Shown piece after piece: positions 1 through 64,000 of a DNA stretch of 64,000 nt (position 1 is the first letter of the stretch; every line of letters begins with the position of its first letter). The stretch is from Acidobacteriota bacterium (GTDB lineage: Bacteria > Acidobacteriota > Blastocatellia > Pyrinomonadales > Pyrinomonadaceae): the NCBI GenBank assembly GCA_019639235.1, contig JAHBSG010000005.1, forward strand, positions 62,001 to 126,000, written 5' to 3'. Under the pieces are notes generated by a model. The model made no database searches and was not told where the DNA came from. It saw only the letters and a program-made list of their open reading frames with translations. The position numbers and the translations under genes were made by a program.

Positions 1-1173
1 CGGATTGCCGGGGAATCTTGCCCCTTTGCCTGAGGCACCGTGGCAACTCGAACAGATCGTCGAGTAAAGCGTCGCCGGCTCCGTCAGGAACTCGCGTTCT
101 CCGAATCGCATCGCCTTGACCCTGTCCTTTGGCAAAAAGATGTCCGGCAGGCTCCGCCGCCGAAGCGAGAGCATATACATCGTGAGCAGGTCGATCTCTT
201 GTTCATTTAGATCGAGGGCAGGCATCAGAGAACCCGGAACCGTCGAGGCCGGCGAGCGGAAGTGCTGGGCGATCCAGTTCGAGAGTGTCCGTTCGCCCGG
301 TACATTCCGGAAGTTGAGCTGATTCGGATCCCTTTCGCCGACCCGCGAGAGGTCAGGGCCATTCTGGCCCCCGAAGCCGCTGACCGCGTGGCAACCCGTG
401 CAGCCGACCGAGTTGAACTGGGCTCGAGCCTCGATCAGCTTCGGTGCGCCCATCTGCGTATCGAGAAGCAGTTTGAGCAGTCGCAGATCGGCGTCGCCTA
501 TCTCGCGGAAAGAGTTCTTCCATGCTTCGCTTGTACCTTCACGGCTCTTGCCGAGGTGCGAGACGTACCACTCGGCGTCGTAGCCCTTGAGCCCGATGTG
601 CGAAAGGTCCGGGCCGTCCATGCCGGTCACATTTCCGCCGGGCCGGATAGTCCCGCCGCGGCCGTCGAGCCGGTGGCAAGCGTAGCAATCGAGCCGTTCG
701 AAGGCCTGCCGGGCCGAGGTCAGCGAAGCGAGGTTCGGGACGTCGAGCGGCGTATGGCAGGTACCGCAGCTTGCGTAGGCATATTTTGCAGGTAGCATTG
801 GCTCGGTCCAGAAATGGACGTCGCCGTGAGCGTCGTCCATCTCGGTCGCCTGACCCTGCCCGCCGTGGCACGTAGTGCAGCCCATCACTGCCGGGTCGTG
901 GACGACCGGCTTATGCGGCTGCGCGACCTTGAGTTGCGATGTGATCTGCTCGCCCGGTGCCATCCCTACGTGGCACGTAACGCAGCGATCGGTTCGCCTC
1001 AGGTCATTGTTGACCACCTGCCGGAGCCGGACCTCGATCGGTCCGTCCTCGGTCCTTGCCTGCCCCTGGATCGCGTGCCAGTCCTTCAGAAAATTCTCCG
1101 AAACGGCAGCAACGATCAGGAGCACGAAGACTCCGATGCTTGAAACCATCAAAAGGTATTTGTTCTTCTTCAT
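1..1173 (-). CDS. membrane-anchored hexahaem c-type cytochrome (3' end outside window)
   Basis: The reading frame is open from an ATG at 1173 to the window edge (391 residues, no stop), so the C-terminus is missing. Residues 6-24 form one hydrophobic segment, either an uncleaved anchor or a signal. Six haem-binding CXXCH motifs follow: CVTCH 64-68, CTTCH 99-103, CGTCH 136-140, CYACH 163-167, CTGCH 258-262 and CSSCH 374-378. More may lie beyond the edge. The second half (250-391) resembles mono-haem cytochrome c domains in tandem. The start lies 4 bp after the cytochrome b stop, so the two are translationally coupled. The likely role is electron acceptor or outlet of the Rieske/cytochrome b complex on the periplasmic face. 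The exact partner is unknown. Confidence 0.9.
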   Translation of the reverse strand, partial: MKKNKYLLMVSSIGVFVLLIVAAVSENFLKDWHAIQGQARTEDGPIEVRLRQVVNNDLRRTDRCVTCHVGMAPGEQITSQLKVAQPHKPVVHDPAVMGCTTCHGGQGQATEMDDAHGDVHFWTEPMLPAKYAYASCGTCHTPLDVPNLASLTSARQAFERLDCYACHRLDGRGGTIRPGGNVTGMDGPDLSHIGLKGYDAEWYVSHLGKSREGTSEAWKNSFREIGDADLRLLKLLLDTQMGAPKLIEARAQFNSVGCTGCHAVSGFGGQNGPDLSRVGERDPNQLNFRNVPGERTLSNWIAQHFRSPASTVPGSLMPALDLNEQEIDLLTMYMLSLRRRSLPDIFLPKDRVKAMRFGEREFLTEPATLYSTICSSCHGASGKGARFPGNP

Positions 1174-1177
1174 GGCA

Positions 1178-2725
1178 TCAATGAGCTTTCCAATCAGCCG
1201 GCGACCAAAAGAAGACCCAGTTTGGCCCGCGGAAATACGTGCCGATCACCGTCAGAACGATGAAGCCGCACAGAAAACAGGTGAATAGAGCAAGTGCTCC
1301 TGCCCGTGTCGAGTTGAACCGCCGCAAAGCCCAGATCGAATAGCCCGCGTAAAGAGCTGTGATCACCGTTCCGGGATTGAGAAAGGTGATGACGAGCTGC
1401 GGTACATCCGGGAACCACTCGCGAAGCCAGCCAAAGCGGATGGCAAATGCCTCGACGGCGATCGACGTCGCAAAACCATAGACCATTGACCACAATGCAA
1501 GGCGTCGGCCGCCGGGCCCGCCGAACCACTCGCCCGTGCCCTCGGTCTCCTTGTCGAGGAACGGGATCAGGCCGAGGCCGATCCAGCAGAGCATCGGAAT
1601 GCCGATGCCGCCCATGAACGCCGAGAACGAAACGATCTCCTGCAGGCCGAGGAAGTACCAAGGAGCCTTTGCCGGGTTTTCGGGCACGAGTGGATTGGCG
1701 AGTTCCTTGAGCGGGGCGTCCGAGACAAGCGCAAGAGCGACACAGATCAACGTTGTGAACATCAAAATGCCGAGCTCAGCGTAGAAAAGATGCGGCATCG
1801 ATGGAACCGTGTTCTCAGGCCCGCTGCCGACCGCCGGAGTGCGGCCCTTGACGACCGCAGCAAGCTGATATGTTTTCTTCGGCTCTTCGGTAAAGACCGG
1901 ATAATGCTCGGGCTGCGAAACGCTTACGCGTTCGTTCACATCGGCCGGTTTTGCCAGCCCGCCGTCCTTTCGGATCCGCCAGAAATGGACCGCCATCAAC
2001 ATTGCCATCACGATCGGCAGGATCATCACGTGCAGCAGATAGAAGCGTATTAGTGACTCTTCGCCAACGATGTCCGAGCCGAGCAAGATCTCACGCTGCA
2101 GCCCGCCGATGTCCATCCATTCCGTGATGCCCATTGCGTCCGTGATCTCGCGCGGCGATTGGGCGATGTTCGCCCCGATGGTGATCGCCCAGTAGGCGAG
2201 TTGGTCCCAGGGCAAAAGGTAGCCGGTGAATGAAAGTGCGAGCGTCGTTACCAGCAAGCCCCAGCCGATCAGCCAATTGAACTCACGCGGCTTGCGGTAC
2301 GAGGCTGTGTAAAATGCCCGTGCCATGTGGAGGATCACCGCGACGACCATCACGTTCGCCGCCCAGCGGTGAATGTTTCGGATGAATCGCCCGGTTGGCA
2401 CGATGAAGTGAATGTCCTTGATCGAATGGTAAGCGACGTCCGGGTACGGCTTGTAATAGAACATCAGCAGCACGCCCGTGACCAGAGTTATCAGAAACGC
2501 GGCGGTCGTGATGATGCCGAGCCCCATCGTCGCCGACCAGCGAAGGCTCCAGAGGTGCGTCCGCACGGAGTGCAGATGCAGGAAGACATTGCCGAAGACG
2601 AAGGACGAACGCGTGCGGTCCGTGACCGGGGCACCACCGCGAAACATCGCCCGGTAGAGATCCACCGGCACCGCTCGAAGGTTGTGCCAGAAAGTGTTCA
2701 GAGCTGTTCTCTCTTCGTTTTCCAT
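1178..2725 (-). CDS. cytochrome b subunit of a Rieske/cytochrome b complex
   Basis: A 515-residue membrane protein with the N-terminal four-helix cytochrome b domain and the C-terminal (subunit IV-like) domain in one chain. The predicted bis-His ligands are H119/H133 and H232/H247. The second pair is separated by 14 residues, as in b6-type rather than mitochondrial proteins. The Qo-site region has APWY (about 354-357) where PEWY is usual, in the context KAPWYFLGLQE. It oxidises quinol and passes electrons to the Rieske protein encoded just upstream (3 bp gap). A multihaem cytochrome c follows after 4 bp, in the place of a classical cytochrome c1/f. The family assignment is firm; the exact complex type is inferred. 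Confidence 0.93.
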   Translation of the reverse strand: MENEERTALNTFWHNLRAVPVDLYRAMFRGGAPVTDRTRSSFVFGNVFLHLHSVRTHLWSLRWSATMGLGIITTAAFLITLVTGVLLMFYYKPYPDVAYHSIKDIHFIVPTGRFIRNIHRWAANVMVVAVILHMARAFYTASYRKPREFNWLIGWGLLVTTLALSFTGYLLPWDQLAYWAITIGANIAQSPREITDAMGITEWMDIGGLQREILLGSDIVGEESLIRFYLLHVMILPIVMAMLMAVHFWRIRKDGGLAKPADVNERVSVSQPEHYPVFTEEPKKTYQLAAVVKGRTPAVGSGPENTVPSMPHLFYAELGILMFTTLICVALALVSDAPLKELANPLVPENPAKAPWYFLGLQEIVSFSAFMGGIGIPMLCWIGLGLIPFLDKETEGTGEWFGGPGGRRLALWSMVYGFATSIAVEAFAIRFGWLREWFPDVPQLVITFLNPGTVITALYAGYSIWALRRFNSTRAGALALFTCFLCGFIVLTVIGTYFRGPNWVFFWSPADWKAH

Positions 2726-2728
2726 GTC

Positions 2729-3208
2729 TTAGACCTTTGTGCCGGAGGCGACCGTCGTTTCCTCATCTATCACGACCGCATTCCCGCGAGCGGTCACCTT
2801 AAGCCACGGCAGCGGTTTCGGGGCCGGGCCTTTGGTCACAGCCCCGTCCGCCGCAAAGCCCGACCCGTGGCACGGGCATTCAAAGCCGTTCGGCAAAGCT
2901 TTCACGATGCACCCAAGATGTGTACAAACGGTCGAGATCGCATAAACGCCTTCCGTATCGCGAAAGACGGCAACGTTCCGGCCCGGCGGGACGAATGCCT
3001 CGCCGGCGGGAAGAGCATCGGGAATATCGACCTCGAACTTTTTCGAGGGTGAGGCCGAGACCGCCGCCTTTGGCAGCCGCAGCATTCCGAAAGCCGAGAC
3101 CAGCAGTGCCAACGCCATCGAACCCAAAGCCGCGAGGCCGAGGAAATCTCGCCGCGGCACCGGTTCGGGGTCGAAACGCGAGGGTTTTTCTTTTGGCTTC
3201 GTCGTCAT
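2729..3208 (-). CDS. Rieske [2Fe-2S] protein of the bc-type complex
   Basis: A 159-residue Rieske protein. The cluster-binding boxes are CTHLGC (95-100) and CPCHGSGF (111-118), so both Cys/His pairs and the disulfide cysteines are present. The N-terminus has a twin-arginine-like start (RRDFLG at 19-24) followed by a hydrophobic helix (about 25-45), as expected for a Tat-exported, membrane-anchored Rieske subunit. It accepts one electron from quinol at the cytochrome b Qo site. It overlaps the upstream flavoprotein gene by 4 bp (ATGA) and is 3 bp from the cytochrome b gene, so all are one transcript. Confidence 0.94.
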   Translation of the reverse strand: MTTKPKEKPSRFDPEPVPRRDFLGLAALGSMALALLVSAFGMLRLPKAAVSASPSKKFEVDIPDALPAGEAFVPPGRNVAVFRDTEGVYAISTVCTHLGCIVKALPNGFECPCHGSGFAADGAVTKGPAPKPLPWLKVTARGNAVVIDEETTVASGTKV

Positions 3209-5118
3209 AGTGTTCTCCAGGTTGATGAAAATGTGACCCGCTCCATCGTGATCGCATCGACCGGGCAGCGGATCGAGCAGAGTGCGCAGCGAATGCAGCG
3301 GTCCTCGTCCTTGAGGATCGCGGAGTTTGCTTCGAGGTCCGGGTCGGGTCCAAGCGAGGCCCCGATCACCACGTCCAGATCATCGGTGTAATCAAGCTCG
3401 GCGAGCGGGACGAGTTTGAGACACTCGGTCGGGCAAACGTCCACGCAGCCGCCGCAGAGCACGCACCGTGTGCCGTCAAAGACGGGCGTTACGCCGCAGT
3501 CAAGGCACCGCGAAGCTTCGGTCATCGCCTGCTCGCGTGTATAGCCGATCTCGACGACCCGGTCCGGGTCGGCAAGCCTCTCTTCGGGCTCGATGGTCGG
3601 CATCTCGACCCGACGGATCGACTCGTAGCCGCGTTCGCGTCGGTAACGCTCAAGCGGAAGGTGCGAGGTCGTCGCATCGGTGGTTAGCTGGCGGCCGGTT
3701 ATAAAGCTGTAAACCGAACGAGCGGCGGATTTGCCGGAGGCAACGGCGTCGATCAGCAATCGAGTGCCGTGAGCAAGGTCGCCCGCAACAAAGACGTCCG
3801 GTGCGGTCGTCTGCTGAGTTTCGCGCTCGACCTTCAGCCAGCCGTTGCCGATCTTTTCAACATCGGTGCCGCCGTCTTCGAGGAACTGAAGCTTCGGCGC
3901 TTGTCCAACTGCGAGAAGAACGGTGTCGCACGGAACTTCTTTGATGATCGAATCATCGAAAATAGGCGCGAACTTGCGATCCTCGTCATATACCCGCAGG
4001 CATTTGCGGAACCGGACGGCGGCAACATGCCCATCATCGCCGCGGACGATCTCCACCGGGCCCCAGCCGTTCTCGCGTTGAATTCCTTCTTCATCGCCCT
4101 CGACTATCTCGATCGTATCGGCCGGCATTTCCTCGGCACTTTCGAGCGAGAACAGGATGACGCTGCCGGTCTCTTCGAGCCGTGCGGCGGTCCTTGCCGT
4201 ATCGATCGCGACCTGACGGACGACCGTCCGGGCCACATCATAGGCGACATTTCCGCCGCCGATGACGACGATGTTCTTGCCCAAATGAAGCCGCTCGCCA
4301 AGCGAGACCGAGCGAAGGAGGTCAACACCGCCGAGAACGCCGGGGCCGCTCTCGCCGGTCAGGCCGAGGCCGCGGGAAGACTTTGCGCCAACGGCGATGA
4401 TGACCGCCTTGTGGTCGCGGCGGAGTTCAGCGAAAGAGATGTCTTTCCCGATCTCTATTCCTGTCCGGATCTCGACGCCGAGAGCTTCGATGACGGCGAT
4501 CTCTTTCGTTATCAGTTCACGCGGGAGCCGATATGCCGGAACGCCAACGGCGAGCATCCCGGCGGTAACGTTTTCGAGTTCGTAAACCGTTGGGCGAAAG
4601 CCCATTATCGCGAGGTCATGTGCGGCGGAGAGCCCTGCCGGCCCGGCACCGATGATCGCGACCGGTTCGCCTTCCGCCCTTACGAATTTGCCGTCAACTG
4701 CGGAATGGAGCAGGGCAGCCATTTCCTCGGCATGAGCCGCGATCGGCGGAACGAAGCGCTCGACCGCAGCGAGCACCTCGCTGACCGGCCGAGACTCGGG
4801 CCCGGACTGCTCACAGGCAAACCGCTTCAAAGCACGGATCGAAACCGGCCGGTCGATGCCGACGAATGCGCCATCGTCGTCAACTCTTGGAACCTTGCCC
4901 CGACGGCACGCCGTCTCGCATGGCGCACCGCAGATCCTTCCGCAGATAGAGGCGAACGGGTTCGGCCCGCGGGCGATGAGATATGCTTCCTCAAAACGGC
5001 CGTCGGCGATGGCACGGATGTAGCCGCGAGCGTCGGTATTGACCGGGCACGCGGCCTGGCAAGAGATCAAATTCTTGTGATAGTCCTTGTCCGGGACCTG
5101 AACTTTCAGGTACGGCAT
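3205..5118 (-). CDS. GltD/NfnB-like FAD-NAD(P) oxidoreductase with two C-terminal ferredoxin modules
   Basis: A 637-residue cytoplasmic flavoprotein of the glutamate synthase small-subunit family. The N-terminal Fe-S domain has C20, C24, C59, C63, C67 and C71. It lacks the first cysteine of the usual CxxCxxxCP. The FAD-binding motif GAGPAG is at 157-162, and a second Rossmann motif (GGGNVAYD) near 285 should bind NAD(P)H. The C-terminal 100 residues carry ferredoxin-type cysteines: CxxC with CxxCxxC around 540-570, and C608/C611/C614/C618. It is the first gene of the Rieske/cytochrome b/cytochrome c operon. That suggests it couples pyridine nucleotide (or ferredoxin) directly to the quinone complex. 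No glutamate synthase large subunit is nearby, so an amidotransferase role is unlikely. Confidence 0.85.
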   Translation of the reverse strand: MPYLKVQVPDKDYHKNLISCQAACPVNTDARGYIRAIADGRFEEAYLIARGPNPFASICGRICGAPCETACRRGKVPRVDDDGAFVGIDRPVSIRALKRFACEQSGPESRPVSEVLAAVERFVPPIAAHAEEMAALLHSAVDGKFVRAEGEPVAIIGAGPAGLSAAHDLAIMGFRPTVYELENVTAGMLAVGVPAYRLPRELITKEIAVIEALGVEIRTGIEIGKDISFAELRRDHKAVIIAVGAKSSRGLGLTGESGPGVLGGVDLLRSVSLGERLHLGKNIVVIGGGNVAYDVARTVVRQVAIDTARTAARLEETGSVILFSLESAEEMPADTIEIVEGDEEGIQRENGWGPVEIVRGDDGHVAAVRFRKCLRVYDEDRKFAPIFDDSIIKEVPCDTVLLAVGQAPKLQFLEDGGTDVEKIGNGWLKVERETQQTTAPDVFVAGDLAHGTRLLIDAVASGKSAARSVYSFITGRQLTTDATTSHLPLERYRRERGYESIRRVEMPTIEPEERLADPDRVVEIGYTREQAMTEASRCLDCGVTPVFDGTRCVLCGGCVDVCPTECLKLVPLAELDYTDDLDVVIGASLGPDPDLEANSAILKDEDRCIRCALCSIRCPVDAITMERVTFSSTWRTL

Positions 5119-5215
5119 CTATCTCCTCCCGCCGATCCAATTGCAGGAACCGCCTGACCGCAGAACGCGGTGTGAATGGGCCGTGAGGAAAGGCTATACG
5201 AGGACGAAAGGCCGA

Positions 5216-5235
5216 AATATGACCTGGGTCATATT
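5216..5235. promoter_or_regulatory. perfect 20-bp palindrome upstream of the bc-type operon
   Basis: AATATGACCTGGGTCATATT has two perfect 9-bp arms around a TG centre. It lies about 100-115 bp upstream of the start at 5118. The core ATGAC-N4-GTCAT resembles the DNR/NNR/FNR-class half-site arrangement (TTGAC-N4-GTCAA), which would suit control of a respiratory operon by oxygen or nitrogen oxides. The palindrome is directly visible; the regulator is inference. Confidence 0.5.
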
Positions 5236-5247
5236 CGGGCATAAATT

Positions 5248-5290
5248 GGAGAAGGCCGCATCGCACTAAGCGCGCATACGGCCTTTCTGC
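5248..5290 (-). terminator. hairpin terminator after the metal-efflux operon
   Basis: Complementary arms AAGGCCG (5252-5258) and CGGCCTT (5279-5285), extended by AGA/TCT, lie directly after the adaptor gene stop at 5313. On the minus strand the stem is followed by TTCTCC and AATTT, a weak U tract. It separates the efflux operon from the respiratory operon that continues to the left. Confidence 0.5.
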
Positions 5291-5312
5291 TTGGACGGTC
5301 TTGCTTGGTTCT

Positions 5313-6833
5313 TTAGTTCGAAGGATTTAATTTCACCCATTCGGCGCGGAGGAGGAAGCTTCCGGTCGTCACGATCCGGTCGCCGACGTTCACGCCCTCG
5401 AGCGCAGCGTAGCGGCCGTTCGTTTCGCTTCCGAGCGAGACCTGCCTAAGCTCAAATACGTTCGGGTCGGCTGTCGCGAGGAAGACCGTTTGCCGGCCGT
5501 TCACCATCTGTACCGCCGCGGCGGGCACGACAGGAACGGTCCGTTCGCTTTGCTGAAGTGCCCCGAAGGCGACGTTTACGAACATCCCGAGCCTGAGTGC
5601 CCGGTCGCCGTTCGCAATCTCAACGCGGACCTTCGCCGTTCGGGTCGCGGGGTCGATGGCGGGGTCAATGTAGGTCACCTGCCCGCGGAAAAGACGGTCA
5701 GGGAATGCATTTGTTGTTACGCTTGCGCCGCTGCCGGTCCTCAGCTTCGGCAGGTCGCGTTCAAAAGCCTGGGCGATGACCCAAACGGTCGAGAGGTCTG
5801 TTACGCGAATGAGTTCCTTGTTCGCATCGACGACCTCGCCCGGGTTGGCCGTCCGCGTCGTGACCGTTCCCGAGACCGGAGCCGGAACCTCCATTTCCGA
5901 GCGAATCTGCGAAGGCGAGCGGAGAGCGTTTATCTTCGCGTCGCTCATGCCGTAGAGCACTAGCCGCTGCCGTGCCGAGGCGAGTTCGCCCTCGGCCGCT
6001 CGGAGTTTATTGAGCGCTTCTTCATTCTGCGAACGCGTTTCCGGGTTTATCTCAAGCAGCCGCCCCGCACGGTCATAGCGGTTGCGAGCCTCCGCCACCT
6101 CGGCCTCGGCCGTACGGAGCTTCGTCGTGTGCTTCTCAAATTCCTCGACACTCGCTGCACCGATCTCTACGAGACGCGTGATTCGATGGTGGCCCGCTTC
6201 CATTTCAACCAGAGTTGATTCAGCCACTCTCAAATTTCTAGTTGCGTTATCAAATTCCGTCCTGCCCGGCTGATTGATCGCCACCAGCCGCTGTGTTCGT
6301 TCAAAGTTACGGCGAGCATTCTCGGCCTCGGTCAGCAGGGCGACGTAGCGCGACTGCGCATCGGCAAATTCATTGCTAAAAACCACTGCAACCGTCTGCC
6401 CTCGCGAGACCTGATCGCCAAGCTCGGGGCCGATGCTCCGGACAACCCCGCCGACCAGCGGCAGCACGGGCGTGTTGCGATACGCATTCGGCTCGACGAC
6501 GCCGGTCGCAGCCGTTAGGCCAAGCTCGGCAGCGAGTTGTTCGCCGACGGTCTCGATGACGAGCCCAGCATTCTCCCGTTGCTCGGCGCCGATCGTCAAG
6601 GTTTGGCCGGTCAAGGGCTGGCTCTCGCTCGGCGCTGTCGGGAACGAACGCGGAGCCGGAACCGGCTTGCCTGCCGTGCCGTCGCCGGCGAACGCGAAAT
6701 ACCAGATGGCCAACGCGGTAAGCAAGACAACTACCGCACCGCCCGCGATGGCCGCGATCAGCTTTGTGTTTCGCGGTACCTCGCCTGCCGTTGAAACTTC
6801 CTCTTCGTTGTTCAGGTTCTCGTCTTCGTTCAT
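5313..6833 (-). CDS. periplasmic adaptor (membrane fusion) protein of heavy-metal RND efflux
   Basis: A 506-residue protein with a short acidic cytoplasmic tail, one transmembrane segment (about 25-48), a lipoyl/barrel-sandwich region interrupted by a long alpha-helical hairpin (about 165-300, rich in Ala, Arg and Glu), then beta-barrel and membrane-proximal domains. This is the CusB/CzcB-type architecture. It bridges the inner-membrane pump and the TolC-like channel. The start overlaps the channel stop by 4 bp (ATGA). The long helical hairpin is typical of adaptors that reach a TolC-class tip. There is no N-terminal Met-rich metal site as in E. coli CusB, so the cargo cannot be read from this subunit. 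Confidence 0.9.
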   Translation of the reverse strand: MNEDENLNNEEEVSTAGEVPRNTKLIAAIAGGAVVVLLTALAIWYFAFAGDGTAGKPVPAPRSFPTAPSESQPLTGQTLTIGAEQRENAGLVIETVGEQLAAELGLTAATGVVEPNAYRNTPVLPLVGGVVRSIGPELGDQVSRGQTVAVVFSNEFADAQSRYVALLTEAENARRNFERTQRLVAINQPGRTEFDNATRNLRVAESTLVEMEAGHHRITRLVEIGAASVEEFEKHTTKLRTAEAEVAEARNRYDRAGRLLEINPETRSQNEEALNKLRAAEGELASARQRLVLYGMSDAKINALRSPSQIRSEMEVPAPVSGTVTTRTANPGEVVDANKELIRVTDLSTVWVIAQAFERDLPKLRTGSGASVTTNAFPDRLFRGQVTYIDPAIDPATRTAKVRVEIANGDRALRLGMFVNVAFGALQQSERTVPVVPAAAVQMVNGRQTVFLATADPNVFELRQVSLGSETNGRYAALEGVNVGDRIVTTGSFLLRAEWVKLNPSN

Positions 6834-8194
6834 TTACCCGTCAACTCCTCAGAATTTGTAGCCCGCAGCAGTTCGATCCGTGCCATATATGCCTCTCGCT
6901 GTGCGTCGATGTAGCCGCTTTCGGCCTCGATGAACCGCCGCAGTTCGCCGATATAATCAAGCAGGTTTCGCGAACCGAGTTCGTACATCTGCCTTACGAC
7001 CTCAAGGTTCCGGGCCGCCTGATCGCGAACGCCGACGCGATAGATCTGCTCCGCACGGACCGAACGGTTGAATTTCACATACGCCGCGGCGACCTCTCGG
7101 CGGACGACCAATTCGCCAAACTCCCGCCGCTTTCCTGCCGCTTCTTCTTCGAGCTTCGCCGCGGCCACCATTCCCTGCTTGCGGTCAAAAACGGGAAGGC
7201 TCAGCCGTACGCCAAATGTGAAGAAATTCATCCGGTTCTCGATCGGCATCAGCATTCCCGCATCATCAAACGCACGGAACGGGAAGCCCGCTTCCATCCG
7301 CTGATAGCCGAGCATCAGGTCCGCATCAACGCGGCCTTCGGAACGCGCCTGTGCTCCGCGAGCGGCCGCGAGTTGCTCGACAGCACGTGCTCCGGCAAGG
7401 TCCGTCCGGCGAATTAACGCCGCCGAAACAGAATCAGCCTGCAACGGAAGTGCGTCCGGGGCAACATCGAGCGTTCCGCGGAGCCGCATTGCTGCGTCTG
7501 GCGCAAGGCCCATCAGCTTTCTTAGATCGAGCAGGGCGATCTCGGCCGCCGCTTCTGCTTCTTCGCGCATCGCCCGGATGCGGTTGAGTTCGACCGCCTC
7601 GATGTTTCGCTCGAGCGGAGCTCTTCGGCCTTCTTCGACCTGTGCGGCGACGAGGTCAAAGTTACGTTGGGCGGCTTCGAGCATTTCCTCCGTAAACCGC
7701 AGCTTGAGTATCGCGGCGAGTGCCTCGCCAAATTTCGTCCGAACCTCGCCGGCGAGCAGTCGTTCGCGTTCGGCCGCGGCAAGCCTCCGTATCTCAAGCT
7801 CGCTTTCGGCTATCCGCTTGCGTGCCGCCCGGCGGCCGCCAAGCTCGAGCGGGATGCCGCCCTGGACCATATAGCTCTTGTCCATGCCGCTGATCTGCCG
7901 CTCGCCGCCGAGTTCAAGGCTCGGGTTTGCACGCAAACCCGCCTGCCGCAAAAGCTGCTCGCCGGCCTCGACCTCTTTCCGCATCGCGGCAAGTTCCTGA
8001 TTGCCATCGATCGCTCGGCGGACCGCTTCATCGGCGGTCATTCCGCCCTGCGGGTCGAGGTACTTTTGGACCGAGGCCGACCGCGGCGGATCGATCACCA
8101 CCTGAGCCGAAATTCCTGCCGCAAAGAGAAACACGAACGCGAGTCCGCCGGCGGCGATCAGGGTCAGGGCGGAAAATCGATCACGCAGTCGCAT
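6830..8194 (-). CDS. TolC-family outer-membrane channel of the metal RND system
   Basis: A 454-residue protein with an N-terminal signal peptide (hydrophobic residues 9-30) and two tandem outer-membrane efflux protein repeats rich in long heptad helices (Ala/Glu/Arg). The length is normal for CusC/CzcC proteins. No lipobox cysteine is seen, unlike E. coli CusC. It forms the outer-membrane exit duct for the pump encoded upstream. It overlaps the pump gene by 14 bp and the adaptor gene by 4 bp, so the three are tightly coupled. Confidence 0.9.
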
Positions 8195-11100
8195 CGCGTT
8201 CGCCCTCCCTCTTTAATTGAAATACCCGCAGCCAATAAAAGATCACCGGCGTTACGACCAGCACGTGCAGCAGGCTTGAGACCATTCCGCCGAAGACCGG
8301 CGTTGCGAGCGGCCTCATCACTTCGGCACCGGCACCCGTGCTCCACATGATAGGCAGAAGCCCGAAGATGATCGTCGCGACGGTCATCACCTTTGGCCGC
8401 AGGCGAAGCAAAGCTCCTTCGACCACGGCCTCCATCAGCGACTCCCGATCGAGCCGGCCGAGTTCCTCGGTCTTTCGCCGTACGGCTTCCTCGAGGTAAA
8501 CGACCATCACCACGCCCGTTTGCACCGCCGCTCCGAAGAGCGCAATGAACCCGACCCAGACCGCGACCGAGAAGTTGTATTGCAGCATCCAGAGCAGGTA
8601 AAAGCCGCCGGTCAGCGCAAACGGCACGGCGAGCATCACGTGGGCCGCTTCGAGAAATGAGTTATATGTCAGGTAAAGCGTCCCAAAGATTATCAGGATC
8701 ACGATCGGGATAACTATGATCAGCCGCTCGCGAGCCCGCACCTGATTTTCATATTGCCCGCTCCAGTTAAAGTAATAGCCGGTCGGGAGCTGAACGCGTT
8801 CGCGAATCACCTTGTCCGCCTCGGCAACAAAGCTTCCGAGATCGCGGCCTCGGACGTTGAGCAGCACCGTTCCGCGGAGCAGCCCGTTCTCGCTCTGGAT
8901 CATCGCCGGGCCTTCGACCGTTCTGATCTCGGCAAGCAGTGAAAGCGGTATCGCCTCGCCGCTTGGTGAGAGCACCGGGATGCGGCCGATCGCTTCCGGC
9001 GTTGAGCGATATTCCTCGCCGTAGCGGACGCGGATAGGGAAGCGGTTCCGCCCTTCAATGGTCGTCGTCAGGTTCGTTTCGCCGATGCCGCGTTCGATGA
9101 CCTGCTGGATAGTACCGACCTCGATGCCGTAGCGTGCCGCGGCCGGCCGGTTTATCTCGATGTCGATATAAGGCGCACCGCCGATCTGTTCGGGATAAAC
9201 GTCCGCCGCTCCGGGAACGTCGCGCAGAACCTCGGCGATCTGCTGTCCGGTCCGCTCGATTGTGTCGAGGTCATTGCCGTAAACCTTGATGCCGATCTGC
9301 GAGCGGATGCCGGTTGCGAGCATCTCGATGCGGTTGATGATCGGCTGGGTCCAGATGTTCGTAACGCCCGGCATCCGGAGTGCGGCGTCCATTTCGGTGA
9401 TCAGCTTTTCGCGGGTCATTCCCGGCCGCCATTCGCTCTCGGGCTTGAGGTGGACGACCGTTTCGTTCATGTTGATCGGCGCCGGGTCGGTCGAGCTCTC
9501 GGCCCGGCCGGCCTTGCCGACCGCCCATTTCACCTCGGGAAATGAAGCGATGATCTGGTCCTGTTTGCTCAGTATCCGCGTTGCCTCATCAAGCGAAATG
9601 CCCGGGTCGGTCACCGGCATATACATCAGGTCGCCTTCATTGAGCGGCGGCATGAACTCGCTGCCGATCTGCGTCGTCAGGTACATCGCACCGCTGAAGA
9701 GCACAAGAGCGATGGCGATCGTCGTCAACCGATGTTTGAGTGCTGCGAGGAGAACCGGTTTATACACTGCCCGAAGGAACCGCATTATCGGGTTCCATTC
9801 CTCCGGCCGCAGCTTTCCGCGAAGCATATAACCGCAGAGCACGGGCACGAGCGTAACGCCCATCACGGCCGCGGCGAACATTGCAAAAGTCTTCGTAAAT
9901 GCCAGCGGATGAAAGAGCTTGCCTTCCTGGCCCGTCAAGGCAAAGACCGGTGCAAAGGCGACGATGATGATCGCCATCGAGGCAAAGATCGGCCGCCCGA
10001 CCATCTTCGTCGCGTCGCGGACGATCTCCCAGACGCGCTTGCGGTCGCGGAAATCAACGCCTTCTTTCTCCATCGCCCGATATGCATTTTCGGTCACGAC
10101 GATGCCCGCATCGACGAGGTCAGAGATGGCGATGGCGATGCCGGCAAGCGACATGATGTTCGACGTAATGCCGAACATGTACATAAAAAGGAACGAAGCA
10201 AGTGCCGCGAGCGGCAGCGGTATCGAGACGATAAAGCTCGAGCGGAAATGGGCGAGGAAGATAAGGTTAACGAGCGTGACGAGGATCAGCTCCTCGATCA
10301 GAGCTTCCTTCAATGTATCGGCGGTCCGGTTGATCAGGTCCGTCCGGTCGTAGAACGGCTCGATCGTCACGCCCTCGGGCAGCCCGAGCTTGATCTCCTC
10401 GATCTTTTTCTTGACGTTGTCGATCGCGACAAGGGCACTAACCCCATACCGCATGATGACCACGCCGCCGACGGCCTCCTTGCCGTTCTTATCAAGCGAG
10501 CCGGTGCGGAAGGCATTGCCGATCTTCACTTCCCCAAGGTCGCGGACGTAGATCGGCGTTCCGTTCTGCGAGGAGACGACGATCGTCGCGACATCTTCGA
10601 CCGATCCGACCAACCCGACGCCTCGGACGACCGCCCACTCGCCGGCCTGCTCGACGACGTTACCGCCGACGTTCGAATTTGCCGTCTCGACCGCCTCAAG
10701 AACACGGGAGAGCGGGATGTTGTATGCCCGAAGTTTATTCGGATCGATATCGACCTGATACTGCTTGACGTAGCCGCCGACGGTCGCGACCTCCGAGATG
10801 CCGTCGACCGAGTTGAGTTGGTAGCGGACGAACCAATCCTGCAAGGTCCTGAGTTCCTGCAGGCTGTGTTTGTCCGATTCGAGCGTGTACCAATAGACCT
10901 GCCCGAGCCCACTGGCGTCCGGCCCAAGCGTCGGCGTAACCCCGGCGGGAAGTTGTGCGGCGACCAGATTAAGCCTTTCGAGAATTCGCGTCCGCGCCCA
11001 GTAAAGCTCGACATCGTCCTCGAAGATGACGTTGATCATCGAGAAGCTGAACGCCGAGCTTGCCCTTACGGTCCGGACGCCCGGCAGCCCCTGCAGATTG

Positions 11101-11312
11101 GAGACCAGCGGATAGGTGACCTGGTCTTCCACCTCCTGCGGCGAGCGGCCGGGCCAGTCCGTAAAGACGATGACCTGGTTATCGGAAACATCGGGAATGG
11201 CATCGATCGGCGTATTAAGCAGCGCATAGAAACCCGCACCCGCAAGCGCAAGATAAAGTGCGATCACGATAACGCGATTCTTAATGGACCACTCGATCAG
11301 CCAGTTGATCAT
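8181..11312 (-). CDS. CusA/CzcA-family heavy-metal RND efflux pump
   Basis: A 1043-residue inner-membrane proton antiporter with the RND layout: TM1 at about 13-32, a large periplasmic porter loop, TM2-6 near 340-500, a second porter loop, and TM7-12 at 870-1030. TM4 contains the HME-type sequence [13 protein letters not shown], with the proton-relay aspartate in the VDA-x-x-V-x-x-EN pattern of heavy-metal pumps. Motifs such as [19 protein letters not shown] at the N-terminus are diagnostic for CusA/CzcA. The neighbouring HxMPxMG lipoprotein favours Cu(I)/Ag(I) as substrate, but divalent metals cannot be excluded. It is 27 bp downstream of the lipoprotein gene. Confidence 0.93.
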
Positions 11313-11339
11313 CGATGCCTTCCTCTGCTTCTCCGTGCG

Positions 11340-11774
11340 TTACTGCGCGACTATCGGCAGGTTTGCCGTACCGCTTCCGGCCGGGCCTTCATACTTGATC
11401 TGCGCCTGCCATTCGCCGCCCATTTCAAGATCGGTCTTGCCGGCATAAACGCCCGGCGTCGATGTCGTCGTAAAGGTCGCCGGGTTGTTCATAACGGCCA
11501 TCGTGCCCATCGCCGGCATGTGGAAGTTGAGCGAGACAGAGCCGACATCGACCGGCTTGCCGCCGGCATCCGTAAAGGTCAGCGTAAAGTCCTGCTTGCC
11601 CTTGCGGAGCACGCCGTCCTTGCTTGCAAGCGTTGCGGTCAGGTTGTTGCCGGCCGGGCCGCTCTTAACGGTCTTGCCGCCCGCGGCCGCATCTCCGCCG
11701 CTCGATGAACCGCCGCACGCAGCGGTAAACACGGCAAACGCCGCGATGATCAAAAATACAGTTGTCTTCTTCAT
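11340..11774 (-). CDS. FixH/YtkA-like metal-associated lipoprotein
   Basis: A 144-residue lipoprotein. The lipobox ends at C20 (FTAACGG), followed by a Gly/Ser linker and an immunoglobulin-like YtkA/FixH-type domain. The motif HMPAMGTM (about 91-98) supplies a His and several Met residues in the pattern used for periplasmic copper binding. As first gene of the RND operon it probably delivers or senses metal for the pump, as CusF does in enterobacteria, although the fold is different. The AGGAGAAG-like sequence just before the start fits a strong ribosome binding site. Confidence 0.8.
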   Translation of the reverse strand: MKKTTVFLIIAAFAVFTAACGGSSSGGDAAAGGKTVKSGPAGNNLTATLASKDGVLRKGKQDFTLTFTDAGGKPVDVGSVSLNFHMPAMGTMAVMNNPATFTTTSTPGVYAGKTDLEMGGEWQAQIKYEGPAGSGTANLPIVAQ

Positions 11775-11819
11775 AGGTCTTCTCCTTTAGTGAACGTTCG
11801 ACTTGTATAACTATTCCGG

Positions 11820-11833
11820 CCCGCGATCGCGGG
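11820..11833. promoter_or_regulatory. 14-bp palindrome between metal genes
   Basis: CCCGCGATCGCGGG is a perfect self-complementary sequence about 45 bp upstream of the metal lipoprotein start. It sits between the preceding terminator and a possible minus-strand -10 (TATACA near 11803-11808), so it could be an operator of the RND operon. No regulator gene is in the window. Confidence 0.35.
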
Positions 11834-11840
11834 CACGCGC

Positions 11841-11893
11841 GAAAAAGCCGCTGTACTTCGAGGCGCACGAATGCCCTCGAACCTAGCAGCGGC
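11841..11893 (-). terminator. rho-independent terminator
   Basis: On the minus strand, GCCGCTG (from 11893) pairs with CAGCGGC (to 11847) around an inner TTCGAGG/CCTCGAA stem, and the structure ends in TTTTT (11842-11846). It lies 13 bp after the stop of the Cys-rich protein gene and ends its transcript before the RND operon begins. Confidence 0.85.
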
Positions 11894-11905
11894 CGATGGA
11901 AACTT

Positions 11906-12292
11906 TTAGATGAGGAAAGAGTTGTGCCTGATGAAAAGGTCAGGCGGCCGTGGAAGTTGCGGCGTCGCGATAAGGCTTTGCTCTCCGGCCGGCGGCGAGT
12001 GTTGAACTACCCGAACCGGAATAAAAGGAACGAATGGCTCGGCCACGACAAGCTTAGCGATAGGGAGCTTCACCTGCGCATCCGCATTTGCACGGTGCAC
12101 ATTGACGAATCCCTCGTCGCCGCAAAGCTCTTCGCAGCAGGGCTGGGCGCTCATCGCAGTGCCCTGTAACTTCTCGCGTTTGCAGCAGCTTGAGACCGAA
12201 TCGCCGCCCATCTCAACGCAATGACAAACGCCCGCCCAAATGTTGCCGGCGATTGTCAGTACGAAGATGATTGCTGCAAATCGGCGCTTCAT
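11906..12292 (-). CDS. small exported cysteine-rich protein near metal efflux genes
   Basis: A 128-residue protein. I chose the ATG at 12292 because GGAG sits 6 bp upstream and a signal peptide follows (MKRRFAAIIFVLTIAGNIWA); a longer frame to 12349 would run through the promoter. The mature N-terminus has a cysteine cluster (CHC, CCKRE, CCEELCG within about 23-60), consistent with metal binding or disulfides. The C-terminal half is Pro/Val-rich and ends in a His-containing tail. I do not recognise a family. The position next to the RND operon suggests a role in metal handling. Confidence 0.7.
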   Translation of the reverse strand: MKRRFAAIIFVLTIAGNIWAGVCHCVEMGGDSVSSCCKREKLQGTAMSAQPCCEELCGDEGFVNVHRANADAQVKLPIAKLVVAEPFVPFIPVRVVQHSPPAGEQSLIATPQLPRPPDLFIRHNSFLI

Positions 12293-12308
12293 AAGCTCCA
12301 ACTTTGAA

Positions 12309-12343
12309 ATATGAACTTGCCAGATGCTCCTTGTCAAGCATCT
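12309..12343 (-). promoter_or_regulatory. sigma70-type promoter with overlapping inverted repeat
   Basis: Reading the minus strand, a perfect -35 TTGACA (12337-12332) is followed by a 17-bp spacer and TCATAT (12314-12309) as -10. An inverted repeat (AGATGCT 12322-12328 and AGCATCT 12337-12343, 8-bp centre) covers the -35 and spacer, the usual place for a repressor operator. It drives the Cys-rich protein gene starting at 12292. Confidence 0.65.
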
Positions 12344-12383
12344 TTTCATTAATACACGCGAAGGCCAAAAGTATTTCCTATCC

Positions 12384-13853
12384 TCAAAAGCTGTAAACGG
12401 CGGCGAGATTTACGTGGTTCGAGTTCTGCCGTCGGCTCAATGTCCAGTCGGTCTGGAAGCGGCGAAACTCGATGCCGGCCGAGAACTGCGGAGAAAACTT
12501 ATAGATCGCCTCGACCGCAGCCGCGAAGTTGCGGGTCCGCACATCACGCGGGACGAACGTAACAAGGTCTTCATTCCGCGGGTCGTCAAGCCCGAGCGAA
12601 CCGTAGATGGTAAGCCGGTCGCGGAAGGCGTTGGGCGTAAAGCCGAGCTGCGCCCAACCGCCGCGTGTCCCGATCGCCCGAACGCCGCCGGGCACAAGCG
12701 TGCTGCCGTTTCGGTAAGCGAACTCGGCATTCAGGCCCTGAAAGATCCCGGCCTGAAACCCGGCCAGGTTCCTGCCGGTAAACGCTTCGCCGGTCAGGAT
12801 CAGTCGGTCATGAAGCGGCAGGTTCCAGTCAAGCGCGATGCCGACGGAATCCGAATCGTTCTTTACGCCCGATGCGCCTGTAAAGACCCGCGAGCGGCCG
12901 TAATGGCCGGAGATGGCGATGCTGCCGGGTTTCTTGGTGTCGAGGACGTTGGAATCGGCGATCGAAACGCGGCCCTGAAAGTAAGGGACTCGCGACGCGG
13001 AACCGGAATTCGGCTGAAGAAAAAATGCGGCGTTCGTCGCCGAATCGCCCGACTGCGGAGCGGCAACGGCTGCCTGTATCGTTACAAATTTACCAAGTTT
13101 AGTTTCGGCCTTGATCTGCGGAAGCCTTGCCCAGTTGTTGCCGGCCGCGGCCATCTGCGGGATCGCGGCCGCCGCCAGCGAGGTCGGGCTTGCGGGTGCG
13201 AAAACCGACCAGTCTTGCCCGAGCGTCAGCGAAGTTCTCTCCCATGCGAGCTTCACATTCGCCAGCCGCAAGCGGACAACGCCGAAGTTCTCACCAATGC
13301 CGACCGAAGGAAAACCGCCAAAGAAATCTGCCTCGAGCACCGCTGAAAGATTCGCGTTTCCGGCCCTTGCACCTTCGAGCCGAACGCCGAACCGCGTTTG
13401 CCTGAGCGAAGCGCCCGTTCCGCCGCGGCCGGCCGGGGTCGCAAAGAGCGGCACATCCGCATTGTTCGTTCCGCCCGAGTTCGTGAAAGCATTGAAATAG
13501 ACCGAGCCGTAGGGCGTAAGCCTCGCACTCCCAACATTCACTCCGAGTTCGGGCTTCTGCTGCGCTGCCGGAACGGTCTCGGCCGTCTTTGTATCGCCGG
13601 GCGATTCAACCGCTGGGGTTGGTGACCCGCCAACTCCTGCGGTTTCGACTGGCGACTTGATTAACGCTGTAAGTTCATCAAGCCGCCGTTTCAACTCGGC
13701 GATCTGATCCTCAAGGATTCTGATCTTTTCAGCTTCGGGTGTGATGTCTTGCGCGCTCGGCCGATCCGCTCTGGCCTGCGCCGCTATCGTCGTCGGAAGA
13801 AGCAAGAACACGAAAAACAGAACTGCTGCATAAAGATAAGAAAAACTTTTCAT
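12384..13853 (-). CDS. outer-membrane porin with N-terminal coiled coil
   Basis: A 489-residue protein, taking the ATG at 13853 (GGAG 9 bp upstream, then a signal peptide ending near QAQA). Residues about 40-68 form a short coiled coil (EKIRILEDQIAELKRRLDEL), followed by a Pro/Thr linker and a long beta-rich region with alternating hydrophobic residues. It ends in VYSF, the terminal Phe typical of BAM-assembled barrels. The layout resembles DcaP-like trimeric porins. It lies directly after the nitrate operon on the same strand (179-bp gap), so it could admit nitrate or another anion, but nothing in the sequence proves the substrate. Confidence 0.78.
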   Translation of the reverse strand: MKSFSYLYAAVLFFVFLLLPTTIAAQARADRPSAQDITPEAEKIRILEDQIAELKRRLDELTALIKSPVETAGVGGSPTPAVESPGDTKTAETVPAAQQKPELGVNVGSARLTPYGSVYFNAFTNSGGTNNADVPLFATPAGRGGTGASLRQTRFGVRLEGARAGNANLSAVLEADFFGGFPSVGIGENFGVVRLRLANVKLAWERTSLTLGQDWSVFAPASPTSLAAAAIPQMAAAGNNWARLPQIKAETKLGKFVTIQAAVAAPQSGDSATNAAFFLQPNSGSASRVPYFQGRVSIADSNVLDTKKPGSIAISGHYGRSRVFTGASGVKNDSDSVGIALDWNLPLHDRLILTGEAFTGRNLAGFQAGIFQGLNAEFAYRNGSTLVPGGVRAIGTRGGWAQLGFTPNAFRDRLTIYGSLGLDDPRNEDLVTFVPRDVRTRNFAAAVEAIYKFSPQFSAGIEFRRFQTDWTLSRRQNSNHVNLAAVYSF

Positions 13854-14032
13854 CGCGTTTCTCCGGTTCAATTGTGTATATAAAGATCCAGCACAAGGGA
13901 ACCAAAGGTGCAACATCCGTGCCCATTCTCGTTACTTCTTTGAAGAGCAAGCGAAAAGCCCGCTCACATTGGGACTGGCTTTGTAATTGGGCGATCATTG
14001 GCGCGAAAAACTCCACACCGTCGATTGGATAC

Positions 14033-15220
14033 TTACGCGGGCTGCTTGGCCGTCCGGTTCTCGTCTCGGACGAACCAAAATTGATTGATCACGAGGCACG
14101 CGAACGAAAATGCCGAGAGCAATACGAATCCGAGGGCATAGCTGCCTGTCAGGTCCTTAACGATACCCAACTCAAGCGGAGGAAAAAAGCCCCCAAGCCC
14201 ACCAAAGGCACCAACCAAACCGGTGACCGTTCCGGTTTCCTTCGGGAAATATTGTGGAACGAGCTTGAAAATCGCACCATTTCCAAGCCCAAGCATTGTT
14301 GCGCAACCGAGTGCTCCGATGGTGAACGCCGTCATTATCGGGAGGCTGAGTAGCAAAGAAAGCAGTCCGATACCGAGAAAAACGATTATCAGTACCCTTG
14401 CACCGCCTAGACGGTCTGCGAGTATACCTCCGACCGGACGAGCCAAGGTTGCAAGTATCACAAAACCCGCCGTCCGGGCACCCGCATCGGTTGGCGAAAG
14501 ATCAAAGATCTCGCGAAGAAACGTCGGCAGATAAAGGGCTAGTGCGACAAAGCCGCCAAAAGTAAGAAAGTAAAAGAGCGACAAGATCCAGGCCGTCGGA
14601 GAACGTTTCAGTACACCTAGGCTTTCCACAAGCGAGGCCTTTCGGCGTTCTCCTGGCGCGTCTCGGGCAAAGATGAAAAATACGATGCCCCAAATGAGCG
14701 ATATCGCGGCAAAGATGATGAACACCCAACGCCAATCACCGAGCCATAAAGCGAGAACCGGAGCAGAAAATACCGCAACCGACTGGCCGATATTGCCCAT
14801 GCCGTAGATCCCAAGCGCGGTTCCTTGCTTTTCAGGCGGGTACCAACGAGATGTAAAGCCGATGCCGACAGGAAACGTTGTCCCAGCGGCACCGAGAAGC
14901 AGCCCAAAGATGATAAGTTGGGCGTAGCTTGTAGAAAAGGCGATGGCGATCGCCGGGAATGCCGAAAAGATCAGGAGTCCGGCGAAGACCGCACGACCGC
15001 CGAATCGATCGGCAAGCATTCCCGCAAATAGTCTGCCGACCGAGCCGAGCAAAACGGGCACAGCGATAAGAACGCTTTTCTGGATTCCGGAAAGGCCATA
15101 GAGGTCCGTAAAGAGTGGAGCCAGTGCAGCCACCAGTCCCCAGACTGCAAAAGACACGCCAAAAGAAACTGTTGAAAGGGCCAGGGCCTTGGTCGATCCG
15201 GCCGAACCTGTGGTGTTCAT
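14033..15220 (-). CDS. narK: NarK/NasA-type nitrate/nitrite MFS transporter
   Basis: A 395-residue protein with 12 predicted transmembrane helices. It has the MFS loop signature GRLFAGMLADRFGGR (near 61-75) and the nitrate-porter feature of a Gly-rich TM5 (GNIGQSVAVFSAP), with matching GLGNGAIFKLVPQYFP in the second half. These are characteristic of NarK/NrtA-type permeases. It brings nitrate to the cytoplasmic reductase encoded upstream, or exports nitrite. It is the last gene of the nitrate operon, 9 bp after the DUF3565 gene. Confidence 0.9.
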   Translation of the reverse strand: MNTTGSAGSTKALALSTVSFGVSFAVWGLVAALAPLFTDLYGLSGIQKSVLIAVPVLLGSVGRLFAGMLADRFGGRAVFAGLLIFSAFPAIAIAFSTSYAQLIIFGLLLGAAGTTFPVGIGFTSRWYPPEKQGTALGIYGMGNIGQSVAVFSAPVLALWLGDWRWVFIIFAAISLIWGIVFFIFARDAPGERRKASLVESLGVLKRSPTAWILSLFYFLTFGGFVALALYLPTFLREIFDLSPTDAGARTAGFVILATLARPVGGILADRLGGARVLIIVFLGIGLLSLLLSLPIMTAFTIGALGCATMLGLGNGAIFKLVPQYFPKETGTVTGLVGAFGGLGGFFPPLELGIVKDLTGSYALGFVLLSAFSFACLVINQFWFVRDENRTAKQPA

Positions 15221-15229
15221 AAAAATCTG

Positions 15230-15454
15230 TTAGATATGTTCGCTATTAAGATAAATGTCAGGAGGAACGGCCTCGTCGCACTTCCGGCAATCGATTTCGA
15301 GGCCGATGCGCGAGTCCCGCCCGCCTGCAGTTAGTGTCCAATTTCGTGTTCTGAGCGGCGGGCCGTGCCGCATATGCTCGAAATGACCGCGATCGAGGGC
15401 GGCGAGCCATTGGTACTTCTCGTCGCAGTCGAAGGTGAAGATGCATCTCAACAT
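15230..15454 (-). CDS. DUF3565 family small protein
   Basis: A 74-residue protein matching the DUF3565 pattern: an acidic start (DCDEKYQWLAALDRGH), a H-x-x-H-x-R-H-x-P-P core (GHFEHMRHGPP), then R-x-W-x-L-T (RNWTLT) and a C-terminal CRKC. The His and Cys residues suggest a small metal or redox site. Members are known mainly from gammaproteobacteria and have no established function. Here it is inside the nitrate operon, 5 bp after the small membrane protein and 9 bp before narK, which points to an accessory role in nitrate metabolism. Confidence 0.7.
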   Translation of the reverse strand: MLRCIFTFDCDEKYQWLAALDRGHFEHMRHGPPLRTRNWTLTAGGRDSRIGLEIDCRKCDEAVPPDIYLNSEHI

Positions 15455-15459
15455 CGACG

Positions 15460-15774
15460 CTAAGTCCCCGACTGATCGCTATTGCGTCCCGGTGGGCGGC
15501 GGGAGATCGGCTTCCACCAGAAAAAGATGGTCAACGCAATCAGCCAACAAACCGCGGAGGCGATGATCAGCGGAAGAAGCTGATGGTAATGCTGGGCGAG
15601 AGCGGCTTCGACCGTAGCGGCAAGTATCCAAAGTTGGGCGAGATTGATCATCACCAGCATTACCAGTCGGGCCTGCCAGACCGCCCGCCTTCCAAGCGGT
15701 GAAGGCCGCCGCTTTACAGTATAGGGCTGGCTGACCGATGAAAATCGCTGAGGTGCTTTCAAGCTATCCGGCAT
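15460..15774 (-). CDS. small two-helix membrane protein of the nitrate operon
   Basis: A 104-residue protein with a basic N-terminal 34 residues, two hydrophobic segments (about 36-58 and 67-86) and a short basic tail. It overlaps the Rieske gene by 11 bp and lies 5 bp before the DUF3565 gene. I do not recognise a characterised family. The tight coupling to the Rieske gene suggests a small structural subunit or assembly factor of the membrane-bound reductase. Confidence 0.65.
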   Translation of the reverse strand: MPDSLKAPQRFSSVSQPYTVKRRPSPLGRRAVWQARLVMLVMINLAQLWILAATVEAALAQHYHQLLPLIIASAVCWLIALTIFFWWKPISRRPPGRNSDQSGT

Positions 15775-16330
15775 ATCCGCCTCCTTTGCGTCCGAGCGCC
15801 GTTACCTGGCCATCCGATGAGACCTCGATCTCGATCTCGTCGAGCGGTCGCGGCGGAGGTCCGTAGAGTACCGCCCCTGTTTTGGCGTCAAAGGCACCTT
15901 CGTGGCACGGGCATTCGAGCCGGTCGTGTTCCTTTGCGTAATAGACCGGACACGCAAGGTGCGTGCACTTCTGCCCAAAGGCGTGGTAGTTTCCGTCGTT
16001 GTCTCGGATCAGTATAGCGGTGTCGTTCTCACCCGGATAGTGGAAATTGAGAGCCGAGCCCGGCTGCATTCCCTCCGAGCCCTCGACCCTCATACTGTCG
16101 AAAGCGCGTGCCTTCGTCGAATCGTAAGCCGATTTTGCGGCAAATCCCGATGCCGAAACGAAGAGAGCGGTCGAGGTCAGCGTCAGAAAATTGCAGAACT
16201 GCCGTCGCGTTACCTGTGCCTCATCCTCGCGGCTGTAGGGAAATTCATATTGATGGTCGGCCGTCGCTTCGCGGACGTCCCTGTCGGTCGAAAGCACATT
16301 CTCCCTTGCTTCTTTGAATTTCTTTTCCAT
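15764..16330 (-). CDS. Tat-dependent Rieske [2Fe-2S] protein of the nitrate operon
   Basis: A 188-residue Rieske protein. After a hydrophilic N-terminal 40 residues comes a twin-arginine signal (TRRQFCNFL at 41-49) and a hydrophobic anchor. The cluster boxes are CTHLACPVYY (122-131) and CPCHEGAFD (140-148), so all ligands are present. It should sit on the periplasmic side next to the NarI-like cytochrome b. Rieske subunits are unusual in bacterial nitrate reductases, although haloarchaeal Nar clusters have one. It is 33 bp downstream of the ferredoxin gene. Confidence 0.88.
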   Translation of the reverse strand: MEKKFKEARENVLSTDRDVREATADHQYEFPYSREDEAQVTRRQFCNFLTLTSTALFVSASGFAAKSAYDSTKARAFDSMRVEGSEGMQPGSALNFHYPGENDTAILIRDNDGNYHAFGQKCTHLACPVYYAKEHDRLECPCHEGAFDAKTGAVLYGPPPRPLDEIEIEVSSDGQVTALGRKGGGYAG

Positions 16331-16363
16331 AACGTTTTTCGTTGAACGAGCTGTCCGGATCGA

Positions 16364-17014
16364 TCAGAACTCGTTTCGGTTATCCGAGCTTTCGACCTGT
16401 GTCTCAAGCCAGGAAGCCTTTCGTCCTTCCTCCCGCTCGACGGCTACCCGGCCTTCAAAGACGCCGCAGCCATCAACCTCGACCTCTTCGGCATCGGTCG
16501 GGAGCATCAGATATACCTTCGTCTCGACGCGCTGATTGCCGAAAACGTGAGCATTTACGGGTTTCGTCTTTCGCTTCGGCACGACCTCTTCATACGTGCC
16601 GAATGTGATCGCACCGGTCGGGCAAACGCTCGCGCACATCGGCATCAGGCCCTCGCTCGTCCGGTCGTAACACATATCGCACTTCATCTGCAGGTGCATC
16701 GCTGAGTTGTACTTCGGCACCCCGAACGGGCAAGCGTTGACACAATTGCGGCAATCAAGACATCTCGGCTTTAGTGCGGACATCACGATGCCGTCCTCGT
16801 TCTGCTTGATAGCGTCCGCCGGGCAAACAAGTGCGCAGGTCGGTTCGCTGCAATGCATGCAGAGCGTCGGCATAGTGGCGGTCGTTTCCGCCCGGTCAAT
16901 GTAATCGACGAAGATCATCGAATAACCCTTGTGGGTCGAGCATTCTCGGCAGGCAGCAACGCATGATCGGCAACCGATGCATCGCTGAGGATCGATGAAC
17001 ATTGTTTCTTGCAT
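16364..17014 (-). CDS. four-cluster [4Fe-4S] ferredoxin subunit (NrfC/DmsB-like)
   Basis: A 216-residue protein with four cysteine groups: CIGCRSCVAAC (12-22), CMHC...CALVCP (52-65), CLDCRNCVNACP (about 84-95) and CDMC...CASVCP (about 110-129). It has no signal peptide. This is the electron-transfer subunit layout used by molybdopterin oxidoreductases of the DMSO reductase family. It probably wires the molybdenum subunit to the membrane cytochrome b. The C-terminal 80 residues are charged and may bind a partner. The gene is 3 bp after the catalytic subunit gene. Confidence 0.9.
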   Translation of the reverse strand: MQETMFIDPQRCIGCRSCVAACRECSTHKGYSMIFVDYIDRAETTATMPTLCMHCSEPTCALVCPADAIKQNEDGIVMSALKPRCLDCRNCVNACPFGVPKYNSAMHLQMKCDMCYDRTSEGLMPMCASVCPTGAITFGTYEEVVPKRKTKPVNAHVFGNQRVETKVYLMLPTDAEEVEVDGCGVFEGRVAVEREEGRKASWLETQVESSDNRNEF

Positions 17015-17017
17015 AAT

Positions 17018-19252
17018 CTATTTTCCTTGCTGCGCCTCGTTGAGCGATGTGCCCTGCCTCGCCTGTCCGAGTATCGGCAGTTGCCGCGAAGCGACCTTTT
17101 CGATCCGCGCCGCACATGCCTTGAATTCCGGTATCTTTGACGTTGGATCCAGGGCCGGGTTCGTCAGTTGATTCACGGCAAGCTCCTCGCCCCAGTGATA
17201 GGGTACGAAGATCGTGTCCGGTCGGATGGTCCGCACGACCAGGGCCGGGAAGACCCCGCTTCCGCGTCGGGAAACGACCTTTACGCGTTCGCCATCCGCG
17301 ATCTCGAGCTTCTTTGCGGTTTCGGGATGGATCTCAACGTACGGCTCCGGACACTGATCGACGAGGAACTTGATCCTTCGCGTCTGGTTGCCGGATAGAT
17401 ACTGGAACACAACGCGGCCGCTCGTCAGGATAAGCGGATACTCGTCGTCGGGCTTCTCGTCAGCGCCCTTGTATTCGACCGCGTGGAATCGGGCCTTTCC
17501 GTCGGGATGATAAAAGCGATCCTCGAACATCCGCGGTGTTCCGGGGTGATCGTCGGTCGGGCATGGCCAAAAGACACCATTCTCGCGCTCTATCCGTTCC
17601 CAGCTTATGCCGCCGTAATCGGCAGTGCCTCCGCGCGAGGCCTCACGAAGTTCATTGAACATCTCGCGCGAGTGCGTGTACGGGAAAAACTTCTCGCGGC
17701 CGAGCCGCTTTGCCAATTGCTGGACGATCCACCAGTCAGGCTTCGCTTCACCAGGCGGTTCCGTCGCCTTGTTGATCTTCAGCACGCGGCCTTCGCCGTT
17801 GGTTGTCACGCCTTCGTCCTCCGACCACGCCGTACCGGGCAGAACGACATCGGCATACCGAGCCGCCTCGGACATGAAAAAGTCGATGCAGACATAGAAA
17901 TCAAGGCCCTCAAGAGATTCACGGACCTTGTTCGTATCGGGCAGCGAGACCATCACATTGTTGCAAACCGAGATCAACCCGCGTATCTCGCCCTCGCGCA
18001 TCTTTTGAAACATCTCCACGACCGAAACACCGGCCTGCGGCAATTCATCTTCCGCGATGCCCCAGAATTCGGCCATGTGTTTCCTGTGTTCGGGATTGTT
18101 AATAGAACGCTGGCCCGGAAGTTGGTCCGACTTCTGGCCGTGTTCGCGGCCGCCCTGGCCGTTGCCCTGTCCGGTAAAGGTCGCGTATCCTCGGCCCGGA
18201 GCGCCGATCTTTCCGGTCGCAAGGACAAGATTGATGTAGCTGAGTACGTTATCGACACCGTTAGAGTGATGCTCTATACCCCGGGCGTGGAGCACGAATC
18301 CGGTCTTCGCCCGTCCATAGAGCCGGGCCGCCTGGACGATCTTTTCCGCCGGAACGCCTGTGATCTCCGCACAATACTCGGGCGTGTACTTCTCAAGGAT
18401 TACCTCGCGAGTCTCAGTCCAGCCGTTCGTCCGATTTGAGATGAATTGCTCATCAACGTAACCCTCCTTAATGATCACGTGAAGCATTCCGTTTGCGAGC
18501 GCAACGTCAGTTCCCGGCCTTAGCTGAAGGTGCAGGTCGCCTTGGCGGGCGGTCGGCGTTTCTCGTGGATCGATTATGATCCAGATGCCGCCATTATCAC
18601 GCTGCTCCCACATGTACTTGTTAAGTATCGGGAACGTCTCGGCACAGTTCGCACCGGTGATAAGGAGGACCTCCGAAAGCGGAATGTCGCTCCATGGGTT
18701 GGCTGCCCGGTCAACTCCGAAGGCCTTGTTGTTTCCCGCCGCTGCGGAGACCATGCACAGCCGGCCGTTATAGTCCACGTAGCGGGTCTGCAAACCGACC
18801 CGTGCGAATTTGCCCATAACATAGGTCTTTTCCGTGGTCAGTGAAGATCCGGAATAAAGGGCCATCGAGTCGTTTCCGTATTTCGACCTCAGCTCCTTGA
18901 TCTTTGCAGTGATCAGATCAAGGGCCTCGTCCCAGCTTGCCCGCTCGAAAAGGCCGTTTCGTTTTATCAGCGGATGCTTGAGCCTGTCCGGATGGTGCGC
19001 CTGAAGGTAGGCCGTGACGCCTTTCGGGCACAGTTTTCCCTCATTCACCGGAAAGTCATACCGCGGCTCAAACCCGACGACGTGATCGTTCTCGACCAAC
19101 AGGTTCATTCCGCATTGAACGGCGCAGTAAGGGCAGTGCGTCGGTACGACCTTGTCTATCTTCCGATCCGCCTTCCAACCGCCATACGGGGCGTCATGCA
19201 GGCTTGGGCCAAATTCGGCGATTATTCTTTCGAGGTTCTCTACTTTACTCAT
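17018..19252 (-). CDS. Nas-type molybdopterin nitrate reductase catalytic subunit
   Basis: A 744-residue protein. I take the ATG at 19252, which overlaps the upstream stop (ATGA); a longer frame would run back into the membrane subunit gene. The N-terminal [4Fe-4S] ligands are C40, C43, C47 and C75. The molybdenum ligand is probably C166 in NGRLCMVSAAAG, matching the Cys-type Nas/Nap group rather than the Asp of NarG. The C-terminal molydopterin dinucleotide-binding domain (about 630-735) is complete. There is no Tat signal, so it works in the cytoplasm. Substrate nitrate is inferred from NarK and from similarity to Nas. Formate dehydrogenase-like activity is less likely because the active-site residue is Cys and not Sec in the formate dehydrogenase context. 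Confidence 0.87.
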   Translation of the reverse strand: MSKVENLERIIAEFGPSLHDAPYGGWKADRKIDKVVPTHCPYCAVQCGMNLLVENDHVVGFEPRYDFPVNEGKLCPKGVTAYLQAHHPDRLKHPLIKRNGLFERASWDEALDLITAKIKELRSKYGNDSMALYSGSSLTTEKTYVMGKFARVGLQTRYVDYNGRLCMVSAAAGNNKAFGVDRAANPWSDIPLSEVLLITGANCAETFPILNKYMWEQRDNGGIWIIIDPRETPTARQGDLHLQLRPGTDVALANGMLHVIIKEGYVDEQFISNRTNGWTETREVILEKYTPEYCAEITGVPAEKIVQAARLYGRAKTGFVLHARGIEHHSNGVDNVLSYINLVLATGKIGAPGRGYATFTGQGNGQGGREHGQKSDQLPGQRSINNPEHRKHMAEFWGIAEDELPQAGVSVVEMFQKMREGEIRGLISVCNNVMVSLPDTNKVRESLEGLDFYVCIDFFMSEAARYADVVLPGTAWSEDEGVTTNGEGRVLKINKATEPPGEAKPDWWIVQQLAKRLGREKFFPYTHSREMFNELREASRGGTADYGGISWERIERENGVFWPCPTDDHPGTPRMFEDRFYHPDGKARFHAVEYKGADEKPDDEYPLILTSGRVVFQYLSGNQTRRIKFLVDQCPEPYVEIHPETAKKLEIADGERVKVVSRRGSGVFPALVVRTIRPDTIFVPYHWGEELAVNQLTNPALDPTSKIPEFKACAARIEKVASRQLPILGQARQGTSLNEAQQGK

Positions 19253-20364
19253 TGATTTTGCGAGAGTTCGGTTCTGCTGGTTTCCCCGGCCCGTTCGCCA
19301 AAGAATACCGGCTCCCTCCGCTTCGGCAGCCCGGCATAGGCAAGCCCGCGTAGGACCCGCTTGCAACGCGGGCAATAGTCCTGAAGTGTTCTTCCGTCTT
19401 CCATTTTGTAATCAAAGCCAAGTTGTCCGACGACCTTCTTTAGATCCTCGACCCACATCTTGCCGGCGAACAGCGTTCCGCAGCGTGGACACTCGGCCTG
19501 TTCCATCTCGGCAGAACGCTTCTGGTAAAGCTCGACGCCGATCGAGGCCGGCCGCTGAACGATATGGAAAAGCTTTCCAAAAGGCAGGAAAAAGAGCGTC
19601 ATTATAACCGTGGCTTGATGTGAAAGAGCTATGAACTGGTACATGTATCCGCCGAAGAAAAGGCTTGAGACGGTGAGCATAAGGCCCGTCACGGAGATCG
19701 CAATCAGGAGCATGTACGGTGTGAAATCAAGTAAAAATGTCTGGTACGCAATGGCACCGCGATCCCGCAGACGGCGGCGGATGGCGATGGCACATCCTAG
19801 AATGACCATGATCGCCGTAAAGTCGAGGGCATGGAAGGTCAGCCATGCAATGATGCTTCGGGCGTCCATCAACTGCAGGGCGAACCCGAAAACATAAGCT
19901 CGATAACCCATATCGCCTTCGAGTTTGAAATGTACCCAGCCGAAAGAAAGCGGGAAGGTTATCAGAGCCGAAAGGATGCAGCCCCACATTATCAGTTGGT
20001 GCATCAGCCACCGCTCGGATCCGCGTTTAAAGATAAAGCGTTGTTCCACAAGGCTCGTCGCCGCCGTCTTCGAGGCATCGCCGGCATTTCGCAAAAACTT
20101 GTGCCTCTGAAAAAAGAGCTTCATCCCGCGCCAAAAGTATGCCCGGGTCGCCGGCCGCTGGAGCCAAAGGGCGTATCGAAAAACGATCGCGCCAAACGCG
20201 ACCACGCTTGCTACAACGTAACCGAACAATGCCGAGTCAAAATGCTCCAGATTGCGTGAGCCAATGAAGACCAGCAGCGTCAGGAACGCCGACGCAGCGA
20301 TACCGAGCAGTGTCGGGTTTCGGTTGCTAAATTCCGGAGCGGAAATCGTATTTTCTTCGCGCAT
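19249..20364 (-). CDS. NarI/HdrE-like dihaem cytochrome b with C-terminal CPRC pair
   Basis: A 371-residue protein, taking the ATG at 20364; the longer frame starts at a TTG. It has about six hydrophobic segments. Four histidines in or near helices (H122, H178, H249, H267) fit two bis-His b haems as in NarI-type subunits. The C-terminal 80 residues are soluble and carry two CPRC motifs (292-295 and 331-334), which look like a zinc ribbon or rubredoxin-like site. The first gene of the nitrate operon, it should oxidise quinol and pass electrons towards the ferredoxin and Mo subunits. The C-terminal extension is not part of canonical NarI. Confidence 0.8.
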   Translation of the reverse strand: MREENTISAPEFSNRNPTLLGIAASAFLTLLVFIGSRNLEHFDSALFGYVVASVVAFGAIVFRYALWLQRPATRAYFWRGMKLFFQRHKFLRNAGDASKTAATSLVEQRFIFKRGSERWLMHQLIMWGCILSALITFPLSFGWVHFKLEGDMGYRAYVFGFALQLMDARSIIAWLTFHALDFTAIMVILGCAIAIRRRLRDRGAIAYQTFLLDFTPYMLLIAISVTGLMLTVSSLFFGGYMYQFIALSHQATVIMTLFFLPFGKLFHIVQRPASIGVELYQKRSAEMEQAECPRCGTLFAGKMWVEDLKKVVGQLGFDYKMEDGRTLQDYCPRCKRVLRGLAYAGLPKRREPVFFGERAGETSRTELSQNQ

Positions 20365-20401
20365 GGTATTAAAAACGGATCTACCGAGACGATTCAATAT
20401 C

Positions 20402-20420
20402 GAACCTGTTCTTTAGGTTC
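20402..20420. promoter_or_regulatory. inverted repeat upstream of the nitrate operon
   Basis: GAACCT (20402-20407) and AGGTTC (20415-20420) are complementary arms around a 7-bp centre, 38-56 bp upstream of the ATG at 20364. On the minus strand the segment also contains TTGAAC, a possible -35. A further short palindrome (GAATA-N5-TATTC) is near 20442. These are candidate operators for the nitrate operon; no cognate regulator is seen. Confidence 0.4.
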
Positions 20421-20481
20421 AAGGGTAGCATGGGAGTCAAGGAATACCCCTTATTCATACATTAGTTCCGGTTAACGCTAC

Positions 20482-20805
20482 TCACCGGATCGCTTCAAAT
20501 CGCAGGATGGTCGTCCTGCCGTTTGCCGAGGTTACGTCGAGCCCGTCTTCTTCGCCTGATTCTGAGAATTTGAACTCGATAGCCGTCACTTCCTCGATGC
20601 TGCGGGTCATGTCGCCAAGCATCAATTGGACAGCCGGCCTCTCGTCCTTGGTGTCAATATCTGCTCCGACAAAAGGCAGGCCGGACTCGATCCAATAGTC
20701 GTTCCCGTTCTCGAAAACGCCGAGCCGGGTCGGCCGCCCTTCAGACTTCTCGCTAAAAAACTTCAGAAAATCTGCCCATTCGTGTTTTTGTGCTGCTTTT
20801 GTCAT
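20482..20805 (-). CDS. DUF5335 family protein
   Basis: A 107-residue protein. The start at 20805 is fixed by a GGAGG ribosome binding site 8 bp upstream. The pattern WADFLKFFSE...GV...GADIDTKDERPAVQLMLGD and a C-terminal DVTSANGRTTILRFE matches DUF5335, a small mixed alpha/beta family without known function. It lies upstream of and on the same strand as the nitrate operon (117-bp gap). The 5' region can form two competing hairpins (described separately). Confidence 0.65.
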   Translation of the reverse strand: MTKAAQKHEWADFLKFFSEKSEGRPTRLGVFENGNDYWIESGLPFVGADIDTKDERPAVQLMLGDMTRSIEEVTAIEFKFSESGEEDGLDVTSANGRTTILRFEAIR

Positions 20806-20817
20806 TTCAATTACCTC

Positions 20818-20856
20818 CGGGCAATGCCCGAGCTGCGAGAATATTCGCACCTCGGG
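20818..20856 (-). promoter_or_regulatory. two overlapping hairpins in the leader of the DUF5335 gene
   Basis: Hairpin A pairs CCCGAG (20827-20832) with CTCGGG (20851-20856) around an inner TGCGA/TCGCA stem. Hairpin B pairs CGGGCA (20818-20823) with TGCCCG (20825-20830). They share 20827-20830 and so exclude each other. Hairpin B abuts the GGAGG ribosome binding site. There is no U tract, so A is not a classical terminator for the gene to the right. Confidence 0.45.
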
Positions 20857-20880
20857 AAAATTCCACGCACCTCTGATTCA

Positions 20881-21276
20881 CTAGCACTCCGTTCCCGCAT
20901 TCGGGTTTGGGAACATATCGGCCTCGTCCTCGCCCCGCCGCGGGTTGAGACATGCAAAATCCTTCTCGATCAGCACCCGCAACTCGGCACCATCGCCGAC
21001 CATCTTTGTGAACTCGATCGAAACCTCGTCGCCTGCCGCCCAATGGACCGCCGCCGTCCGCGGAAGGCTAACAACCACGCGGTTACCGGCAAACCGTGCG
21101 TCGGCTGCAGAAGCTTCATCGGAGCACTCGATCCCGTACGCAAGAACCGCTTCCGCTCCGGGGCCGAACGCCACGGATTCCTCGACCGCCGTGCCCGAGG
21201 CGAGTGCTTCAACCTCCGGCCGCGTAAGCCGCATGCGGATCGAATTATGCCTTAAACGCAGTTTCACAAAATGCAT
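20881..21276 (-). CDS. conserved small protein (DUF7009-like)
   Basis: A 131-residue protein starting [20 protein letters not shown] chose this ATG because homologous small proteins begin with the same K-x-R-x-x-x-N-S-I-R-x-R-L-T stretch; the longer frame would overlap the ABC gene leader. The C-terminus has KDFACL followed by [11 protein letters not shown], the conserved ending of this family. The function is unknown. The fold looks like a small beta protein. It is divergent from the ABC exporter, with 88 bp between the starts. Confidence 0.62.
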
Positions 21277-21364
21277 TGTCTCAAATTTCGTGCCGCTTTC
21301 GTGGTCAGCTCTTTGCACATCGTATCTTCGGAAGCCGAATTTTATAGAAAATCGGCACTTCGAA

Positions 21365-22129
21365 ATGAAGGAACCGCGACAACGATCAGGGGCAAATGCG
21401 AGCGATGCGGCCGCAAACACGGCTAGCGATGCCGTATTTCAGATCCGCGGGGTGACGAAGGTTTACCGCATGGGCGAGGTCGAGGTCCACGCATTGAAGG
21501 GCGTCGATCTTGAGCTTTACCGTGGTGAGTTGGTCGTTCTCCTCGGTGCCTCGGGAAGCGGAAAATCGACCCTGCTAAACATCATCGGCGGACTCGATAC
21601 GCCGACCGAAGGCACGGTGGTTTACCAGGACCACATCCTGACCTCGGCCGATGAATCCGAGCTTACGCGCTTTCGCCGCGAGCATGTCGGCTTTGTCTTT
21701 CAGTTCTATAACCTCATCCCGAGCCTGACGGCTCTTGAGAACGTCGAGCTTATAACCGAGATCGCCGAGAGCCCGATCTCCGCAAAAGAGGCGCTCGAAA
21801 TGGTCGGGCTCTCTGAGCGGATCAACCATTTTCCGGCACAGCTTTCGGGCGGCGAACAGCAGCGTGTGGCTATCGCCCGTGCCGTCGCCAAGCAGCCGGA
21901 TGTGCTGCTTTGCGATGAGCCGACCGGTGCGCTTGACGTGACGACCGGCAAGCTTGTTCTCAAGGTCATTGAAAAGGTAAATCGGGAACTCGGCACGACG
22001 ACCGCGATCATCACACACAATGCGGCGATCGCGGCGATGGCCGACCGCGTTATCCACATCGGAAGCGGACGGATCACCGAGATCATCCGGAATAGCGAGA
22101 AGAAGAGTCCCGATAGTTTGGTCTGGTAG
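21365..22129 (+). CDS. ABC transporter ATPase (LolD/MacB/DevA type)
   Basis: A 254-residue ATPase. Walker A is GASGSGKST (61-69), the Q-loop FQFYNL is near 112-117, the signature is LSGGEQQR (160-167) and Walker B is [11 protein letters not shown] (181-191). A 25-residue low-complexity N-terminus precedes the domain. It is followed 2 bp later by an FtsX-type permease and then an HlyD-like adaptor. This set matches DevBCA/MacAB-type mechanotransmission exporters, which move lipids, glycolipids or peptides across the envelope rather than importing solutes. Confidence 0.93.
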
Positions 22130-22131
22130 CG

Positions 22132-24495
22132 ATGAAACCGCTGAGTAAAAAGATGGTCCGCGACCTCTGGCACCTCCGGGGCCAGGTACTGGCGACGATG
22201 CTTGTCGTTGCCTGCGGCGTGGCGTCTTTTGTGGCGATGAAAAGCACCTACGAGTCGCTCGTCGAAAGCCGCGACAATTACTATTCGCATTACCGTTTTG
22301 CCGATGTCTTCGCCGGGCTCAAGCGAGCTCCGCGTTCGGCCGCGGCCGAGATAAGGGCGATTCCCGGAGTTGCCGAGGTCGAGGCTCGCGTGGTGGCAAA
22401 GGTTACTCTCGACCTGCCCGATCTTCCCGAGCCAGCCCAAGGCCGGCTTGTCTCGTTGCCGGAAGCCGGAGCCGGCCATCTCAATTCGCTTTTTCTTCTC
22501 CGAGGCCGCTTGCTCGAGCCCGGCGATCGGGACGAAGTTGTAATCAGCGGAGCCTTTGCCGATGCCAACCGGCTTCAGCCCGGCGATCAGGTCAGCGCCG
22601 TGCTCAACGGCAGGCTGCGGCGGCTGCGGGTCGTCGGTATTGCGCTTTCGCCCGAGTACATCTATGAGATCCGGCCCGGCGATATCTTTCCCGATAACCG
22701 CCGCTTCGGAATTCTCTGGATGAACGAACGGGCGGTTGCGAGCGTTTTCCAGATGGAAAATGCCTTCAATGACGTTGTCTTGACGCTCGCTCCCGGTGCC
22801 GGCGAGGCCGACGTTATCGAAAAGCTCGACCGGATCCTCGAGCCATACGGCGGTTTCGGCGCATACGGCCGCAGCGACCAACTCTCGCACCGCTTTGTTG
22901 CGAATGAACTCTCCGAGCTTCAAGTCTTCGGCACCGTAATTCCGGTCATCTTTCTCGGCGTGACAGCGTTTCTGCTCCACCTTGTTCTGACGCGGCTCGT
23001 TAATGTCGAGCGCGAACAGATCGGCCTCCTCAAATCCTTCGGCTATTCGAACGCGGACATCGGCCTGCATTTTCTTCAGCTCGCCGTGCTGGCGATCTTT
23101 GGCGGCATTGTCATCGGCATCGGGCTTGGTTGGTGGACAGGCCGCGGAATGGCACGGCTTTACGGCGAGTTCTTTCATTTTCCGATCCTCGATTTCAGCA
23201 TCTCGCTCCCGGTCATCCTTTGGTCCTTCGTTATCAGCATCGGGTCTGCGGCCATTGGTGCTACCGCGGCCGTCCGCAGTGCCGTCTCGCTGCCGCCCGC
23301 CGAAGCGATGCGGCCGGAACCGCCCGCGAACTTTCACGCCGGCTTTATCGAATCGACCGGCTTCCAGCAAATGCTCTCGACCGAGTCGCGGATCGCCGCC
23401 CGCAACCTTGCCCGCCGGCCGGTCAAGGCACTGCTCTCGGCATTCGGTATTTCGCTTTCGATCGCCTTGCTCTTCATCGGCTTTTATTTCTTTGACGCGA
23501 TCGACCGGATCATTATGGTCCAGTTCGATCTTGTTCAACGCGAGGACGTTGAGGTCGGCTTCAATGAGCCGCGGCCCGGCCGTGCGGCGCTCGAACTTGT
23601 TGAGCTTCCCGGCGTTCGGCGGGTCGAGCCTTACCGCGTCGTTTCGGCCAGGCTTCGTTTCGCGAGCCGCTCGCGGCGCGTAGGCCTGATCGGGCTCAGC
23701 GCGGAGGGAGAACTCCGCCGCATCGTCAACGACGACCTGCGGATAGTCAACTTGCCGCCCGAGGGGATCGTCCTCGGCAGTACGCTTGCCGAATCGCTCG
23801 GGGTCGCAAAGGGCGATATCGTCACTGTCGAGGTGACCGAAGGCTCGCGGCCGGTTCGTGAAGTAGCGATCGCCGATGTCCCGCGGGAGCTTTTGGGCCT
23901 CAGTGCCTATATGGACATCCGGGCCCTGAACCGGCTAATGATGGAGGGCGGAACAGTATCGGGCGCGTTCCTGAGCGTGGACGAGAACGCGAGGGCGGAG
24001 CTTTACTCCAAGCTCAAGCGCACTCCGGCGGTCTCGGGCGTTGGCCTGCCGAAGGCGGCGCTCGATAGTTTTAACGAAACGATGGCGAAGACTATGGGCA
24101 CTATGACGTGGTTCCTCATCGGTTTTGCTTGTGTCATCGCATTCGGCGTTGTCTATAACGGCGCCCGCATCGCACTCGCCGAACGCGGCCGCGAACTCTC
24201 TTCGCTGCGGGTGCTCGGCTTCACCAATCGCGAGATCGCCAAGATGCTTCTCGGCGAACAGGCCGCACTTACTCTTCTCGCGATCCCGATGGGCTGGGTC
24301 TTGGGTTTCGCAACCTCGTGGCTCGTCACGAGGGTCGTCGATGCCGAGATCGTCAGGCTTCCGGTCGTCGTTTCCGGCGAGACGTTCATATTTTCGGCCG
24401 GGATCGTGGTCATCGCGGCGGCGGTCTCAGGCATCATTGTTGCAAGAAGGATCAGGCATATGGACCTGATCGCCGTGCTGAAAACGCGGGAGTAA
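22132..24495 (+). CDS. FtsX/MacB-like ABC permease (DevC type, double domain)
   Basis: A 787-residue protein with an N-terminal TM helix (about 18-38), a periplasmic MacB-PCD-type domain, three TM helices (about 265-385) forming the first FtsX domain, another TM near 435, a second periplasmic domain and a final three-helix FtsX domain (about 665-780). The duplicated layout is that of large FtsX-type permeases, as in LolC-like exporters and DUF214 proteins. It forms the membrane part of the exporter with the ATPase 2 bp upstream and the adaptor 4 bp downstream. Confidence 0.9.
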
Positions 24496-24499
24496 AGCC

Positions 24500-25420
24500 A
24501 TGAAGTTACCAAAGAATCGCTATCTTTATATCTTGGGCGGCCTCGTGCTCGTTCTCATTCTGGGCTATTTCATGTTCTTCCGATCTGATGCGGTCCTGGT
24601 CGAGGCCGGAAGCGTCACCCGCGGCGAGCTTATCTCATCAATTGACGCCGAGGGACGAACGCGTTACCACGAACGGTTCGTGGTCACCGCACCGGTTTCC
24701 GGCAAGATGTACCGCATTCAACTCCACGAAGGCGACCGCGTTCCGAAAGGCTATGTCCTGACACGCATTGATCCGGCACCGCCGCGGCCGCTCGACCCGA
24801 GCCGCGTGCCCGAACCGGAGGTTTTTCCGTTTGCCTATAACGTCTATGTCCCGGCGGACGGCATCCTGACGAAGATCTTCGTAACCAGCGAGGGCATCGT
24901 TCAGGCCGGATCGCCGATCGCCGAGGTGAGCAAGCCCTCGCAGCTCGAGGTCGTTGCCGACCTGCTCTCGGCGGATGCGACGCTAGTTCGGCCGAACATG
25001 CCTGTTCTTATCACGAACCGGGCGGACGAGGCCGAGCTGAAAGCAAAGGTCCGGAACGTTGAGCCGCAGGCCTTCACAAAGGTCTCCTCGCTCGGCGTCG
25101 AGGAACAGCGGGTGAATGTCATTGCCGATCTTGTCGATCCGCCCGAGAGGCTCGGCGATAACTACCGCGTCGATATTCGGATCGTCGTCTGGGAAGGCAA
25201 GGATGTGCTCCGCGTGCCGGCGAGCGCGCTTTTTCGAAGCGGCGAGGAGTGGCAGGTCTTCGTCATCGAGGGTTCGAAAGCAAGAACGAAGGCCGTTGAG
25301 ATCGGCCATCGGTCGCCGTCATTTGTAGAGGTCCGCGGCGGGCTTGCCGAGGGAGATACGGTGATACTCCATCCGCCGAACAGCGTCGCGGAGGGAACGC
25401 GGGTCAGCCGGACGAACTAG
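24500..25420 (+). CDS. HlyD/MacA-family periplasmic adaptor
   Basis: A 306-residue protein with an N-terminal transmembrane anchor (8-27), a split lipoyl domain ([23 protein letters not shown] at about 62-85 and a second half near 112-140) and a beta-barrel region. The usual helical hairpin between the lipoyl halves is almost absent, replaced by a short Pro-rich loop. A start GGGAG is found within the end of the permease gene. It completes the tripartite exporter with the ATPase and permease; an outer-membrane partner is not encoded next to it. Confidence 0.85.
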
Positions 25421-25455
25421 CTGGCCGGCATCGAACCGCCGATACGAGGACGGCA

Positions 25456-25484
25456 TTGCAAATGTATCTGTTCCAACATAAACT
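25456..25484 (+). promoter_or_regulatory. possible sigma70 promoter
   Basis: TTGCAA (25456-25461), a 17-bp spacer and TAAACT (25479-25484), each 4 of 6 to consensus, lie 31 bp before the start of the small zinc-ribbon protein gene. Medium to weak evidence. Confidence 0.35.
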
Positions 25485-25514
25485 ACCTGTAATTACAGAG
25501 GTCCAAGAAGCCTG

Positions 25515-25724
25515 ATGATATCTGCGATCGATCCAAAAGTGACCGAAAAGCCGCTCGTGCGGTGTGCGGAGTGTGACCGTGAGGTTACGCACTACAATAC
25601 TTTCCTCTCGCCGATGAATGAGCGGCGCAACGTTTGCTGGGAGTGCCTCGCCCGCGAAGAGAAGGGCTTTTTTGCCCATCGCGGCTTCAGCCGCGGTGCC
25701 CGGCAGGGCGTCATCCCGCGTTGA
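25515..25724 (+). CDS. small zinc-ribbon-like protein
   Basis: A 69-residue protein with CAEC (17-20) and CWEC (about 42-45), giving a CxxC...CxxC zinc-ribbon arrangement, followed by a basic Phe/Gly/Arg-rich tail. I do not recognise a named family. It is 21 bp upstream of the deformylase gene on the same strand and may be co-transcribed with it. A nucleic-acid or ribosome-associated role is possible but is only suggested by the ribbon and basic tail. Confidence 0.6.
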   Translation: MISAIDPKVTEKPLVRCAECDREVTHYNTFLSPMNERRNVCWECLAREEKGFFAHRGFSRGARQGVIPR

Positions 25725-25745
25725 GCTCCGCTCCCCGATCCAAGA

Positions 25746-26237
25746 ATGGCAATTCGTAAGATAACCGAATATCCCGAGGAGGTTCTCGGGCAGATGGGGA
25801 AGCCCGTCGAGAAGTTTGACGCCGAGCTTGAAGCTCTCTGCGAGGATATGTTCGAGACGATGTACGATGCCGAAGGCGTCGGGCTCGCCGCTCCGCAGAT
25901 CGGGCTGAACCTCCGGCTTTTTGTGATGGACTGCGACGGTATAAAGCTGATCGCCGCAAACCCGGAAATAGTTCACACCGAGGGCGAGCAGACCGGGCAG
26001 GAAGGCTGCCTTTCTGTCGGCAAGGTGCCTGCCGTCGTCACCCGGCCGATGAAAGCACGGCTCCGGGCACAGGACGCGAAAGGCGAATGGTTCGAAAAGG
26101 AGGCCGAGGGTTATGCCGCCCGTGCTTTTCTCCACGAAACGGACCACTGCAACGGAAAGCTTTTCATCGAGCATCTGCCAAAGATGCGCCGCGACATGGT
26201 CGTAAAACGCTTCCGCAAAGAAAAAAGCTGGCGCTAG
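25746..26237 (+). CDS. def: peptide deformylase
   Basis: A 163-residue metalloenzyme that removes the formyl group from nascent N-terminal Met. All three motifs are present: GVGLAAPQ (44-51), EGCLS (86-90, metal ligand C88) and HETDH (130-134, ligands H130 and H134 with catalytic E131). The third motif has Thr where Ile/Leu is usual (HEIDH/HELDH), which is a mild variant. The length is normal. The companion fmt gene is not in the window. Confidence 0.95.
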   Translation: MAIRKITEYPEEVLGQMGKPVEKFDAELEALCEDMFETMYDAEGVGLAAPQIGLNLRLFVMDCDGIKLIAANPEIVHTEGEQTGQEGCLSVGKVPAVVTRPMKARLRAQDAKGEWFEKEAEGYAARAFLHETDHCNGKLFIEHLPKMRRDMVVKRFRKEKSWR

Positions 26238-26244
26238 CGGCTTT

Positions 26245-28029
26245 CTATTTCATCCCGCGGGTCATAACCTCTTCCGGATCCTCCGTCGCCTTTGTGCCGA
26301 GAATATTCCGCAGGATCATCATCCGGGCGAGCACCCGCGTTTCCGGCCGGTCGAATTTATCGGCCGCCGCTTTTGTCCGCGCAAGGTCGGCATCAACCAG
26401 CAGCCCGATAGTTGCTTCGGCGACGTTAAGTTCGCTTGAAAGCCCGCGGATCATCCCGCCGCCAAACGATCCAAGCTGGATCTCGCCATCGACGATCATC
26501 TGCTCAGTCACATCTATGAATTCGCCGACGCGGACGAACGCAGCGATCACTTCATTGGCTCGATAGATCGTGTCATCGAGCATCATGAATGCTCGGTCGG
26601 GCTCGGCCGCGGCATAGCCTGAGATCACGCTCCAGGTCGCGATGAAGTCCTGATAATTTCGCGGGTCGGGCCGGATGAACGATTCGGCCTCGCGCATGAT
26701 CTCTCCGGCAAGCTCAGCGTCGCCGGCCTGCTTGACCGAGGCGGCAAGGGCGCTCAGGGCCATGATCTTTTTATCGCGGCCCGGCGTTTTCATTATTATT
26801 TCACGGGCACGGGCCACGATGCGGTCGCGCTCCTCTTTAGGCAATTCTTTCTTGCCCAGGCCGCCGATGTCTTCCATCAGCTTTCGCTCGGCTTCCTCGC
26901 GGGCCTCGCGTTCACGCTCGGCAGCCACGATCTCTTCGGAGCTATTCACCTGGTCAACAATTGTCATAGTGTTTGCCGCGTTTGCCATCGCGTTTGAAGC
27001 ACCATAAACGCCTACTCCGGTTCCGGTCCCGGTTTGGGCACGCCCAGCCGGCCCCATTTTGTATTTTGCCCTGACCTGTGCGGCACGAGACGGTGCGTAT
27101 TTATCGACAGCCGAGATATACCCGATGCCATAGTCCACGCCGTTATCGTTCTCAAGCATCGCCCGACCTATCAGGTCCGCGAGTTCGCGCAGTTCCTGCT
27201 GTGTGTAAATTGGCTTCCTGGTCGCCCGGTCGTCGCGTTCCGAGGAGATATCCTCGGCCGCTCCGATCAGTGCGGCGGCGACATAGACCTCGAGATCCTT
27301 GGGCCCGTCGTTCTTGAGCTTCGAAAGGAAAATGCCGGCAAGCTCGACGCCCTTGTCCTGATCCTTGTCATAGACCTCGCGCAGAAGCCCGATATGAAGG
27401 TAATTCAACTTGCCCTTGAGCGAGTTCCTTGCGAGTTGGATCGCACGAGCGGCGTCTTTGCGAGCGACCGACGCGAGCAGCTGGACCTCGAAATAGCCGT
27501 CGTTCGTGGTCATTTCAAGGAGCCTCGCGTTCGTGATCCCCGAGATCGAGTCGTAGTAGAAGCTCAAAGCGAGTTCCGGTTCGTGCTCGGCAAGGCTCAT
27601 CGCGATCGCTTGCCGGACGGCCATCGCCGAGCGAAACTTCGTCGCCGCACGCGAGGCATCGCTCGGTTCGGTTAGCATTCCCGGGCCGGGGCCGATGTCG
27701 CGCAGGTCCGCGTCCGCTGCCACCTGGGCCATATTCATCTGCGTATCGACCTGAGCAACGAGGTTCTTGAAGTCGTTAACAACGCTGCCGTACATTGCTC
27801 GCGCCTGGTCGCGGTCGTGCAGCCACATCAGCGAGGCAAGCTCTGCCATAAAGCTGATGCGGTTCTCGGCCGTCCGGAGGTTCGCGACCGCAAATGTGGT
27901 CTCGCGGAGCATCTCAACGGCCTTTGCTCGAAGCTCCTCGGCCTTCTTCTTCTTTTCGTCCTCGGGGTTTTGCGGGAAAACGATCGCGGTGAAAAGCAGC
28001 AGTGTGAAAGCAAGTTTTAACAGCTTCAT
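26245..28029 (-). CDS. exported helical repeat protein, function unknown
   Basis: A 594-residue protein. The start at 28029 has a strong GGAGG 6 bp upstream and is followed by a signal peptide (MKLLKLAFTLLLFTAIVFPQ). The rest is highly helical, with tandem helical hairpins that read like TPR/SEL-like units (for example 85-330 and 440-560) and a charged KKKKAEELRAKA coiled stretch after the signal. There is a Gly/Thr-rich linker near 330-350. I see no catalytic motif. Similar exported helical proteins are frequent in Acidobacteriota. It is convergent with def (7 bp apart) and divergent from pabA. Confidence 0.72.
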   Translation of the reverse strand: MKLLKLAFTLLLFTAIVFPQNPEDEKKKKAEELRAKAVEMLRETTFAVANLRTAENRISFMAELASLMWLHDRDQARAMYGSVVNDFKNLVAQVDTQMNMAQVAADADLRDIGPGPGMLTEPSDASRAATKFRSAMAVRQAIAMSLAEHEPELALSFYYDSISGITNARLLEMTTNDGYFEVQLLASVARKDAARAIQLARNSLKGKLNYLHIGLLREVYDKDQDKGVELAGIFLSKLKNDGPKDLEVYVAAALIGAAEDISSERDDRATRKPIYTQQELRELADLIGRAMLENDNGVDYGIGYISAVDKYAPSRAAQVRAKYKMGPAGRAQTGTGTGVGVYGASNAMANAANTMTIVDQVNSSEEIVAAEREREAREEAERKLMEDIGGLGKKELPKEERDRIVARAREIIMKTPGRDKKIMALSALAASVKQAGDAELAGEIMREAESFIRPDPRNYQDFIATWSVISGYAAAEPDRAFMMLDDTIYRANEVIAAFVRVGEFIDVTEQMIVDGEIQLGSFGGGMIRGLSSELNVAEATIGLLVDADLARTKAAADKFDRPETRVLARMMILRNILGTKATEDPEEVMTRGMK

Positions 28030-28150
28030 CAAATACCTCCGGCTGAAGTTGCCGACAATAATATATTGAAAGGACGCTCGTGTAAACGGTTTCTTGCCGA
28101 CCCCGGCTTTGAATTTGCCCGCCGCAGGTGCGAAATTAGTCTCTACGGCA

Positions 28151-28717
28151 ATGCTGCTTGTCTTAGACAACTACGATTCCTTTACCTATAACCTCGTCCA
28201 GTACCTCGGCGAAATGGGCGCCGAGATGCGCATTTTCCGCAACGACGAGATAACGGCCGATGCGATCGAAGCCGACCTCAAGCCCGAGCGTATTCTCATC
28301 TCGCCCGGGCCGGGAACGCCGGATGATGCAGGTGTCTCGCTGGAGGTGATCGAGCGTTTCGCCGGCCGGCTGCCGATCCTCGGCGTTTGCCTCGGGCATC
28401 AGGCAATTGGCCAGCACTTCGGCGGACGGGTGATCCGCGCCCCCGAACCGGTCCACGGCAAGCCGGTGACGGTTCACCACGACGGCCGGACGATCTTTGC
28501 CGGCATTCCTGATGGTTTTGCCGCCGGGCGTTATCATTCGCTCGTTGTGGAACGCGATTCGATGCCCGATTGCCTTGAGGTCTCGGCGACCTCGCCCGAC
28601 GGGCTCGTGATGGCGATGCGGCACCGCGAACTGCCGATAGAGGGCGTACAGTTTCACCCGGAATCCATCCTGACGGAGCACGGCAAGACGATGCTCCGCA
28701 ATTTCCTCGAACTTTGA
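28151..28717 (+). CDS. pabA: glutamine amidotransferase of anthranilate/aminodeoxychorismate synthase
   Basis: A 188-residue class I glutamine amidotransferase. The catalytic triad is visible: C80 in [11 protein letters not shown]169 and E171 in FHPES. The N-terminus [17 protein letters not shown] is the PabA/TrpG signature. It supplies ammonia to PabB or TrpE; neither partner nor other trp genes are here, so folate (PabA), tryptophan (TrpG) or dual use cannot be separated. Its stop overlaps the lpxK start (ATGA), an unexpected pairing of folate/tryptophan and lipid A genes. Confidence 0.9.
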
Positions 28718-29760
28718 TGAATGCACTTTCGCCATTCGGTTGGGCGTATGCGGCCGGAGCCGGGCTCCGCAACGCGCTTTACGACCGCGGATGGCTTGAA
28801 GCGCATGAGCTAAGTGCTCCCGCGATCAGCATCGGGAACATCACCGCCGGCGGAACCGGGAAGACGCCGATAGTCGCTCTCGTTGCCGGGATGCTCATCG
28901 AAAACGGCGAGCGTGTATGCATCTTGACCCGTGGCTATGGCCGCCGCGACCCCGCCAAGCGTGTCGTCGTCTCGGACGGCTCTGCGATCCTTGCCGATGC
29001 CGAAACCGGCGGAGACGAACCGATCGAACTCGCCCGTCGTTTGGACGGCAAGGCGGTCATCATCGCCGATCGTGACCGCGTGGCCGCGGCGAAGTTTACG
29101 AGGGAAGAGTTTGGCGTCACCTGCTTTGTCCTCGACGATGGCTTCCAGCATCGCCGTGCCGCCCGCGATCTCGATATTGTTTGCATTGATGCGAACGATC
29201 CCTTCGGCGGCGGCGAACTTCTGCCCGCGGGCCGGCTCCGCGAATCGCCCGCAAACCTTCGCCGTGCAGATGCGATTATCATCACCAAGGCCGAAGCCGC
29301 GGCCGACCTCGCCAAACTCGAACAAGAGATCAGACGCTTTGCACCCGAGGCCGCGATCTTCCGTGCCGAAAGCGGCATCTCGGGTTTCATCGAACTCGCG
29401 ACTTTTCTTGCTCACGAACCCGCCGAACCGGAATCAAAACTGCCCGGGCCCGGGTTCCCCTTTTGCGGGCTCGGTAATCCGCAGCACTTCTTCAAAACGC
29501 TCGCGGAAGCAGAAGTCGAGATCGCCGGAACGAAAGCCTTCCGCGACCATCAACGCTACACAGAGGCCGACGCCGAACGGCTTGATCAAGCTGCAAAAGA
29601 CGCTGGGGCAGCGGTATTTGTAACAACCGCCAAGGATGCCGTTAAGCTACAAGGCCTCTCGTTCGGCCTTCCATGCTTCGTCGCACAACTTGCCGTTCGG
29701 GTCATGCCGGCCGATGCTTTTCGTGAACTGATCATTACCGCCGGCCGAAAAAATCATTGA
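28714..29760 (+). CDS. lpxK: tetraacyldisaccharide 4'-kinase
   Basis: A 348-residue kinase that phosphorylates the 4' position of the lipid A precursor at the inner membrane. The Walker A motif GGTGKT is at 46-51 in the family context [14 protein letters not shown]. The conserved DDGFQHRR motif (about 142-149) carries the catalytic Asp. An N-terminal hydrophobic stretch fits peripheral membrane attachment. It shows the organism makes lipid A, hence a Gram-negative envelope. It is translationally coupled to pabA. Confidence 0.94.
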
Positions 29761-29884
29761 CATCGCGGTCTTACAGTTTTAGGGTTAAAGATGAAGTACA
29801 TTTAATTTTTTTGAGGTGTTGCCCGGCCCGTTGGGTGCGGTCGGTCAGCCTCTTATTGCGAACAACATTTTGGGAGGAAGAACA

Positions 29885-30607
29885 ATGAAACTTAGAAATT
29901 TTGTCTCTGCCGCTGCGGCCCTCGCGGTCGTTCTGGCGTTTGGCGTGGCCGGCGTTAACGGGCAGATGAGCGAAAAGGAAAAGCGGGACCAGGTCAAGAA
30001 GGCCGGCGAGACCGCCAAAAAGGCTAGCAATGTGCTGAATGAGCTTATGCGAATTCCGGCGAATGCGATCCCCGAGAAGCTTCTGCAGAACGCCAAGGCA
30101 ATTGCCGTTTTCCCGGGCGTTAAGAAGCTCGCGTTCGGCATCGGCGGAAGCGGCGGCCAGGGCCTGATCTCGCGTCGGCTCCAGAGCGGCTGGAGCGCTC
30201 CGACCGCGTTCAAGCTCGCCAGCGGAAGCGTCGGCTTCCAGATCGGAGCTTCATCGACCGACTACGTGCTGCTCTTTATGAACGAGGACGGATTGAAGAA
30301 TCTGCTTGAGGACCGCTTTGAACTCGGCGCCGAAGGCTCGATAGCCGCCGGCCCGGTCGGCCGTACCGCCGCGGCGACGACCGATGCGCAGCTTCAGGCA
30401 GAGATCCTTTCTTACTCGCGAAGCAAGGGACTCTTTGCTGGCGTTTCGCTCAAGGGCGGCGTCATCAGCCCGGACAACGACCGGAACATGGCACTTTACG
30501 GCTTCAAGGCCAATGATCTGTTGACGGGAGTCAACAAGGTTGCCATCGCGGACATCCCGCCGGCGACTAAGGTCTTTCAGGAAACCGTTACCCGCCACGC
30601 AAAGTAG
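29885..30607 (+). CDS. exported SYLF (Ysc84-type) lipid-binding domain protein
   Basis: A 240-residue protein. The start at 29885 has GGGAGGAA 7-14 bp upstream and a signal peptide (to about VNGQ, residue 27). The rest is the SYLF/DUF500 domain: a helical segment KKASNVLNELMRIPANAIPEKLL, then GGSGGQGLISRR, the FMNEDGL motif and the typical Gly-rich end (SKGLFAGVSLKGG). Bacterial SYLF proteins bind phospholipid; the physiological role is not settled. It is monocistronic, with a terminator 21 bp after its stop. Confidence 0.88.
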   Translation: MKLRNFVSAAAALAVVLAFGVAGVNGQMSEKEKRDQVKKAGETAKKASNVLNELMRIPANAIPEKLLQNAKAIAVFPGVKKLAFGIGGSGGQGLISRRLQSGWSAPTAFKLASGSVGFQIGASSTDYVLLFMNEDGLKNLLEDRFELGAEGSIAAGPVGRTAAATTDAQLQAEILSYSRSKGLFAGVSLKGGVISPDNDRNMALYGFKANDLLTGVNKVAIADIPPATKVFQETVTRHAK

Positions 30608-30627
30608 GCCGGCGGTGGATCGCGACC

Positions 30628-30662
30628 GAGGATGTCGGGAAACTTGCTTTCCCGGCATCCTC
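30628..30662 (+). terminator. strong hairpin terminator after the SYLF gene
   Basis: GAGGATG-T-CGGGAAA (30628-30642) pairs with TTTCCCG-G-CATCCTC (30648-30662) over a 5-nt loop, a 14-bp stem with one mismatch. A short TTGCCATTTC follows, so the U tract is weak, but the stem is long and placed 20 bp after the stop. Confidence 0.7.
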
Positions 30663-30714
30663 TTGCCATTTCAGCCTTGCCCGCCGCTGAAATCTCGGTT
30701 TATCTTATTCACAT

Positions 30715-32031
30715 ATGAGACTAGCCTCAGCCCTCGCTCTCACCGCTGTCCTATTTGTAATGAACGCAATGCCGCAAACGCCCGCCGAACTCGCTGAACT
30801 TTGGGAACGCGAGCACGTCGTTAAGAAGCCCGCATCAAGCCTCCGCGTTAAGGACGTGATCGAACAGGCCGAGGCTCTTCGCAAGCTCGGCATTCGCGTT
30901 AACGAGGTCGGCCGGAGCGTCGCTGATCGACCGATCTTTCAGGCGGAATGGGGCCGCGGGCCGCTCAAGGTCTTTATGTGGTCGCAGATGCACGGCGATG
31001 AGCCGACAGCAACGCCCGTGCTCTTCGATATGCTCACCATATTCCACAACAACCGCGACAAGGAATGGGTCAAGCAGATCGAGGAAAAGATCACGCTCCG
31101 CGTCGTCCCGATGCTCAACCCCGACGGCGCCGAGCTCTTTATCCGGCGAAACCTGCAGGGCATTGATATCAACCGCGACGCCGTGGACCTAAAGACGCCC
31201 GAGGGCCGCTTGCTCAAGTCGCTTCGCGACGCATGGCAGCCCGAGATCGGCTTTAACCTCCACAATCAAAATTATTTGACCACCGTCGGCCAAACGGACA
31301 AGCAGGCCGCCATTTCGTTCCTCGTCGTTTTTGGTGACGAGGCGAAAACTCTGACGCCCGGCCACGAGCGCAATATGCGGCTCGTTGCGGCAATGTATCA
31401 AGCGCTCAATCAGTTCATCCCCGGCAATATCGGCCGCTATGGCGATGAATGGACGCCGACGGCCTTTGGCGACAACTTTTCCGCCTGGGGAACGCCGACC
31501 ATTCTGATCGAGACCGGCGGGCTTCACGGCCGGGATGAGTTCTATCTTGCAAAGATGAACTTCGTTGCCTTTGTTACGGCGCTTCGTGCACTTGCCGATG
31601 GCGGCGAGGCGAGGTTCAGCCCAACGACCTATGAGGTGATCCCGCGCAATAGCTCGCGGCGGATCTTTTACTTCATCTTTAGGGGTGCGACCCTTATCGA
31701 ACGCGGGCAGCCGGACGCAGGCAAGCCGGCAGACATCGGCGTCAATATCGAACGCCGCCGTGCGGGCCTCTCGACGCCGGGCTTTGTTCGCTCCGTTGGC
31801 GACCTGAAGAGCACGGCAGGGCTTGAGGAGTTCGACGTCTCGGGCTATAACGTCATCGGCCGCTTTAACCCGGTCCGGAGCGGTGCCTTCGCCGACCTGC
31901 TTTTCTATAAGAAAGGCCGGCAGGTAAACTGGTCGAGTGCCGAGCTTGAGACCGAGTTTCCGCCGGACGCGATCTTCTCGCTCGGCAAATGGCTCAAGGG
32001 CGGCGAGGACATTCCGCGGATAAAACGCTAG
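30715..32031 (+). CDS. exported M14-family zinc carboxypeptidase
   Basis: A 438-residue protein with a short signal peptide (1-20). The zinc ligands of the M14 fold are visible: HGDE (about 94-97) gives the HxxE pair, FNLHNQ (about 182-187) the second His. The candidate general base is E in ILIETGG (near 262). The motif LNPDGAELFIRRNLQGIDINRD is typical of M14 peptidases. It probably trims peptides in the periplasm. The C-terminal 150 residues are a beta-rich extension. recN follows 17 bp later, probably with its own start signals. Confidence 0.87.
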   Translation: MRLASALALTAVLFVMNAMPQTPAELAELWEREHVVKKPASSLRVKDVIEQAEALRKLGIRVNEVGRSVADRPIFQAEWGRGPLKVFMWSQMHGDEPTATPVLFDMLTIFHNNRDKEWVKQIEEKITLRVVPMLNPDGAELFIRRNLQGIDINRDAVDLKTPEGRLLKSLRDAWQPEIGFNLHNQNYLTTVGQTDKQAAISFLVVFGDEAKTLTPGHERNMRLVAAMYQALNQFIPGNIGRYGDEWTPTAFGDNFSAWGTPTILIETGGLHGRDEFYLAKMNFVAFVTALRALADGGEARFSPTTYEVIPRNSSRRIFYFIFRGATLIERGQPDAGKPADIGVNIERRRAGLSTPGFVRSVGDLKSTAGLEEFDVSGYNVIGRFNPVRSGAFADLLFYKKGRQVNWSSAELETEFPPDAIFSLGKWLKGGEDIPRIKR

Positions 32032-32048
32032 CACGCCCGAGCGGCATT

Positions 32049-33722
32049 ATGCTGACCGTTCTTAAGATAAAGAACATCGCCCTCATCGATGAACTCGAAG
32101 CCGAATTCGGCCGCGGGCTCAATCTGCTGACGGGCGAGACCGGTTCGGGCAAATCCATCATAGTTGACAGCCTCGGAGCCCTGACCGGCGACCGCGTTTC
32201 CGCCGACCTGATCCGCGACGGCGAAGAGGCGGCACGGATCGAAGGCATTTTTTTCCTGCCTGCGAGTTCCGCGTTGCTCACTTTGCTTGACGAAAGCGGC
32301 ATCGACCACGAGGCCGAAGGCGAGGTCGAGCTGATCGTCCGCCGCGACCTCAGCCGCAGCGGAAAGAACCGCATTTATGTGAACGGCCAGCTTGTGACGG
32401 CCGCGTTTCTCAAACGGCTCGGGCCGGAGCTCGTCGCCATCCACGGCCAGGGCGAGCAAAGCACGCTCTTTGACCCGGCGACGCATCTTGCCCTGCTAGA
32501 TGATTTTGCCGATACGGCCGAGCTTTCGATGGAGACCGGATATCGGTTTGCCGAGCTCGAACGGGTCCGCGGCGAGCTACGAGCATTGAAGCGCGACGAG
32601 GCCGAAAAGCTCCAGCTTCTCGATATTCTTCGCTTTCAGGTCGATGAGCTGAAACAGGGAAGCCTCTCGCCCGGCGAGGCTGAAGAACTTGAGGACGAAA
32701 AGCGGCGTGCGGCAAATATCGAGAAGCTTTCTTTGCTCAGCGATGAGGCCTTCGGACTGCTTTACGAGGACGAGCATTCGGCACTCTCATCGCTCGGGCA
32801 GGCGATCCGCCGCATCGAGGAACTCGCCGGCTACGATCGCCGCTTTGCCGATTACATCGAGGGCCTGCAAAGTGCCGAGGCCGTGGTCGAAGACCTCGGG
32901 GCGACGCTTCGCGATTTCCGCGGCGGGCTTGAGCACTCGCCCGAGCGGCTTGAGGAGATCGAAAACCGGCTGGCCGAGATAACGCGGCTCTCGCGTAAAT
33001 ATGGCGGCACGGTCGAAGCCGCACTCGAGCATCAGGCCGATGCCGAAAAGCGGCTCGCGAATATCGAATTTGCCGAGCTTCGCGAGAAAGAGCTTGCATC
33101 GGAACTCGCTGCCGCCGAGGCTTCGTATCTTGAGGCTGCCACGCGGCTGAGCGAAAAACGGCGAGCCGCCGCGAAGCGGTTCGATAAGCAGGTCGAGGCG
33201 TCGCTCAAGGACGTGGCTTTCGATAAGGCGAAGTTCGAAACGCGGATCGAAAGCCTGCCCGCGGAGCCTGCGGCCGACGGCATCGACCGCGTCGAATTTT
33301 TCTTTTCGGCAAATCCCGGCGAAGCGGTGAAGCCGCTGGCTAGGGTCGCCTCGGGCGGCGAGGCCTCACGGCTGATGCTTGTGCTCAAAACCGCTTCGCG
33401 GCCGCGGAGTTCGGCAACCGCGACAGTGTTTGACGAGATAGATGCCGGCATCGGCGGGCGTGTCGCGGAAGCCGTTGGGGCAAAGCTCCGGGCGCTTGCC
33501 GAGTCGCAGCAGGTGCTCTGCGTGACGCATCAGGCACAGGTTGCCTCAAAGGCCGACCGGCATTTTGTCGTTGAGAAATCCGCCGCGAAGGGCCGAACGC
33601 TGATCGCGCTCCGCGAGCTTTCCGCCGCCGAGCGCATCGAAGAGATCGCCCGGATGCTCGCCGGCGAAAAGATAACCGACGCCGCCCGCGAGAATGCCCG
33701 CGAAATGCTCGCCGCGGCGTAA
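32049..33722 (+). CDS. recN: DNA repair protein RecN
   Basis: A 557-residue SMC-like ATPase. Walker A GETGSGKS is at 29-36; the central part (about 165-365) is coiled coil; the C-terminal ATPase half contains RVASGGEASRLMLVLK (signature) and TVFDEIDAGIGG (Walker B and D-loop). RecN acts early in double-strand break repair. The ATG at 32049 was chosen because the conserved MLTVLKIKNIALIDELE begins there. The length is normal. Confidence 0.96.
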   Translation: MLTVLKIKNIALIDELEAEFGRGLNLLTGETGSGKSIIVDSLGALTGDRVSADLIRDGEEAARIEGIFFLPASSALLTLLDESGIDHEAEGEVELIVRRDLSRSGKNRIYVNGQLVTAAFLKRLGPELVAIHGQGEQSTLFDPATHLALLDDFADTAELSMETGYRFAELERVRGELRALKRDEAEKLQLLDILRFQVDELKQGSLSPGEAEELEDEKRRAANIEKLSLLSDEAFGLLYEDEHSALSSLGQAIRRIEELAGYDRRFADYIEGLQSAEAVVEDLGATLRDFRGGLEHSPERLEEIENRLAEITRLSRKYGGTVEAALEHQADAEKRLANIEFAELREKELASELAAAEASYLEAATRLSEKRRAAAKRFDKQVEASLKDVAFDKAKFETRIESLPAEPAADGIDRVEFFFSANPGEAVKPLARVASGGEASRLMLVLKTASRPRSSATATVFDEIDAGIGGRVAEAVGAKLRALAESQQVLCVTHQAQVASKADRHFVVEKSAAKGRTLIALRELSAAERIEEIARMLAGEKITDAARENAREMLAAA

Positions 33723-33732
33723 GATTTTTTCA

Positions 33733-33862
33733 ACGCAGAGACGCAAAGACGCGGAGAGATTTTCGTAAAGTTGGTGTATTGCATTTGGGCGTCCGAGATG
33801 CCGCAAGGATGTCTACTGAAATAGGTTCTCTGATTCTCTGCGTCTCCGCGGCTTGGCGGTTC
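33733..33862. repeat. MITE-like inverted repeat between recN and asparaginase
   Basis: The left end (AACGCAGAGACGCAAAGACG at 33733-33752, then CGGAGAGA) and the right end (TCTCTGCGTCTCCGCGGC, about 33835-33852) are imperfect inverted copies of one GC-rich motif made of 8-9 bp sub-units (CGCAGAGA, CGCAAAGA). The 130-bp element fills the whole intergenic space up to 8 bp before the asparaginase ATG. A related degenerate motif is at about 51841-51875. No coding potential. Confidence 0.6.
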
Positions 33863-33870
33863 AAACATTT

Positions 33871-34887
33871 ATGGCTTCAAAGGTCCTGGCAAAGGTTTAT
33901 CGCGGCGATGTGGTGGAATCGGTCCACCGCGGCCACTACGTGATCATCGATGGCGAAGGCCGCGAGGTCGCCTCAGAAGGCAGCCCGAAAACGGTAACCT
34001 TCATCCGCTCGGCGGCAAAGCCTTTTCAGGTGCTGCCGTGCCTTACAAGCGGCGCCGCCGATGCCGTCGGATTTTCCGAAGAGGAGATCGCACTCGCCTG
34101 CGCTTCGCACTCCGGCGAGGCTCGCCACGTCCGCATTGCACAGTTGATGCTCGAGCGGATCGGCCTTTCGGAGATTCATCTTCGCTGCGGAACGCACCTG
34201 CCCTTTTACGACAAAGAGGCCGAGCGAATGCAGCGGGCCGGCGAATTCCCTACGCAGCTTCACAATAATTGCTCCGGCAAACATGCCGCGATGCTCGCCC
34301 TTGCCAAGCACATCGGCGCCGATATCACGAGCTACGACGCCGCGGAGAATCCGGTCCAAAAGGAGATATTGAACGCCGTTGCGGCCATCACCGAACTCCC
34401 GCCCGCGAAGATCAAGACCGCCATCGATGGCTGCGCCGCACCGAACTTTGCACTGCCGCTCGTCGCAATGGCACGCGGCTTTATGAACCTCATCAAGCCA
34501 CCCGAGCATTTTTCCCGCGAACTCAAATCTGCCTGCGAAAGGGTCGTCTCAGCGATGGTCAAGAACCCGGAACTTATCGGCGGGACCGAACGGCTCGACA
34601 CGCTGCTGATGCAGGCCGCCGAAGGCCGCATCATCTCAAAGGTCGGCGCCGAGGGCGTCTGGCTCTGCGGCGTCCTGCCAAGCGAAAAATACCCGAGCGG
34701 CCTCGCCATCGCGCTCAAGGTCGAGGACGGCGACGACCGCCGTGCCCGCCCGGTCGCCTCCGCCGCCATTCTCAAACGCCTCGGCGTTGTTTCTGAAGAC
34801 GCCCTCCCCGACCTCTCCCCAATGCCGATCAGGAACCGGCGAGGTGATATTGTCGGTTCAGTAAAAGCTATGGAGTTCGACATATGA
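33871..34887 (+). CDS. L-asparaginase (Rhizobium etli type II family)
   Basis: A 338-residue protein of the thermolabile asparaginase family (unrelated to the AnsA/AnsB fold). Recognisable blocks are FIRSAAKPFQVLPC (about 44-57), ALACASHSGE (about 74-83), HNNCSGKHAAML (about 131-142) and DGCAAPNFALPL. It hydrolyses asparagine to aspartate and ammonia in the cytoplasm; no signal peptide. The ATG at 33871 is the first good start; a leading TTG at 33853 lies in the repeat. No clear ribosome binding site is visible. It overlaps the next gene by 4 bp (ATGA). Confidence 0.9.
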   Translation: MASKVLAKVYRGDVVESVHRGHYVIIDGEGREVASEGSPKTVTFIRSAAKPFQVLPCLTSGAADAVGFSEEEIALACASHSGEARHVRIAQLMLERIGLSEIHLRCGTHLPFYDKEAERMQRAGEFPTQLHNNCSGKHAAMLALAKHIGADITSYDAAENPVQKEILNAVAAITELPPAKIKTAIDGCAAPNFALPLVAMARGFMNLIKPPEHFSRELKSACERVVSAMVKNPELIGGTERLDTLLMQAAEGRIISKVGAEGVWLCGVLPSEKYPSGLAIALKVEDGDDRRARPVASAAILKRLGVVSEDALPDLSPMPIRNRRGDIVGSVKAMEFDI

Positions 34888-35768
34888 AAAGAATCGTGTT
34901 CACCATCATTTTGACATTTGTCCTGTCGGCCATATCGCTCGCTCAACATGTTGCTAGCGATTCGGTTCGCCTTACGTCGATCGGTTCTCCTTGGTGGCTT
35001 GTGATCGACGCTCCAGGGCTGGAGGTGAAATCTGTGGGAACCAAGGCAGATGGCTCATATTTTCTCCTGTATCCGACCAAAGATGAACTAAACGTCTCGT
35101 TGTGGATAGAACCTGCTGCAAAGTGCAAGACCAGCGTCGAATGCCGCGATTTTGTTTTGAGTTCCGGCAATCCAAGATGGGGAGCTTATGAAAAACTTAA
35201 CAAGGCAAGCTTCGGCAAGTTCGATTATTTCGAGTTTTATCGTCCAGAGGTTCAGGAAATGCCGGTTCAGATGCAGGATATGTATGCACAGTATGTTGAC
35301 GCCGGATACTGGCTTGATGTTCATATTTCAAAGGCTCTGTACAAACCTGAGCATAAGGTCCTTTTCGAAAAACTGCTGAATTCGATGAAGTTTGTTGCGA
35401 AAGAGACAAAGTCATCTGTGCCTCAAGAGGTCGCAGGTATTGTAAGCGTCGGGCAGAGTTGGTTAACTAAGTGGGATCAGCAGAAATGCAGTGAAAGTTA
35501 TAGTGATCTAACGTCAATTTCCCGCGAAGCGATCAAAGAAGGTCTTTGGCTGGAATATTGCAGATCAGCGCATCTTGGCCTTGGAAAACTCAAGTCCCGC
35601 GAGCTTATCGCGATTACAACAACCAGTTCGCTGCCGCCAAAACCAGACCGGTCCGGAGCGGTTTTGCGTTTTCAAAGTTCATTCGAAAAGGGCGACACCA
35701 TCGAATTCATCAGCCTTACGTCTGAAAAGGACGGCAGCTGGACCGTGTCAAATTACGTCACGCAGTGA
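34884..35768 (+). CDS. exported protein with C-terminal DUF4019 domain
   Basis: A 294-residue protein with a signal peptide (MKRIVFTIILTFVLSAISLAQ). Residues 25-165 form a beta-rich domain with DAPGLEV and a central Cys pair (C-x5-C near 72-78). Residues about 185-294 match DUF4019: WLTKWDQQKCSESYSDL, then SREAIKEGLWLEY and a C-terminal beta region ending DGSWTVSNY. The function is unknown. GC content is lower than its neighbours, and it marks the left side of the accessory islet. Its start overlaps the asparaginase stop. Confidence 0.68.
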   Translation: MKRIVFTIILTFVLSAISLAQHVASDSVRLTSIGSPWWLVIDAPGLEVKSVGTKADGSYFLLYPTKDELNVSLWIEPAAKCKTSVECRDFVLSSGNPRWGAYEKLNKASFGKFDYFEFYRPEVQEMPVQMQDMYAQYVDAGYWLDVHISKALYKPEHKVLFEKLLNSMKFVAKETKSSVPQEVAGIVSVGQSWLTKWDQQKCSESYSDLTSISREAIKEGLWLEYCRSAHLGLGKLKSRELIAITTTSSLPPKPDRSGAVLRFQSSFEKGDTIEFISLTSEKDGSWTVSNYVTQ

Positions 35769-35789
35769 GCACCGAATTTGGGAGTCGAA

Positions 35790-35817
35790 GGTGAGCAGCC
35801 GAGCGGAGGCTCTCACC
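35790..35817 (+). terminator. hairpin after the DUF4019 gene
   Basis: GGTGAG-C-AGCC (35790-35800) pairs with GGCT-CTCACC (35808-35817). It lies 21 bp after the stop. No U tract follows, so it may be an RNA-end stabiliser or a weak terminator. Confidence 0.4.
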
Positions 35818-35868
35818 ACATTCTAGACCCCGAATAGTCCTATAGATTTTCGTGTTGCTACGTTGTCA

Positions 35869-36108
35869 ATGAAAAGACGGACAAAACACAAAATTCTCGG
35901 TACACTTTGTGTCTGGCTCGTGTTAATAGTTGCCGGTACACTAGGGTACCTTCCTTTTTTCTTTTTCGACACTGAATTGGGGCGTAGCCACTCGATATTT
36001 GCTCCCATAGCGGCGCTTCTTGATCTAGGCTTCTACGCAGTTTCCTCCCTCGTCATTGTTGCAATGATCGTCGATATATACGATCAATACAAGGCGAAGT
36101 CGAATTGA
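35869..36108 (+). CDS. small two-helix membrane protein
   Basis: A 79-residue protein with a basic start (MKRRTKHK), two hydrophobic segments (about 10-32 and 43-66) separated by FFDTELGRSH, and a charged tail (DIYDQYKAKSN). I do not recognise a family. The codon use is AT-richer than the surroundings. It stands alone between the DUF4019 gene and gene debris; a GTG/TTG two codons upstream is an alternative start. Confidence 0.5.
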   Translation: MKRRTKHKILGTLCVWLVLIVAGTLGYLPFFFFDTELGRSHSIFAPIAALLDLGFYAVSSLVIVAMIVDIYDQYKAKSN

Positions 36109-36172
36109 TTTACGGAGTAATTTAAATCCGGAGAGTGATGGCAAAGCTGATGCTCTCTGATGCTAAGCTAGG

Positions 36173-36409
36173 AAAGCATCTCTTAAAATTACGAAAAAAT
36201 ACAACGGGTCAACCTATCGCTACGTGATGGAAGGATGGGGGTTGATAGGATTCCAGCTCACCCTAACGGACGGCGAAAATATTAGCTGCACGTTCACCAT
36301 TAACTCTGAGAAAAGAGCTAACAACTGGTCCGATATCTCCTCCGATCTTGGATCACCGTCCTTAAGGATTTGGTCGCTAATTATCCAACCCTCTCCTGTG
36401 TTGCCTTGA
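36173..36409 (+). pseudogene. probable gene fragment without start
   Basis: An open frame runs from 36173 to a stop at 36409, but no good start lies upstream: the frame is closed by TGA and TAA just before. The translation (…GLIGFQLTLTDGENISCTF, then INSEKRANNW and DLGSPSL) looks like real protein sequence rather than a shadow frame. It reads like the C-terminal part of a small protein of unknown family. The rest of 36109-36550 holds the duplicated gene end (next entry) and AT-rich DNA in which I see no other gene. Confidence 0.35.
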
Positions 36410-36476
36410 ATCCGTCTTTCCCAAACACACGGTCCAGCCAGAGGTTCGTCAGTTTCTCCTGCACGCTGTTTGACCG
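36403..36476 (-). pseudogene. duplicated C-terminal fragment of the Nfn-like flavoprotein gene
   Basis: The minus strand encodes NSVQEKLTNLWLDRVFGKDG followed by FK, nearly the same as the last residues of the 1243-residue flavoprotein (NSVQEKLTNLWLDRAFGQDD at its C-terminus). The DNA at 36431-36470 and 37091-37130 is 37/40 identical in direct orientation, exactly 660 bp apart. It has no upstream coding part, so it is a remnant, possibly an attachment-site-like duplication flanking the toxin-antitoxin debris. Confidence 0.8.
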
Positions 36477-36550
36477 GTGGTGTTGGCGATCTTTAGATCG
36501 CACAGTCAATCTGAATTTATGTCCGGTTCGAATTAGGTTAAACTATCGCT

Positions 36551-36817
36551 ATGCAGGTCACGATCAACATTCCCGAAGATCTCGCGAAACTTATTGGCAC
36601 TGATCAAGCCGACATCGAACGTCGAGTGCTTACGGCGACGGTGTTGGAGGAATATCGCTGCGGACGATTATCGCATGGGCAGATCGGCAAGTTGCTAGGG
36701 ATGAACAGATTTCAGGTGGACGCATTTTTGAAAGACAACAATGTGCCTCTGAACTACTCGATCAAAGACCTAGAGGACGATCGTCGGACGTTGGATGAAC
36801 TAGCTCTTAAGAGATGA
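36551..36817 (+). CDS. UPF0175 family antitoxin-like protein
   Basis: An 88-residue protein. The N-terminus MQVTINIPEDLAKLIG is a ribbon-like strand; the body has the UPF0175 helix-turn-helix pattern EEYRCGRLSHGQIGKLLGMNRFQVDAFLKDN followed by LNYSIKDLEDD. Members are usually paired with a PIN-fold DUF3368 toxin. Its stop overlaps a start of such a toxin (ATGATCG at 36814), but the toxin is broken after about 12 residues. The antitoxin itself looks intact. Confidence 0.85.
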   Translation: MQVTINIPEDLAKLIGTDQADIERRVLTATVLEEYRCGRLSHGQIGKLLGMNRFQVDAFLKDNNVPLNYSIKDLEDDRRTLDELALKR

Positions 36818-36850
36818 TCGTTGTTGCCGATACCTCTCCACTTAACTACT
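36814..36850 (+). pseudogene. N-terminal stub of a PIN/DUF3368-type toxin
   Basis: The frame begins MIVVADTSPLNY, the standard start of DUF3368/PIN toxins with the first catalytic Asp (D6). After about residue 12 the translation (SELTSSF…) no longer resembles the family and the frame is the reverse complement of another gene fragment. The start overlaps the antitoxin stop by 4 bp, the usual coupling. The catalytic remainder is gone, so no active toxin is made. Confidence 0.75.
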
Positions 36851-36992
36851 CTGAACTTACTTCTTCTTTTATTGACTCGCCGAGTTGCCAGACGACAACG
36901 CGTTTTACCGCGACAGCGGTGACCTCATCAAGCTCGCCTTCCTCCGCGAGGAAGGCGTCGAAGTTGCTTCCAATATTCTTGTGCTCGGTCAT
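36846..36992 (-). pseudogene. truncated XRE/HigA-like antitoxin (N-terminal 48 residues)
   Basis: An ATG at 36992 with GGAG about 10 bp upstream encodes 48 residues: MTEHKNIGSNFDAFLAEEGE then LDEVTAVAVKRVVVWQLGES. This matches the N-terminus of addiction-module antidotes whose next segment is the DNA-binding helix-turn-helix (normally about 90 residues). The frame ends at a TAG (36846-36848) exactly where the PIN-toxin stub on the other strand breaks off, so the HTH domain is missing. Confidence 0.7.
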
Positions 36993-37040
36993 TTTCTAAA
37001 CTCCGCATTAACCCGCCGCGATCTTTGAACTATTGCGTGG

Positions 37041-40000
37041 CTACGCCGCTTTTCCGTAAAGCCGTTTGAAATCGTCCTGGCCGAACGCCCGGTCCAGCCA
37101 GAGGTTCGTTAGTTTTTCCTGAACGCTGTTGGCCCTGAGGCGGTCGTTGAGGTTCTTGAAATCAACGAAGTCCAGGTGCTGGTCCTGGTTAAAGCATGAG
37201 AAGACGAAAAATTCCTCGCCGGTGTGCGGGTTTACGTGCCGCTGCAGACACTGGGCACAGACCTCCTTCATCATGCATTGCATCGGGCTGTTGATCGAGC
37301 CGATTGCGACGTGCTGCTCTTTCAGGAAGGGCTTGAGCACGCTGTGCCGTGCCTCGCGGACGCCGTTCATCATCCGGTCAGACCCGATGGCGATGATGCG
37401 GTCGATCTCATTGAGCCTTACGTGCTGTTCGCCGAGGCTGCCCTCGGCATAAGCGACCATCGCCTGTACGATATTGCCGCGGTAGTGCGCGTCCTGCGGC
37501 CGCTGCGGAGCGATGAATTCGCCCGCGTCCGTCGCCCAGATCACCTGGTCGGTCGCGTTCTCTATCTCCTCGCGTTTGAAGAGGTCGGCGCTATTCTTGT
37601 ACCCGGCAAAGTAAACGACCTTGTTGTTCCTCTCGCGAAGTGCGCGTGCGATCGAGAAGAGCACCGCATTGCCGAGTCCGCCGCCCGCGAGCAGCACCGT
37701 TTCGTTCTCCGGTATCTCGGTCGGCGTTCCGGTCGGGCCCATTACGAGCACCTCCTCGCCTTCCTTAAGCAGCGAGCAGAGCCGCGAGGACGTTCCCATC
37801 TCGAGCACGATCATTGAAAGCAGCCCGGCCTCTTCATCGACCCATGCACCGGTCAGCGCAAGCCCTTCCATCATCAGCCGTGTGCCGTCAACGACCGGAG
37901 CCTGCGTCTCAAAGTTCTGCAGCCGGTAGAACTGCCCGGGCTCGAACTTCCTCGCCTGCAGCGGAGCCTTGACGATCACATCGACGATCGTCGGCGTCAG
38001 CCTGACGACCTTTACAACGTAAGCCCGAATCTGTTCGTCGAGCGTTGCGACAAGCTTGTCAAAGATCGAGTCGCGTTCCGCCTGCGGCAGCGAGCCGCGT
38101 TCGGCAAGCTCATCGGCAAAAAGTTCGACCACCTTCGAGTACCCGTGCTTGGCCGAGGCCATTGCCTTGACGACGTTGCCGGCATATTGCGGGTGGTTGT
38201 CGCCGTAATATGAAATGAACCGTCCGTCGCGCTCGTATGAGGTAAAGAACGCAGGCTCGCCCTTTGCTGCCTCGGCCACGTGGAGCGTGCCGTCGCCGTT
38301 CCGCTCGACCTTAAAGGGCTTAAAGAACTGCCGCCATTCATCAAGCTGGAATGTCCCCGGCTTTTCCTTCTCGTAGATCACGTTCGGCGAGGTGCCCGCG
38401 GCGACGCAGACCGTTCTCGCAGGGAATTCGTGTATCTCGCCGGAGTTCGTGAACTTGCCCGTCTCGGCGTCGTAGTTGAAGGCCTCGAATTTCAGTGCCT
38501 TGACCGCGCCGTATTCGTCCGGAACCGCCTCGGTCGGCGACATCAGCTCGACGAAATTGATGCCCTCTTCGAGAGCCTTCTGCACTTCCTCGTGGTTCAG
38601 CCGATATGCAGGCGAATCCTGCAGCCGCTTGCGGTAAACCAGCGAAACTCCGCCCCATGACCGCACCAGCGAAACGAGGTCCGGTTCTTCGCCCGCAGCC
38701 GCTGCACGGGCGCGTTCGGCCCGGACCTTTCGGCCGTGGTCAAGAAATTCGAGCATCATCGCCCGCTCTTCTTCGTCAAATCTCGCCAGCGTCGCTTCCT
38801 CGCCAAATTCGGCGATGACGTCCTCGTATTTCGCCAGCATCTTCTCGACCTGGACCGGATAATACGCGAAAAGCTCGGTCGCCGTATCGATGCCCGTCAG
38901 CCCGCCGCCGATAACGACCGCCGGCAACCGCACCTGCAGGTTCGAGAGTGTGTCCTTTTTGAATGCACCCGTAAGCTGCAGTGCCATCAGGAAGTCCGAG
39001 GCCTGGCGAATGCCGCGGATAAGGTTGTTCTTCATCGGGACGATGGTCGGCCGGCCGGCACCGGTCGCGATCGCGATATGGTCAAAGCCAAAATCCCATG
39101 CGTCCTCGATGGTCAGCGTGCCGCCGAAGCGAACGCCGCCGTAGGCACGGAAGCGCTTCCGCCGCTGGAGCAGAAGCTGGACCATCGTCAGGAAGTTCTT
39201 GTCCCAGCGGACCGTGATGCCATATTCCGAAACGCCGCCGAAGCCCGAGAGAATTCGCTCATCAAGCTCTTCCGTGATCTCCGAAATATCTTTCACAGGC
39301 CGCGGGCACTCGGTTCCGAGCTTGCCGGTCCATTCGTCCGGCAGCGGCTCGATCTTCAGCCCGTCAATGCCGACGACGCCAAAGCCCTCGTTCAGCAAAT
39401 ACTGCGAGAGCGTGTAGCCGGCCGGCCCGAGCCCGACGACCATCACGTTCTTGCCGTTGTATGGCAGTGCATACGGCCGCCGTGCGTTGAGCGGGTTCCA
39501 ACGCGTCAGCAGGCTGTAGATCTCAAATCCATAGGGCAGGCCGAGCACGTCCGTCAGCGACGCGGTCTCCGCCAGCGGAATATTGACCGGCTCCTGCTTT
39601 TGGAAGATGCAGCCCTTCATACAGTCATTGCAGATGCGGTGGCCGGTTCCGGCACACATCGGGTTGTCGATCGTAACGATCGCCAGCGAACCGATCGGGT
39701 CGCCCTGTTTCTTGAGCATGTGCATCTCCGAGATGCGTTCGTCGAGCGGGCAGCCTTCGGTCTTGATGCCAAGAGGGTTGCGTTTCGCGGTGCCGTCCGG
39801 TTCGCGGAGCCCGGTCGAGCAGGCGTCCTTCCCGCGCTCGTGGCAGATCATGCAGTAATCGATCTCGTAGAGCGCGTCGCGCATCGTGCCGCGGTCGTCC
39901 GTCAGCTTAAAGCCGTCGCGGCGGCGGAGTTCCTCCTCGCGGCCGCGCATTATGTTGTGGAGCTTCGGTTCGGGATGGATCAGGTGGACGAGGTTCTGAT

Positions 40001-40772
40001 AATCGAGCGCGTGCGGCGTCTTAAAGGCCTTCCACTGCTTTTCCTTTTTGTAGAACTCGGCGGCCGACCATGCCTCGAGGATCGAAAGTGCCGCTTTGAC
40101 CGTCAGCAGTTCGCCGGCCGCATCCGTTTTGATGATGTGCTCTGTAAAGACACGCCCAAATGCCTGGTCCTTTTGCTTTTCGTAAAGTGCCTGAATGTTA
40201 TCGACGGCGGCCTTGTTCGCACCGTTGGCGTTCGGGTCTTTTTGAAAGGCTTCTTCCGCCTCGGTCAGCCGTGCCGCCATCGTGGCAATGCCAAGCTCTT
40301 CGTCGTAGATCAGCGTCTCATCAAACGCGCGGTTCCGCATTTCCGTCACCGCCGCGTTCAGTTCGTTCACGTTTAGCTCAGCGATTGATTCCGGCTTATA
40401 GGCCTTGATCGCCCGCCGCTGGACAAAAAATTTGTATTTCCAGATCGGGTCCTGCTCCGTGATGGCCTTCTGGATCGCCTCGCGTTCCTTCGAGATGCGA
40501 AAGACCCTGCCGACGAAGTCCGAAAGGAACGGGGCCGCGTCGGTCAAGATCTTTGATTCGACCCGCCGTTCGTAGCCCTCGCCGCGTGCCGCGATATACT
40601 TTTTGAGGGCATCGCCGAGCACCGGCTCCTTTTCGGCGACCTCGGCATAGAATTTATCGGCAAGCTCTTTCAGCTTTGCGGCATCAAAAAGGTCTGAATA
40701 GTTAAAACCGTCGATGCCGAGCTCGAAGTCGAACCCGTCGGCATTAGTATTTATCTCGGAAAATGGCGTCAT
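37041..40772 (-). CDS. large Nfn-like flavoprotein: GltD-type and PyrK/FNR-type modules fused
   Basis: A 1243-residue cytoplasmic protein. Residues 1-270 are mostly helical with no known motif. About 305-395 contains a cysteine-rich Fe-S region (CMIC, C, CP, then CAGTGHRICNDCMKGC). About 425-910 is a GltD/NfnB-like unit with GLGPAG (FAD) and GGGLTGIDTA (NAD(P)H). About 940-1243 is a ferredoxin-reductase/PyrK-like unit with a FAD pocket (GQFYRLQNFE), a nucleotide site (GGGLGNAVLF) and a C-terminal C-x4-C-x2-C...C group (MCxxxxVCAQC… SC) for a [2Fe-2S] cluster. The two modules equal the subunits of NfnAB transhydrogenase. Its own promoter region is divergent from the kinase gene. Function is inferred. 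Confidence 0.75.
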   Translation of the reverse strand: MTPFSEINTNADGFDFELGIDGFNYSDLFDAAKLKELADKFYAEVAEKEPVLGDALKKYIAARGEGYERRVESKILTDAAPFLSDFVGRVFRISKEREAIQKAITEQDPIWKYKFFVQRRAIKAYKPESIAELNVNELNAAVTEMRNRAFDETLIYDEELGIATMAARLTEAEEAFQKDPNANGANKAAVDNIQALYEKQKDQAFGRVFTEHIIKTDAAGELLTVKAALSILEAWSAAEFYKKEKQWKAFKTPHALDYQNLVHLIHPEPKLHNIMRGREEELRRRDGFKLTDDRGTMRDALYEIDYCMICHERGKDACSTGLREPDGTAKRNPLGIKTEGCPLDERISEMHMLKKQGDPIGSLAIVTIDNPMCAGTGHRICNDCMKGCIFQKQEPVNIPLAETASLTDVLGLPYGFEIYSLLTRWNPLNARRPYALPYNGKNVMVVGLGPAGYTLSQYLLNEGFGVVGIDGLKIEPLPDEWTGKLGTECPRPVKDISEITEELDERILSGFGGVSEYGITVRWDKNFLTMVQLLLQRRKRFRAYGGVRFGGTLTIEDAWDFGFDHIAIATGAGRPTIVPMKNNLIRGIRQASDFLMALQLTGAFKKDTLSNLQVRLPAVVIGGGLTGIDTATELFAYYPVQVEKMLAKYEDVIAEFGEEATLARFDEEERAMMLEFLDHGRKVRAERARAAAAGEEPDLVSLVRSWGGVSLVYRKRLQDSPAYRLNHEEVQKALEEGINFVELMSPTEAVPDEYGAVKALKFEAFNYDAETGKFTNSGEIHEFPARTVCVAAGTSPNVIYEKEKPGTFQLDEWRQFFKPFKVERNGDGTLHVAEAAKGEPAFFTSYERDGRFISYYGDNHPQYAGNVVKAMASAKHGYSKVVELFADELAERGSLPQAERDSIFDKLVATLDEQIRAYVVKVVRLTPTIVDVIVKAPLQARKFEPGQFYRLQNFETQAPVVDGTRLMMEGLALTGAWVDEEAGLLSMIVLEMGTSSRLCSLLKEGEEVLVMGPTGTPTEIPENETVLLAGGGLGNAVLFSIARALRERNNKVVYFAGYKNSADLFKREEIENATDQVIWATDAGEFIAPQRPQDAHYRGNIVQAMVAYAEGSLGEQHVRLNEIDRIIAIGSDRMMNGVREARHSVLKPFLKEQHVAIGSINSPMQCMMKEVCAQCLQRHVNPHTGEEFFVFSCFNQDQHLDFVDFKNLNDRLRANSVQEKLTNLWLDRAFGQDDFKRLYGKAA

Positions 40773-40785
40773 ATAAGTATATATT

Positions 40786-40798
40786 CGTGAAAATCACG
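40786..40798. promoter_or_regulatory. short palindrome in the divergent promoter region
   Basis: CGTGA-AAA-TCACG lies 14-26 bp upstream of the flavoprotein ATG at 40772, within an AT-rich leader that probably contains its promoter. It could be an operator or leader hairpin. Confidence 0.3.
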
Positions 40799-40897
40799 TA
40801 AATAAATTCAACCTTTTATTCTAACACCGCGCCCGAAACGCCAACAAAACGCCCCGCTTCGCGAAAGGCGGCTTACAGAGGGTAAAACGGAAAAACG

Positions 40898-40926
40898 GTG
40901 AAAAAGCGGGCGGAATATGGTATAAA
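40898..40926 (+). promoter_or_regulatory. extended -10 promoter of the tyrosine kinase gene
   Basis: TGGTATAAA gives an extended -10 (TATAAA at 40921-40926). At 17 bp upstream, GTGAAA (40898-40903) is a weak -35. The distance to the ATG at 40985 is 58 bp. Confidence 0.5.
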
Positions 40927-40984
40927 GCAAGTTTGCGCGAGAATTTTCCCCGATATTATTGATCTCGTTCAGTTTAGAGCATTT

Positions 40985-43483
40985 ATGGAACAGGAACAGC
41001 GGCTAGCTCCATTGCCGAGGACCGGCGAATTACGAACAGCGGCACCCGAGTATCAGCAGAGCTATTTGCCGATGTACGACGACCCGGTCTCCGAGGGCAG
41101 GCGAAATCTGCAGCATTACGTCGGGGTCGTGATGAAGCGGCTGCCGCTGATCCTTGCGCTGATGGCGATCGTTACTGCGGCTGCGGCATTTTATATGTAT
41201 CGCCAGCCGGATCAGTTCGAGGCCGTCTCGAAAATGGTCATCGAACCGCGTCGGCCGAAGGTCACCTCAAAGGACGCGATCAATATCAACTTCGGCGGCG
41301 ACGCCAACTACATGGCGACGCAGATCCAGCTTCTGCAGGGACAGGACCTCAAGAAAGAGCTTGTCCGCGAGCTTGGACTCTATCGTGACCCGAACCTTGC
41401 CGGCGGCAGCGGCGGCGGATTGTTCAGCAATCTCTCGTCGGTCTTTTCCGGTTCCGAGCCCGAGCCCGAGAAACAAGGTTCGCTTGCTGTGCTCAGCGAA
41501 GTCCCCGTAAGCGACGATACAAGGCCCGTGCTTTCTCCGGAAGAAGAAGCCCGCGTTGCTCGGTATAAAGATCTTTTTAACGTTTCCGCAGCGACGCTCG
41601 AACGAACGAACCTCGTTGATGTGAAGGTCCGCAGTAGCAACCAAGAGCTTGCTAAGGTCGTCGCGAACAAGCTTCCGGAGGTTTTCATCCGCCAGCATGC
41701 CCAGCGTGAAATGGAAGGTGCTATTCGAGCGAAAGAGGACCTCGAAAAGTCGATGGAAGACCTCTCGCGAACCATCGCCGAACAGGAGCTTGAGCTTATC
41801 GCCGCCATGCGCGAGAGCAACTTGCCGCTACAGGAAAAAGGCCAGGACCTTGCCGCCAGCCGGCTCGGTACGCTCAGCGAAACCTATCTCAAGACAATGG
41901 AGACCCGCCGTCAGCTCGAGAGCCGCTACAATGCCGCCGTCTCTGCCAGCCAACGCGGCGAAGGGATGAACATCCCCGATCTTTACGAGAACAAGATCTT
42001 TCAGGACACGATGCGGCTCAATAATGAGCGCAAGGCGAAGCTCCAGGACGACATTCGCAACATCGATAAGCAGATCCAGCAGGCCGAGACCGAAAAGTCT
42101 GAACTTCTGGTTCGCTACACGCCCGAATATCCGGAAGTGAAAAAGATGGAGGAGCGGATCGCTTCGCTCAAGGAATCAAGAACGCGGACCGAGCAAGAAG
42201 TCTCTTCGATCATCGACCGCGACCAGAAGCGGATCGAACGCGAAGCCGTTGGCGGTGCGCTGACCGCACTCCGGGCACAGCTCGATGCAAAGCGGAAAGA
42301 GGAAGCTCAGGCTCAGGCCGCCTACGACCGCGAGGCCGCACTTGCTAACATTCAGGGCCAGGCGCAGACGCGGCTGACCACGCTCAAGCGCGACATTGAG
42401 ACCAAGCGCAACCTGCTTGATACCTATACGCAGCGGCTCAAGGAACAGGAACTCGCGATCGCCAACAGCACGCCGGATAACATCAAAATGGCTGCCGCCG
42501 CCGAGACGGCTCCGAGGGTCGGCCCCAACCGCACTCGCAATATTATCGTCGCTCTGCTGCTCTCGCTTGCGGCGGGCATCGGCCTCGCGTTCCTGCTCGA
42601 TTATCTCGACGATTCGGTAAAGAACTCCGAAGAGATCGGCCGCCAACTCGGGCTTCCGACGCTTGCGTTGATCCCGCACTATTTTGGTTCGGAGAAAAAG
42701 CGGCTTCGCCTTGCGGCCGAGAACGGCGGAAGTCCGGGCACGAGCCTTGTCGCGCTCGAAGAGCGCCATTCGCCGATGGCCGAAGCCTATCGCCACCTCC
42801 GTACCTCGTTGCTATTCTCTTCGGCCGGCAAACCGCCGCAGTCGATCCTGGTCACATCGTCGCAGCCTTCCGAGGGCAAAACGACGACCGCCATCAACAC
42901 GGCCATCACACTTGCGCAGGCCGATGTTGACGTCGTCATAGTCGATTGCGATCTCCGCCGACCGCGGATCCACAACTATTTCGACCTCGAGAATTCCGAA
43001 GGGCTGACCAACTACCTTTCGGGCGACCGCAACACAAAGAACCTCATCAAGGCCTGCCGCGACCTGCCGCGGCTTAAGGTGATAACCAGCGGGCCGATAC
43101 CGCCGAACCCGGCCGAGCTCCTAAGCTCGAACGAGATGCGCAACCTGCTTCAGTTTCTACGGAGCAAATATAAGCACGTGATCATCGATTCGCCGCCGGC
43201 AATCTCTTTCACCGATGCGGCGATCCTCTCGACCCAGGTCGATGGTGTGATCCTTGTTGCGATGGCGGGCAAGAGCTCGATGCACCTGATGCGCCGCTTC
43301 AAGCAGCGGCTCGGCAACATCGGAGCCCGCATCTACGGCGTTGTTCTTAACGGCATCAAGCAGGGCTCGGTCGAGTATGGCTATTACGGTTCGGGCTATT
43401 ACGATTACTACAAGAGTGCGGACGCGGATATGACGACGCCGCGTATGGACACGGACGCGAACGGCTCGAACGGCCGTGCCTGA
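40985..43483 (+). CDS. Wzc/GumC-type polysaccharide co-polymerase with tyrosine kinase domain
   Basis: An 832-residue inner-membrane protein. The Wzz domain starts after TM1 (about 55-73); long coiled coils occupy about 200-490; TM2 is near 518-538. The cytoplasmic BY-kinase follows: Walker A SSQPSEGKTT (about 624-633), Walker A' VVIVDCDLRRPR (about 649-660) and a C-terminal tyrosine cluster (YGYYGSGYYDYY, about 798-809) for autophosphorylation. It controls chain length and export of capsule or exopolysaccharide. The start at 40985 fits the promoter and first conserved residues. The flanking rmlD gene supports a surface-polysaccharide role; no Wza or Wzy is in the window. Confidence 0.9.
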   Translation: MEQEQRLAPLPRTGELRTAAPEYQQSYLPMYDDPVSEGRRNLQHYVGVVMKRLPLILALMAIVTAAAAFYMYRQPDQFEAVSKMVIEPRRPKVTSKDAININFGGDANYMATQIQLLQGQDLKKELVRELGLYRDPNLAGGSGGGLFSNLSSVFSGSEPEPEKQGSLAVLSEVPVSDDTRPVLSPEEEARVARYKDLFNVSAATLERTNLVDVKVRSSNQELAKVVANKLPEVFIRQHAQREMEGAIRAKEDLEKSMEDLSRTIAEQELELIAAMRESNLPLQEKGQDLAASRLGTLSETYLKTMETRRQLESRYNAAVSASQRGEGMNIPDLYENKIFQDTMRLNNERKAKLQDDIRNIDKQIQQAETEKSELLVRYTPEYPEVKKMEERIASLKESRTRTEQEVSSIIDRDQKRIEREAVGGALTALRAQLDAKRKEEAQAQAAYDREAALANIQGQAQTRLTTLKRDIETKRNLLDTYTQRLKEQELAIANSTPDNIKMAAAAETAPRVGPNRTRNIIVALLLSLAAGIGLAFLLDYLDDSVKNSEEIGRQLGLPTLALIPHYFGSEKKRLRLAAENGGSPGTSLVALEERHSPMAEAYRHLRTSLLFSSAGKPPQSILVTSSQPSEGKTTTAINTAITLAQADVDVVIVDCDLRRPRIHNYFDLENSEGLTNYLSGDRNTKNLIKACRDLPRLKVITSGPIPPNPAELLSSNEMRNLLQFLRSKYKHVIIDSPPAISFTDAAILSTQVDGVILVAMAGKSSMHLMRRFKQRLGNIGARIYGVVLNGIKQGSVEYGYYGSGYYDYYKSADADMTTPRMDTDANGSNGRA

Positions 43484-43491
43484 TGCCGCGT

Positions 43492-44337
43492 TCATTTTTC
43501 CGAAAGTAGGAAACGAGCGAGGGCGTCCTCCCAATCGGGAAGGGCGCCCAAGCTTTTTACCTCGCGGACGGACGCCAGCCGCGAATTCCTCGGCCGCGGT
43601 GCCGGCCGCTTGAGCGTTTCACCCGAAACCTCCTCGATCAGGTCGCTGTCAAAGCCACCGAGCTCAGCTAATTTTTTGGCAAAGCCCGCGTAGCTCGTGC
43701 CTTCGCCCGCGTTCGTTACGTGGATGACACCCGTAAAGTCGGTCGCGGCAAGCTCGCGCATCCGCCGGGCGAGGTCGGCTCCGTAGGTCGGCGTGCCAAA
43801 CGCGTCGCTGATCGCCTTGATCGCCTTCCCCTCGCCGAGCAGTCGATGCATCACGCTCAGGAAGTTCGTCCCGCCTCGGCCGTAGATCCAGCCCGAGCGG
43901 ACGATGACCGCTTCCGGGTTCGCCTCGGCGGCGGCAAGCTCACCCTCGTATTTCGAGACGGCGTAAACGCCTTTCGGCTCCGGCAAATCGTCTTCGGTAT
44001 AAAAGCCTTCCTTCTCACCGCTGAAAACGTAATCGGTCGAAACGGTTACGAACCGCACGCCGTGTTCCACCGCCGCAAGCGCCAGATTGCGGACGCCCGC
44101 GACATTCGCCGCGTTGCACGCCTCGACTTGGGCTTCCGCACCGTCAACGTCCGTGAACGCCGCGAGGTTCAGGATCGCGTCCGGCCGTAGCTCCGCGACA
44201 GCGGCCTGCACCGCCGCCTCATCGGCGATGTCGAGCTCGGCCCGCGTCAGCGCAGCCACATCGTCGCCGATCTTTTCGCAATATTCTTTCGCCGCCCGGG
44301 CAACCATCCCGTTGGCACCTGTTATGAGAACCTTCAT
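43492..44337 (-). CDS. rfbD: dTDP-4-dehydrorhamnose reductase
   Basis: A 281-residue short-chain dehydrogenase of the RmlD family, the last step of dTDP-L-rhamnose synthesis. The N-terminus KVLITGANGMVA binds NADPH; TVSTDYVF (98-105) and the catalytic YxxxK (Y125, K129) are present. The other rml genes are absent here. It converges with the tyrosine kinase gene (8 bp between the stops) and is divergent from the flavoprotein gene to the right. Confidence 0.88.
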   Translation of the reverse strand: MKVLITGANGMVARAAKEYCEKIGDDVAALTRAELDIADEAAVQAAVAELRPDAILNLAAFTDVDGAEAQVEACNAANVAGVRNLALAAVEHGVRFVTVSTDYVFSGEKEGFYTEDDLPEPKGVYAVSKYEGELAAAEANPEAVIVRSGWIYGRGGTNFLSVMHRLLGEGKAIKAISDAFGTPTYGADLARRMRELAATDFTGVIHVTNAGEGTSYAGFAKKLAELGGFDSDLIEEVSGETLKRPAPRPRNSRLASVREVKSLGALPDWEDALARFLLSEK

Positions 44338-44378
44338 ATCGACGCTAGAATATCGCATTCGCTTTGGTGTGTGCGAAG

Positions 44379-45557
44379 ATGGCCGGCCCAAGATCAAAAG
44401 AGTTTGACGTAATCATCATCGGAGGCGGGGCCGCCGGGCTCTTTTGCGCAATTGAAGCGGGCCGGCGAGGCCGGCGTGTCCTCGTACTTGAACACAACGC
44501 CGAGGTCGGCCGCAAGATCATCATTTCCGGCGGCGGCCGCTGTAACTTCACCAATCTCAACACGACGGCCGAGAACTTCGTCTCGCGCAATCCGCACTTC
44601 GCCCGTTCGGCTCTGGCCCGCTACACGCCCGCCCACTTTGTCGAGCTGGTCAAACATCACCGCATCGAGTTCTACGAGAAAAAGCTCGGCCAGCTCTTCT
44701 GCCGCGGCCGCTCGCACGAGATCGTCGAGATGCTGCTTGCCGAGTGCCGCAGGTCACGGGTCGAGATAAGGACCGGCACGAGCGTCGAGCGGATCGAGAA
44801 AGCGAAGCACTTCACCGTCACATCTTCCCGCGGCACCTTCGAAAGCGAAGCACTCGTCATAGCCACCGGCGGGCTTTCATTTCCAAAGATCGGTGCGACC
44901 GGTTTCGGTTACGGCGTTGCGCGTCAGTTTGGGATTGCCATTGAGGAAACGCGGCCGTCGCTTGTGCCGCTCGTCTTTTCGGGGGCTAACGAATTTCGCG
45001 GGCTTGCCGGTATTTCGATCGATGCGGAGGTCACGGCGGGTTCGCAAAGCTTCCGCGAGAACATTCTTTTCACCCATCGCGGCCTCTCGGGGCCGGCCAT
45101 CCTGCAAGTGTCGAACTATTGGCAGCCCGGCGGCGAGGTCGAGTTCAATTTGGTCCCGACGGCAAATATCGCCGAGGCCCTAAATGAGAATCGCCGGAGC
45201 CGGCAGCGGCTTGATAACTTTCTTAAGGGCTTGCTGCCCGAACGTTTTGTTGAGGCATTTGCCGCCGGCCGCTTGCCGATGAAGCCGCTCAATGAGCTCA
45301 GCAATCGCGACATTGAAGCCGTCGAAAATGAGCTTCACCACTGGCGGCGGGCGTTCACGGAAACCGAGGGCTGGCACAAGGCCGAGGTAACTCTCGGCGG
45401 CGTTTCGACCAACGAACTTTCGTCGCAGACGATGGAGGCGAAACGCGTGCCGGGGCTTTATTTCATCGGCGAGGTCGTCGATGTCACCGGCTGGCTCGGC
45501 GGTTACAACTTCCAGTGGGCGTGGGCGTCGGGCCACGCCGCGGGCACCGCCGTTTAG
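44379..45557 (+). CDS. YhiN/BaiN family FAD-dependent oxidoreductase
   Basis: A 392-residue flavoprotein. The N-terminus has IIIGGGAAGLFCA (FAD) and the HI0933-like signature EVGRKIIISGGGRCNFTN. The C-terminus GLYFIGEVVDVTGWLGGYNFQWAWASG is equally diagnostic. The physiological substrate of this widespread family is unclear; BaiN acts on bile acids, but most members are probably housekeeping. The stop overlaps the 3' end of the convergent potassium channel gene by 4 bp. Confidence 0.9.
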   Translation: MAGPRSKEFDVIIIGGGAAGLFCAIEAGRRGRRVLVLEHNAEVGRKIIISGGGRCNFTNLNTTAENFVSRNPHFARSALARYTPAHFVELVKHHRIEFYEKKLGQLFCRGRSHEIVEMLLAECRRSRVEIRTGTSVERIEKAKHFTVTSSRGTFESEALVIATGGLSFPKIGATGFGYGVARQFGIAIEETRPSLVPLVFSGANEFRGLAGISIDAEVTAGSQSFRENILFTHRGLSGPAILQVSNYWQPGGEVEFNLVPTANIAEALNENRRSRQRLDNFLKGLLPERFVEAFAAGRLPMKPLNELSNRDIEAVENELHHWRRAFTETEGWHKAEVTLGGVSTNELSSQTMEAKRVPGLYFIGEVVDVTGWLGGYNFQWAWASGHAAGTAV

Positions 45558-47254
45558 GCGAATTCGTCCTTGAACATCTCGAGCTGCTCGGTCGTGCCCA
45601 AGAGGTCAAGCTTCGCTCCGGCCGGGAGCACCATCGCCGGCGGAGGATTTGCCGTCATCTCCTTGACTTCCTCGATGCCGAGCACGAGCAGGCCGGTCCG
45701 CTCGCCGATCGCGCTTTCCGCAAGCGTCTTCCCGACCAGGCTTGCGGGCACATCCGCCGTAAAGAACTCGACGCCCTCTCCCATCACGAACGCCTGCCGC
45801 CCCTGCACGATCGCCATTACCGATTCTGCCCCGAGCGGCGCGTAGCTCAGCACAAAATCCGCCCCGGCACGATGGATCGCCTCAAGGTTGCGGTCGTGCG
45901 TGATTCGGCTGATGATCCGAACTTCCGGGTTCAGCCGCCGGCAATAGATCGAAAGATAGATGTTCACCGCGTCGTCGTTCGTCGTCAGCAGAACGAGCGA
46001 AGCTTCCATCAACCCGCCGCGGATCAGCGTCTCGCGGTCGGCAGCATCGCCGGTCGTCAGACGGTCGAGCGAACCGCTTACGGGCTCGCAGCGGCCGGCC
46101 TCGCGTTCGACCATATAGACCGTCAGCCCCTTTTTCTTCAGCGATTCCGCCGCCGCCCGGCCGACCTTGCCGCCGCCGAGGATCAGTACCGACCCGGCAA
46201 GCGGCTCCTGCCGGTCAAGAAACTTTTCCAGTGCCTCGATCTGTTCCCCGGTCCCGACCGCGACCGGCACATCCGAATCTGCGAGCAAATGTTCCGGCTC
46301 GGCCTTGAGCAGCCTTCCGCGCCGCCAAACGCCAACAATGTTTACGCCCGTCGCCTCTCGGATGCCCGTCTCGCGGATCCGTTTACCTTCGAGCGTTGTA
46401 TTGTGGACGGTGAACTCGGCTACCGTCCAGGCACCGAACCTTCCGACCACGTGTGCCCGGTCGTCGCCGACGCTTATCCGGTTCGCGAGCTGCTCGCCGA
46501 GTTGCTGTTTGAGAGCCAAAACGTGCGACGCACCGCTCAGCTCCAGAATGTCAATCGAGTCCGGGTCGGCCGCCGTCGCAACGATCGGGACATCGGGTGC
46601 CGCTTCCCGAACGGTCAGTGTGATATTGGTGTTCGTCGTGTCGGCAAGGTTGGCGAAAACGAGCTTCGCCTGGCTGACCAGCATCCGTTCATAGGTCGAG
46701 CGGCTATCGACCTTGCCGTTGATGACCGATACGCCTTCTTGAAAAAGCTGTGCCCCTTCGGCCGCATCTTCCATGATGACGAAATATGGAATGCCGGCGT
46801 GCTCGAGCCGCTTGATCAGCGAAGGGGCGATGTCGTCGTAGCTGCAGATTATTACGTGGCCGGCGGTGTCCGGCGGAACCTCACGTGGGCATTGTGCGTG
46901 TATCTGTGCCTCAAGCCACGGCGCATAGAAATACCGGATGAACGCGAACGGCAGCATTATCAGCAGCAGGAAAACGCCCGAGAGCAGGACCAGCAGGCTG
47001 AACGCCCGGCCGATGTCGCTCTCAAAGGTGATGTCGCCGAAGCCGAGCGTCGTCATCACTACCAGCGTCCAATAGAAACCCGTGATCCACGAAAAATACT
47101 TGCCCTCGACCCAGGCCATGATGAAATGGAACATCACGGAGTAAAAGGTGATGACCAAAACGAGAAAGAGCAGATACTTGACGAGCGCAGAGATGTTCTG
47201 CCGGCTCTCACGCTGGCCGATGAAGTATGTGATCTGGCTTACTAGAAACTTCAT
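45554..47254 (-). CDS. potassium channel with two RCK (TrkA-N/TrkA-C) domains
   Basis: A 566-residue protein. Two membrane helices (about 26-48 and 84-108) flank the pore with the filter TTLGFGD (68-74), as in two-TM K+ channels. Two RCK nucleotide-binding units follow (about 130-330, and 350-566 with GGGKVGRAAAE). The second half includes TrkA-C-like segments. Such channels are gated by Ca2+ or nucleotides. It shares 4 bp with the downstream stop-start of the J-domain gene (ATGA) and is co-transcribed with it. Confidence 0.9.
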   Translation of the reverse strand: MKFLVSQITYFIGQRESRQNISALVKYLLFLVLVITFYSVMFHFIMAWVEGKYFSWITGFYWTLVVMTTLGFGDITFESDIGRAFSLLVLLSGVFLLLIMLPFAFIRYFYAPWLEAQIHAQCPREVPPDTAGHVIICSYDDIAPSLIKRLEHAGIPYFVIMEDAAEGAQLFQEGVSVINGKVDSRSTYERMLVSQAKLVFANLADTTNTNITLTVREAAPDVPIVATAADPDSIDILELSGASHVLALKQQLGEQLANRISVGDDRAHVVGRFGAWTVAEFTVHNTTLEGKRIRETGIREATGVNIVGVWRRGRLLKAEPEHLLADSDVPVAVGTGEQIEALEKFLDRQEPLAGSVLILGGGKVGRAAAESLKKKGLTVYMVEREAGRCEPVSGSLDRLTTGDAADRETLIRGGLMEASLVLLTTNDDAVNIYLSIYCRRLNPEVRIISRITHDRNLEAIHRAGADFVLSYAPLGAESVMAIVQGRQAFVMGEGVEFFTADVPASLVGKTLAESAIGERTGLLVLGIEEVKEMTANPPPAMVLPAGAKLDLLGTTEQLEMFKDEFA

Positions 47255-48075
47255 TTCTGCTTCCTGAATTCGCCGATGTCCATTCCGAAGGTTTCGCGGA
47301 CGTGCTCTTCCTGGGCGGCGGTAACGGCCCGCAGATTCTCAAGCCGGCGGGCAGATTTGCGAATGTGCGTCGCGGCCCGCTCGGCCATCTGCTTGAGCAG
47401 GTCGCGGCCCTCGGCGGTCTCGCTCTCGGCTTTGCGGAAAAGTTCGTAAAGCTCCGAGGCTTCGGCCTCGCGTTGTTCGGCGTCAAGCTCCGCAAACCGC
47501 CGCTTTACCTGATAGATCTGGCGGATCGCCCGGACGAGCGCGTCGCCCGCCGAATCGCCGCGGACCGTCTCGGGGCTTACGCGATACTCGGCCACGAGCT
47601 TGTTGAGCCGCTGCTGGTCGCCGGAGGCATATGCGTGATTGAGCTCGGCCATCAGCCCGTGGCGGCGTTCCTTTTCCGTTTCATCAAGTGCAAGGTCCGG
47701 GTGGATGACGCGGGCAATGTCGTGATATGCCTTGCGGGCCTCGGCCGTCGGTTCCCATTTGTCCTGCTCGTGCTCCTCGGCGGCACGGAGCCGGGCGGCA
47801 GATTCCTCCGCTAGGCGGCGAAGCTCCTCAACGCGTTTCTTTATCTCCTCATCGTCCGGGACGAGCTTCAGCTCCTCTTCGGCGATCTCGGCATCTATCT
47901 CGTCCTGCTCGGCATAGAGCCGCCCGACCTCCATCGTATAGCGGGCCTCGAAGCGCTCAAGCTCCTCGCGAAGGTCGGCCATGTCCTCCTCGCGGTCGGC
48001 CAGGCGATCCTTAAGCCGCTCAAGCACGCGGAGTTTTTTCTTGAGTTCCAGCTCTTCCGGCGGTGCGGAGTCCAT
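47251..48075 (-). CDS. coiled-coil protein with J-domain-like HPD motif
   Basis: A 274-residue protein. Residues 8-105 form a long charged coiled coil; residues about 112-155 contain ARKAYHDIARVIHPDLA with the HPD tripeptide (125-127), resembling helix II, loop and helix III of a DnaJ domain; the rest is again helical. It may recruit DnaK to a membrane or channel complex. The start is 27 bp from the MBL gene region on the other strand, and the stop overlaps the channel gene (ATGA), so the pair is coupled. Confidence 0.72.
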   Translation of the reverse strand: MDSAPPEELELKKKLRVLERLKDRLADREEDMADLREELERFEARYTMEVGRLYAEQDEIDAEIAEEELKLVPDDEEIKKRVEELRRLAEESAARLRAAEEHEQDKWEPTAEARKAYHDIARVIHPDLALDETEKERRHGLMAELNHAYASGDQQRLNKLVAEYRVSPETVRGDSAGDALVRAIRQIYQVKRRFAELDAEQREAEASELYELFRKAESETAEGRDLLKQMAERAATHIRKSARRLENLRAVTAAQEEHVRETFGMDIGEFRKQK

Positions 48076-48141
48076 AAGCCCTAGATTTTACGCCACCTCG
48101 GCTTGCGGGCAAAAAGCTGCCGCTCTGCTATCATTCGGCTG

Positions 48142-48909
48142 ATGCGTGTAAAGATACTCGGTTCGGGAAGTTCGGTGCCGCACCCGCGGCGGACGAGTTC
48201 GGCAATTTGGGTCGAAACGCCGGAGGCAAAGGTGCTGCTCGATTCTGCACCCTCGGCCATTCACCGGATGCCCGCCGAGGGGTGCGACTGGGCCGGGCTC
48301 GACGCCATCTGGATCTCGCACTTTCACCTCGACCACTGCGGCGGGCTCGCTCCGCTGCTGTTTTCGCTCAAGTACGCACCCGGGACCGCGAGCCGCACAA
48401 AGCCGCTCCGCATCTTTGGCCCGGCGGGCATCGGCGGCCTCGTTGCCGCATTCGATGGCGTGAATAATTACCGCTTGCTCGAACAGCCGTTCCCGGTTGA
48501 GGTCACGGAGACCGAAACCTCCGAGCCCTTCGCCATCGCCGCGGGCCTTACCGCCGTCACCGCCAAGACGCCGCACACGCCCGAGAGCCACGCCGTCCAC
48601 CTCCGCGACGCCGCCGGGCCGACACTCGTCTTTACATCCGACACCGGCTTCCACGAGCCGCTCGCCGCCTTTGCCCGCCACACGGACCTCTTTATCCTCG
48701 AGTGCTCGTTCATCCGCAACAAGCCGGTCGCGACACACCTCGAACTCGCCGAGGCTATCTGGCTCATCCACCGCGCCGAGCCCGCCCGGGCCGTGCTCAC
48801 CCACCTCTACCCCGAATGGGACGCCACCGACCTCCACACCGAACTCGCCCCATTCAACCCCCGCTGCGAGATCCTCGCAGCCCAAGACGGACTGATGTTG
48901 GAATGGTGA
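48142..48909 (+). CDS. metallo-beta-lactamase-fold hydrolase (RNase Z/ElaC-like)
   Basis: A 255-residue MBL-fold enzyme. The metal motif is HFHLDH (60-65); further ligands appear as FTSDTG (D) and LTHLYPEW (H). The N-terminus VKILGSGSSVPHPRRTSSA resembles RNase Z and related phosphodiesterases, but the tRNA-binding exosite is not apparent. The function (nuclease or other hydrolase) is open. The last codons and the TGA stop belong to a heptamer repeat (GAATGGT) that continues into the intergenic region. Confidence 0.85.
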   Translation: MRVKILGSGSSVPHPRRTSSAIWVETPEAKVLLDSAPSAIHRMPAEGCDWAGLDAIWISHFHLDHCGGLAPLLFSLKYAPGTASRTKPLRIFGPAGIGGLVAAFDGVNNYRLLEQPFPVEVTETETSEPFAIAAGLTAVTAKTPHTPESHAVHLRDAAGPTLVFTSDTGFHEPLAAFARHTDLFILECSFIRNKPVATHLELAEAIWLIHRAEPARAVLTHLYPEWDATDLHTELAPFNPRCEILAAQDGLMLEW

Positions 48910-48945
48910 ATGGTGAATGGTGAATAGTGAAGTGAATGGTGAATT
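48901..48945. repeat. heptamer short tandem repeat
   Basis: GAATGGT units (with GAATAGT variants) repeat about six times from the last codons of the MBL gene onward. The same motif (AATGGTGAAT, GAATAGTGAATGG) recurs at 49050-49210 and 51765-51790. Confidence 0.7.
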
Positions 48946-48987
48946 CACGTTTTGAGTCCCGGCTTTAGCCGGCCCGCCGTGTCAGAG

Positions 48988-49290
48988 GCCCGACCGTGAG
49001 GGAGGGCTCCATTGCAGAGGCCCGCGCGTAAGCGAGGGCTTAGCATCCAATGGTGAATTGTGAGTGGTGAGTGGTGAAGGCCCGTGTCCGAGGCCCGCGC
49101 GTAAGCAAACGCTTAGCATCCAATGGTGAATTGTGAGTGGTGAGTGGTGAAGGCCCGTGTCCGAGGCCCGCGCGTAAGCAAGGGCTTAGCATCCAATGGT
49201 GAATTGTGAGTGGTGAGTGGTGAAGGCCCGTGTCCGAGGCCCGACCGTCAGCAAGGGCTCCAGTGCGAACGCCCGCACGTAAGTAAGGGC
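48988..49290. repeat. six copies of a 20-bp REP-like element
   Basis: Consensus GCCCGNNCGTNAGNNAGGGC (arms GCCC/GGGC) occurs at 48988-49007, 49020-49039, 49093-49112 (last arm degenerate), 49166-49185, 49239-49258 and 49271-49290. A seventh copy is at 51557-51576. All are 20 bp and in the same orientation. Confidence 0.75.
49041..49259. repeat. 73-bp tandem repeat, three copies
   Basis: Units start at 49041, 49114 and 49187, each beginning TAGCATCCAATGGTGAATTG and containing one 20-bp REP-like element near the end. The copies differ by only a few bases (AAAC/AGGG and the last REP core). Not a CRISPR: there are no spacers. Confidence 0.85.
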
Positions 49291-49526
49291 GGTTCATCCA
49301 ATGCGGCATATGGCATGCCGGTTCGCATCCTCGATCTGACTTTCCTTCTGTGTCTTCTGTGCACCGGCTTCTGTGCTTTCTGGGGTCGTTTCAATTTATT
49401 CTTCGTGCTTCACACAACACACCCTCCCCACCGGTCGGGTTTCCGCCTGTGTGAGGCCGCGGTGTCAAAAGCCCGCAAGTAAACTTGGAGTTCCGGCCGG
49501 AGCCGGCCCGCGGCTCCGCCGCCCCA

Positions 49527-49615
49527 GTCGTCGAAGACGACAACATTAATGTAGCCCACGTCGCAAGACGTGGGTCGGGCCATTGAACCCAACCAAGTCG
49601 TCTAAGACGCCGGCA
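49527..49615. repeat. hairpin-containing repeat element, copy 1
   Basis: CCCACGTCGCAAGACGTGGG (49555-49574) is a perfect 8-bp hairpin with a GCAA loop, preceded by GTCGTC-GAA-GACGAC and AATGTAG. An inverted related copy is at 51276-51335 (CGACCCACGTCT…GCGGGCTACAT). Confidence 0.65.
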
Positions 49616-49763
49616 TTTGCCCGCCAGATTTTTCTTGCCCCCAACCTCCTCCTCCGTCTATCATCTACCAATGATCGGCGAAATTCCGGAACACCACGCG
49701 CACGACCTCGCTCGTGTTTGCGGTTCTTGAATGGCTCTGACTCTTAACCCTAGGTGACACGAT

Positions 49764-50588
49764 ATGAGAATCTTCCAACGTTCTTCGCTTTTTGCAATTC
49801 TGCTTGTTTCGTTTTCGATCCCGACGGTAGCGCAGACACAGGTGTCCGACGTTAAGTTGCAAGGCTTGAAAGGCCCGGTGAAGTCTGTCGTAAGCACTTC
49901 GAAGGCCATCAGTGGCTATGCGGAATGGGTTCTTAAGGACGAGACCAAGTACCAGACCACGAGCCTATTCAACAATGATGGTGAGCTTACGGAAAAGATC
50001 TACGTTGGCGGTTCAAACTCGCGTGTTGTCTTCACAAAGGTTGATGGATTCAAGACATTCAAGTCCTTTGAATTAGAGACGCCTAAGAATGAAACGCCGC
50101 GCGTTACCGGATCATGGGTCTCACCCGGAAAAGAAGAGCCGATCGAACCCGGCGAAAAGCTCACGGCGCCTGATGAGCGGTTTGACTATAAGTATGTTTA
50201 CGAAAGCAGCGAAAACGGTCGCGTGATCACCGAGCGTGAATATGGTAAAACCGGGAAGCTGTTCCGTAAACGCCTGCTCAAATACGATAAAGCGGGTCGG
50301 TTAACGTACGAAACTGAAGAGGACACCGTGGCCCGCATGACCTACTCATATAAACACGACGAGAACGGGAATGTAATCGAGGTGTCCAAGACCCGAGACA
50401 TAAAGCTTGCAGGTAGCGATAGTAAGGAACGAATCACCTACACCGAAATGAAGTTCGATTCGACCGGGAATTGGACCGAACGAAAAGTGACCCGCTACAC
50501 AGAAAGCGAGGGCATTCCGGAATACAGGATTGCGGCAACCAAGTACATTCTAGTTAATTTCGAAACTCGGACGATCACCTACTATTGA
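49764..50588 (+). CDS. exported YD-repeat-like protein
   Basis: A 274-residue protein with a signal peptide (MRIFQRSSLFAILLVSFSIPTVAQ). The rest is beta-rich with repeated segments such as YDKAGRLTYETEEDT and YKHDENGNVIEVSKTRD, which match the Y-x-x-x-G-x-L/V pattern of YD/RHS-type beta hairpins. There is no toxin domain or transmembrane segment. It probably forms a periplasmic or surface beta structure. The function is unknown. It is isolated between two repeat regions. Confidence 0.65.
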   Translation: MRIFQRSSLFAILLVSFSIPTVAQTQVSDVKLQGLKGPVKSVVSTSKAISGYAEWVLKDETKYQTTSLFNNDGELTEKIYVGGSNSRVVFTKVDGFKTFKSFELETPKNETPRVTGSWVSPGKEEPIEPGEKLTAPDERFDYKYVYESSENGRVITEREYGKTGKLFRKRLLKYDKAGRLTYETEEDTVARMTYSYKHDENGNVIEVSKTRDIKLAGSDSKERITYTEMKFDSTGNWTERKVTRYTESEGIPEYRIAATKYILVNFETRTITYY

Positions 50589-50610
50589 GAAGCGTTTAGA
50601 CAAATCCTCT

Positions 50611-50991
50611 TCAAGGAAAATTCGGTCGAACTGACCCTTGCTTAACGGGCTGAAGAATCGTTAGCCCCTTCTCATGACGTCCTGCCACGATTATGACCAA
50701 TTGCTTGGCGTCAACTCCGCGCTTTTCGGTCAGATGCCGTCTGATCCGATCGACCCGGCCGTTTATTTCATTCTTCTTTTCTTGGGGCAATGCGTAGATC
50801 GCGACGTAACCGATCGACTTCCTGTCTTTGTTCAAATAGTGGGCGAAATCGTCGAGACGAAGCGTCTCTTGATCCCACGTGGTCCTTTCGTACGAATCAA
50901 ACCATTGATCAAACGCGACAATGGCCTCAGACCTTGCAATGAACGAACAAGCAACGATACAACAAAGCGAAAAAGCCATTTTTCTTTTCAT
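50611..50991 (-). CDS. small exported protein, family common in Acidobacteriota (unknown function)
   Basis: A 126-residue protein from the ATG at 50991 (an ATG one codon upstream is equivalent); the longer frame to 51162 has no signal and crosses repeats. A signal peptide (MKRKMAFSLCCIVACSFIARS) is followed by FDQWFDSY…LRLDDFAHYLNKDRKSIGYVAIYA and RIRRHLTEKRGVDAKQLVIIVAGRHE. This pattern (a DNFA-like box and a YLVEKRGID-like box) is seen in OmpA-like exported proteins of unknown function. Convergent with the YD-repeat gene. Confidence 0.6.
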   Translation of the reverse strand: MKRKMAFSLCCIVACSFIARSEAIVAFDQWFDSYERTTWDQETLRLDDFAHYLNKDRKSIGYVAIYALPQEKKNEINGRVDRIRRHLTEKRGVDAKQLVIIVAGRHEKGLTILQPVKQGSVRPNFP

Positions 50992-51372
50992 CATCACAGT
51001 TGTCGTCAAGCCTGCGATTCTTGAACCTGAATATTTCTGGCTATCAAAGATGCTTCGGGCCGGGCGGCGGTTGGCTTGTTGGGATAATTGTAACAGTAAG
51101 GTCAAGAGGGACGGGAAATGGATAGTGGGCAATGGAGAATGGACAATGACCGCGGAGTTCAAGATTCGAGATTCGTTGTGAGCATTCCGTTTTCTTGTTT
51201 TCTTCTTCCGTGGTTTAAGACTCTTTAACGGCCGATACCACCGTCTTCGACGGTTCCGCGTTCATTTGGGAAACGCGACCCACGTCTCGTGACGCGGGCT
51301 ACATCAATCCCGACGTCTCCGACGACTCGGGCATTGTGCATCTATCGTTCCGAGTGAATTGGCAATTCGACG

Positions 51373-51532
51373 GGCTCCGTTAGGAGCCAAATGTTTATAG
51401 AAAGGAGACCAAAAAGATGGGCCGAGCCCCGTCAGGGGCGGCACGGACCGCTGGGGGAAACAATGCCGCTCCTACGGAGCTTTGGTTCGAGCTTTACCTT
51501 CGCATCTATAAACATCACGCTCCGAACGGAGC
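51373..51532. repeat. BIME-like element: two REP hairpins in inverted orientation
   Basis: Left end: GGCTCCGTTAGGAGCC (51373-51388) followed by AAATGTTTATAG. Right end: CTATAAACATCACG followed by GCTCCGAACGGAGC (51519-51532). The right end reversed is the same motif: hairpin plus ATGTTTATAG. Between them are two more hairpins, GCCCCGTCAGGGGC (51426-51439) and GCTCCTACGGAGC (51468-51480). This is the layout of REP doublets. Confidence 0.7.
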
Positions 51533-52126
51533 TAATAGCCACATCCCGTGACCATGGCCCGACCGTCAGAGAGGGCGTAACCGAATGATGATTGATGAAC
51601 GATGAACGATGAATCTGAAGGCTGGAATCTGGAATTACAAACTTCGCAACCTTCGAAACTCCGCAACTCTCCAAAACTTCCAGATCATCCATATCATCGA
51701 TATCTCACGGATCGCCGTTCACTTTCGATCGAAGGCTTCAGAAAATAGACAGCGAGAGACGAGTGAATTGTGAATAGTGAATGGTGAATAGAAGGAAAAC
51801 CCTTTCGGGGCCTTTGCGGCTTCGCGGGAAAGAAAATTTTAACGCAGAAGCCGCAGGGATCGCAGAGGCAGAATGTTTTTGGCGATCAGCTCTAAGCTAT
51901 TAGCCGTTAGCTGTTAGCCGGAGACCGAAGACCAAAGACCCAAGTCCCAAGTCCAAAGATCGAAGCTCTCCGCCCAATGTCCATTTTTAACCAATTAACG
52001 ATGGTCCAGTTAACAATTGACAATGCAACCATACAGATCCCAAGTCCCAAATCCCACATCACAGATCTCCGGGCCCGGCCGTATGTCGCAGAAGTCCCAG
52101 TCGTCCCGTTCGTTCCGAGCGCTCAG

Positions 52127-52189
52127 GTGTTTCACGCGTTTCAAGTGTTTCAGGTGTTTCATTTCTTTCATTCGTTTCAAACGTTTCAG
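52127..52189. repeat. 9-bp tandem repeat, seven units
   Basis: Seven imperfect 9-bp units of the form NNGTTTCAN (GTGTTTCAC, GCGTTTCAA, GTGTTTCAG and so on) without interruption. Confidence 0.8.
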
Positions 52190-52291
52190 GAATGTATGGC
52201 CTCGACGAAAAATGAAACGGCCAGCCCAAAAGAAAAAAGCGTTACCGGCCGGGCTGGAGACGCTTCTTTATCGAAAATTACGGAGCGGAGA

Positions 52292-52717
52292 TCAGTTATG
52301 CGTATTTCGCTTGGCGAGGGCCATCAGGTCCTCAGGCATCCATTTCTCGGTCACCTTGTCCTCGGCCTCGGCGATCCGCTTGCTGCGGTTCCGCCAGTCC
52401 TTCGAGGGGTCGTCTTCGCGGCCGGATTGGATCGGGTAGTTCTCAACCTGCTCGAGGCTGATGATGATGCCATGGATGACATCATTCCAATCTTCGTTCT
52501 GAATGCCGCGGAGCGTTACGGGCAGGCCCGCGGTCCAGTCCTCTTCCGGCACGATGTTGTCGTATTCCGGAATGGTAAGATACGCGGTCTCCGGAAACGG
52601 TCTGCCGGAGAATTCGCCGATCAACTGCGACTTCAGTGCCGGGTAATCGGCATTCGGGTTCTTTTCGCGAAGCTCAAGCGCACGCTTGAAGATCTCGGTA
52701 ACGGTCGGAGCACTCAT
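52292..52717 (-). CDS. conserved-looking hypothetical protein
   Basis: A 141-residue soluble acidic protein. An N-terminal helix (VTEIFKRALELREKNP), a central beta-like segment (ETAYLTIPEYDNIV) and a C-terminal charged helix (KRIAEAEDKVTEKWMPEDLMALAK). No motif or signal that I recognise. The codon bias is that of the surrounding genes, unlike a shadow frame. It is divergent from the PepSY gene with an inverted repeat between them. Confidence 0.55.
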   Translation of the reverse strand: MSAPTVTEIFKRALELREKNPNADYPALKSQLIGEFSGRPFPETAYLTIPEYDNIVPEEDWTAGLPVTLRGIQNEDWNDVIHGIIISLEQVENYPIQSGREDDPSKDWRNRSKRIAEAEDKVTEKWMPEDLMALAKRNTHN

Positions 52718-52724
52718 AAGTGTT

Positions 52725-52802
52725 CTCAGATTAGCACAGTTGGGCTCCGAATTTCACGGCACGGGCGGCAAAATCCGCGGCACGAGTTTATGTTAATCTG
52801 AG
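52725..52802. promoter_or_regulatory. 9-bp inverted repeat in a divergent intergenic region
   Basis: CTCAGATTA (52725-52733) and TAATCTGAG (52794-52802) are perfect complements 60 bp apart, just inside the two divergent starts (52717 and 52812). This suggests paired operator sites or the ends of a small element. Confidence 0.4.
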
Positions 52803-52811
52803 CGTGAAAAT

Positions 52812-53336
52812 ATGCGAGCATTCATCTACAAACTGCACCTTTTGCTCGGCCTCGCGGCGGCCGTTCCGCTGCTCGGTTGGGCGGCTAGCGGTTTTCTCTA
52901 CTCGATCCCGAACGCGGTCGAGGGCGGCGTTATTGAAAAAATAGCTGCGGAGCGGGTCCGCATCTCGCCTGCCGAGGCGATCGAGAGCGCCAACCGGCTC
53001 GCCGGGCGGGAACTTCCGACCACGGCCCTTACGCTCTTGATGAAAGACGGGCGTCCGCAATATCAGTCGATCGGCGGGCTCGGGGCGGATTCGATCTTTA
53101 TCGACGCCGAGACCGGCGTTGCCGAGTTCTCAAAGCCGCCGACGGCTCGGACGCGGTTCTTCCGCGAAGCCCATTTCTATTTCTTTGCCGGCCGTTGGCA
53201 GGTGCCGTTGCTGCTCATCCTTTCCGCGATAGCTACGCTCTCGGTGCTGACAGGCATTTACCTCAATGTTGTCTATTGGGGCGGGCGGCTGCTCGGACGG
53301 CGGAGAAAACAATTGACGGAGGTCGGCGATGAATAA
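52812..53336 (+). CDS. PepSY-domain membrane protein
   Basis: A 174-residue protein with a first TM helix (about 6-30) having the PepSY-TM start KLHLLLGLAAAVPLLGWAASGFLYS, a short periplasmic PepSY-like domain (about 35-115) and a second TM (about 133-158) followed by a basic tail. It is much shorter than the four-TM PepSY iron reductases, so it may be a half-size relative. A redox or metal-reduction role is only suggested by family; the two conserved histidines H9 and H121 may bind haem. Confidence 0.72.
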   Translation: MRAFIYKLHLLLGLAAAVPLLGWAASGFLYSIPNAVEGGVIEKIAAERVRISPAEAIESANRLAGRELPTTALTLLMKDGRPQYQSIGGLGADSIFIDAETGVAEFSKPPTARTRFFREAHFYFFAGRWQVPLLLILSAIATLSVLTGIYLNVVYWGGRLLGRRRKQLTEVGDE

Positions 53337-53399
53337 GCGAACTGCAACTTTTGCTTGTGTCGGCGCGTCTGAGACAATGATCTTTCCAAGGCGGTATAT

Positions 53400-54062
53400 A
53401 TGAAGCGTTTATTTATACTTTTCGTCATCCTCGCGGCCGCGGCCGCTGTTTTTGCACAGAATGAGCAGGCACCGATCATCGACGGCAACTTTGCCTACAA
53501 GGATTGGACCCTTCGGAACCTCAACGGCGAGGGCGAGACGAATCTCCGCGAGTTCGTCAAAGGCAAGAAGTTTGTGATGGTGGTTTACTGGGCTCCGTGG
53601 TGCCCTAACTGGGCACATGACGTGGAGTTCGTCCGCGAGCTTCACGAAAAATACGCCGACAAGGGGCTCTCGATCATCGGCGTCGGGCAGTACGACTCGG
53701 TGCGGAAGATGCGCGAGCACTTCGAGCAAAAGAAGCTCACCTTCCCCTCGGTCTATGAGTCGGACAAACCCGCCGACCGCGAAAAGACGGTTCACTTTGC
53801 CCAACGCCGCGAGGCGGGCGATATGCGCAAATGGGGAACGCCGTGGTACATCTTCATCGAGCCGGCGGCGGTCATGCCCGATGGCGATGTTCTCGTGACC
53901 CGGCCAAAGATCATCAACGGCGAAATGATAAAGCCCGAGGCCGAAAAGTTCATTCGGCAAAAGCTCGGGCTCGAGACGGGAAGTGAGTTGTTGAGTGCAC
54001 GCAGCGAGCCGGTCGAGGCGTGCGACCCCGCGACCGCAGGGCCAAAGCTCCAAAAGCCCTAG
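53400..54062 (+). CDS. exported thioredoxin-like protein with a single active-site cysteine
   Basis: A 220-residue TlpA/AhpC-like protein with a signal peptide (1-19). The thioredoxin fold is evident: WTLRNLNGEGETNLREFVKGK and VVYWAPWCPNW (about 61-71), followed by LSIIGVGQYDS. The active site reads WCPN with no second Cys, so it cannot make the CxxC disulfide. It may act through a single Cys, as a peroxidase-like or scaffold protein. The C-terminus (about 198-220) is a low-complexity tail containing another Cys. The stop overlaps the next gene by 4 bp (convergent). Confidence 0.72.
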   Translation: MKRLFILFVILAAAAAVFAQNEQAPIIDGNFAYKDWTLRNLNGEGETNLREFVKGKKFVMVVYWAPWCPNWAHDVEFVRELHEKYADKGLSIIGVGQYDSVRKMREHFEQKKLTFPSVYESDKPADREKTVHFAQRREAGDMRKWGTPWYIFIEPAAVMPDGDVLVTRPKIINGEMIKPEAEKFIRQKLGLETGSELLSARSEPVEACDPATAGPKLQKP

Positions 54063-54583
54063 GGCATCGCAACGAGCGTGTCCGAGAGTTTCTCAACGAC
54101 GTCAAGCAGCGGCCGGCCGGCCTCGGTCAAACGCCCCGCCGCGGCAAGATCGCCCGAGGTTCGGGCAAGCTCGGTGATGCCGCCGATGATCGGGACGTGC
54201 TTTTTGAGCGGTTCCTTCGTCCGAAACTCGATCTCAAGAGCCTGGAGGCCGGCTTCGAGGTTTCGAATGGCCTGCACGAGCTCCCTCTTGTTCGTTTCAT
54301 TCGCGTCTTTCGCCGCACGGTTCGCCCGCGGATCTTTATCGATGTCCTCAATGCCCTTTGCAACACCGCCAAGCAGGAAGATGAACCGGCTGACATTCTT
54401 GATCTGGACGGCCGCTTTTTCGGCCCCGGCCTTACGTTCGGCAGCGGCATTTGCCGGCAGCGTTGAGCTTGTTACCACCTTCGGCGGCGTGGTCCGTCGG
54501 GTCGTCCGGCGGGTTTGGGCATCGGCCGCAACGGCTGAACCGAGCAGAATGAAGGCGAGAAGTAGTGCGAAACGTTTGGTCAT
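54059..54583 (-). CDS. exported helical protein, function unknown
   Basis: A 174-residue protein with a signal peptide (MTKRFALLLAFILLGSAVAADAQ), then a basic Thr/Arg segment (TRRTTRRTTPP) and a predominantly helical body (about 50-174). No motif recognised. Convergent overlap of 4 bp with the thioredoxin-like gene and divergent from lipB. Confidence 0.6.
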   Translation of the reverse strand: MTKRFALLLAFILLGSAVAADAQTRRTTRRTTPPKVVTSSTLPANAAAERKAGAEKAAVQIKNVSRFIFLLGGVAKGIEDIDKDPRANRAAKDANETNKRELVQAIRNLEAGLQALEIEFRTKEPLKKHVPIIGGITELARTSGDLAAAGRLTEAGRPLLDVVEKLSDTLVAMP

Positions 54584-54635
54584 TGATTTTGTCCGTCCTG
54601 TAAAATGCTAAGCGAAAATCTTATCATAGACGTAG

Positions 54636-55319
54636 ATGCATAAACGCACGCTTGAGGTTCGACGCCTTGCGCGTCAGGATTACCGCACCGCTCTCGGGCT
54701 CCAGAGAGAGCTCGAGCGCGAGGTCATCGAGCTCCGTGAGCGGGACTATATACTCTTGCTCGAGCATCCGCATACTTATACTGTTGGCCGCCGTTCTAAA
54801 GAGAATGGGGTTTTGGCGACCGCCGAAGTGCTCAAGAGCATCGGTGCCGAGGTTTTCGAGACCGACCGAGGCGGCAAAGTGACATATCATGGGCTCGGCC
54901 AGGTGGTCGGCTACCCGATCATTAGCCTTTCGCCCGACCGCGAGGATGTTCACAAATATGTCCGCGACATCGAGGAAGTGTTGATCCGGACGATGGCCGA
55001 TTACGGCATCGAGGCATTCAGGATCGACGGGCTGACCGGCGTTCATACCATCGAGGGAAAGGTCGCGGCGATCGGTATTCATATAAAGCGTTGGGTCACG
55101 ACCCACGGCTTTGCACTCAATGTAAACACTGACCTCAGCTATTTTAATTGGATCATCGCCTGCGAGGGCGAGCCGGTCACATCGATGGAAAGGCTGCTCG
55201 GCCGCGAGGTGCCGATGGCCGAGGTCGAGAATCGGCTGATCCGGAATTTTGTTGATGTATTCGGTGTTGCCGAGGTGACGGGAGATATAGAATTGCCCGT
55301 CGTCTCAGCAGCTCGATAA
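54636..55319 (+). CDS. lipB: lipoyl(octanoyl) transferase
   Basis: A 227-residue enzyme that transfers octanoyl groups from acyl carrier protein to lipoyl domains. The RGGKVTYHGLGQ block (about 77-88) and GKVAAIGIHIKRWVTTHG (about 144-161, catalytic Lys) are intact. The catalytic cysteine sits in ACEGEPVTS instead of the usual PCG-x4-VTS, a loop two residues shorter. The Cys itself is kept, so activity is plausible. lipA is not in the window. Confidence 0.88.
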   Translation: MHKRTLEVRRLARQDYRTALGLQRELEREVIELRERDYILLLEHPHTYTVGRRSKENGVLATAEVLKSIGAEVFETDRGGKVTYHGLGQVVGYPIISLSPDREDVHKYVRDIEEVLIRTMADYGIEAFRIDGLTGVHTIEGKVAAIGIHIKRWVTTHGFALNVNTDLSYFNWIIACEGEPVTSMERLLGREVPMAEVENRLIRNFVDVFGVAEVTGDIELPVVSAAR

Positions 55320-55339
55320 TTGATAATTCGGAGGAAATT

Positions 55340-56323
55340 ATGAAGAAATTGCTTATCTTTACAACGATATCAGTTGCCGCGTTCGCAGCAGCATGCGGCT
55401 CGAGCACCGATGATCACTCGGGCCACGACCATGGCAACACGGCGAATACGAACGCGGCTCCGGCCGGCCCGCTGACGCTGACGAATGCAGAAGTGCCTCA
55501 GCGGATCAAAGACATGATGGCCGCACGCGGCGAGCAGGATGCAGCAGCTCCGCAGGTCCGCATTACAGCGCCGGTCGATGGTTCGACCGTCGAGTCCTCA
55601 ACGGTACGCGTGCAGCTCGTTGTCGGCGGCGACCTGAAGGGCTACAAGCCGGGAATGGATCCTGAGACGAAGATGGGCAATCACATCCACGTCATACTAG
55701 ATAATCAACCGTACGAGGCTTATTACAACATCGATCAGGAGTTCGAACTCCGGAACGTTCCGGACGGCGAGCATACGCTTCGCGTTTTCGCCTCGCGGCC
55801 GTGGCATGAAAGCTATAAGAACGCGGACGCGTTTGACGTTGTGAAGTTCACCGTCAAGAACGGCGGCGCGAACCTCGATCTGCCGGCAACAGCAAGCAAC
55901 GGCCAGCAGATGTCCAATGCAAATGCGAACTCTGCCCCGGCCGCGAACGCCAATGCGAACGCTGCACCGACCCCGGAAGGCAAGGAAATGCCGGCCTCGC
56001 AGGGCGGAGCGATCGACGTCAACAAGCCGCTGCTCACTTACAGCCGGCCGAAGGGCGAATACAAGGGTGCAGACGCCGACCCGATAATGATCGATTTCTG
56101 GCTGGCGAACGCTAAGCTCGTCGGTGACGGCGGAGAGTATCGCGTCCGTTATTCAGTGAACGGCGGCGAACCGAAGATGATCGAAAAATGGGCTCCGCTC
56201 TGGCTCGCAGGCTGGACCGCCGGCAAACACACGATCAAACTCGAACTCATCGACAAGGACGGAAACGTCGTTGATAACGGCGGGTATAACTCGACGACGA
56301 GGGACATTACGGTAAGCAAATAG
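55340..56323 (+). CDS. exported lipoprotein with His-rich N-terminus and beta domains
   Basis: A 327-residue lipoprotein: lipobox AAAC with C20, followed by STDDHSGHDHGNT (possible metal-binding His stretch) and an Asn/Ala-rich linker (about 30-48). Two beta-sandwich-like regions (about 72-178 and 230-327) are separated by another Asn/Ala-rich linker (about 190-215, NANANAN). The first domain resembles small Ig-like folds found in envelope proteins. No enzyme motif. The GGAGGAAATT before the ATG is a strong ribosome binding site. It overlaps the barstar gene by 1 bp. Confidence 0.68.
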   Translation: MKKLLIFTTISVAAFAAACGSSTDDHSGHDHGNTANTNAAPAGPLTLTNAEVPQRIKDMMAARGEQDAAAPQVRITAPVDGSTVESSTVRVQLVVGGDLKGYKPGMDPETKMGNHIHVILDNQPYEAYYNIDQEFELRNVPDGEHTLRVFASRPWHESYKNADAFDVVKFTVKNGGANLDLPATASNGQQMSNANANSAPAANANANAAPTPEGKEMPASQGGAIDVNKPLLTYSRPKGEYKGADADPIMIDFWLANAKLVGDGGEYRVRYSVNGGEPKMIEKWAPLWLAGWTAGKHTIKLELIDKDGNVVDNGGYNSTTRDITVSK

Positions 56324-56649
56324 TGGCAGCAGTGAGATTCGAAAGCTCTAGGGTTCAAGACTGGAAATCCTTCCACGAATACTGCATGGAGGTTTTCGGC
56401 TTTCCCGAATTCTATGGAAAGAACATGGATGCTTGGATCGACTGCATGTCGGGTCTGAATGAAGAAGGAATGACCAGGTTTCTGGTGAGGCAAGATGAGA
56501 TGTTGCAGATCGAATTCACCGACACCGAGGCGTTTCGAACGAGATGCCGGGAGATCTTCGATGCTTTTGTCGACTGTGCGGCTTTCGTAAATCAGCGTTA
56601 CATAGATAGCGGCAGAGCCCCGGCTCTGTCGCTAGTATTTGTGAATTAG
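56323..56649 (+). CDS. barstar family protein (RNase inhibitor-like)
   Basis: A 108-residue protein matching barstar: HEYCMEVFGFPEFYGKNMDAWIDCMSGL carries the helix and loop that contacts barnase (D39/W38-like residues in DAWIDCM). The GTG start overlaps the lipoprotein stop by 1 bp. No barnase-type RNase is encoded nearby, so it is an orphan inhibitor or acts on an RNase located elsewhere or from competitors. Confidence 0.85.
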   Translation: MAAVRFESSRVQDWKSFHEYCMEVFGFPEFYGKNMDAWIDCMSGLNEEGMTRFLVRQDEMLQIEFTDTEAFRTRCREIFDAFVDCAAFVNQRYIDSGRAPALSLVFVN

Positions 56650-56650
56650 G

Positions 56651-56971
56651 GTGAACTGGGTTTACCTCGCAATTGCAGGAGTTTTGGAGATCGCATGGGC
56701 GATCGGGCTGAAATATACCGAAGGCTGGACACGGCTCGTGCCCAGCCTGATTACCGGTCTGCTGATGATCGCGAGCTTTTACTTTCTCTCGCTTGCGGTC
56801 AAGACGCTCCCGATCGGCACGGCCTACGCCGTTTGGACTGGCATCGGGACGGTCGGGGCGGCAATTCTAGGGATGGTGCTCTTCAATGAACCGCGGGATG
56901 CCCTCCGCATCGTCTGCATAATGCTGATAATCGCGGGGATTGCCGGGTTGAAGCTAACGTCGTCGTCCTAG
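56651..56971 (+). CDS. gdx: Gdx/SugE-type small multidrug resistance transporter
   Basis: A 106-residue protein with four hydrophobic helices. The conserved Glu13 (in VLEIAWAIGLKYTEGWTRLVPS) and WTGIGTVGAAILG pattern are the SugE/Gdx signature; Gdx exports guanidinium. A GTG start follows the barstar stop by 1 bp, so the gene is translated from the same mRNA. No guanidine riboswitch precedes it because the upstream sequence is coding. Confidence 0.9.
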   Translation: MNWVYLAIAGVLEIAWAIGLKYTEGWTRLVPSLITGLLMIASFYFLSLAVKTLPIGTAYAVWTGIGTVGAAILGMVLFNEPRDALRIVCIMLIIAGIAGLKLTSSS

Positions 56972-57064
56972 AGTCGGCTTGCGGACGACCGCGAATTCAC
57001 ATATTCTCAAGTATTTCGAATTACGACGATTGCCGCTGCTCGATAGCAGGGCTCATACCAAACT

Positions 57065-57802
57065 ATGCGACGCGATATAACCTCGTGGTACAGCCACAAT
57101 CTGAATATGGACATGCCGCTCGTGGCGTACGGTCACGCCGGCTACCCGCTGCTGATGTTCCCGACCGCCGCGGCGGACTATCTTGAGTACGAGCGATTTT
57201 ATCTGGTCGATGCGATCAAGGACCTGATCAACGCCGGCTTGATCCGGGCTTATTCGATCAACTCGGTCAATAAATACAGTCTGCTTAACCGCGAGTCGCA
57301 TCCCGCGTGGAAGGTCGAGATGCTCAATCGCTACGACCGCTACATCATGGATGAGGTTCTGCCGCTCATTCGCAACGAATGCGGCCAGGATGCCCGCCCG
57401 CTTACTACCGGAGCATCGCTAGGCGCTTTTCTCGCGGCAAACACCTATTTCAAACACTCCGACGCGTTCCGCGGCACGATCGCGATGAGCGGAAGCTACG
57501 ACATTTATAACTACCTCGATAAGGGTTTTTACAACGACAACGTTTACTTCAACAACCCGGCGATGTACCTCAAGAATCTGAACGACGATCATCATTTGCC
57601 GCGGCTTCGGCAGGCGGATTCGATAGTAATCGTCTCGGGTCAGGGCTCATACGAGGCTCCGGATCGCAGCCGCGAGCTTTCAGGGATACTCCACTCGAAA
57701 GGCATTCCGCACCTGCTCGAGCTTTGGGGCCATGACGTCAACCACGATTGGCCGTGGTGGCGAAAGATGCTGCCGTATTATCTCGGGCGGTTCGTTGCAT
57801 AA
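57065..57802 (+). CDS. alpha/beta-hydrolase of the esterase D (EsteraseD/PHB) type
   Basis: A 245-residue cytoplasmic hydrolase. The nucleophile elbow is GASLGA (about 117-122), with Ser as nucleophile; the catalytic His is likely in GHDVNHDWPWW near the C-terminus, and the N-terminus HAGYPLLMFPTAAADYLEYE supplies the oxyanion region. The arrangement matches the putative-esterase/esterase-D superfamily. Substrate is unknown. A bidirectional terminator follows. Confidence 0.85.
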   Translation: MRRDITSWYSHNLNMDMPLVAYGHAGYPLLMFPTAAADYLEYERFYLVDAIKDLINAGLIRAYSINSVNKYSLLNRESHPAWKVEMLNRYDRYIMDEVLPLIRNECGQDARPLTTGASLGAFLAANTYFKHSDAFRGTIAMSGSYDIYNYLDKGFYNDNVYFNNPAMYLKNLNDDHHLPRLRQADSIVIVSGQGSYEAPDRSRELSGILHSKGIPHLLELWGHDVNHDWPWWRKMLPYYLGRFVA

Positions 57803-57825
57803 CAAAGAATCAAAAGAAAAAACGC

Positions 57826-57861
57826 GGCGAATGCAATTGAATGCTTCGCCGCTTTTTTTAT
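57826..57861. terminator. bidirectional terminator
   Basis: GCGGCGAA (57826-57833) pairs with TTCGCCGC (57847-57854) with an inner TGC/GCA pairing. On the plus strand seven Ts follow (57855-57861); on the minus strand the stem is followed by an A/T-rich run from 57825 leftward. It ends both the esterase and the PBP operon transcripts. Confidence 0.9.
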
Positions 57862-57883
57862 TTCGAACCACGGGCCGCGAGTG

Positions 57884-60439
57884 CTACCCGTCGCCCTTCT
57901 TGCCCTTTCGCTGAGTACCTTCGGGTTGCGACGGCTGCCTGGTTTCCGGTGTCCGCCGCGTCTCGGGTTGCGGAAGCGGACGAACGACCGGCGGGGGCGG
58001 ATCGGGAACTGCAGGACGCGTTTCCGTTCCGGGCCGGAGCGTCTCAGTCGAGCCCGTTCCGGTCTGCGTTTCGGTGGTCTCGGTTGTTACGGGCTGTGTG
58101 CTGGCACCCGACTTTGCAGCCGCAAGCTCGGCACGAGCAAGCTTTTCAGCCTCTTCGCGTTTGTTGCGTTCCATCAACGCCCGGATCTCGGAAGGTATCG
58201 GCGGCACGCCCGGGAATGTATCGCGAGTCTTATCCTTCATGAAAGGGTTCATAAAGGCGTTAAAGATCGGCAGGGCCGTTCCTCCGCCCGTCTGCCCGCG
58301 GCCGAGAGATTCTTTCCTAAGCGGATTACCCATCCAAACGCCGGTAACGTAGGTCGGTGTGTAGCCTATGAACCAGACGTCGGTATGCTTATTCACGGTT
58401 CCGGTCTTACCGGCGAGCGGATGGCCGGCGGCACTTGCTCCGGACGCTGTTCCACCACCGGAGGTCACGCCCCGCATCATATCGACCATCGTGAGTGCAA
58501 CGTATTCGCTCGTTACGCGGCTGCTTGAGCCGTCAAACTCCTCAAGCAGCGTTCCATCGCGGCTGTAAACCTTTCGGATCAGGTGCGGCTGAACTCGGAC
58601 ACCTTTATTCGGGAATGCGCCATACGCCGCCACCATTTCGAGGAGCGACGCCTCGGAAGCTCCGAGCGCCGAGGGAAGGCTCGGCGCCATCGGATTCGTT
58701 ATGCCAAAACGGCGGACCATCTGAGCTCCAGCCTGGATCCCGACCTGGTCGAGAAGGTGCACGGCCGCAAGGTTATACGACTTTGCAAGAGCGACCTTCA
58801 TCGGCACATTAGGGTGGCTCGGCGAGCCGTCGTAGTTCGATGGCTGCCAACCGCCCCGCTTGAGCGGAGCACCGCTGACGATCATGTCCGGCGTCATTCC
58901 GTCCTCGACAGCGGCTGCATAAACAAATGGCTTGTATGCCGAACCGGTTTGCCGAAGGCCCTGCGTCGCATTGTTGAACCGGTTAGTGTGAAAATCGTAG
59001 CCGCCGACCATTGCAACGATCTCGCCATTTTTGGCATTTACGGTCGTTATCGCGGCCTGGATCTCCGGAACCTGCTCAAGCTGGACCTCGAGCATCTGCT
59101 TTTCGTTATCGACCTTCTTGATCAAAAATTCGGCAAGGTAACCCGGTTTCAGTTCATCCTTCGGCCGCTTGCCGCTTCGGCCCATGTCCTTCGCCCGGAC
59201 GACGGCTTTGTATCTGCCGAACCTGACCCCGACCTCGTCGGCTGCCGGGTTCTGCGTGACAACAAGCCCCTTGATGTACTCGCCCTCTTCGTATTCGTCG
59301 CCGTACCAGTCGGCATGCTTGAACGCATTCAGGGTCTTCTCGATCTCTTTTTTATCAGTGATCGGCTGGCCTTCGTCATCAAGAAGAATATCCTTATAAT
59401 CCGAACGCCATTTGCGGCCCTTATCGAACGACCTAAGCCGCTCGCGGATGACGCGGGTGGCGATCTTCTGGGCCTCCACGTTGATGGTCGTATAGACCTT
59501 CAGCCCGCCCTGAGCAACACGGGTCGTGTATCGGTCCTCAAGGTACTTACGGACCTCTTCGACCGGATAGTCCCAAGGAGTGGATTTCGGAAGAGCTTGG
59601 TAATATGCCGTGTCCGCGAGCTTGATCGGTTTTGCCTTTGCTGCTTCGACCGCGGCCTGCGAGTACCGCTCGGGGAAATACTTGGCCATCTGGTCGAGAA
59701 CGATGTTTCGCCGCATCTCGGCCCGCTTAATATTTCGAGTAGGCGAATACTCGGGCGACTTCGGAATTGCAGCAAGCAGTGCGGCTTCCTCAAGGCTTAG
59801 ATCCTTTAGCGACTTGCCAAAATACGTCCGAGACCCTGCCTCGAATCCGTAGGCACCCGCTCCGAGAAAGACGTAATTCATATACATCTCGAGGATCTGC
59901 CGTTTGGTATAAAACCGCTCGATCTGGAGAGCTACCATCCATTCGTTCACCTTGCGGGTATAGGTCTGGTCCTTGTACAGAAATAGGTTCTTCGCTAGCT
60001 GCTGAGTTATCGTTGAGGCGCCTTCGGTCGAGCCGGTAGTAAAGTTCTTATAAACGGCACCAGCGATTCGGTAAGGGTCGATTCCTATGTGGTCGTAGTA
60101 GCGAAAATCTTCGATGGCGATAAGAGCATCTTCAACGTTCTGCGGTATCTCGTTTTCCTTGATGGGAATCCGCTTTTCGATGGCGAACTCGGCAAGTATC
60201 GTCTCGCCGTCGTCGGCATAGATCGTAGTCACCTGCGGCGGCCGGTAGGTCGCAAGCGCCGAGACCTCGACCGAATATCGCGAGTTATTGAGATAGTAGG
60301 CCGCAAGGACGCCCGTCAGGCCGCCGGCGGCTAGAGCCAAAAGCAGAGCTGCCGTAAACCAGGCAATCTTTGCAAAAAATCCGTTCTTTCGCTCGAACGA
60401 GCCTATCTCTTTTTCTACTATCTTCTTCTCTCTCGCCAT
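57884..60439 (-). CDS. mrcA: penicillin-binding protein 1A (class A bifunctional PBP)
   Basis: An 851-residue enzyme, starting at the ATG at 60439 (GGAGAAG upstream; the longer frame begins with a TTG). A TM anchor (about 21-46) is followed by the glycosyltransferase domain with EDFRYYDH (catalytic E110) and GASTITQQLAKN, then the transpeptidase domain: SxxK (TGSAYKPF, about S500), SxN (SYN) and KTG (about 680). The C-terminal 110 residues are a Pro/Thr/Glu-rich low-complexity tail. It polymerises and cross-links peptidoglycan. The rodA stop lies 27 bp upstream. Confidence 0.95.
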   Translation of the reverse strand: MAREKKIVEKEIGSFERKNGFFAKIAWFTAALLLALAAGGLTGVLAAYYLNNSRYSVEVSALATYRPPQVTTIYADDGETILAEFAIEKRIPIKENEIPQNVEDALIAIEDFRYYDHIGIDPYRIAGAVYKNFTTGSTEGASTITQQLAKNLFLYKDQTYTRKVNEWMVALQIERFYTKRQILEMYMNYVFLGAGAYGFEAGSRTYFGKSLKDLSLEEAALLAAIPKSPEYSPTRNIKRAEMRRNIVLDQMAKYFPERYSQAAVEAAKAKPIKLADTAYYQALPKSTPWDYPVEEVRKYLEDRYTTRVAQGGLKVYTTINVEAQKIATRVIRERLRSFDKGRKWRSDYKDILLDDEGQPITDKKEIEKTLNAFKHADWYGDEYEEGEYIKGLVVTQNPAADEVGVRFGRYKAVVRAKDMGRSGKRPKDELKPGYLAEFLIKKVDNEKQMLEVQLEQVPEIQAAITTVNAKNGEIVAMVGGYDFHTNRFNNATQGLRQTGSAYKPFVYAAAVEDGMTPDMIVSGAPLKRGGWQPSNYDGSPSHPNVPMKVALAKSYNLAAVHLLDQVGIQAGAQMVRRFGITNPMAPSLPSALGASEASLLEMVAAYGAFPNKGVRVQPHLIRKVYSRDGTLLEEFDGSSSRVTSEYVALTMVDMMRGVTSGGGTASGASAAGHPLAGKTGTVNKHTDVWFIGYTPTYVTGVWMGNPLRKESLGRGQTGGGTALPIFNAFMNPFMKDKTRDTFPGVPPIPSEIRALMERNKREEAEKLARAELAAAKSGASTQPVTTETTETQTGTGSTETLRPGTETRPAVPDPPPPVVRPLPQPETRRTPETRQPSQPEGTQRKGKKGDG

Positions 60440-60465
60440 AAAACTTCTCCGAGAACTCGCGGACC

Positions 60466-61584
60466 TCAATTCACGAACCGCCGCATTTTGATACTGACGA
60501 CAAAGCCGATCGCAATGAACGTAGCAAGCATCGCCGAAAGCCCGGCACTCATCAGCGGGAGCGGAACACCGATCACCGGCAAGATGCCGAGCGTCATACC
60601 GATATTCATGAATATCTGAAACGCGAGGCCCGCCGCGATCGACATTATAACAAGCATTCCCGCCCGGTCGTTAGCCTCGCGAGCACCGGCGATGAGCCGC
60701 GAAAGCAGTAACGCATATGCGAGCAGGAGCGAAACGCAGCCGATGAAACCGGTGTGTTCGGCCGTAACGGCGAAGATGAAATCCGTTTGCGGCTCAGGCA
60801 GGAACTTAAGAACGCTCTGCGAGGTTTCCGTATCACCTTGTATGCCCGCAAGTCCGCCCTTGCCGACCGTGATCATCGATTGGATCGTGTGGTAACCGAA
60901 GCCGCGCGGATCGACCGCTTCCGGGTTGATGATCGCCTCGATCCGCTGCCGTTGATACTGCTTGATAACACCGCTTTGGACGCCGACATAATATGACGTC
61001 GGGATGAGGATCGCCGCGGCGAGAAGGGTCGCAACTATATAGCGCACCTTAATGGCCGAAAGGAAGAGCACGGCAGCCAGCAGCGGGAAATATGTGATCG
61101 CTTGCCCGGCATCGGGCTCAAGCATTATCAGGCCGACCGGGCCTGCGAGGATCGCACCGCCGATCAAAAGCTCTTTGAACTTGAGCGGCACCGGTTTTCG
61201 GTCGCCGAAGTACTTTGCGAGCATCAGCACGGTCGGGATCTTGGCAAATTCTGACGGCTGAAACTGACCGACGACCGGCAACCAAAGCCATGCCTTTTGC
61301 CCATTGACCTCCACTCCAAGCGGCGTCAGAACGAGAAAGAGCAGGAGCAGCCCGAAGCCGTAAAAGATCGGGGCCGCCTCGATTATCCTGCGGTAGTCTG
61401 TGAAAGCTACCACCAGAAAAGCGAAGGTCGCGATCCCAAGCCCGATGATCTGTTTTGTCCAATATGAGGCGGTCGGGACGGCGTTATGTATCTGCCAAAT
61501 GCCAAAGCAAGCGATAGCGATAGCCAGCACCGACGTGAGCCAGTCAAAATCCCTTAGTGAGCGTCTTTCGAGTATCGCGACCAT
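60466..61584 (-). CDS. rodA: rod-shape peptidoglycan polymerase RodA
   Basis: A 372-residue SEDS-family glycosyltransferase with about ten helices. Diagnostic blocks are FQPSEFAKIPTVLMLAKYF (about 109-127), LEPDAGQAITYFPLL (with the catalytic-site Asp, about 161-175) and GVPLPLMSAGLSAM near the C-terminus. It polymerises lipid II during lateral wall growth together with PBP2, encoded 3 bp upstream. Confidence 0.95.
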   Translation of the reverse strand: MVAILERRSLRDFDWLTSVLAIAIACFGIWQIHNAVPTASYWTKQIIGLGIATFAFLVVAFTDYRRIIEAAPIFYGFGLLLLFLVLTPLGVEVNGQKAWLWLPVVGQFQPSEFAKIPTVLMLAKYFGDRKPVPLKFKELLIGGAILAGPVGLIMLEPDAGQAITYFPLLAAVLFLSAIKVRYIVATLLAAAILIPTSYYVGVQSGVIKQYQRQRIEAIINPEAVDPRGFGYHTIQSMITVGKGGLAGIQGDTETSQSVLKFLPEPQTDFIFAVTAEHTGFIGCVSLLLAYALLLSRLIAGAREANDRAGMLVIMSIAAGLAFQIFMNIGMTLGILPVIGVPLPLMSAGLSAMLATFIAIGFVVSIKMRRFVN

Positions 61585-61587
61585 CTG

Positions 61588-63444
61588 CTATCTCTTTGCT
61601 ACCTCTGTTGGTTCGGCCGGCTGCGGATTTTTCTTTGCCAGGTAGGCCTCGTACACACCCTTCACGGCCGGCCCCGCGTGAGTGCCGCCAAATCCGACGT
61701 TCTCGATCAAGCCGATGACAGAGATCTCCGGGCTGAATGCCGGTGCGAAGGTCACGATCCAGGCATGGTCCTTACGCCCGGCCTTGGGGTCTCCGTCCTG
61801 AGCGGTACCGGTCTTGGCGGCGACGTCGAAGCCCGGAATGTTTACGACCCGTGCCGTTCCGCCGGTGACCGCATCGGCCATACCCTGGGCGATCATTTTT
61901 TGTTGGCCCGCGGTCATCTCAATGATTTTCGGTTCCGGCTTCTGAAAGCCGAAGCCCGGCCGCTCCTCAAAATGCTCGGTAGCGGCGATCGGCCTGAATT
62001 CCTTCAAGAAGTGCGGAACATACATCCGGCCGAAGTTGCCGACTGCCGAGATGGTCCTGATGAGCGAGATCGGCGTTACGACGACAGTGTCCTGCCCGAT
62101 CGATGCGTAAACGGTGCGGATGTCCGGCCATCGGCCTTCGCGCTTCTCAACTATCGGCCGCCAGCTCTTCGGAGTTTGGCCGATCTTTTCGTTCGGGAGG
62201 TCGATCCCGGTCTTGCGGTCATACTCGAAGGTCTCGATCATATCGATGATGCCTTCGATCTCCATCTTCAGACCAAGCCGATAATAATAACCGTTGCACG
62301 AGCGGGCGATGGCCGGGATGAGCGTCGGCGCACCGTGGCTGCCCATGCATTTTGTAAATTTGCTGCCGATCAGAATACCGCCGCCGCATGCGAAGGCGTT
62401 GCTCGTATCGGTCATTGCACCGGACTGAAAACCGCCGACCGACATCGGTATCTTCCATGTCGAGCCCGGCGGATAGCGGCCCTGTATCGCTCGGTTATAG
62501 AGCGGGCGTTCTTCGTCCTGCCAATACTCCGCGATCTGCTTTCGCCCTTCGCGTGTCTTGCTGCCCTGTACGAATACATTCGGGTCGAACGAAGGCTGCG
62601 AGGCCATGACAAGCATCTCACCATTCCGCGGATCCATGGCCAGAATCGTTCCGCGCTTTGAAGCCGAGTTCTCTATCTGACGTTCGGCCGCCATTTGCAG
62701 ATCAAGATCAAGCGTCGTAATCAGGTCCTGACCGGCCTGCGGCGGAACGACCTCGATCTCGCTTTGTATCCGTCCGCGGCTATCGACGATCACCTTCCGG
62801 TAGCCGGGCCTTCCCCGAAGGAATTCGTCGTAATATTCCTCGAGCCCGCCCTTGCCGATGATGTCGCCCGGCCGAAGTCCCGTCCAGCGTTCTGATTCGA
62901 GCTGTTTCGGGCTGATCTCGCCAACGTAACCGAGAATGTGCGCCATGTAGGTGCCGTGCGGATAGAACCTCTGCGGCTGCAGCTCGACCCGAAGCTCAGG
63001 ATACTCAAGCGAATGAGCCTCGACCCACGCGATATCCTGCATCGATGCATTGTCCTTGAGGATCAGCGTCTCGAAATCTGTCTGTTTATTGATCGCATTC
63101 AACCGCTCGGTGACTACCTGCGGTTCGAGGGACAAGCCTCGTGAGTATTGCGGGATGCGTTCGGCCGTGTCGATGGTCTTCAGCGGTTCCTTCGAGATAA
63201 CGACATTGAATGTCGGCCGCGAGTCGACAAGGATATTGCCGTTGCGGTCGAAGATCGCTCCGCGAGGCGCCGGTATCGGGATCAGCCGTATCCGCTGATT
63301 CTCAGCCCGCTCCTGGAAATAGTCGCCGCGGACGATCTGCAAATAGTACAGCCGCACGCCGAGAACGGCGAGGAGAAGGAACGCGACGACCTGGATCGTC
63401 CCGATCCGAATACCAAGATTCTGTGCTTGTTCCCGTAGCTTCAT
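61588..63444 (-). CDS. mrdA: penicillin-binding protein 2 (class B transpeptidase of the elongasome)
   Basis: A 618-residue protein with an N-terminal TM (about 14-32), PBP dimerisation domain (to about 235) and a transpeptidase domain with SxxK in GSTWKIPMS (about S326), SxN in SCNGYY (about 380) and KTG in AKTGTAQ (about 543). It cross-links the glycan made by RodA. Located between mreD (10-bp gap) and rodA (3-bp gap). Confidence 0.96.
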   Translation of the reverse strand: MKLREQAQNLGIRIGTIQVVAFLLLAVLGVRLYYLQIVRGDYFQERAENQRIRLIPIPAPRGAIFDRNGNILVDSRPTFNVVISKEPLKTIDTAERIPQYSRGLSLEPQVVTERLNAINKQTDFETLILKDNASMQDIAWVEAHSLEYPELRVELQPQRFYPHGTYMAHILGYVGEISPKQLESERWTGLRPGDIIGKGGLEEYYDEFLRGRPGYRKVIVDSRGRIQSEIEVVPPQAGQDLITTLDLDLQMAAERQIENSASKRGTILAMDPRNGEMLVMASQPSFDPNVFVQGSKTREGRKQIAEYWQDEERPLYNRAIQGRYPPGSTWKIPMSVGGFQSGAMTDTSNAFACGGGILIGSKFTKCMGSHGAPTLIPAIARSCNGYYYRLGLKMEIEGIIDMIETFEYDRKTGIDLPNEKIGQTPKSWRPIVEKREGRWPDIRTVYASIGQDTVVVTPISLIRTISAVGNFGRMYVPHFLKEFRPIAATEHFEERPGFGFQKPEPKIIEMTAGQQKMIAQGMADAVTGGTARVVNIPGFDVAAKTGTAQDGDPKAGRKDHAWIVTFAPAFSPEISVIGLIENVGFGGTHAGPAVKGVYEAYLAKKNPQPAEPTEVAKR

Positions 63445-63454
63445 ACTGCGTGTG

Positions 63455-64000
63455 CTACCTACCCAACTTTATCGGATTTCTCCGTCGAGACTGCCTCCGC
63501 GGAGAAAGGCTCTCCCGTCGTCGGGGCCGCAGTCTGTCAGACGAAAAGTAGTCAAGGACAAAGAAGATCATCGTGCCCGCGATCAACGTTCCGATGAAGG
63601 AATACGCGACGGTCGTAACCAGCGGAGCCGAAGGCGTTACCCCAAGAAGTTGATGCAAGCCGTAATAGGCCAGGTCGTCTACCAAACACGCTCCCGCTAT
63701 GACGAACATTCGCAGAATTAGGTTGTCCAGATAGACGCGGCGGGCAAGCTCCGAAACCGCGTAAGCGACCAACGTCTTGGTGAAACCGTTAGCCCCGAGA
63801 AGGCCGCTGCTAACGGCGTCAACAGCAAGCCCGGCGAGCGTTCCGTAAATGATGGCCCGCATCGAATTACGCTGGAGTGCCGCGAAGACTATGATGATGA
63901 GCGGAAAATCGACATAGGCAAACGGCTCCGCAACGTTGCGCAGCGACCACTGTGCCAAAATGGCAAGGATCAATGCAATTGTGACCTTTACCTGTTCCAT
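63455..64000 (-). CDS. mreD: rod-shape-determining protein MreD
   Basis: A 181-residue protein with five to six membrane helices and a strongly basic C-terminus (RRRESLSPRRQSRRRN). It starts at the ATG on the very last base of the window (64000). The placement just upstream of mrdA supports MreD; the position upstream of the window would normally hold mreC and mreB. Confidence 0.85.
   Translation of the reverse strand: MEQVKVTIALILAILAQWSLRNVAEPFAYVDFPLIIIVFAALQRNSMRAIIYGTLAGLAVDAVSSGLLGANGFTKTLVAYAVSELARRVYLDNLILRMFVIAGACLVDDLAYYGLHQLLGVTPSAPLVTTVAYSFIGTLIAGTMIFFVLDYFSSDRLRPRRRESLSPRRQSRRRNPIKLGR

Follow-up and report, generated by a model that had tools for sequence, protein, structure and literature searches.

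The window, the whole 64,000-nucleotide stretch of DNA from a soil-type acidobacterium that we analysed, carries seven genes on the minus strand between positions 14033 and 20364, with overlaps or spacers of no more than about 40 bp. The first-pass annotation had described seven genes in one tight operon, and we found all of them present and closely packed as described. In order of transcription, and followed by a putative porin gene directly downstream, they are:

19249..20364, minus strand: cytochrome b with six predicted transmembrane helices and a C-terminal CxxC...CxxC (zinc-ribbon-like), a remote relative in the NarI superfamily
17018..19252, minus strand: Mo-bisMGD catalytic subunit of the Nas clade (NasC model, tree and active-site columns)
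16364..17014, minus strand: four-cluster [4Fe-4S] ferredoxin subunit of the FdnH/DmsB/NarH type (PF13247; 16 invariant cluster cysteines)
15764..16330, minus strand: Rieske [2Fe-2S] protein with a twin-arginine motif and one N-terminal transmembrane anchor (PF00355)
15460..15774, minus strand: small two-helix membrane protein, DUF6755-like (Pfam DUF6755, 24.0 bits, just below the cut-off of 27)
15230..15454, minus strand: DUF3565 protein, an accessory that is not universal (PF12088, 69 bits, above the cut-off)
14033..15220, minus strand: NarK-type nitrate/nitrite transporter (TIGR00886, E 1.2e-73)
12384..13916, minus strand: putative outer-membrane porin, a possible accessory (orthologues adjoin the operon elsewhere)

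The match of NarK to its model covered the whole profile at 248 bits, below the cut-off of 311.7. Orthologues of the small membrane protein in Deinococcus operons bear the DUF6755 label, and our literature search found no paper naming either DUF6755 or DUF3565. Among the open reading frames of the operon, to which this search was limited, there was no NarJ-like gene; the operon also contains neither NirB nor a flavoprotein. The 510-residue porin is without a Pfam match, and its orthologues (about 58-62% identity) also adjoin the operon in three genomes of the same genus (G004, G020 and G009). Just upstream of the operon lie genes for a DUF5335-like and a DUF7009 protein (window positions 20482-20850 and 20881-21420); DUF7009 also occurs near the operon in loci L010, L015, L027 and L042, and DUF5335 occurs inside it in L026. 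We also looked for Fnr-type boxes (TTGAT-N4-ATCAA) upstream of the cytochrome gene, and in most loci these scored no better than shuffled sequences.

To define how widely this arrangement occurs, we sought relatives of the cytochrome in the genus and class, in GTDB genomes (more than 500 candidate stretches, of which 80 were kept) and on Deinococcus plasmids. The core set of cytochrome b, Mo subunit, ferredoxin, Rieske protein and small protein was complete in 53 of the 54 loci that had enough flanking sequence, and these loci came from several phyla; NarK was nearby in 27 of the 54 and DUF3565 in 15. This recurrence is far beyond chance. Deinococcus plasmids carry the core set as well, and the operon was found in at least five phyla besides Acidobacteriota. 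Mo subunit, ferredoxin and Rieske genes also adjoin the most divergent subgroup of the cytochrome (L153-L156). Within the Acidobacteriota, 63 of 396 sampled genomes, representing 35 of 210 genera, encode the cytochrome. The order of the genes, whose conservation in Blastocatellia the first-pass annotation had left to be checked, is conserved there and well outside.

The catalytic subunit had been called Nas-like and devoid of a Tat signal, and both statements held. Its best match was the NCBIfam NasC model (884 bits, E 6e-266), yet this score lies below the equivalog cut-off of 1100, whereas the 693 bits scored against FDH-alpha (TIGR01591) exceed the cut-off of 666; the models for NapA, PhsA and NarG scored lower, at 310, 204 and 86 bits. 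In a maximum-likelihood tree of 50 proteins, polysulfide reductases not among them, the subunit clustered with 30 operon relatives (support 100/99), and this clade was grouped at 100/96 with soluble Nas-type proteins of Paenibacillus, Mycobacterium, Deinococcus taeanensis, Arthrobacter and Streptantibioticus. Formate dehydrogenases, NapA and NarG formed separate branches, with E. coli NarG far away. Of the two placements that the first-pass annotation had named as refuting, the one with formate dehydrogenases did not occur; for polysulfide reductases, the other one, the PhsA model scored far below NasC. The Mo ligand C166 and the [4Fe-4S] cysteines C40, C43, C47 and C75 are invariant. In all 31 operon proteins, methionine follows the ligand cysteine, where formate dehydrogenases have a histidine after Cys or Sec, and the position of the formate dehydrogenase catalytic arginine holds threonine, the residue of the window protein, or valine. 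Nas and Nap resemble the operon proteins at both positions. On the strength of these active-site columns we rejected a formate dehydrogenase identity, although the FDH-alpha cut-off was passed; with the NasC cut-off failed at the same time, automated pipelines may give all members of the clade a wrong name. The 744-residue product is without a twin-arginine N-terminus. A TTG start at 19375 would overlap the cytochrome gene, and the ATG at 19252 matches the starts of close relatives.

The soluble Nas/NasC enzymes of Paenibacillus, Mycobacterium and D. taeanensis share with this subunit the catalytic clade, the active-site residues, the single [4Fe-4S] cluster and the absence of a Tat signal. 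They differ in their surroundings: their annotated genes adjoin nirB, and in some cases also nirD, and next to them stands neither a cytochrome b nor a four-cluster ferredoxin nor an anchored Rieske protein. By contrast, the operon of the window has a membrane cytochrome, and no sirohaem nitrite reductase was detected in the genome that carries it, although the genomes of some relatives encode one. Periplasmic Nap has the same active-site residues and a related ancestry, but the subunit described here is not a Tat-exported catalytic subunit, has no NapB and occupies a separate branch of the tree.

We next considered the cytochrome, which had been annotated as dihaem and NarI-like. Residues are numbered in the 382-residue frame beginning at 20397. 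H133, H260, H278 and the four cysteines of the zinc-ribbon-like C-terminal tail are invariant in 52 relatives, whereas three of the 52 sequences lack H189 and seven lack H156. Because these two are never both missing, one of them is the likely fourth haem ligand, and we regard a dihaem cytochrome as likely, on the basis of three invariant histidines and one of two alternatives. The NarI-like label stood only as a remote and weak kinship, drawn from relatives and structure. The window protein by itself had no Pfam match, and PF02665 (Nitrate_red_gam) matched 17 of the 52 relatives, weakly (best 4.7e-6). An hhalign comparison with E. coli NarI gave an E value of 0.0012 and placed H260 and H278 on the histidine pair of the last NarI helix. 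Searching the sequence against solved structures returned nothing relevant. With an AlphaFold2 model (pLDDT 86), the Foldseek matches were weak throughout, with no E value below 0.001; the redox proteins among them were EtfD (probability 0.99) and NarI (0.96). Neither the Pfam nor the fold search pointed to a bc-type partner: the latter led to NarI and EtfD and not to bc1 cytochrome b. The distribution of positive charges predicts that the loops 75-132 and 207-224, the C terminus and likewise the N terminus are in the cytoplasm.

The two iron-sulfur subunits were as the first-pass annotation had described them, a four-cluster ferredoxin and a Tat-type Rieske protein. The ferredoxin belongs to the Fer4_11 family, with its 16 invariant cysteines in four sets, and its best match in the PDB was FdnH (1kqf_B), followed by related iron-sulfur subunits. 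In the Rieske protein, the arginine pair and the CTHLxC/CPCH residues are invariant. Its AlphaFold2 model (mean pLDDT 86) shows one long helix (residues 42-72), which looks like an uncleaved anchor, and then a beta Rieske fold whose nearest PDB entries were AioB and the Rieske proteins of bc and b6f complexes. It thus has the motifs, twin-arginine motif and transmembrane anchor of bc-type Rieske proteins. In bc1 Rieske proteins, a serine and a tyrosine raise the redox potential; the window protein has EGAF after CPCH in their place, suggesting a lower, menaquinone-like potential. An anchored Tat-type Rieske protein beside a cytochrome b is also what bc1 and b6f complexes have, but here the cytochrome is not of the bc type and there is no cytochrome c or f; the operon encodes no cytochrome c partner for the Rieske protein. 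Arsenite oxidase, AioAB, is likewise a Mo enzyme with a Rieske protein, and AioB is the closest in fold, but AioA lies on another branch of the superfamily, and in the operon cytochrome b and ferredoxin belong to the set.

NarK and cytochrome b form a single open frame in 11 loci (L081, L084, L093, L096, L097, L098, L102, L103, L109, L113 and L118) from Acidobacteriota, Armatimonadota and Myxococcota. The fused proteins are mostly about 730-790 residues long, with NarK first. MFS transporters of the NarK kind end in the cytoplasm, and this order therefore agrees with a cytoplasmic N terminus of the cytochrome. The fusion links the cytochrome directly to nitrate transport and, as read from these sequences, supports nitrate as the substrate. 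Other apparent fusions in the list of overlapping reading frames (cytochrome b with Mo subunit, Mo subunit with ferredoxin, and ferredoxin with Rieske) lie in different frames and were discarded as artefacts. On Deinococcus plasmids the unfused cytochrome is annotated as an 'MFS transporter', a label that perhaps stems from the NarK-cytochrome b fusions.

We consider it likely that the operon encodes a nitrate reductase that is bound to the membrane, faces the cytoplasm and is linked to quinol, with a catalytic subunit descended from the soluble assimilatory Nas line. On the best reading of the evidence, Nar, Nap and soluble Nas are thereby joined by a fourth nitrate reductase architecture. 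NarK would import nitrate, and a quinol, probably menaquinol, would be oxidised at the periplasmic side of cytochrome b. Electrons would then cross two b haems, for which sequence and helix positions suggest H260 with H189 or H156 as the periplasmic ligands and H133 with H278 as the cytoplasmic ones. From the cytochrome they would pass through the four-cluster ferredoxin and the [4Fe-4S] cluster of the catalytic subunit to the Mo centre, where nitrate would be reduced to nitrite in the cytoplasm. The anchored Rieske protein would sit beside the cytochrome on the periplasmic side, taking one electron from the quinol site or exchanging electrons with a periplasmic carrier; alternatively, it may act as a buffer at the quinol site. 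In the organism itself, nitrite would be exported, and NrfHA, whose genes lie elsewhere in the genome, would then convert it to ammonium. We infer that the proteins form one complex, as well as its quinol donor, haem number, direction and Rieske role. In our literature search, mostly outside subscription journals, we found neither a description of a Nas-type respiratory architecture nor an assay of such an enzyme.

The plan resembles that of NarGHI, which also combines a cytoplasmic Mo subunit, a four-cluster Fe-S subunit and a cytochrome b, to which the cytochrome here is remotely akin, and is also linked to NarK. It differs in that the Mo subunit here has a Cys ligand and belongs to another clade than type II NarG, that the cytochrome has six predicted helices, a zinc-ribbon-like tail and other histidine positions, and that a Rieske protein is added while no NarJ-like gene accompanies the set. 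Haloarchaeal pNar (NarGH with NarB/NarC) resembles the operon in that its nitrate reductase is likewise accompanied by a Rieske protein and a cytochrome b. However, pNar contains a type II NarG, and its NarC is a homologue of the bc1-type cytochrome b (PMC8301774).

The pairing of a Rieske protein with a NarI-superfamily cytochrome b would also permit a more far-reaching interpretation, a Nas-derived respiratory class that works in a Q-cycle-like manner without a bc complex. The two proteins would split the electrons of quinol, one going by way of the cytochrome and ferredoxin to nitrate and the other to the Rieske protein and a periplasmic acceptor. We regard this as doubtful.

Another explanation is that the enzyme is a membrane-attached assimilatory nitrate reductase, fed by quinol, with NirB, NirA or NrfA making ammonium for biosynthesis. 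Its catalytic subunit is sister to NirB-linked soluble Nas, as this explanation would have it, and Deinococcus hosts are generally aerobes. Additionally, Pyrinomonas K22 encodes an 859-residue, NirB-sized PF01077 protein, so assimilatory use of the complex is possible in some hosts; this strain is listed with assimilatory nitrate and nitrite reductases (Eichorst et al., PMC5900883). The genome of the organism itself (98% complete) points in the other direction. We detected no sirohaem nitrite/sulfite reductase (PF01077, NIR_SIR) in it but found an intact NrfH-NrfA pair (G000:C12:34112-36063; L157:6113-8064), so that the classical assimilation route is missing. A scan of this NrfA gave five CxxCH motifs, so that CxxCH may take the place of CxxCK at its active-site haem. 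Most of the genus also lacks the sirohaem enzyme: among the 14 operon-bearing genomes, PF01077 was present in one and NrfA in four, one of these partial. In this genus NrfA and the operon therefore go together only loosely, a point against our preferred reading. Among 27 named carriers, PF01077 was found in 15 and NrfA over the cut-off in 11; the nine with neither would leave nitrite as a dead end for assimilation. In the examined operon flanks there was no NirB except for one weak match in L048. On these grounds we judge the assimilatory explanation improbable for the operon as a whole.

Other neighbours were consistent with respiration. NrfA adjoins the operon in six loci (L047, L065, L078, L103, G026 and G030). 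In 26 of the 80 loci the examined flanks encode an RIC-type Fe-S repair protein, which one would expect wherever nitrite and NO are formed, and in many they encode a Crp-type regulator. In 40 genomes, NirK matches were all below the cut-off and multicopper-oxidase-like. The first-pass annotation had proposed a respiratory enzyme built from an assimilatory-type subunit. The origin of the subunit stands, and the missing sirohaem reductase, the intact NrfHA, the RIC- and Crp-type neighbours and the membrane cytochrome suggest a respiratory rather than assimilatory role in this lineage, which is supported but not proven. The periplasmic electron branch that the same annotation ascribed to the Rieske protein would be one of several roles conceivable for it.

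Ten kilobases from the operon, also on the minus strand, the organism has an NXR-like cluster that lies at the low edge of the window and runs on beyond it (window positions 1-5118 and G000:C42:56400-62000; L038:6417-13174). It encodes a Tat-type Mo protein of 1148 residues that matches Kuenenia NxrA over the full length (840 bits, E 3e-251), an NxrB-like protein of 380 residues, a 165-residue membrane protein, a 7-haem cytochrome c, a bc1-type cytochrome b, a Rieske protein and a GltD-like FAD protein. In three further acidobacterial loci (L083, L064 and L033), a cluster of this kind is found no more than about 10 kb from the Nas/cytochrome b operon. It is possibly a nitrite oxidoreductase or a nitrate reductase linked to a bc complex. 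As the organism may have a second nitrate/nitrite enzyme here, any nitrate reduction that it carries out cannot be credited to the Nas-type operon alone.

We also weighed whether the complex is exported, with the Tat signal of the Rieske protein carrying the Mo subunit and ferredoxin out to act in the periplasm on nitrate or another substrate. AioA, without a signal of its own, is held to be exported by means of that of AioB, and it is AioB to which the operon's Rieske protein is closest in both structure and profile. However, the operon includes the NarK importer, which is fused to the cytochrome in some hosts and argues for a cytoplasmic active site; the Rieske helix has the appearance of an anchor that is not cleaved; and the charges place the metal-binding tail of the cytochrome in the cytoplasm. 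This explanation seems very unlikely to us. We give still less credence to another oxyanion such as chlorate or selenate as the substrate, or to an oxidative direction in some hosts: the substrate cannot be fixed from sequence, and a Nap-type enzyme is able to reduce chlorate and perchlorate (PMC12769810), but the NarK linkage and fusion and the Nas-type active site stand against it.

Surveys of nitrate respiration target narG and napA. An operon of the kind described here would be labelled as assimilatory nasA or, through the FDH-alpha cut-off, as formate dehydrogenase, and the gene set, though conserved, is almost undescribed. It could account for nitrate reduction in Granulicella mallensis and KBS 96, for which reduction of nitrate to nitrite was reported with only nasA present (PMC5900883). 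It also bears on the evolutionary interconversion of assimilatory and respiratory nitrate reductases. If the preferred reading of a membrane-bound, Nas-derived enzyme is right, the cell probably breathes nitrate without either classic respiratory enzyme.
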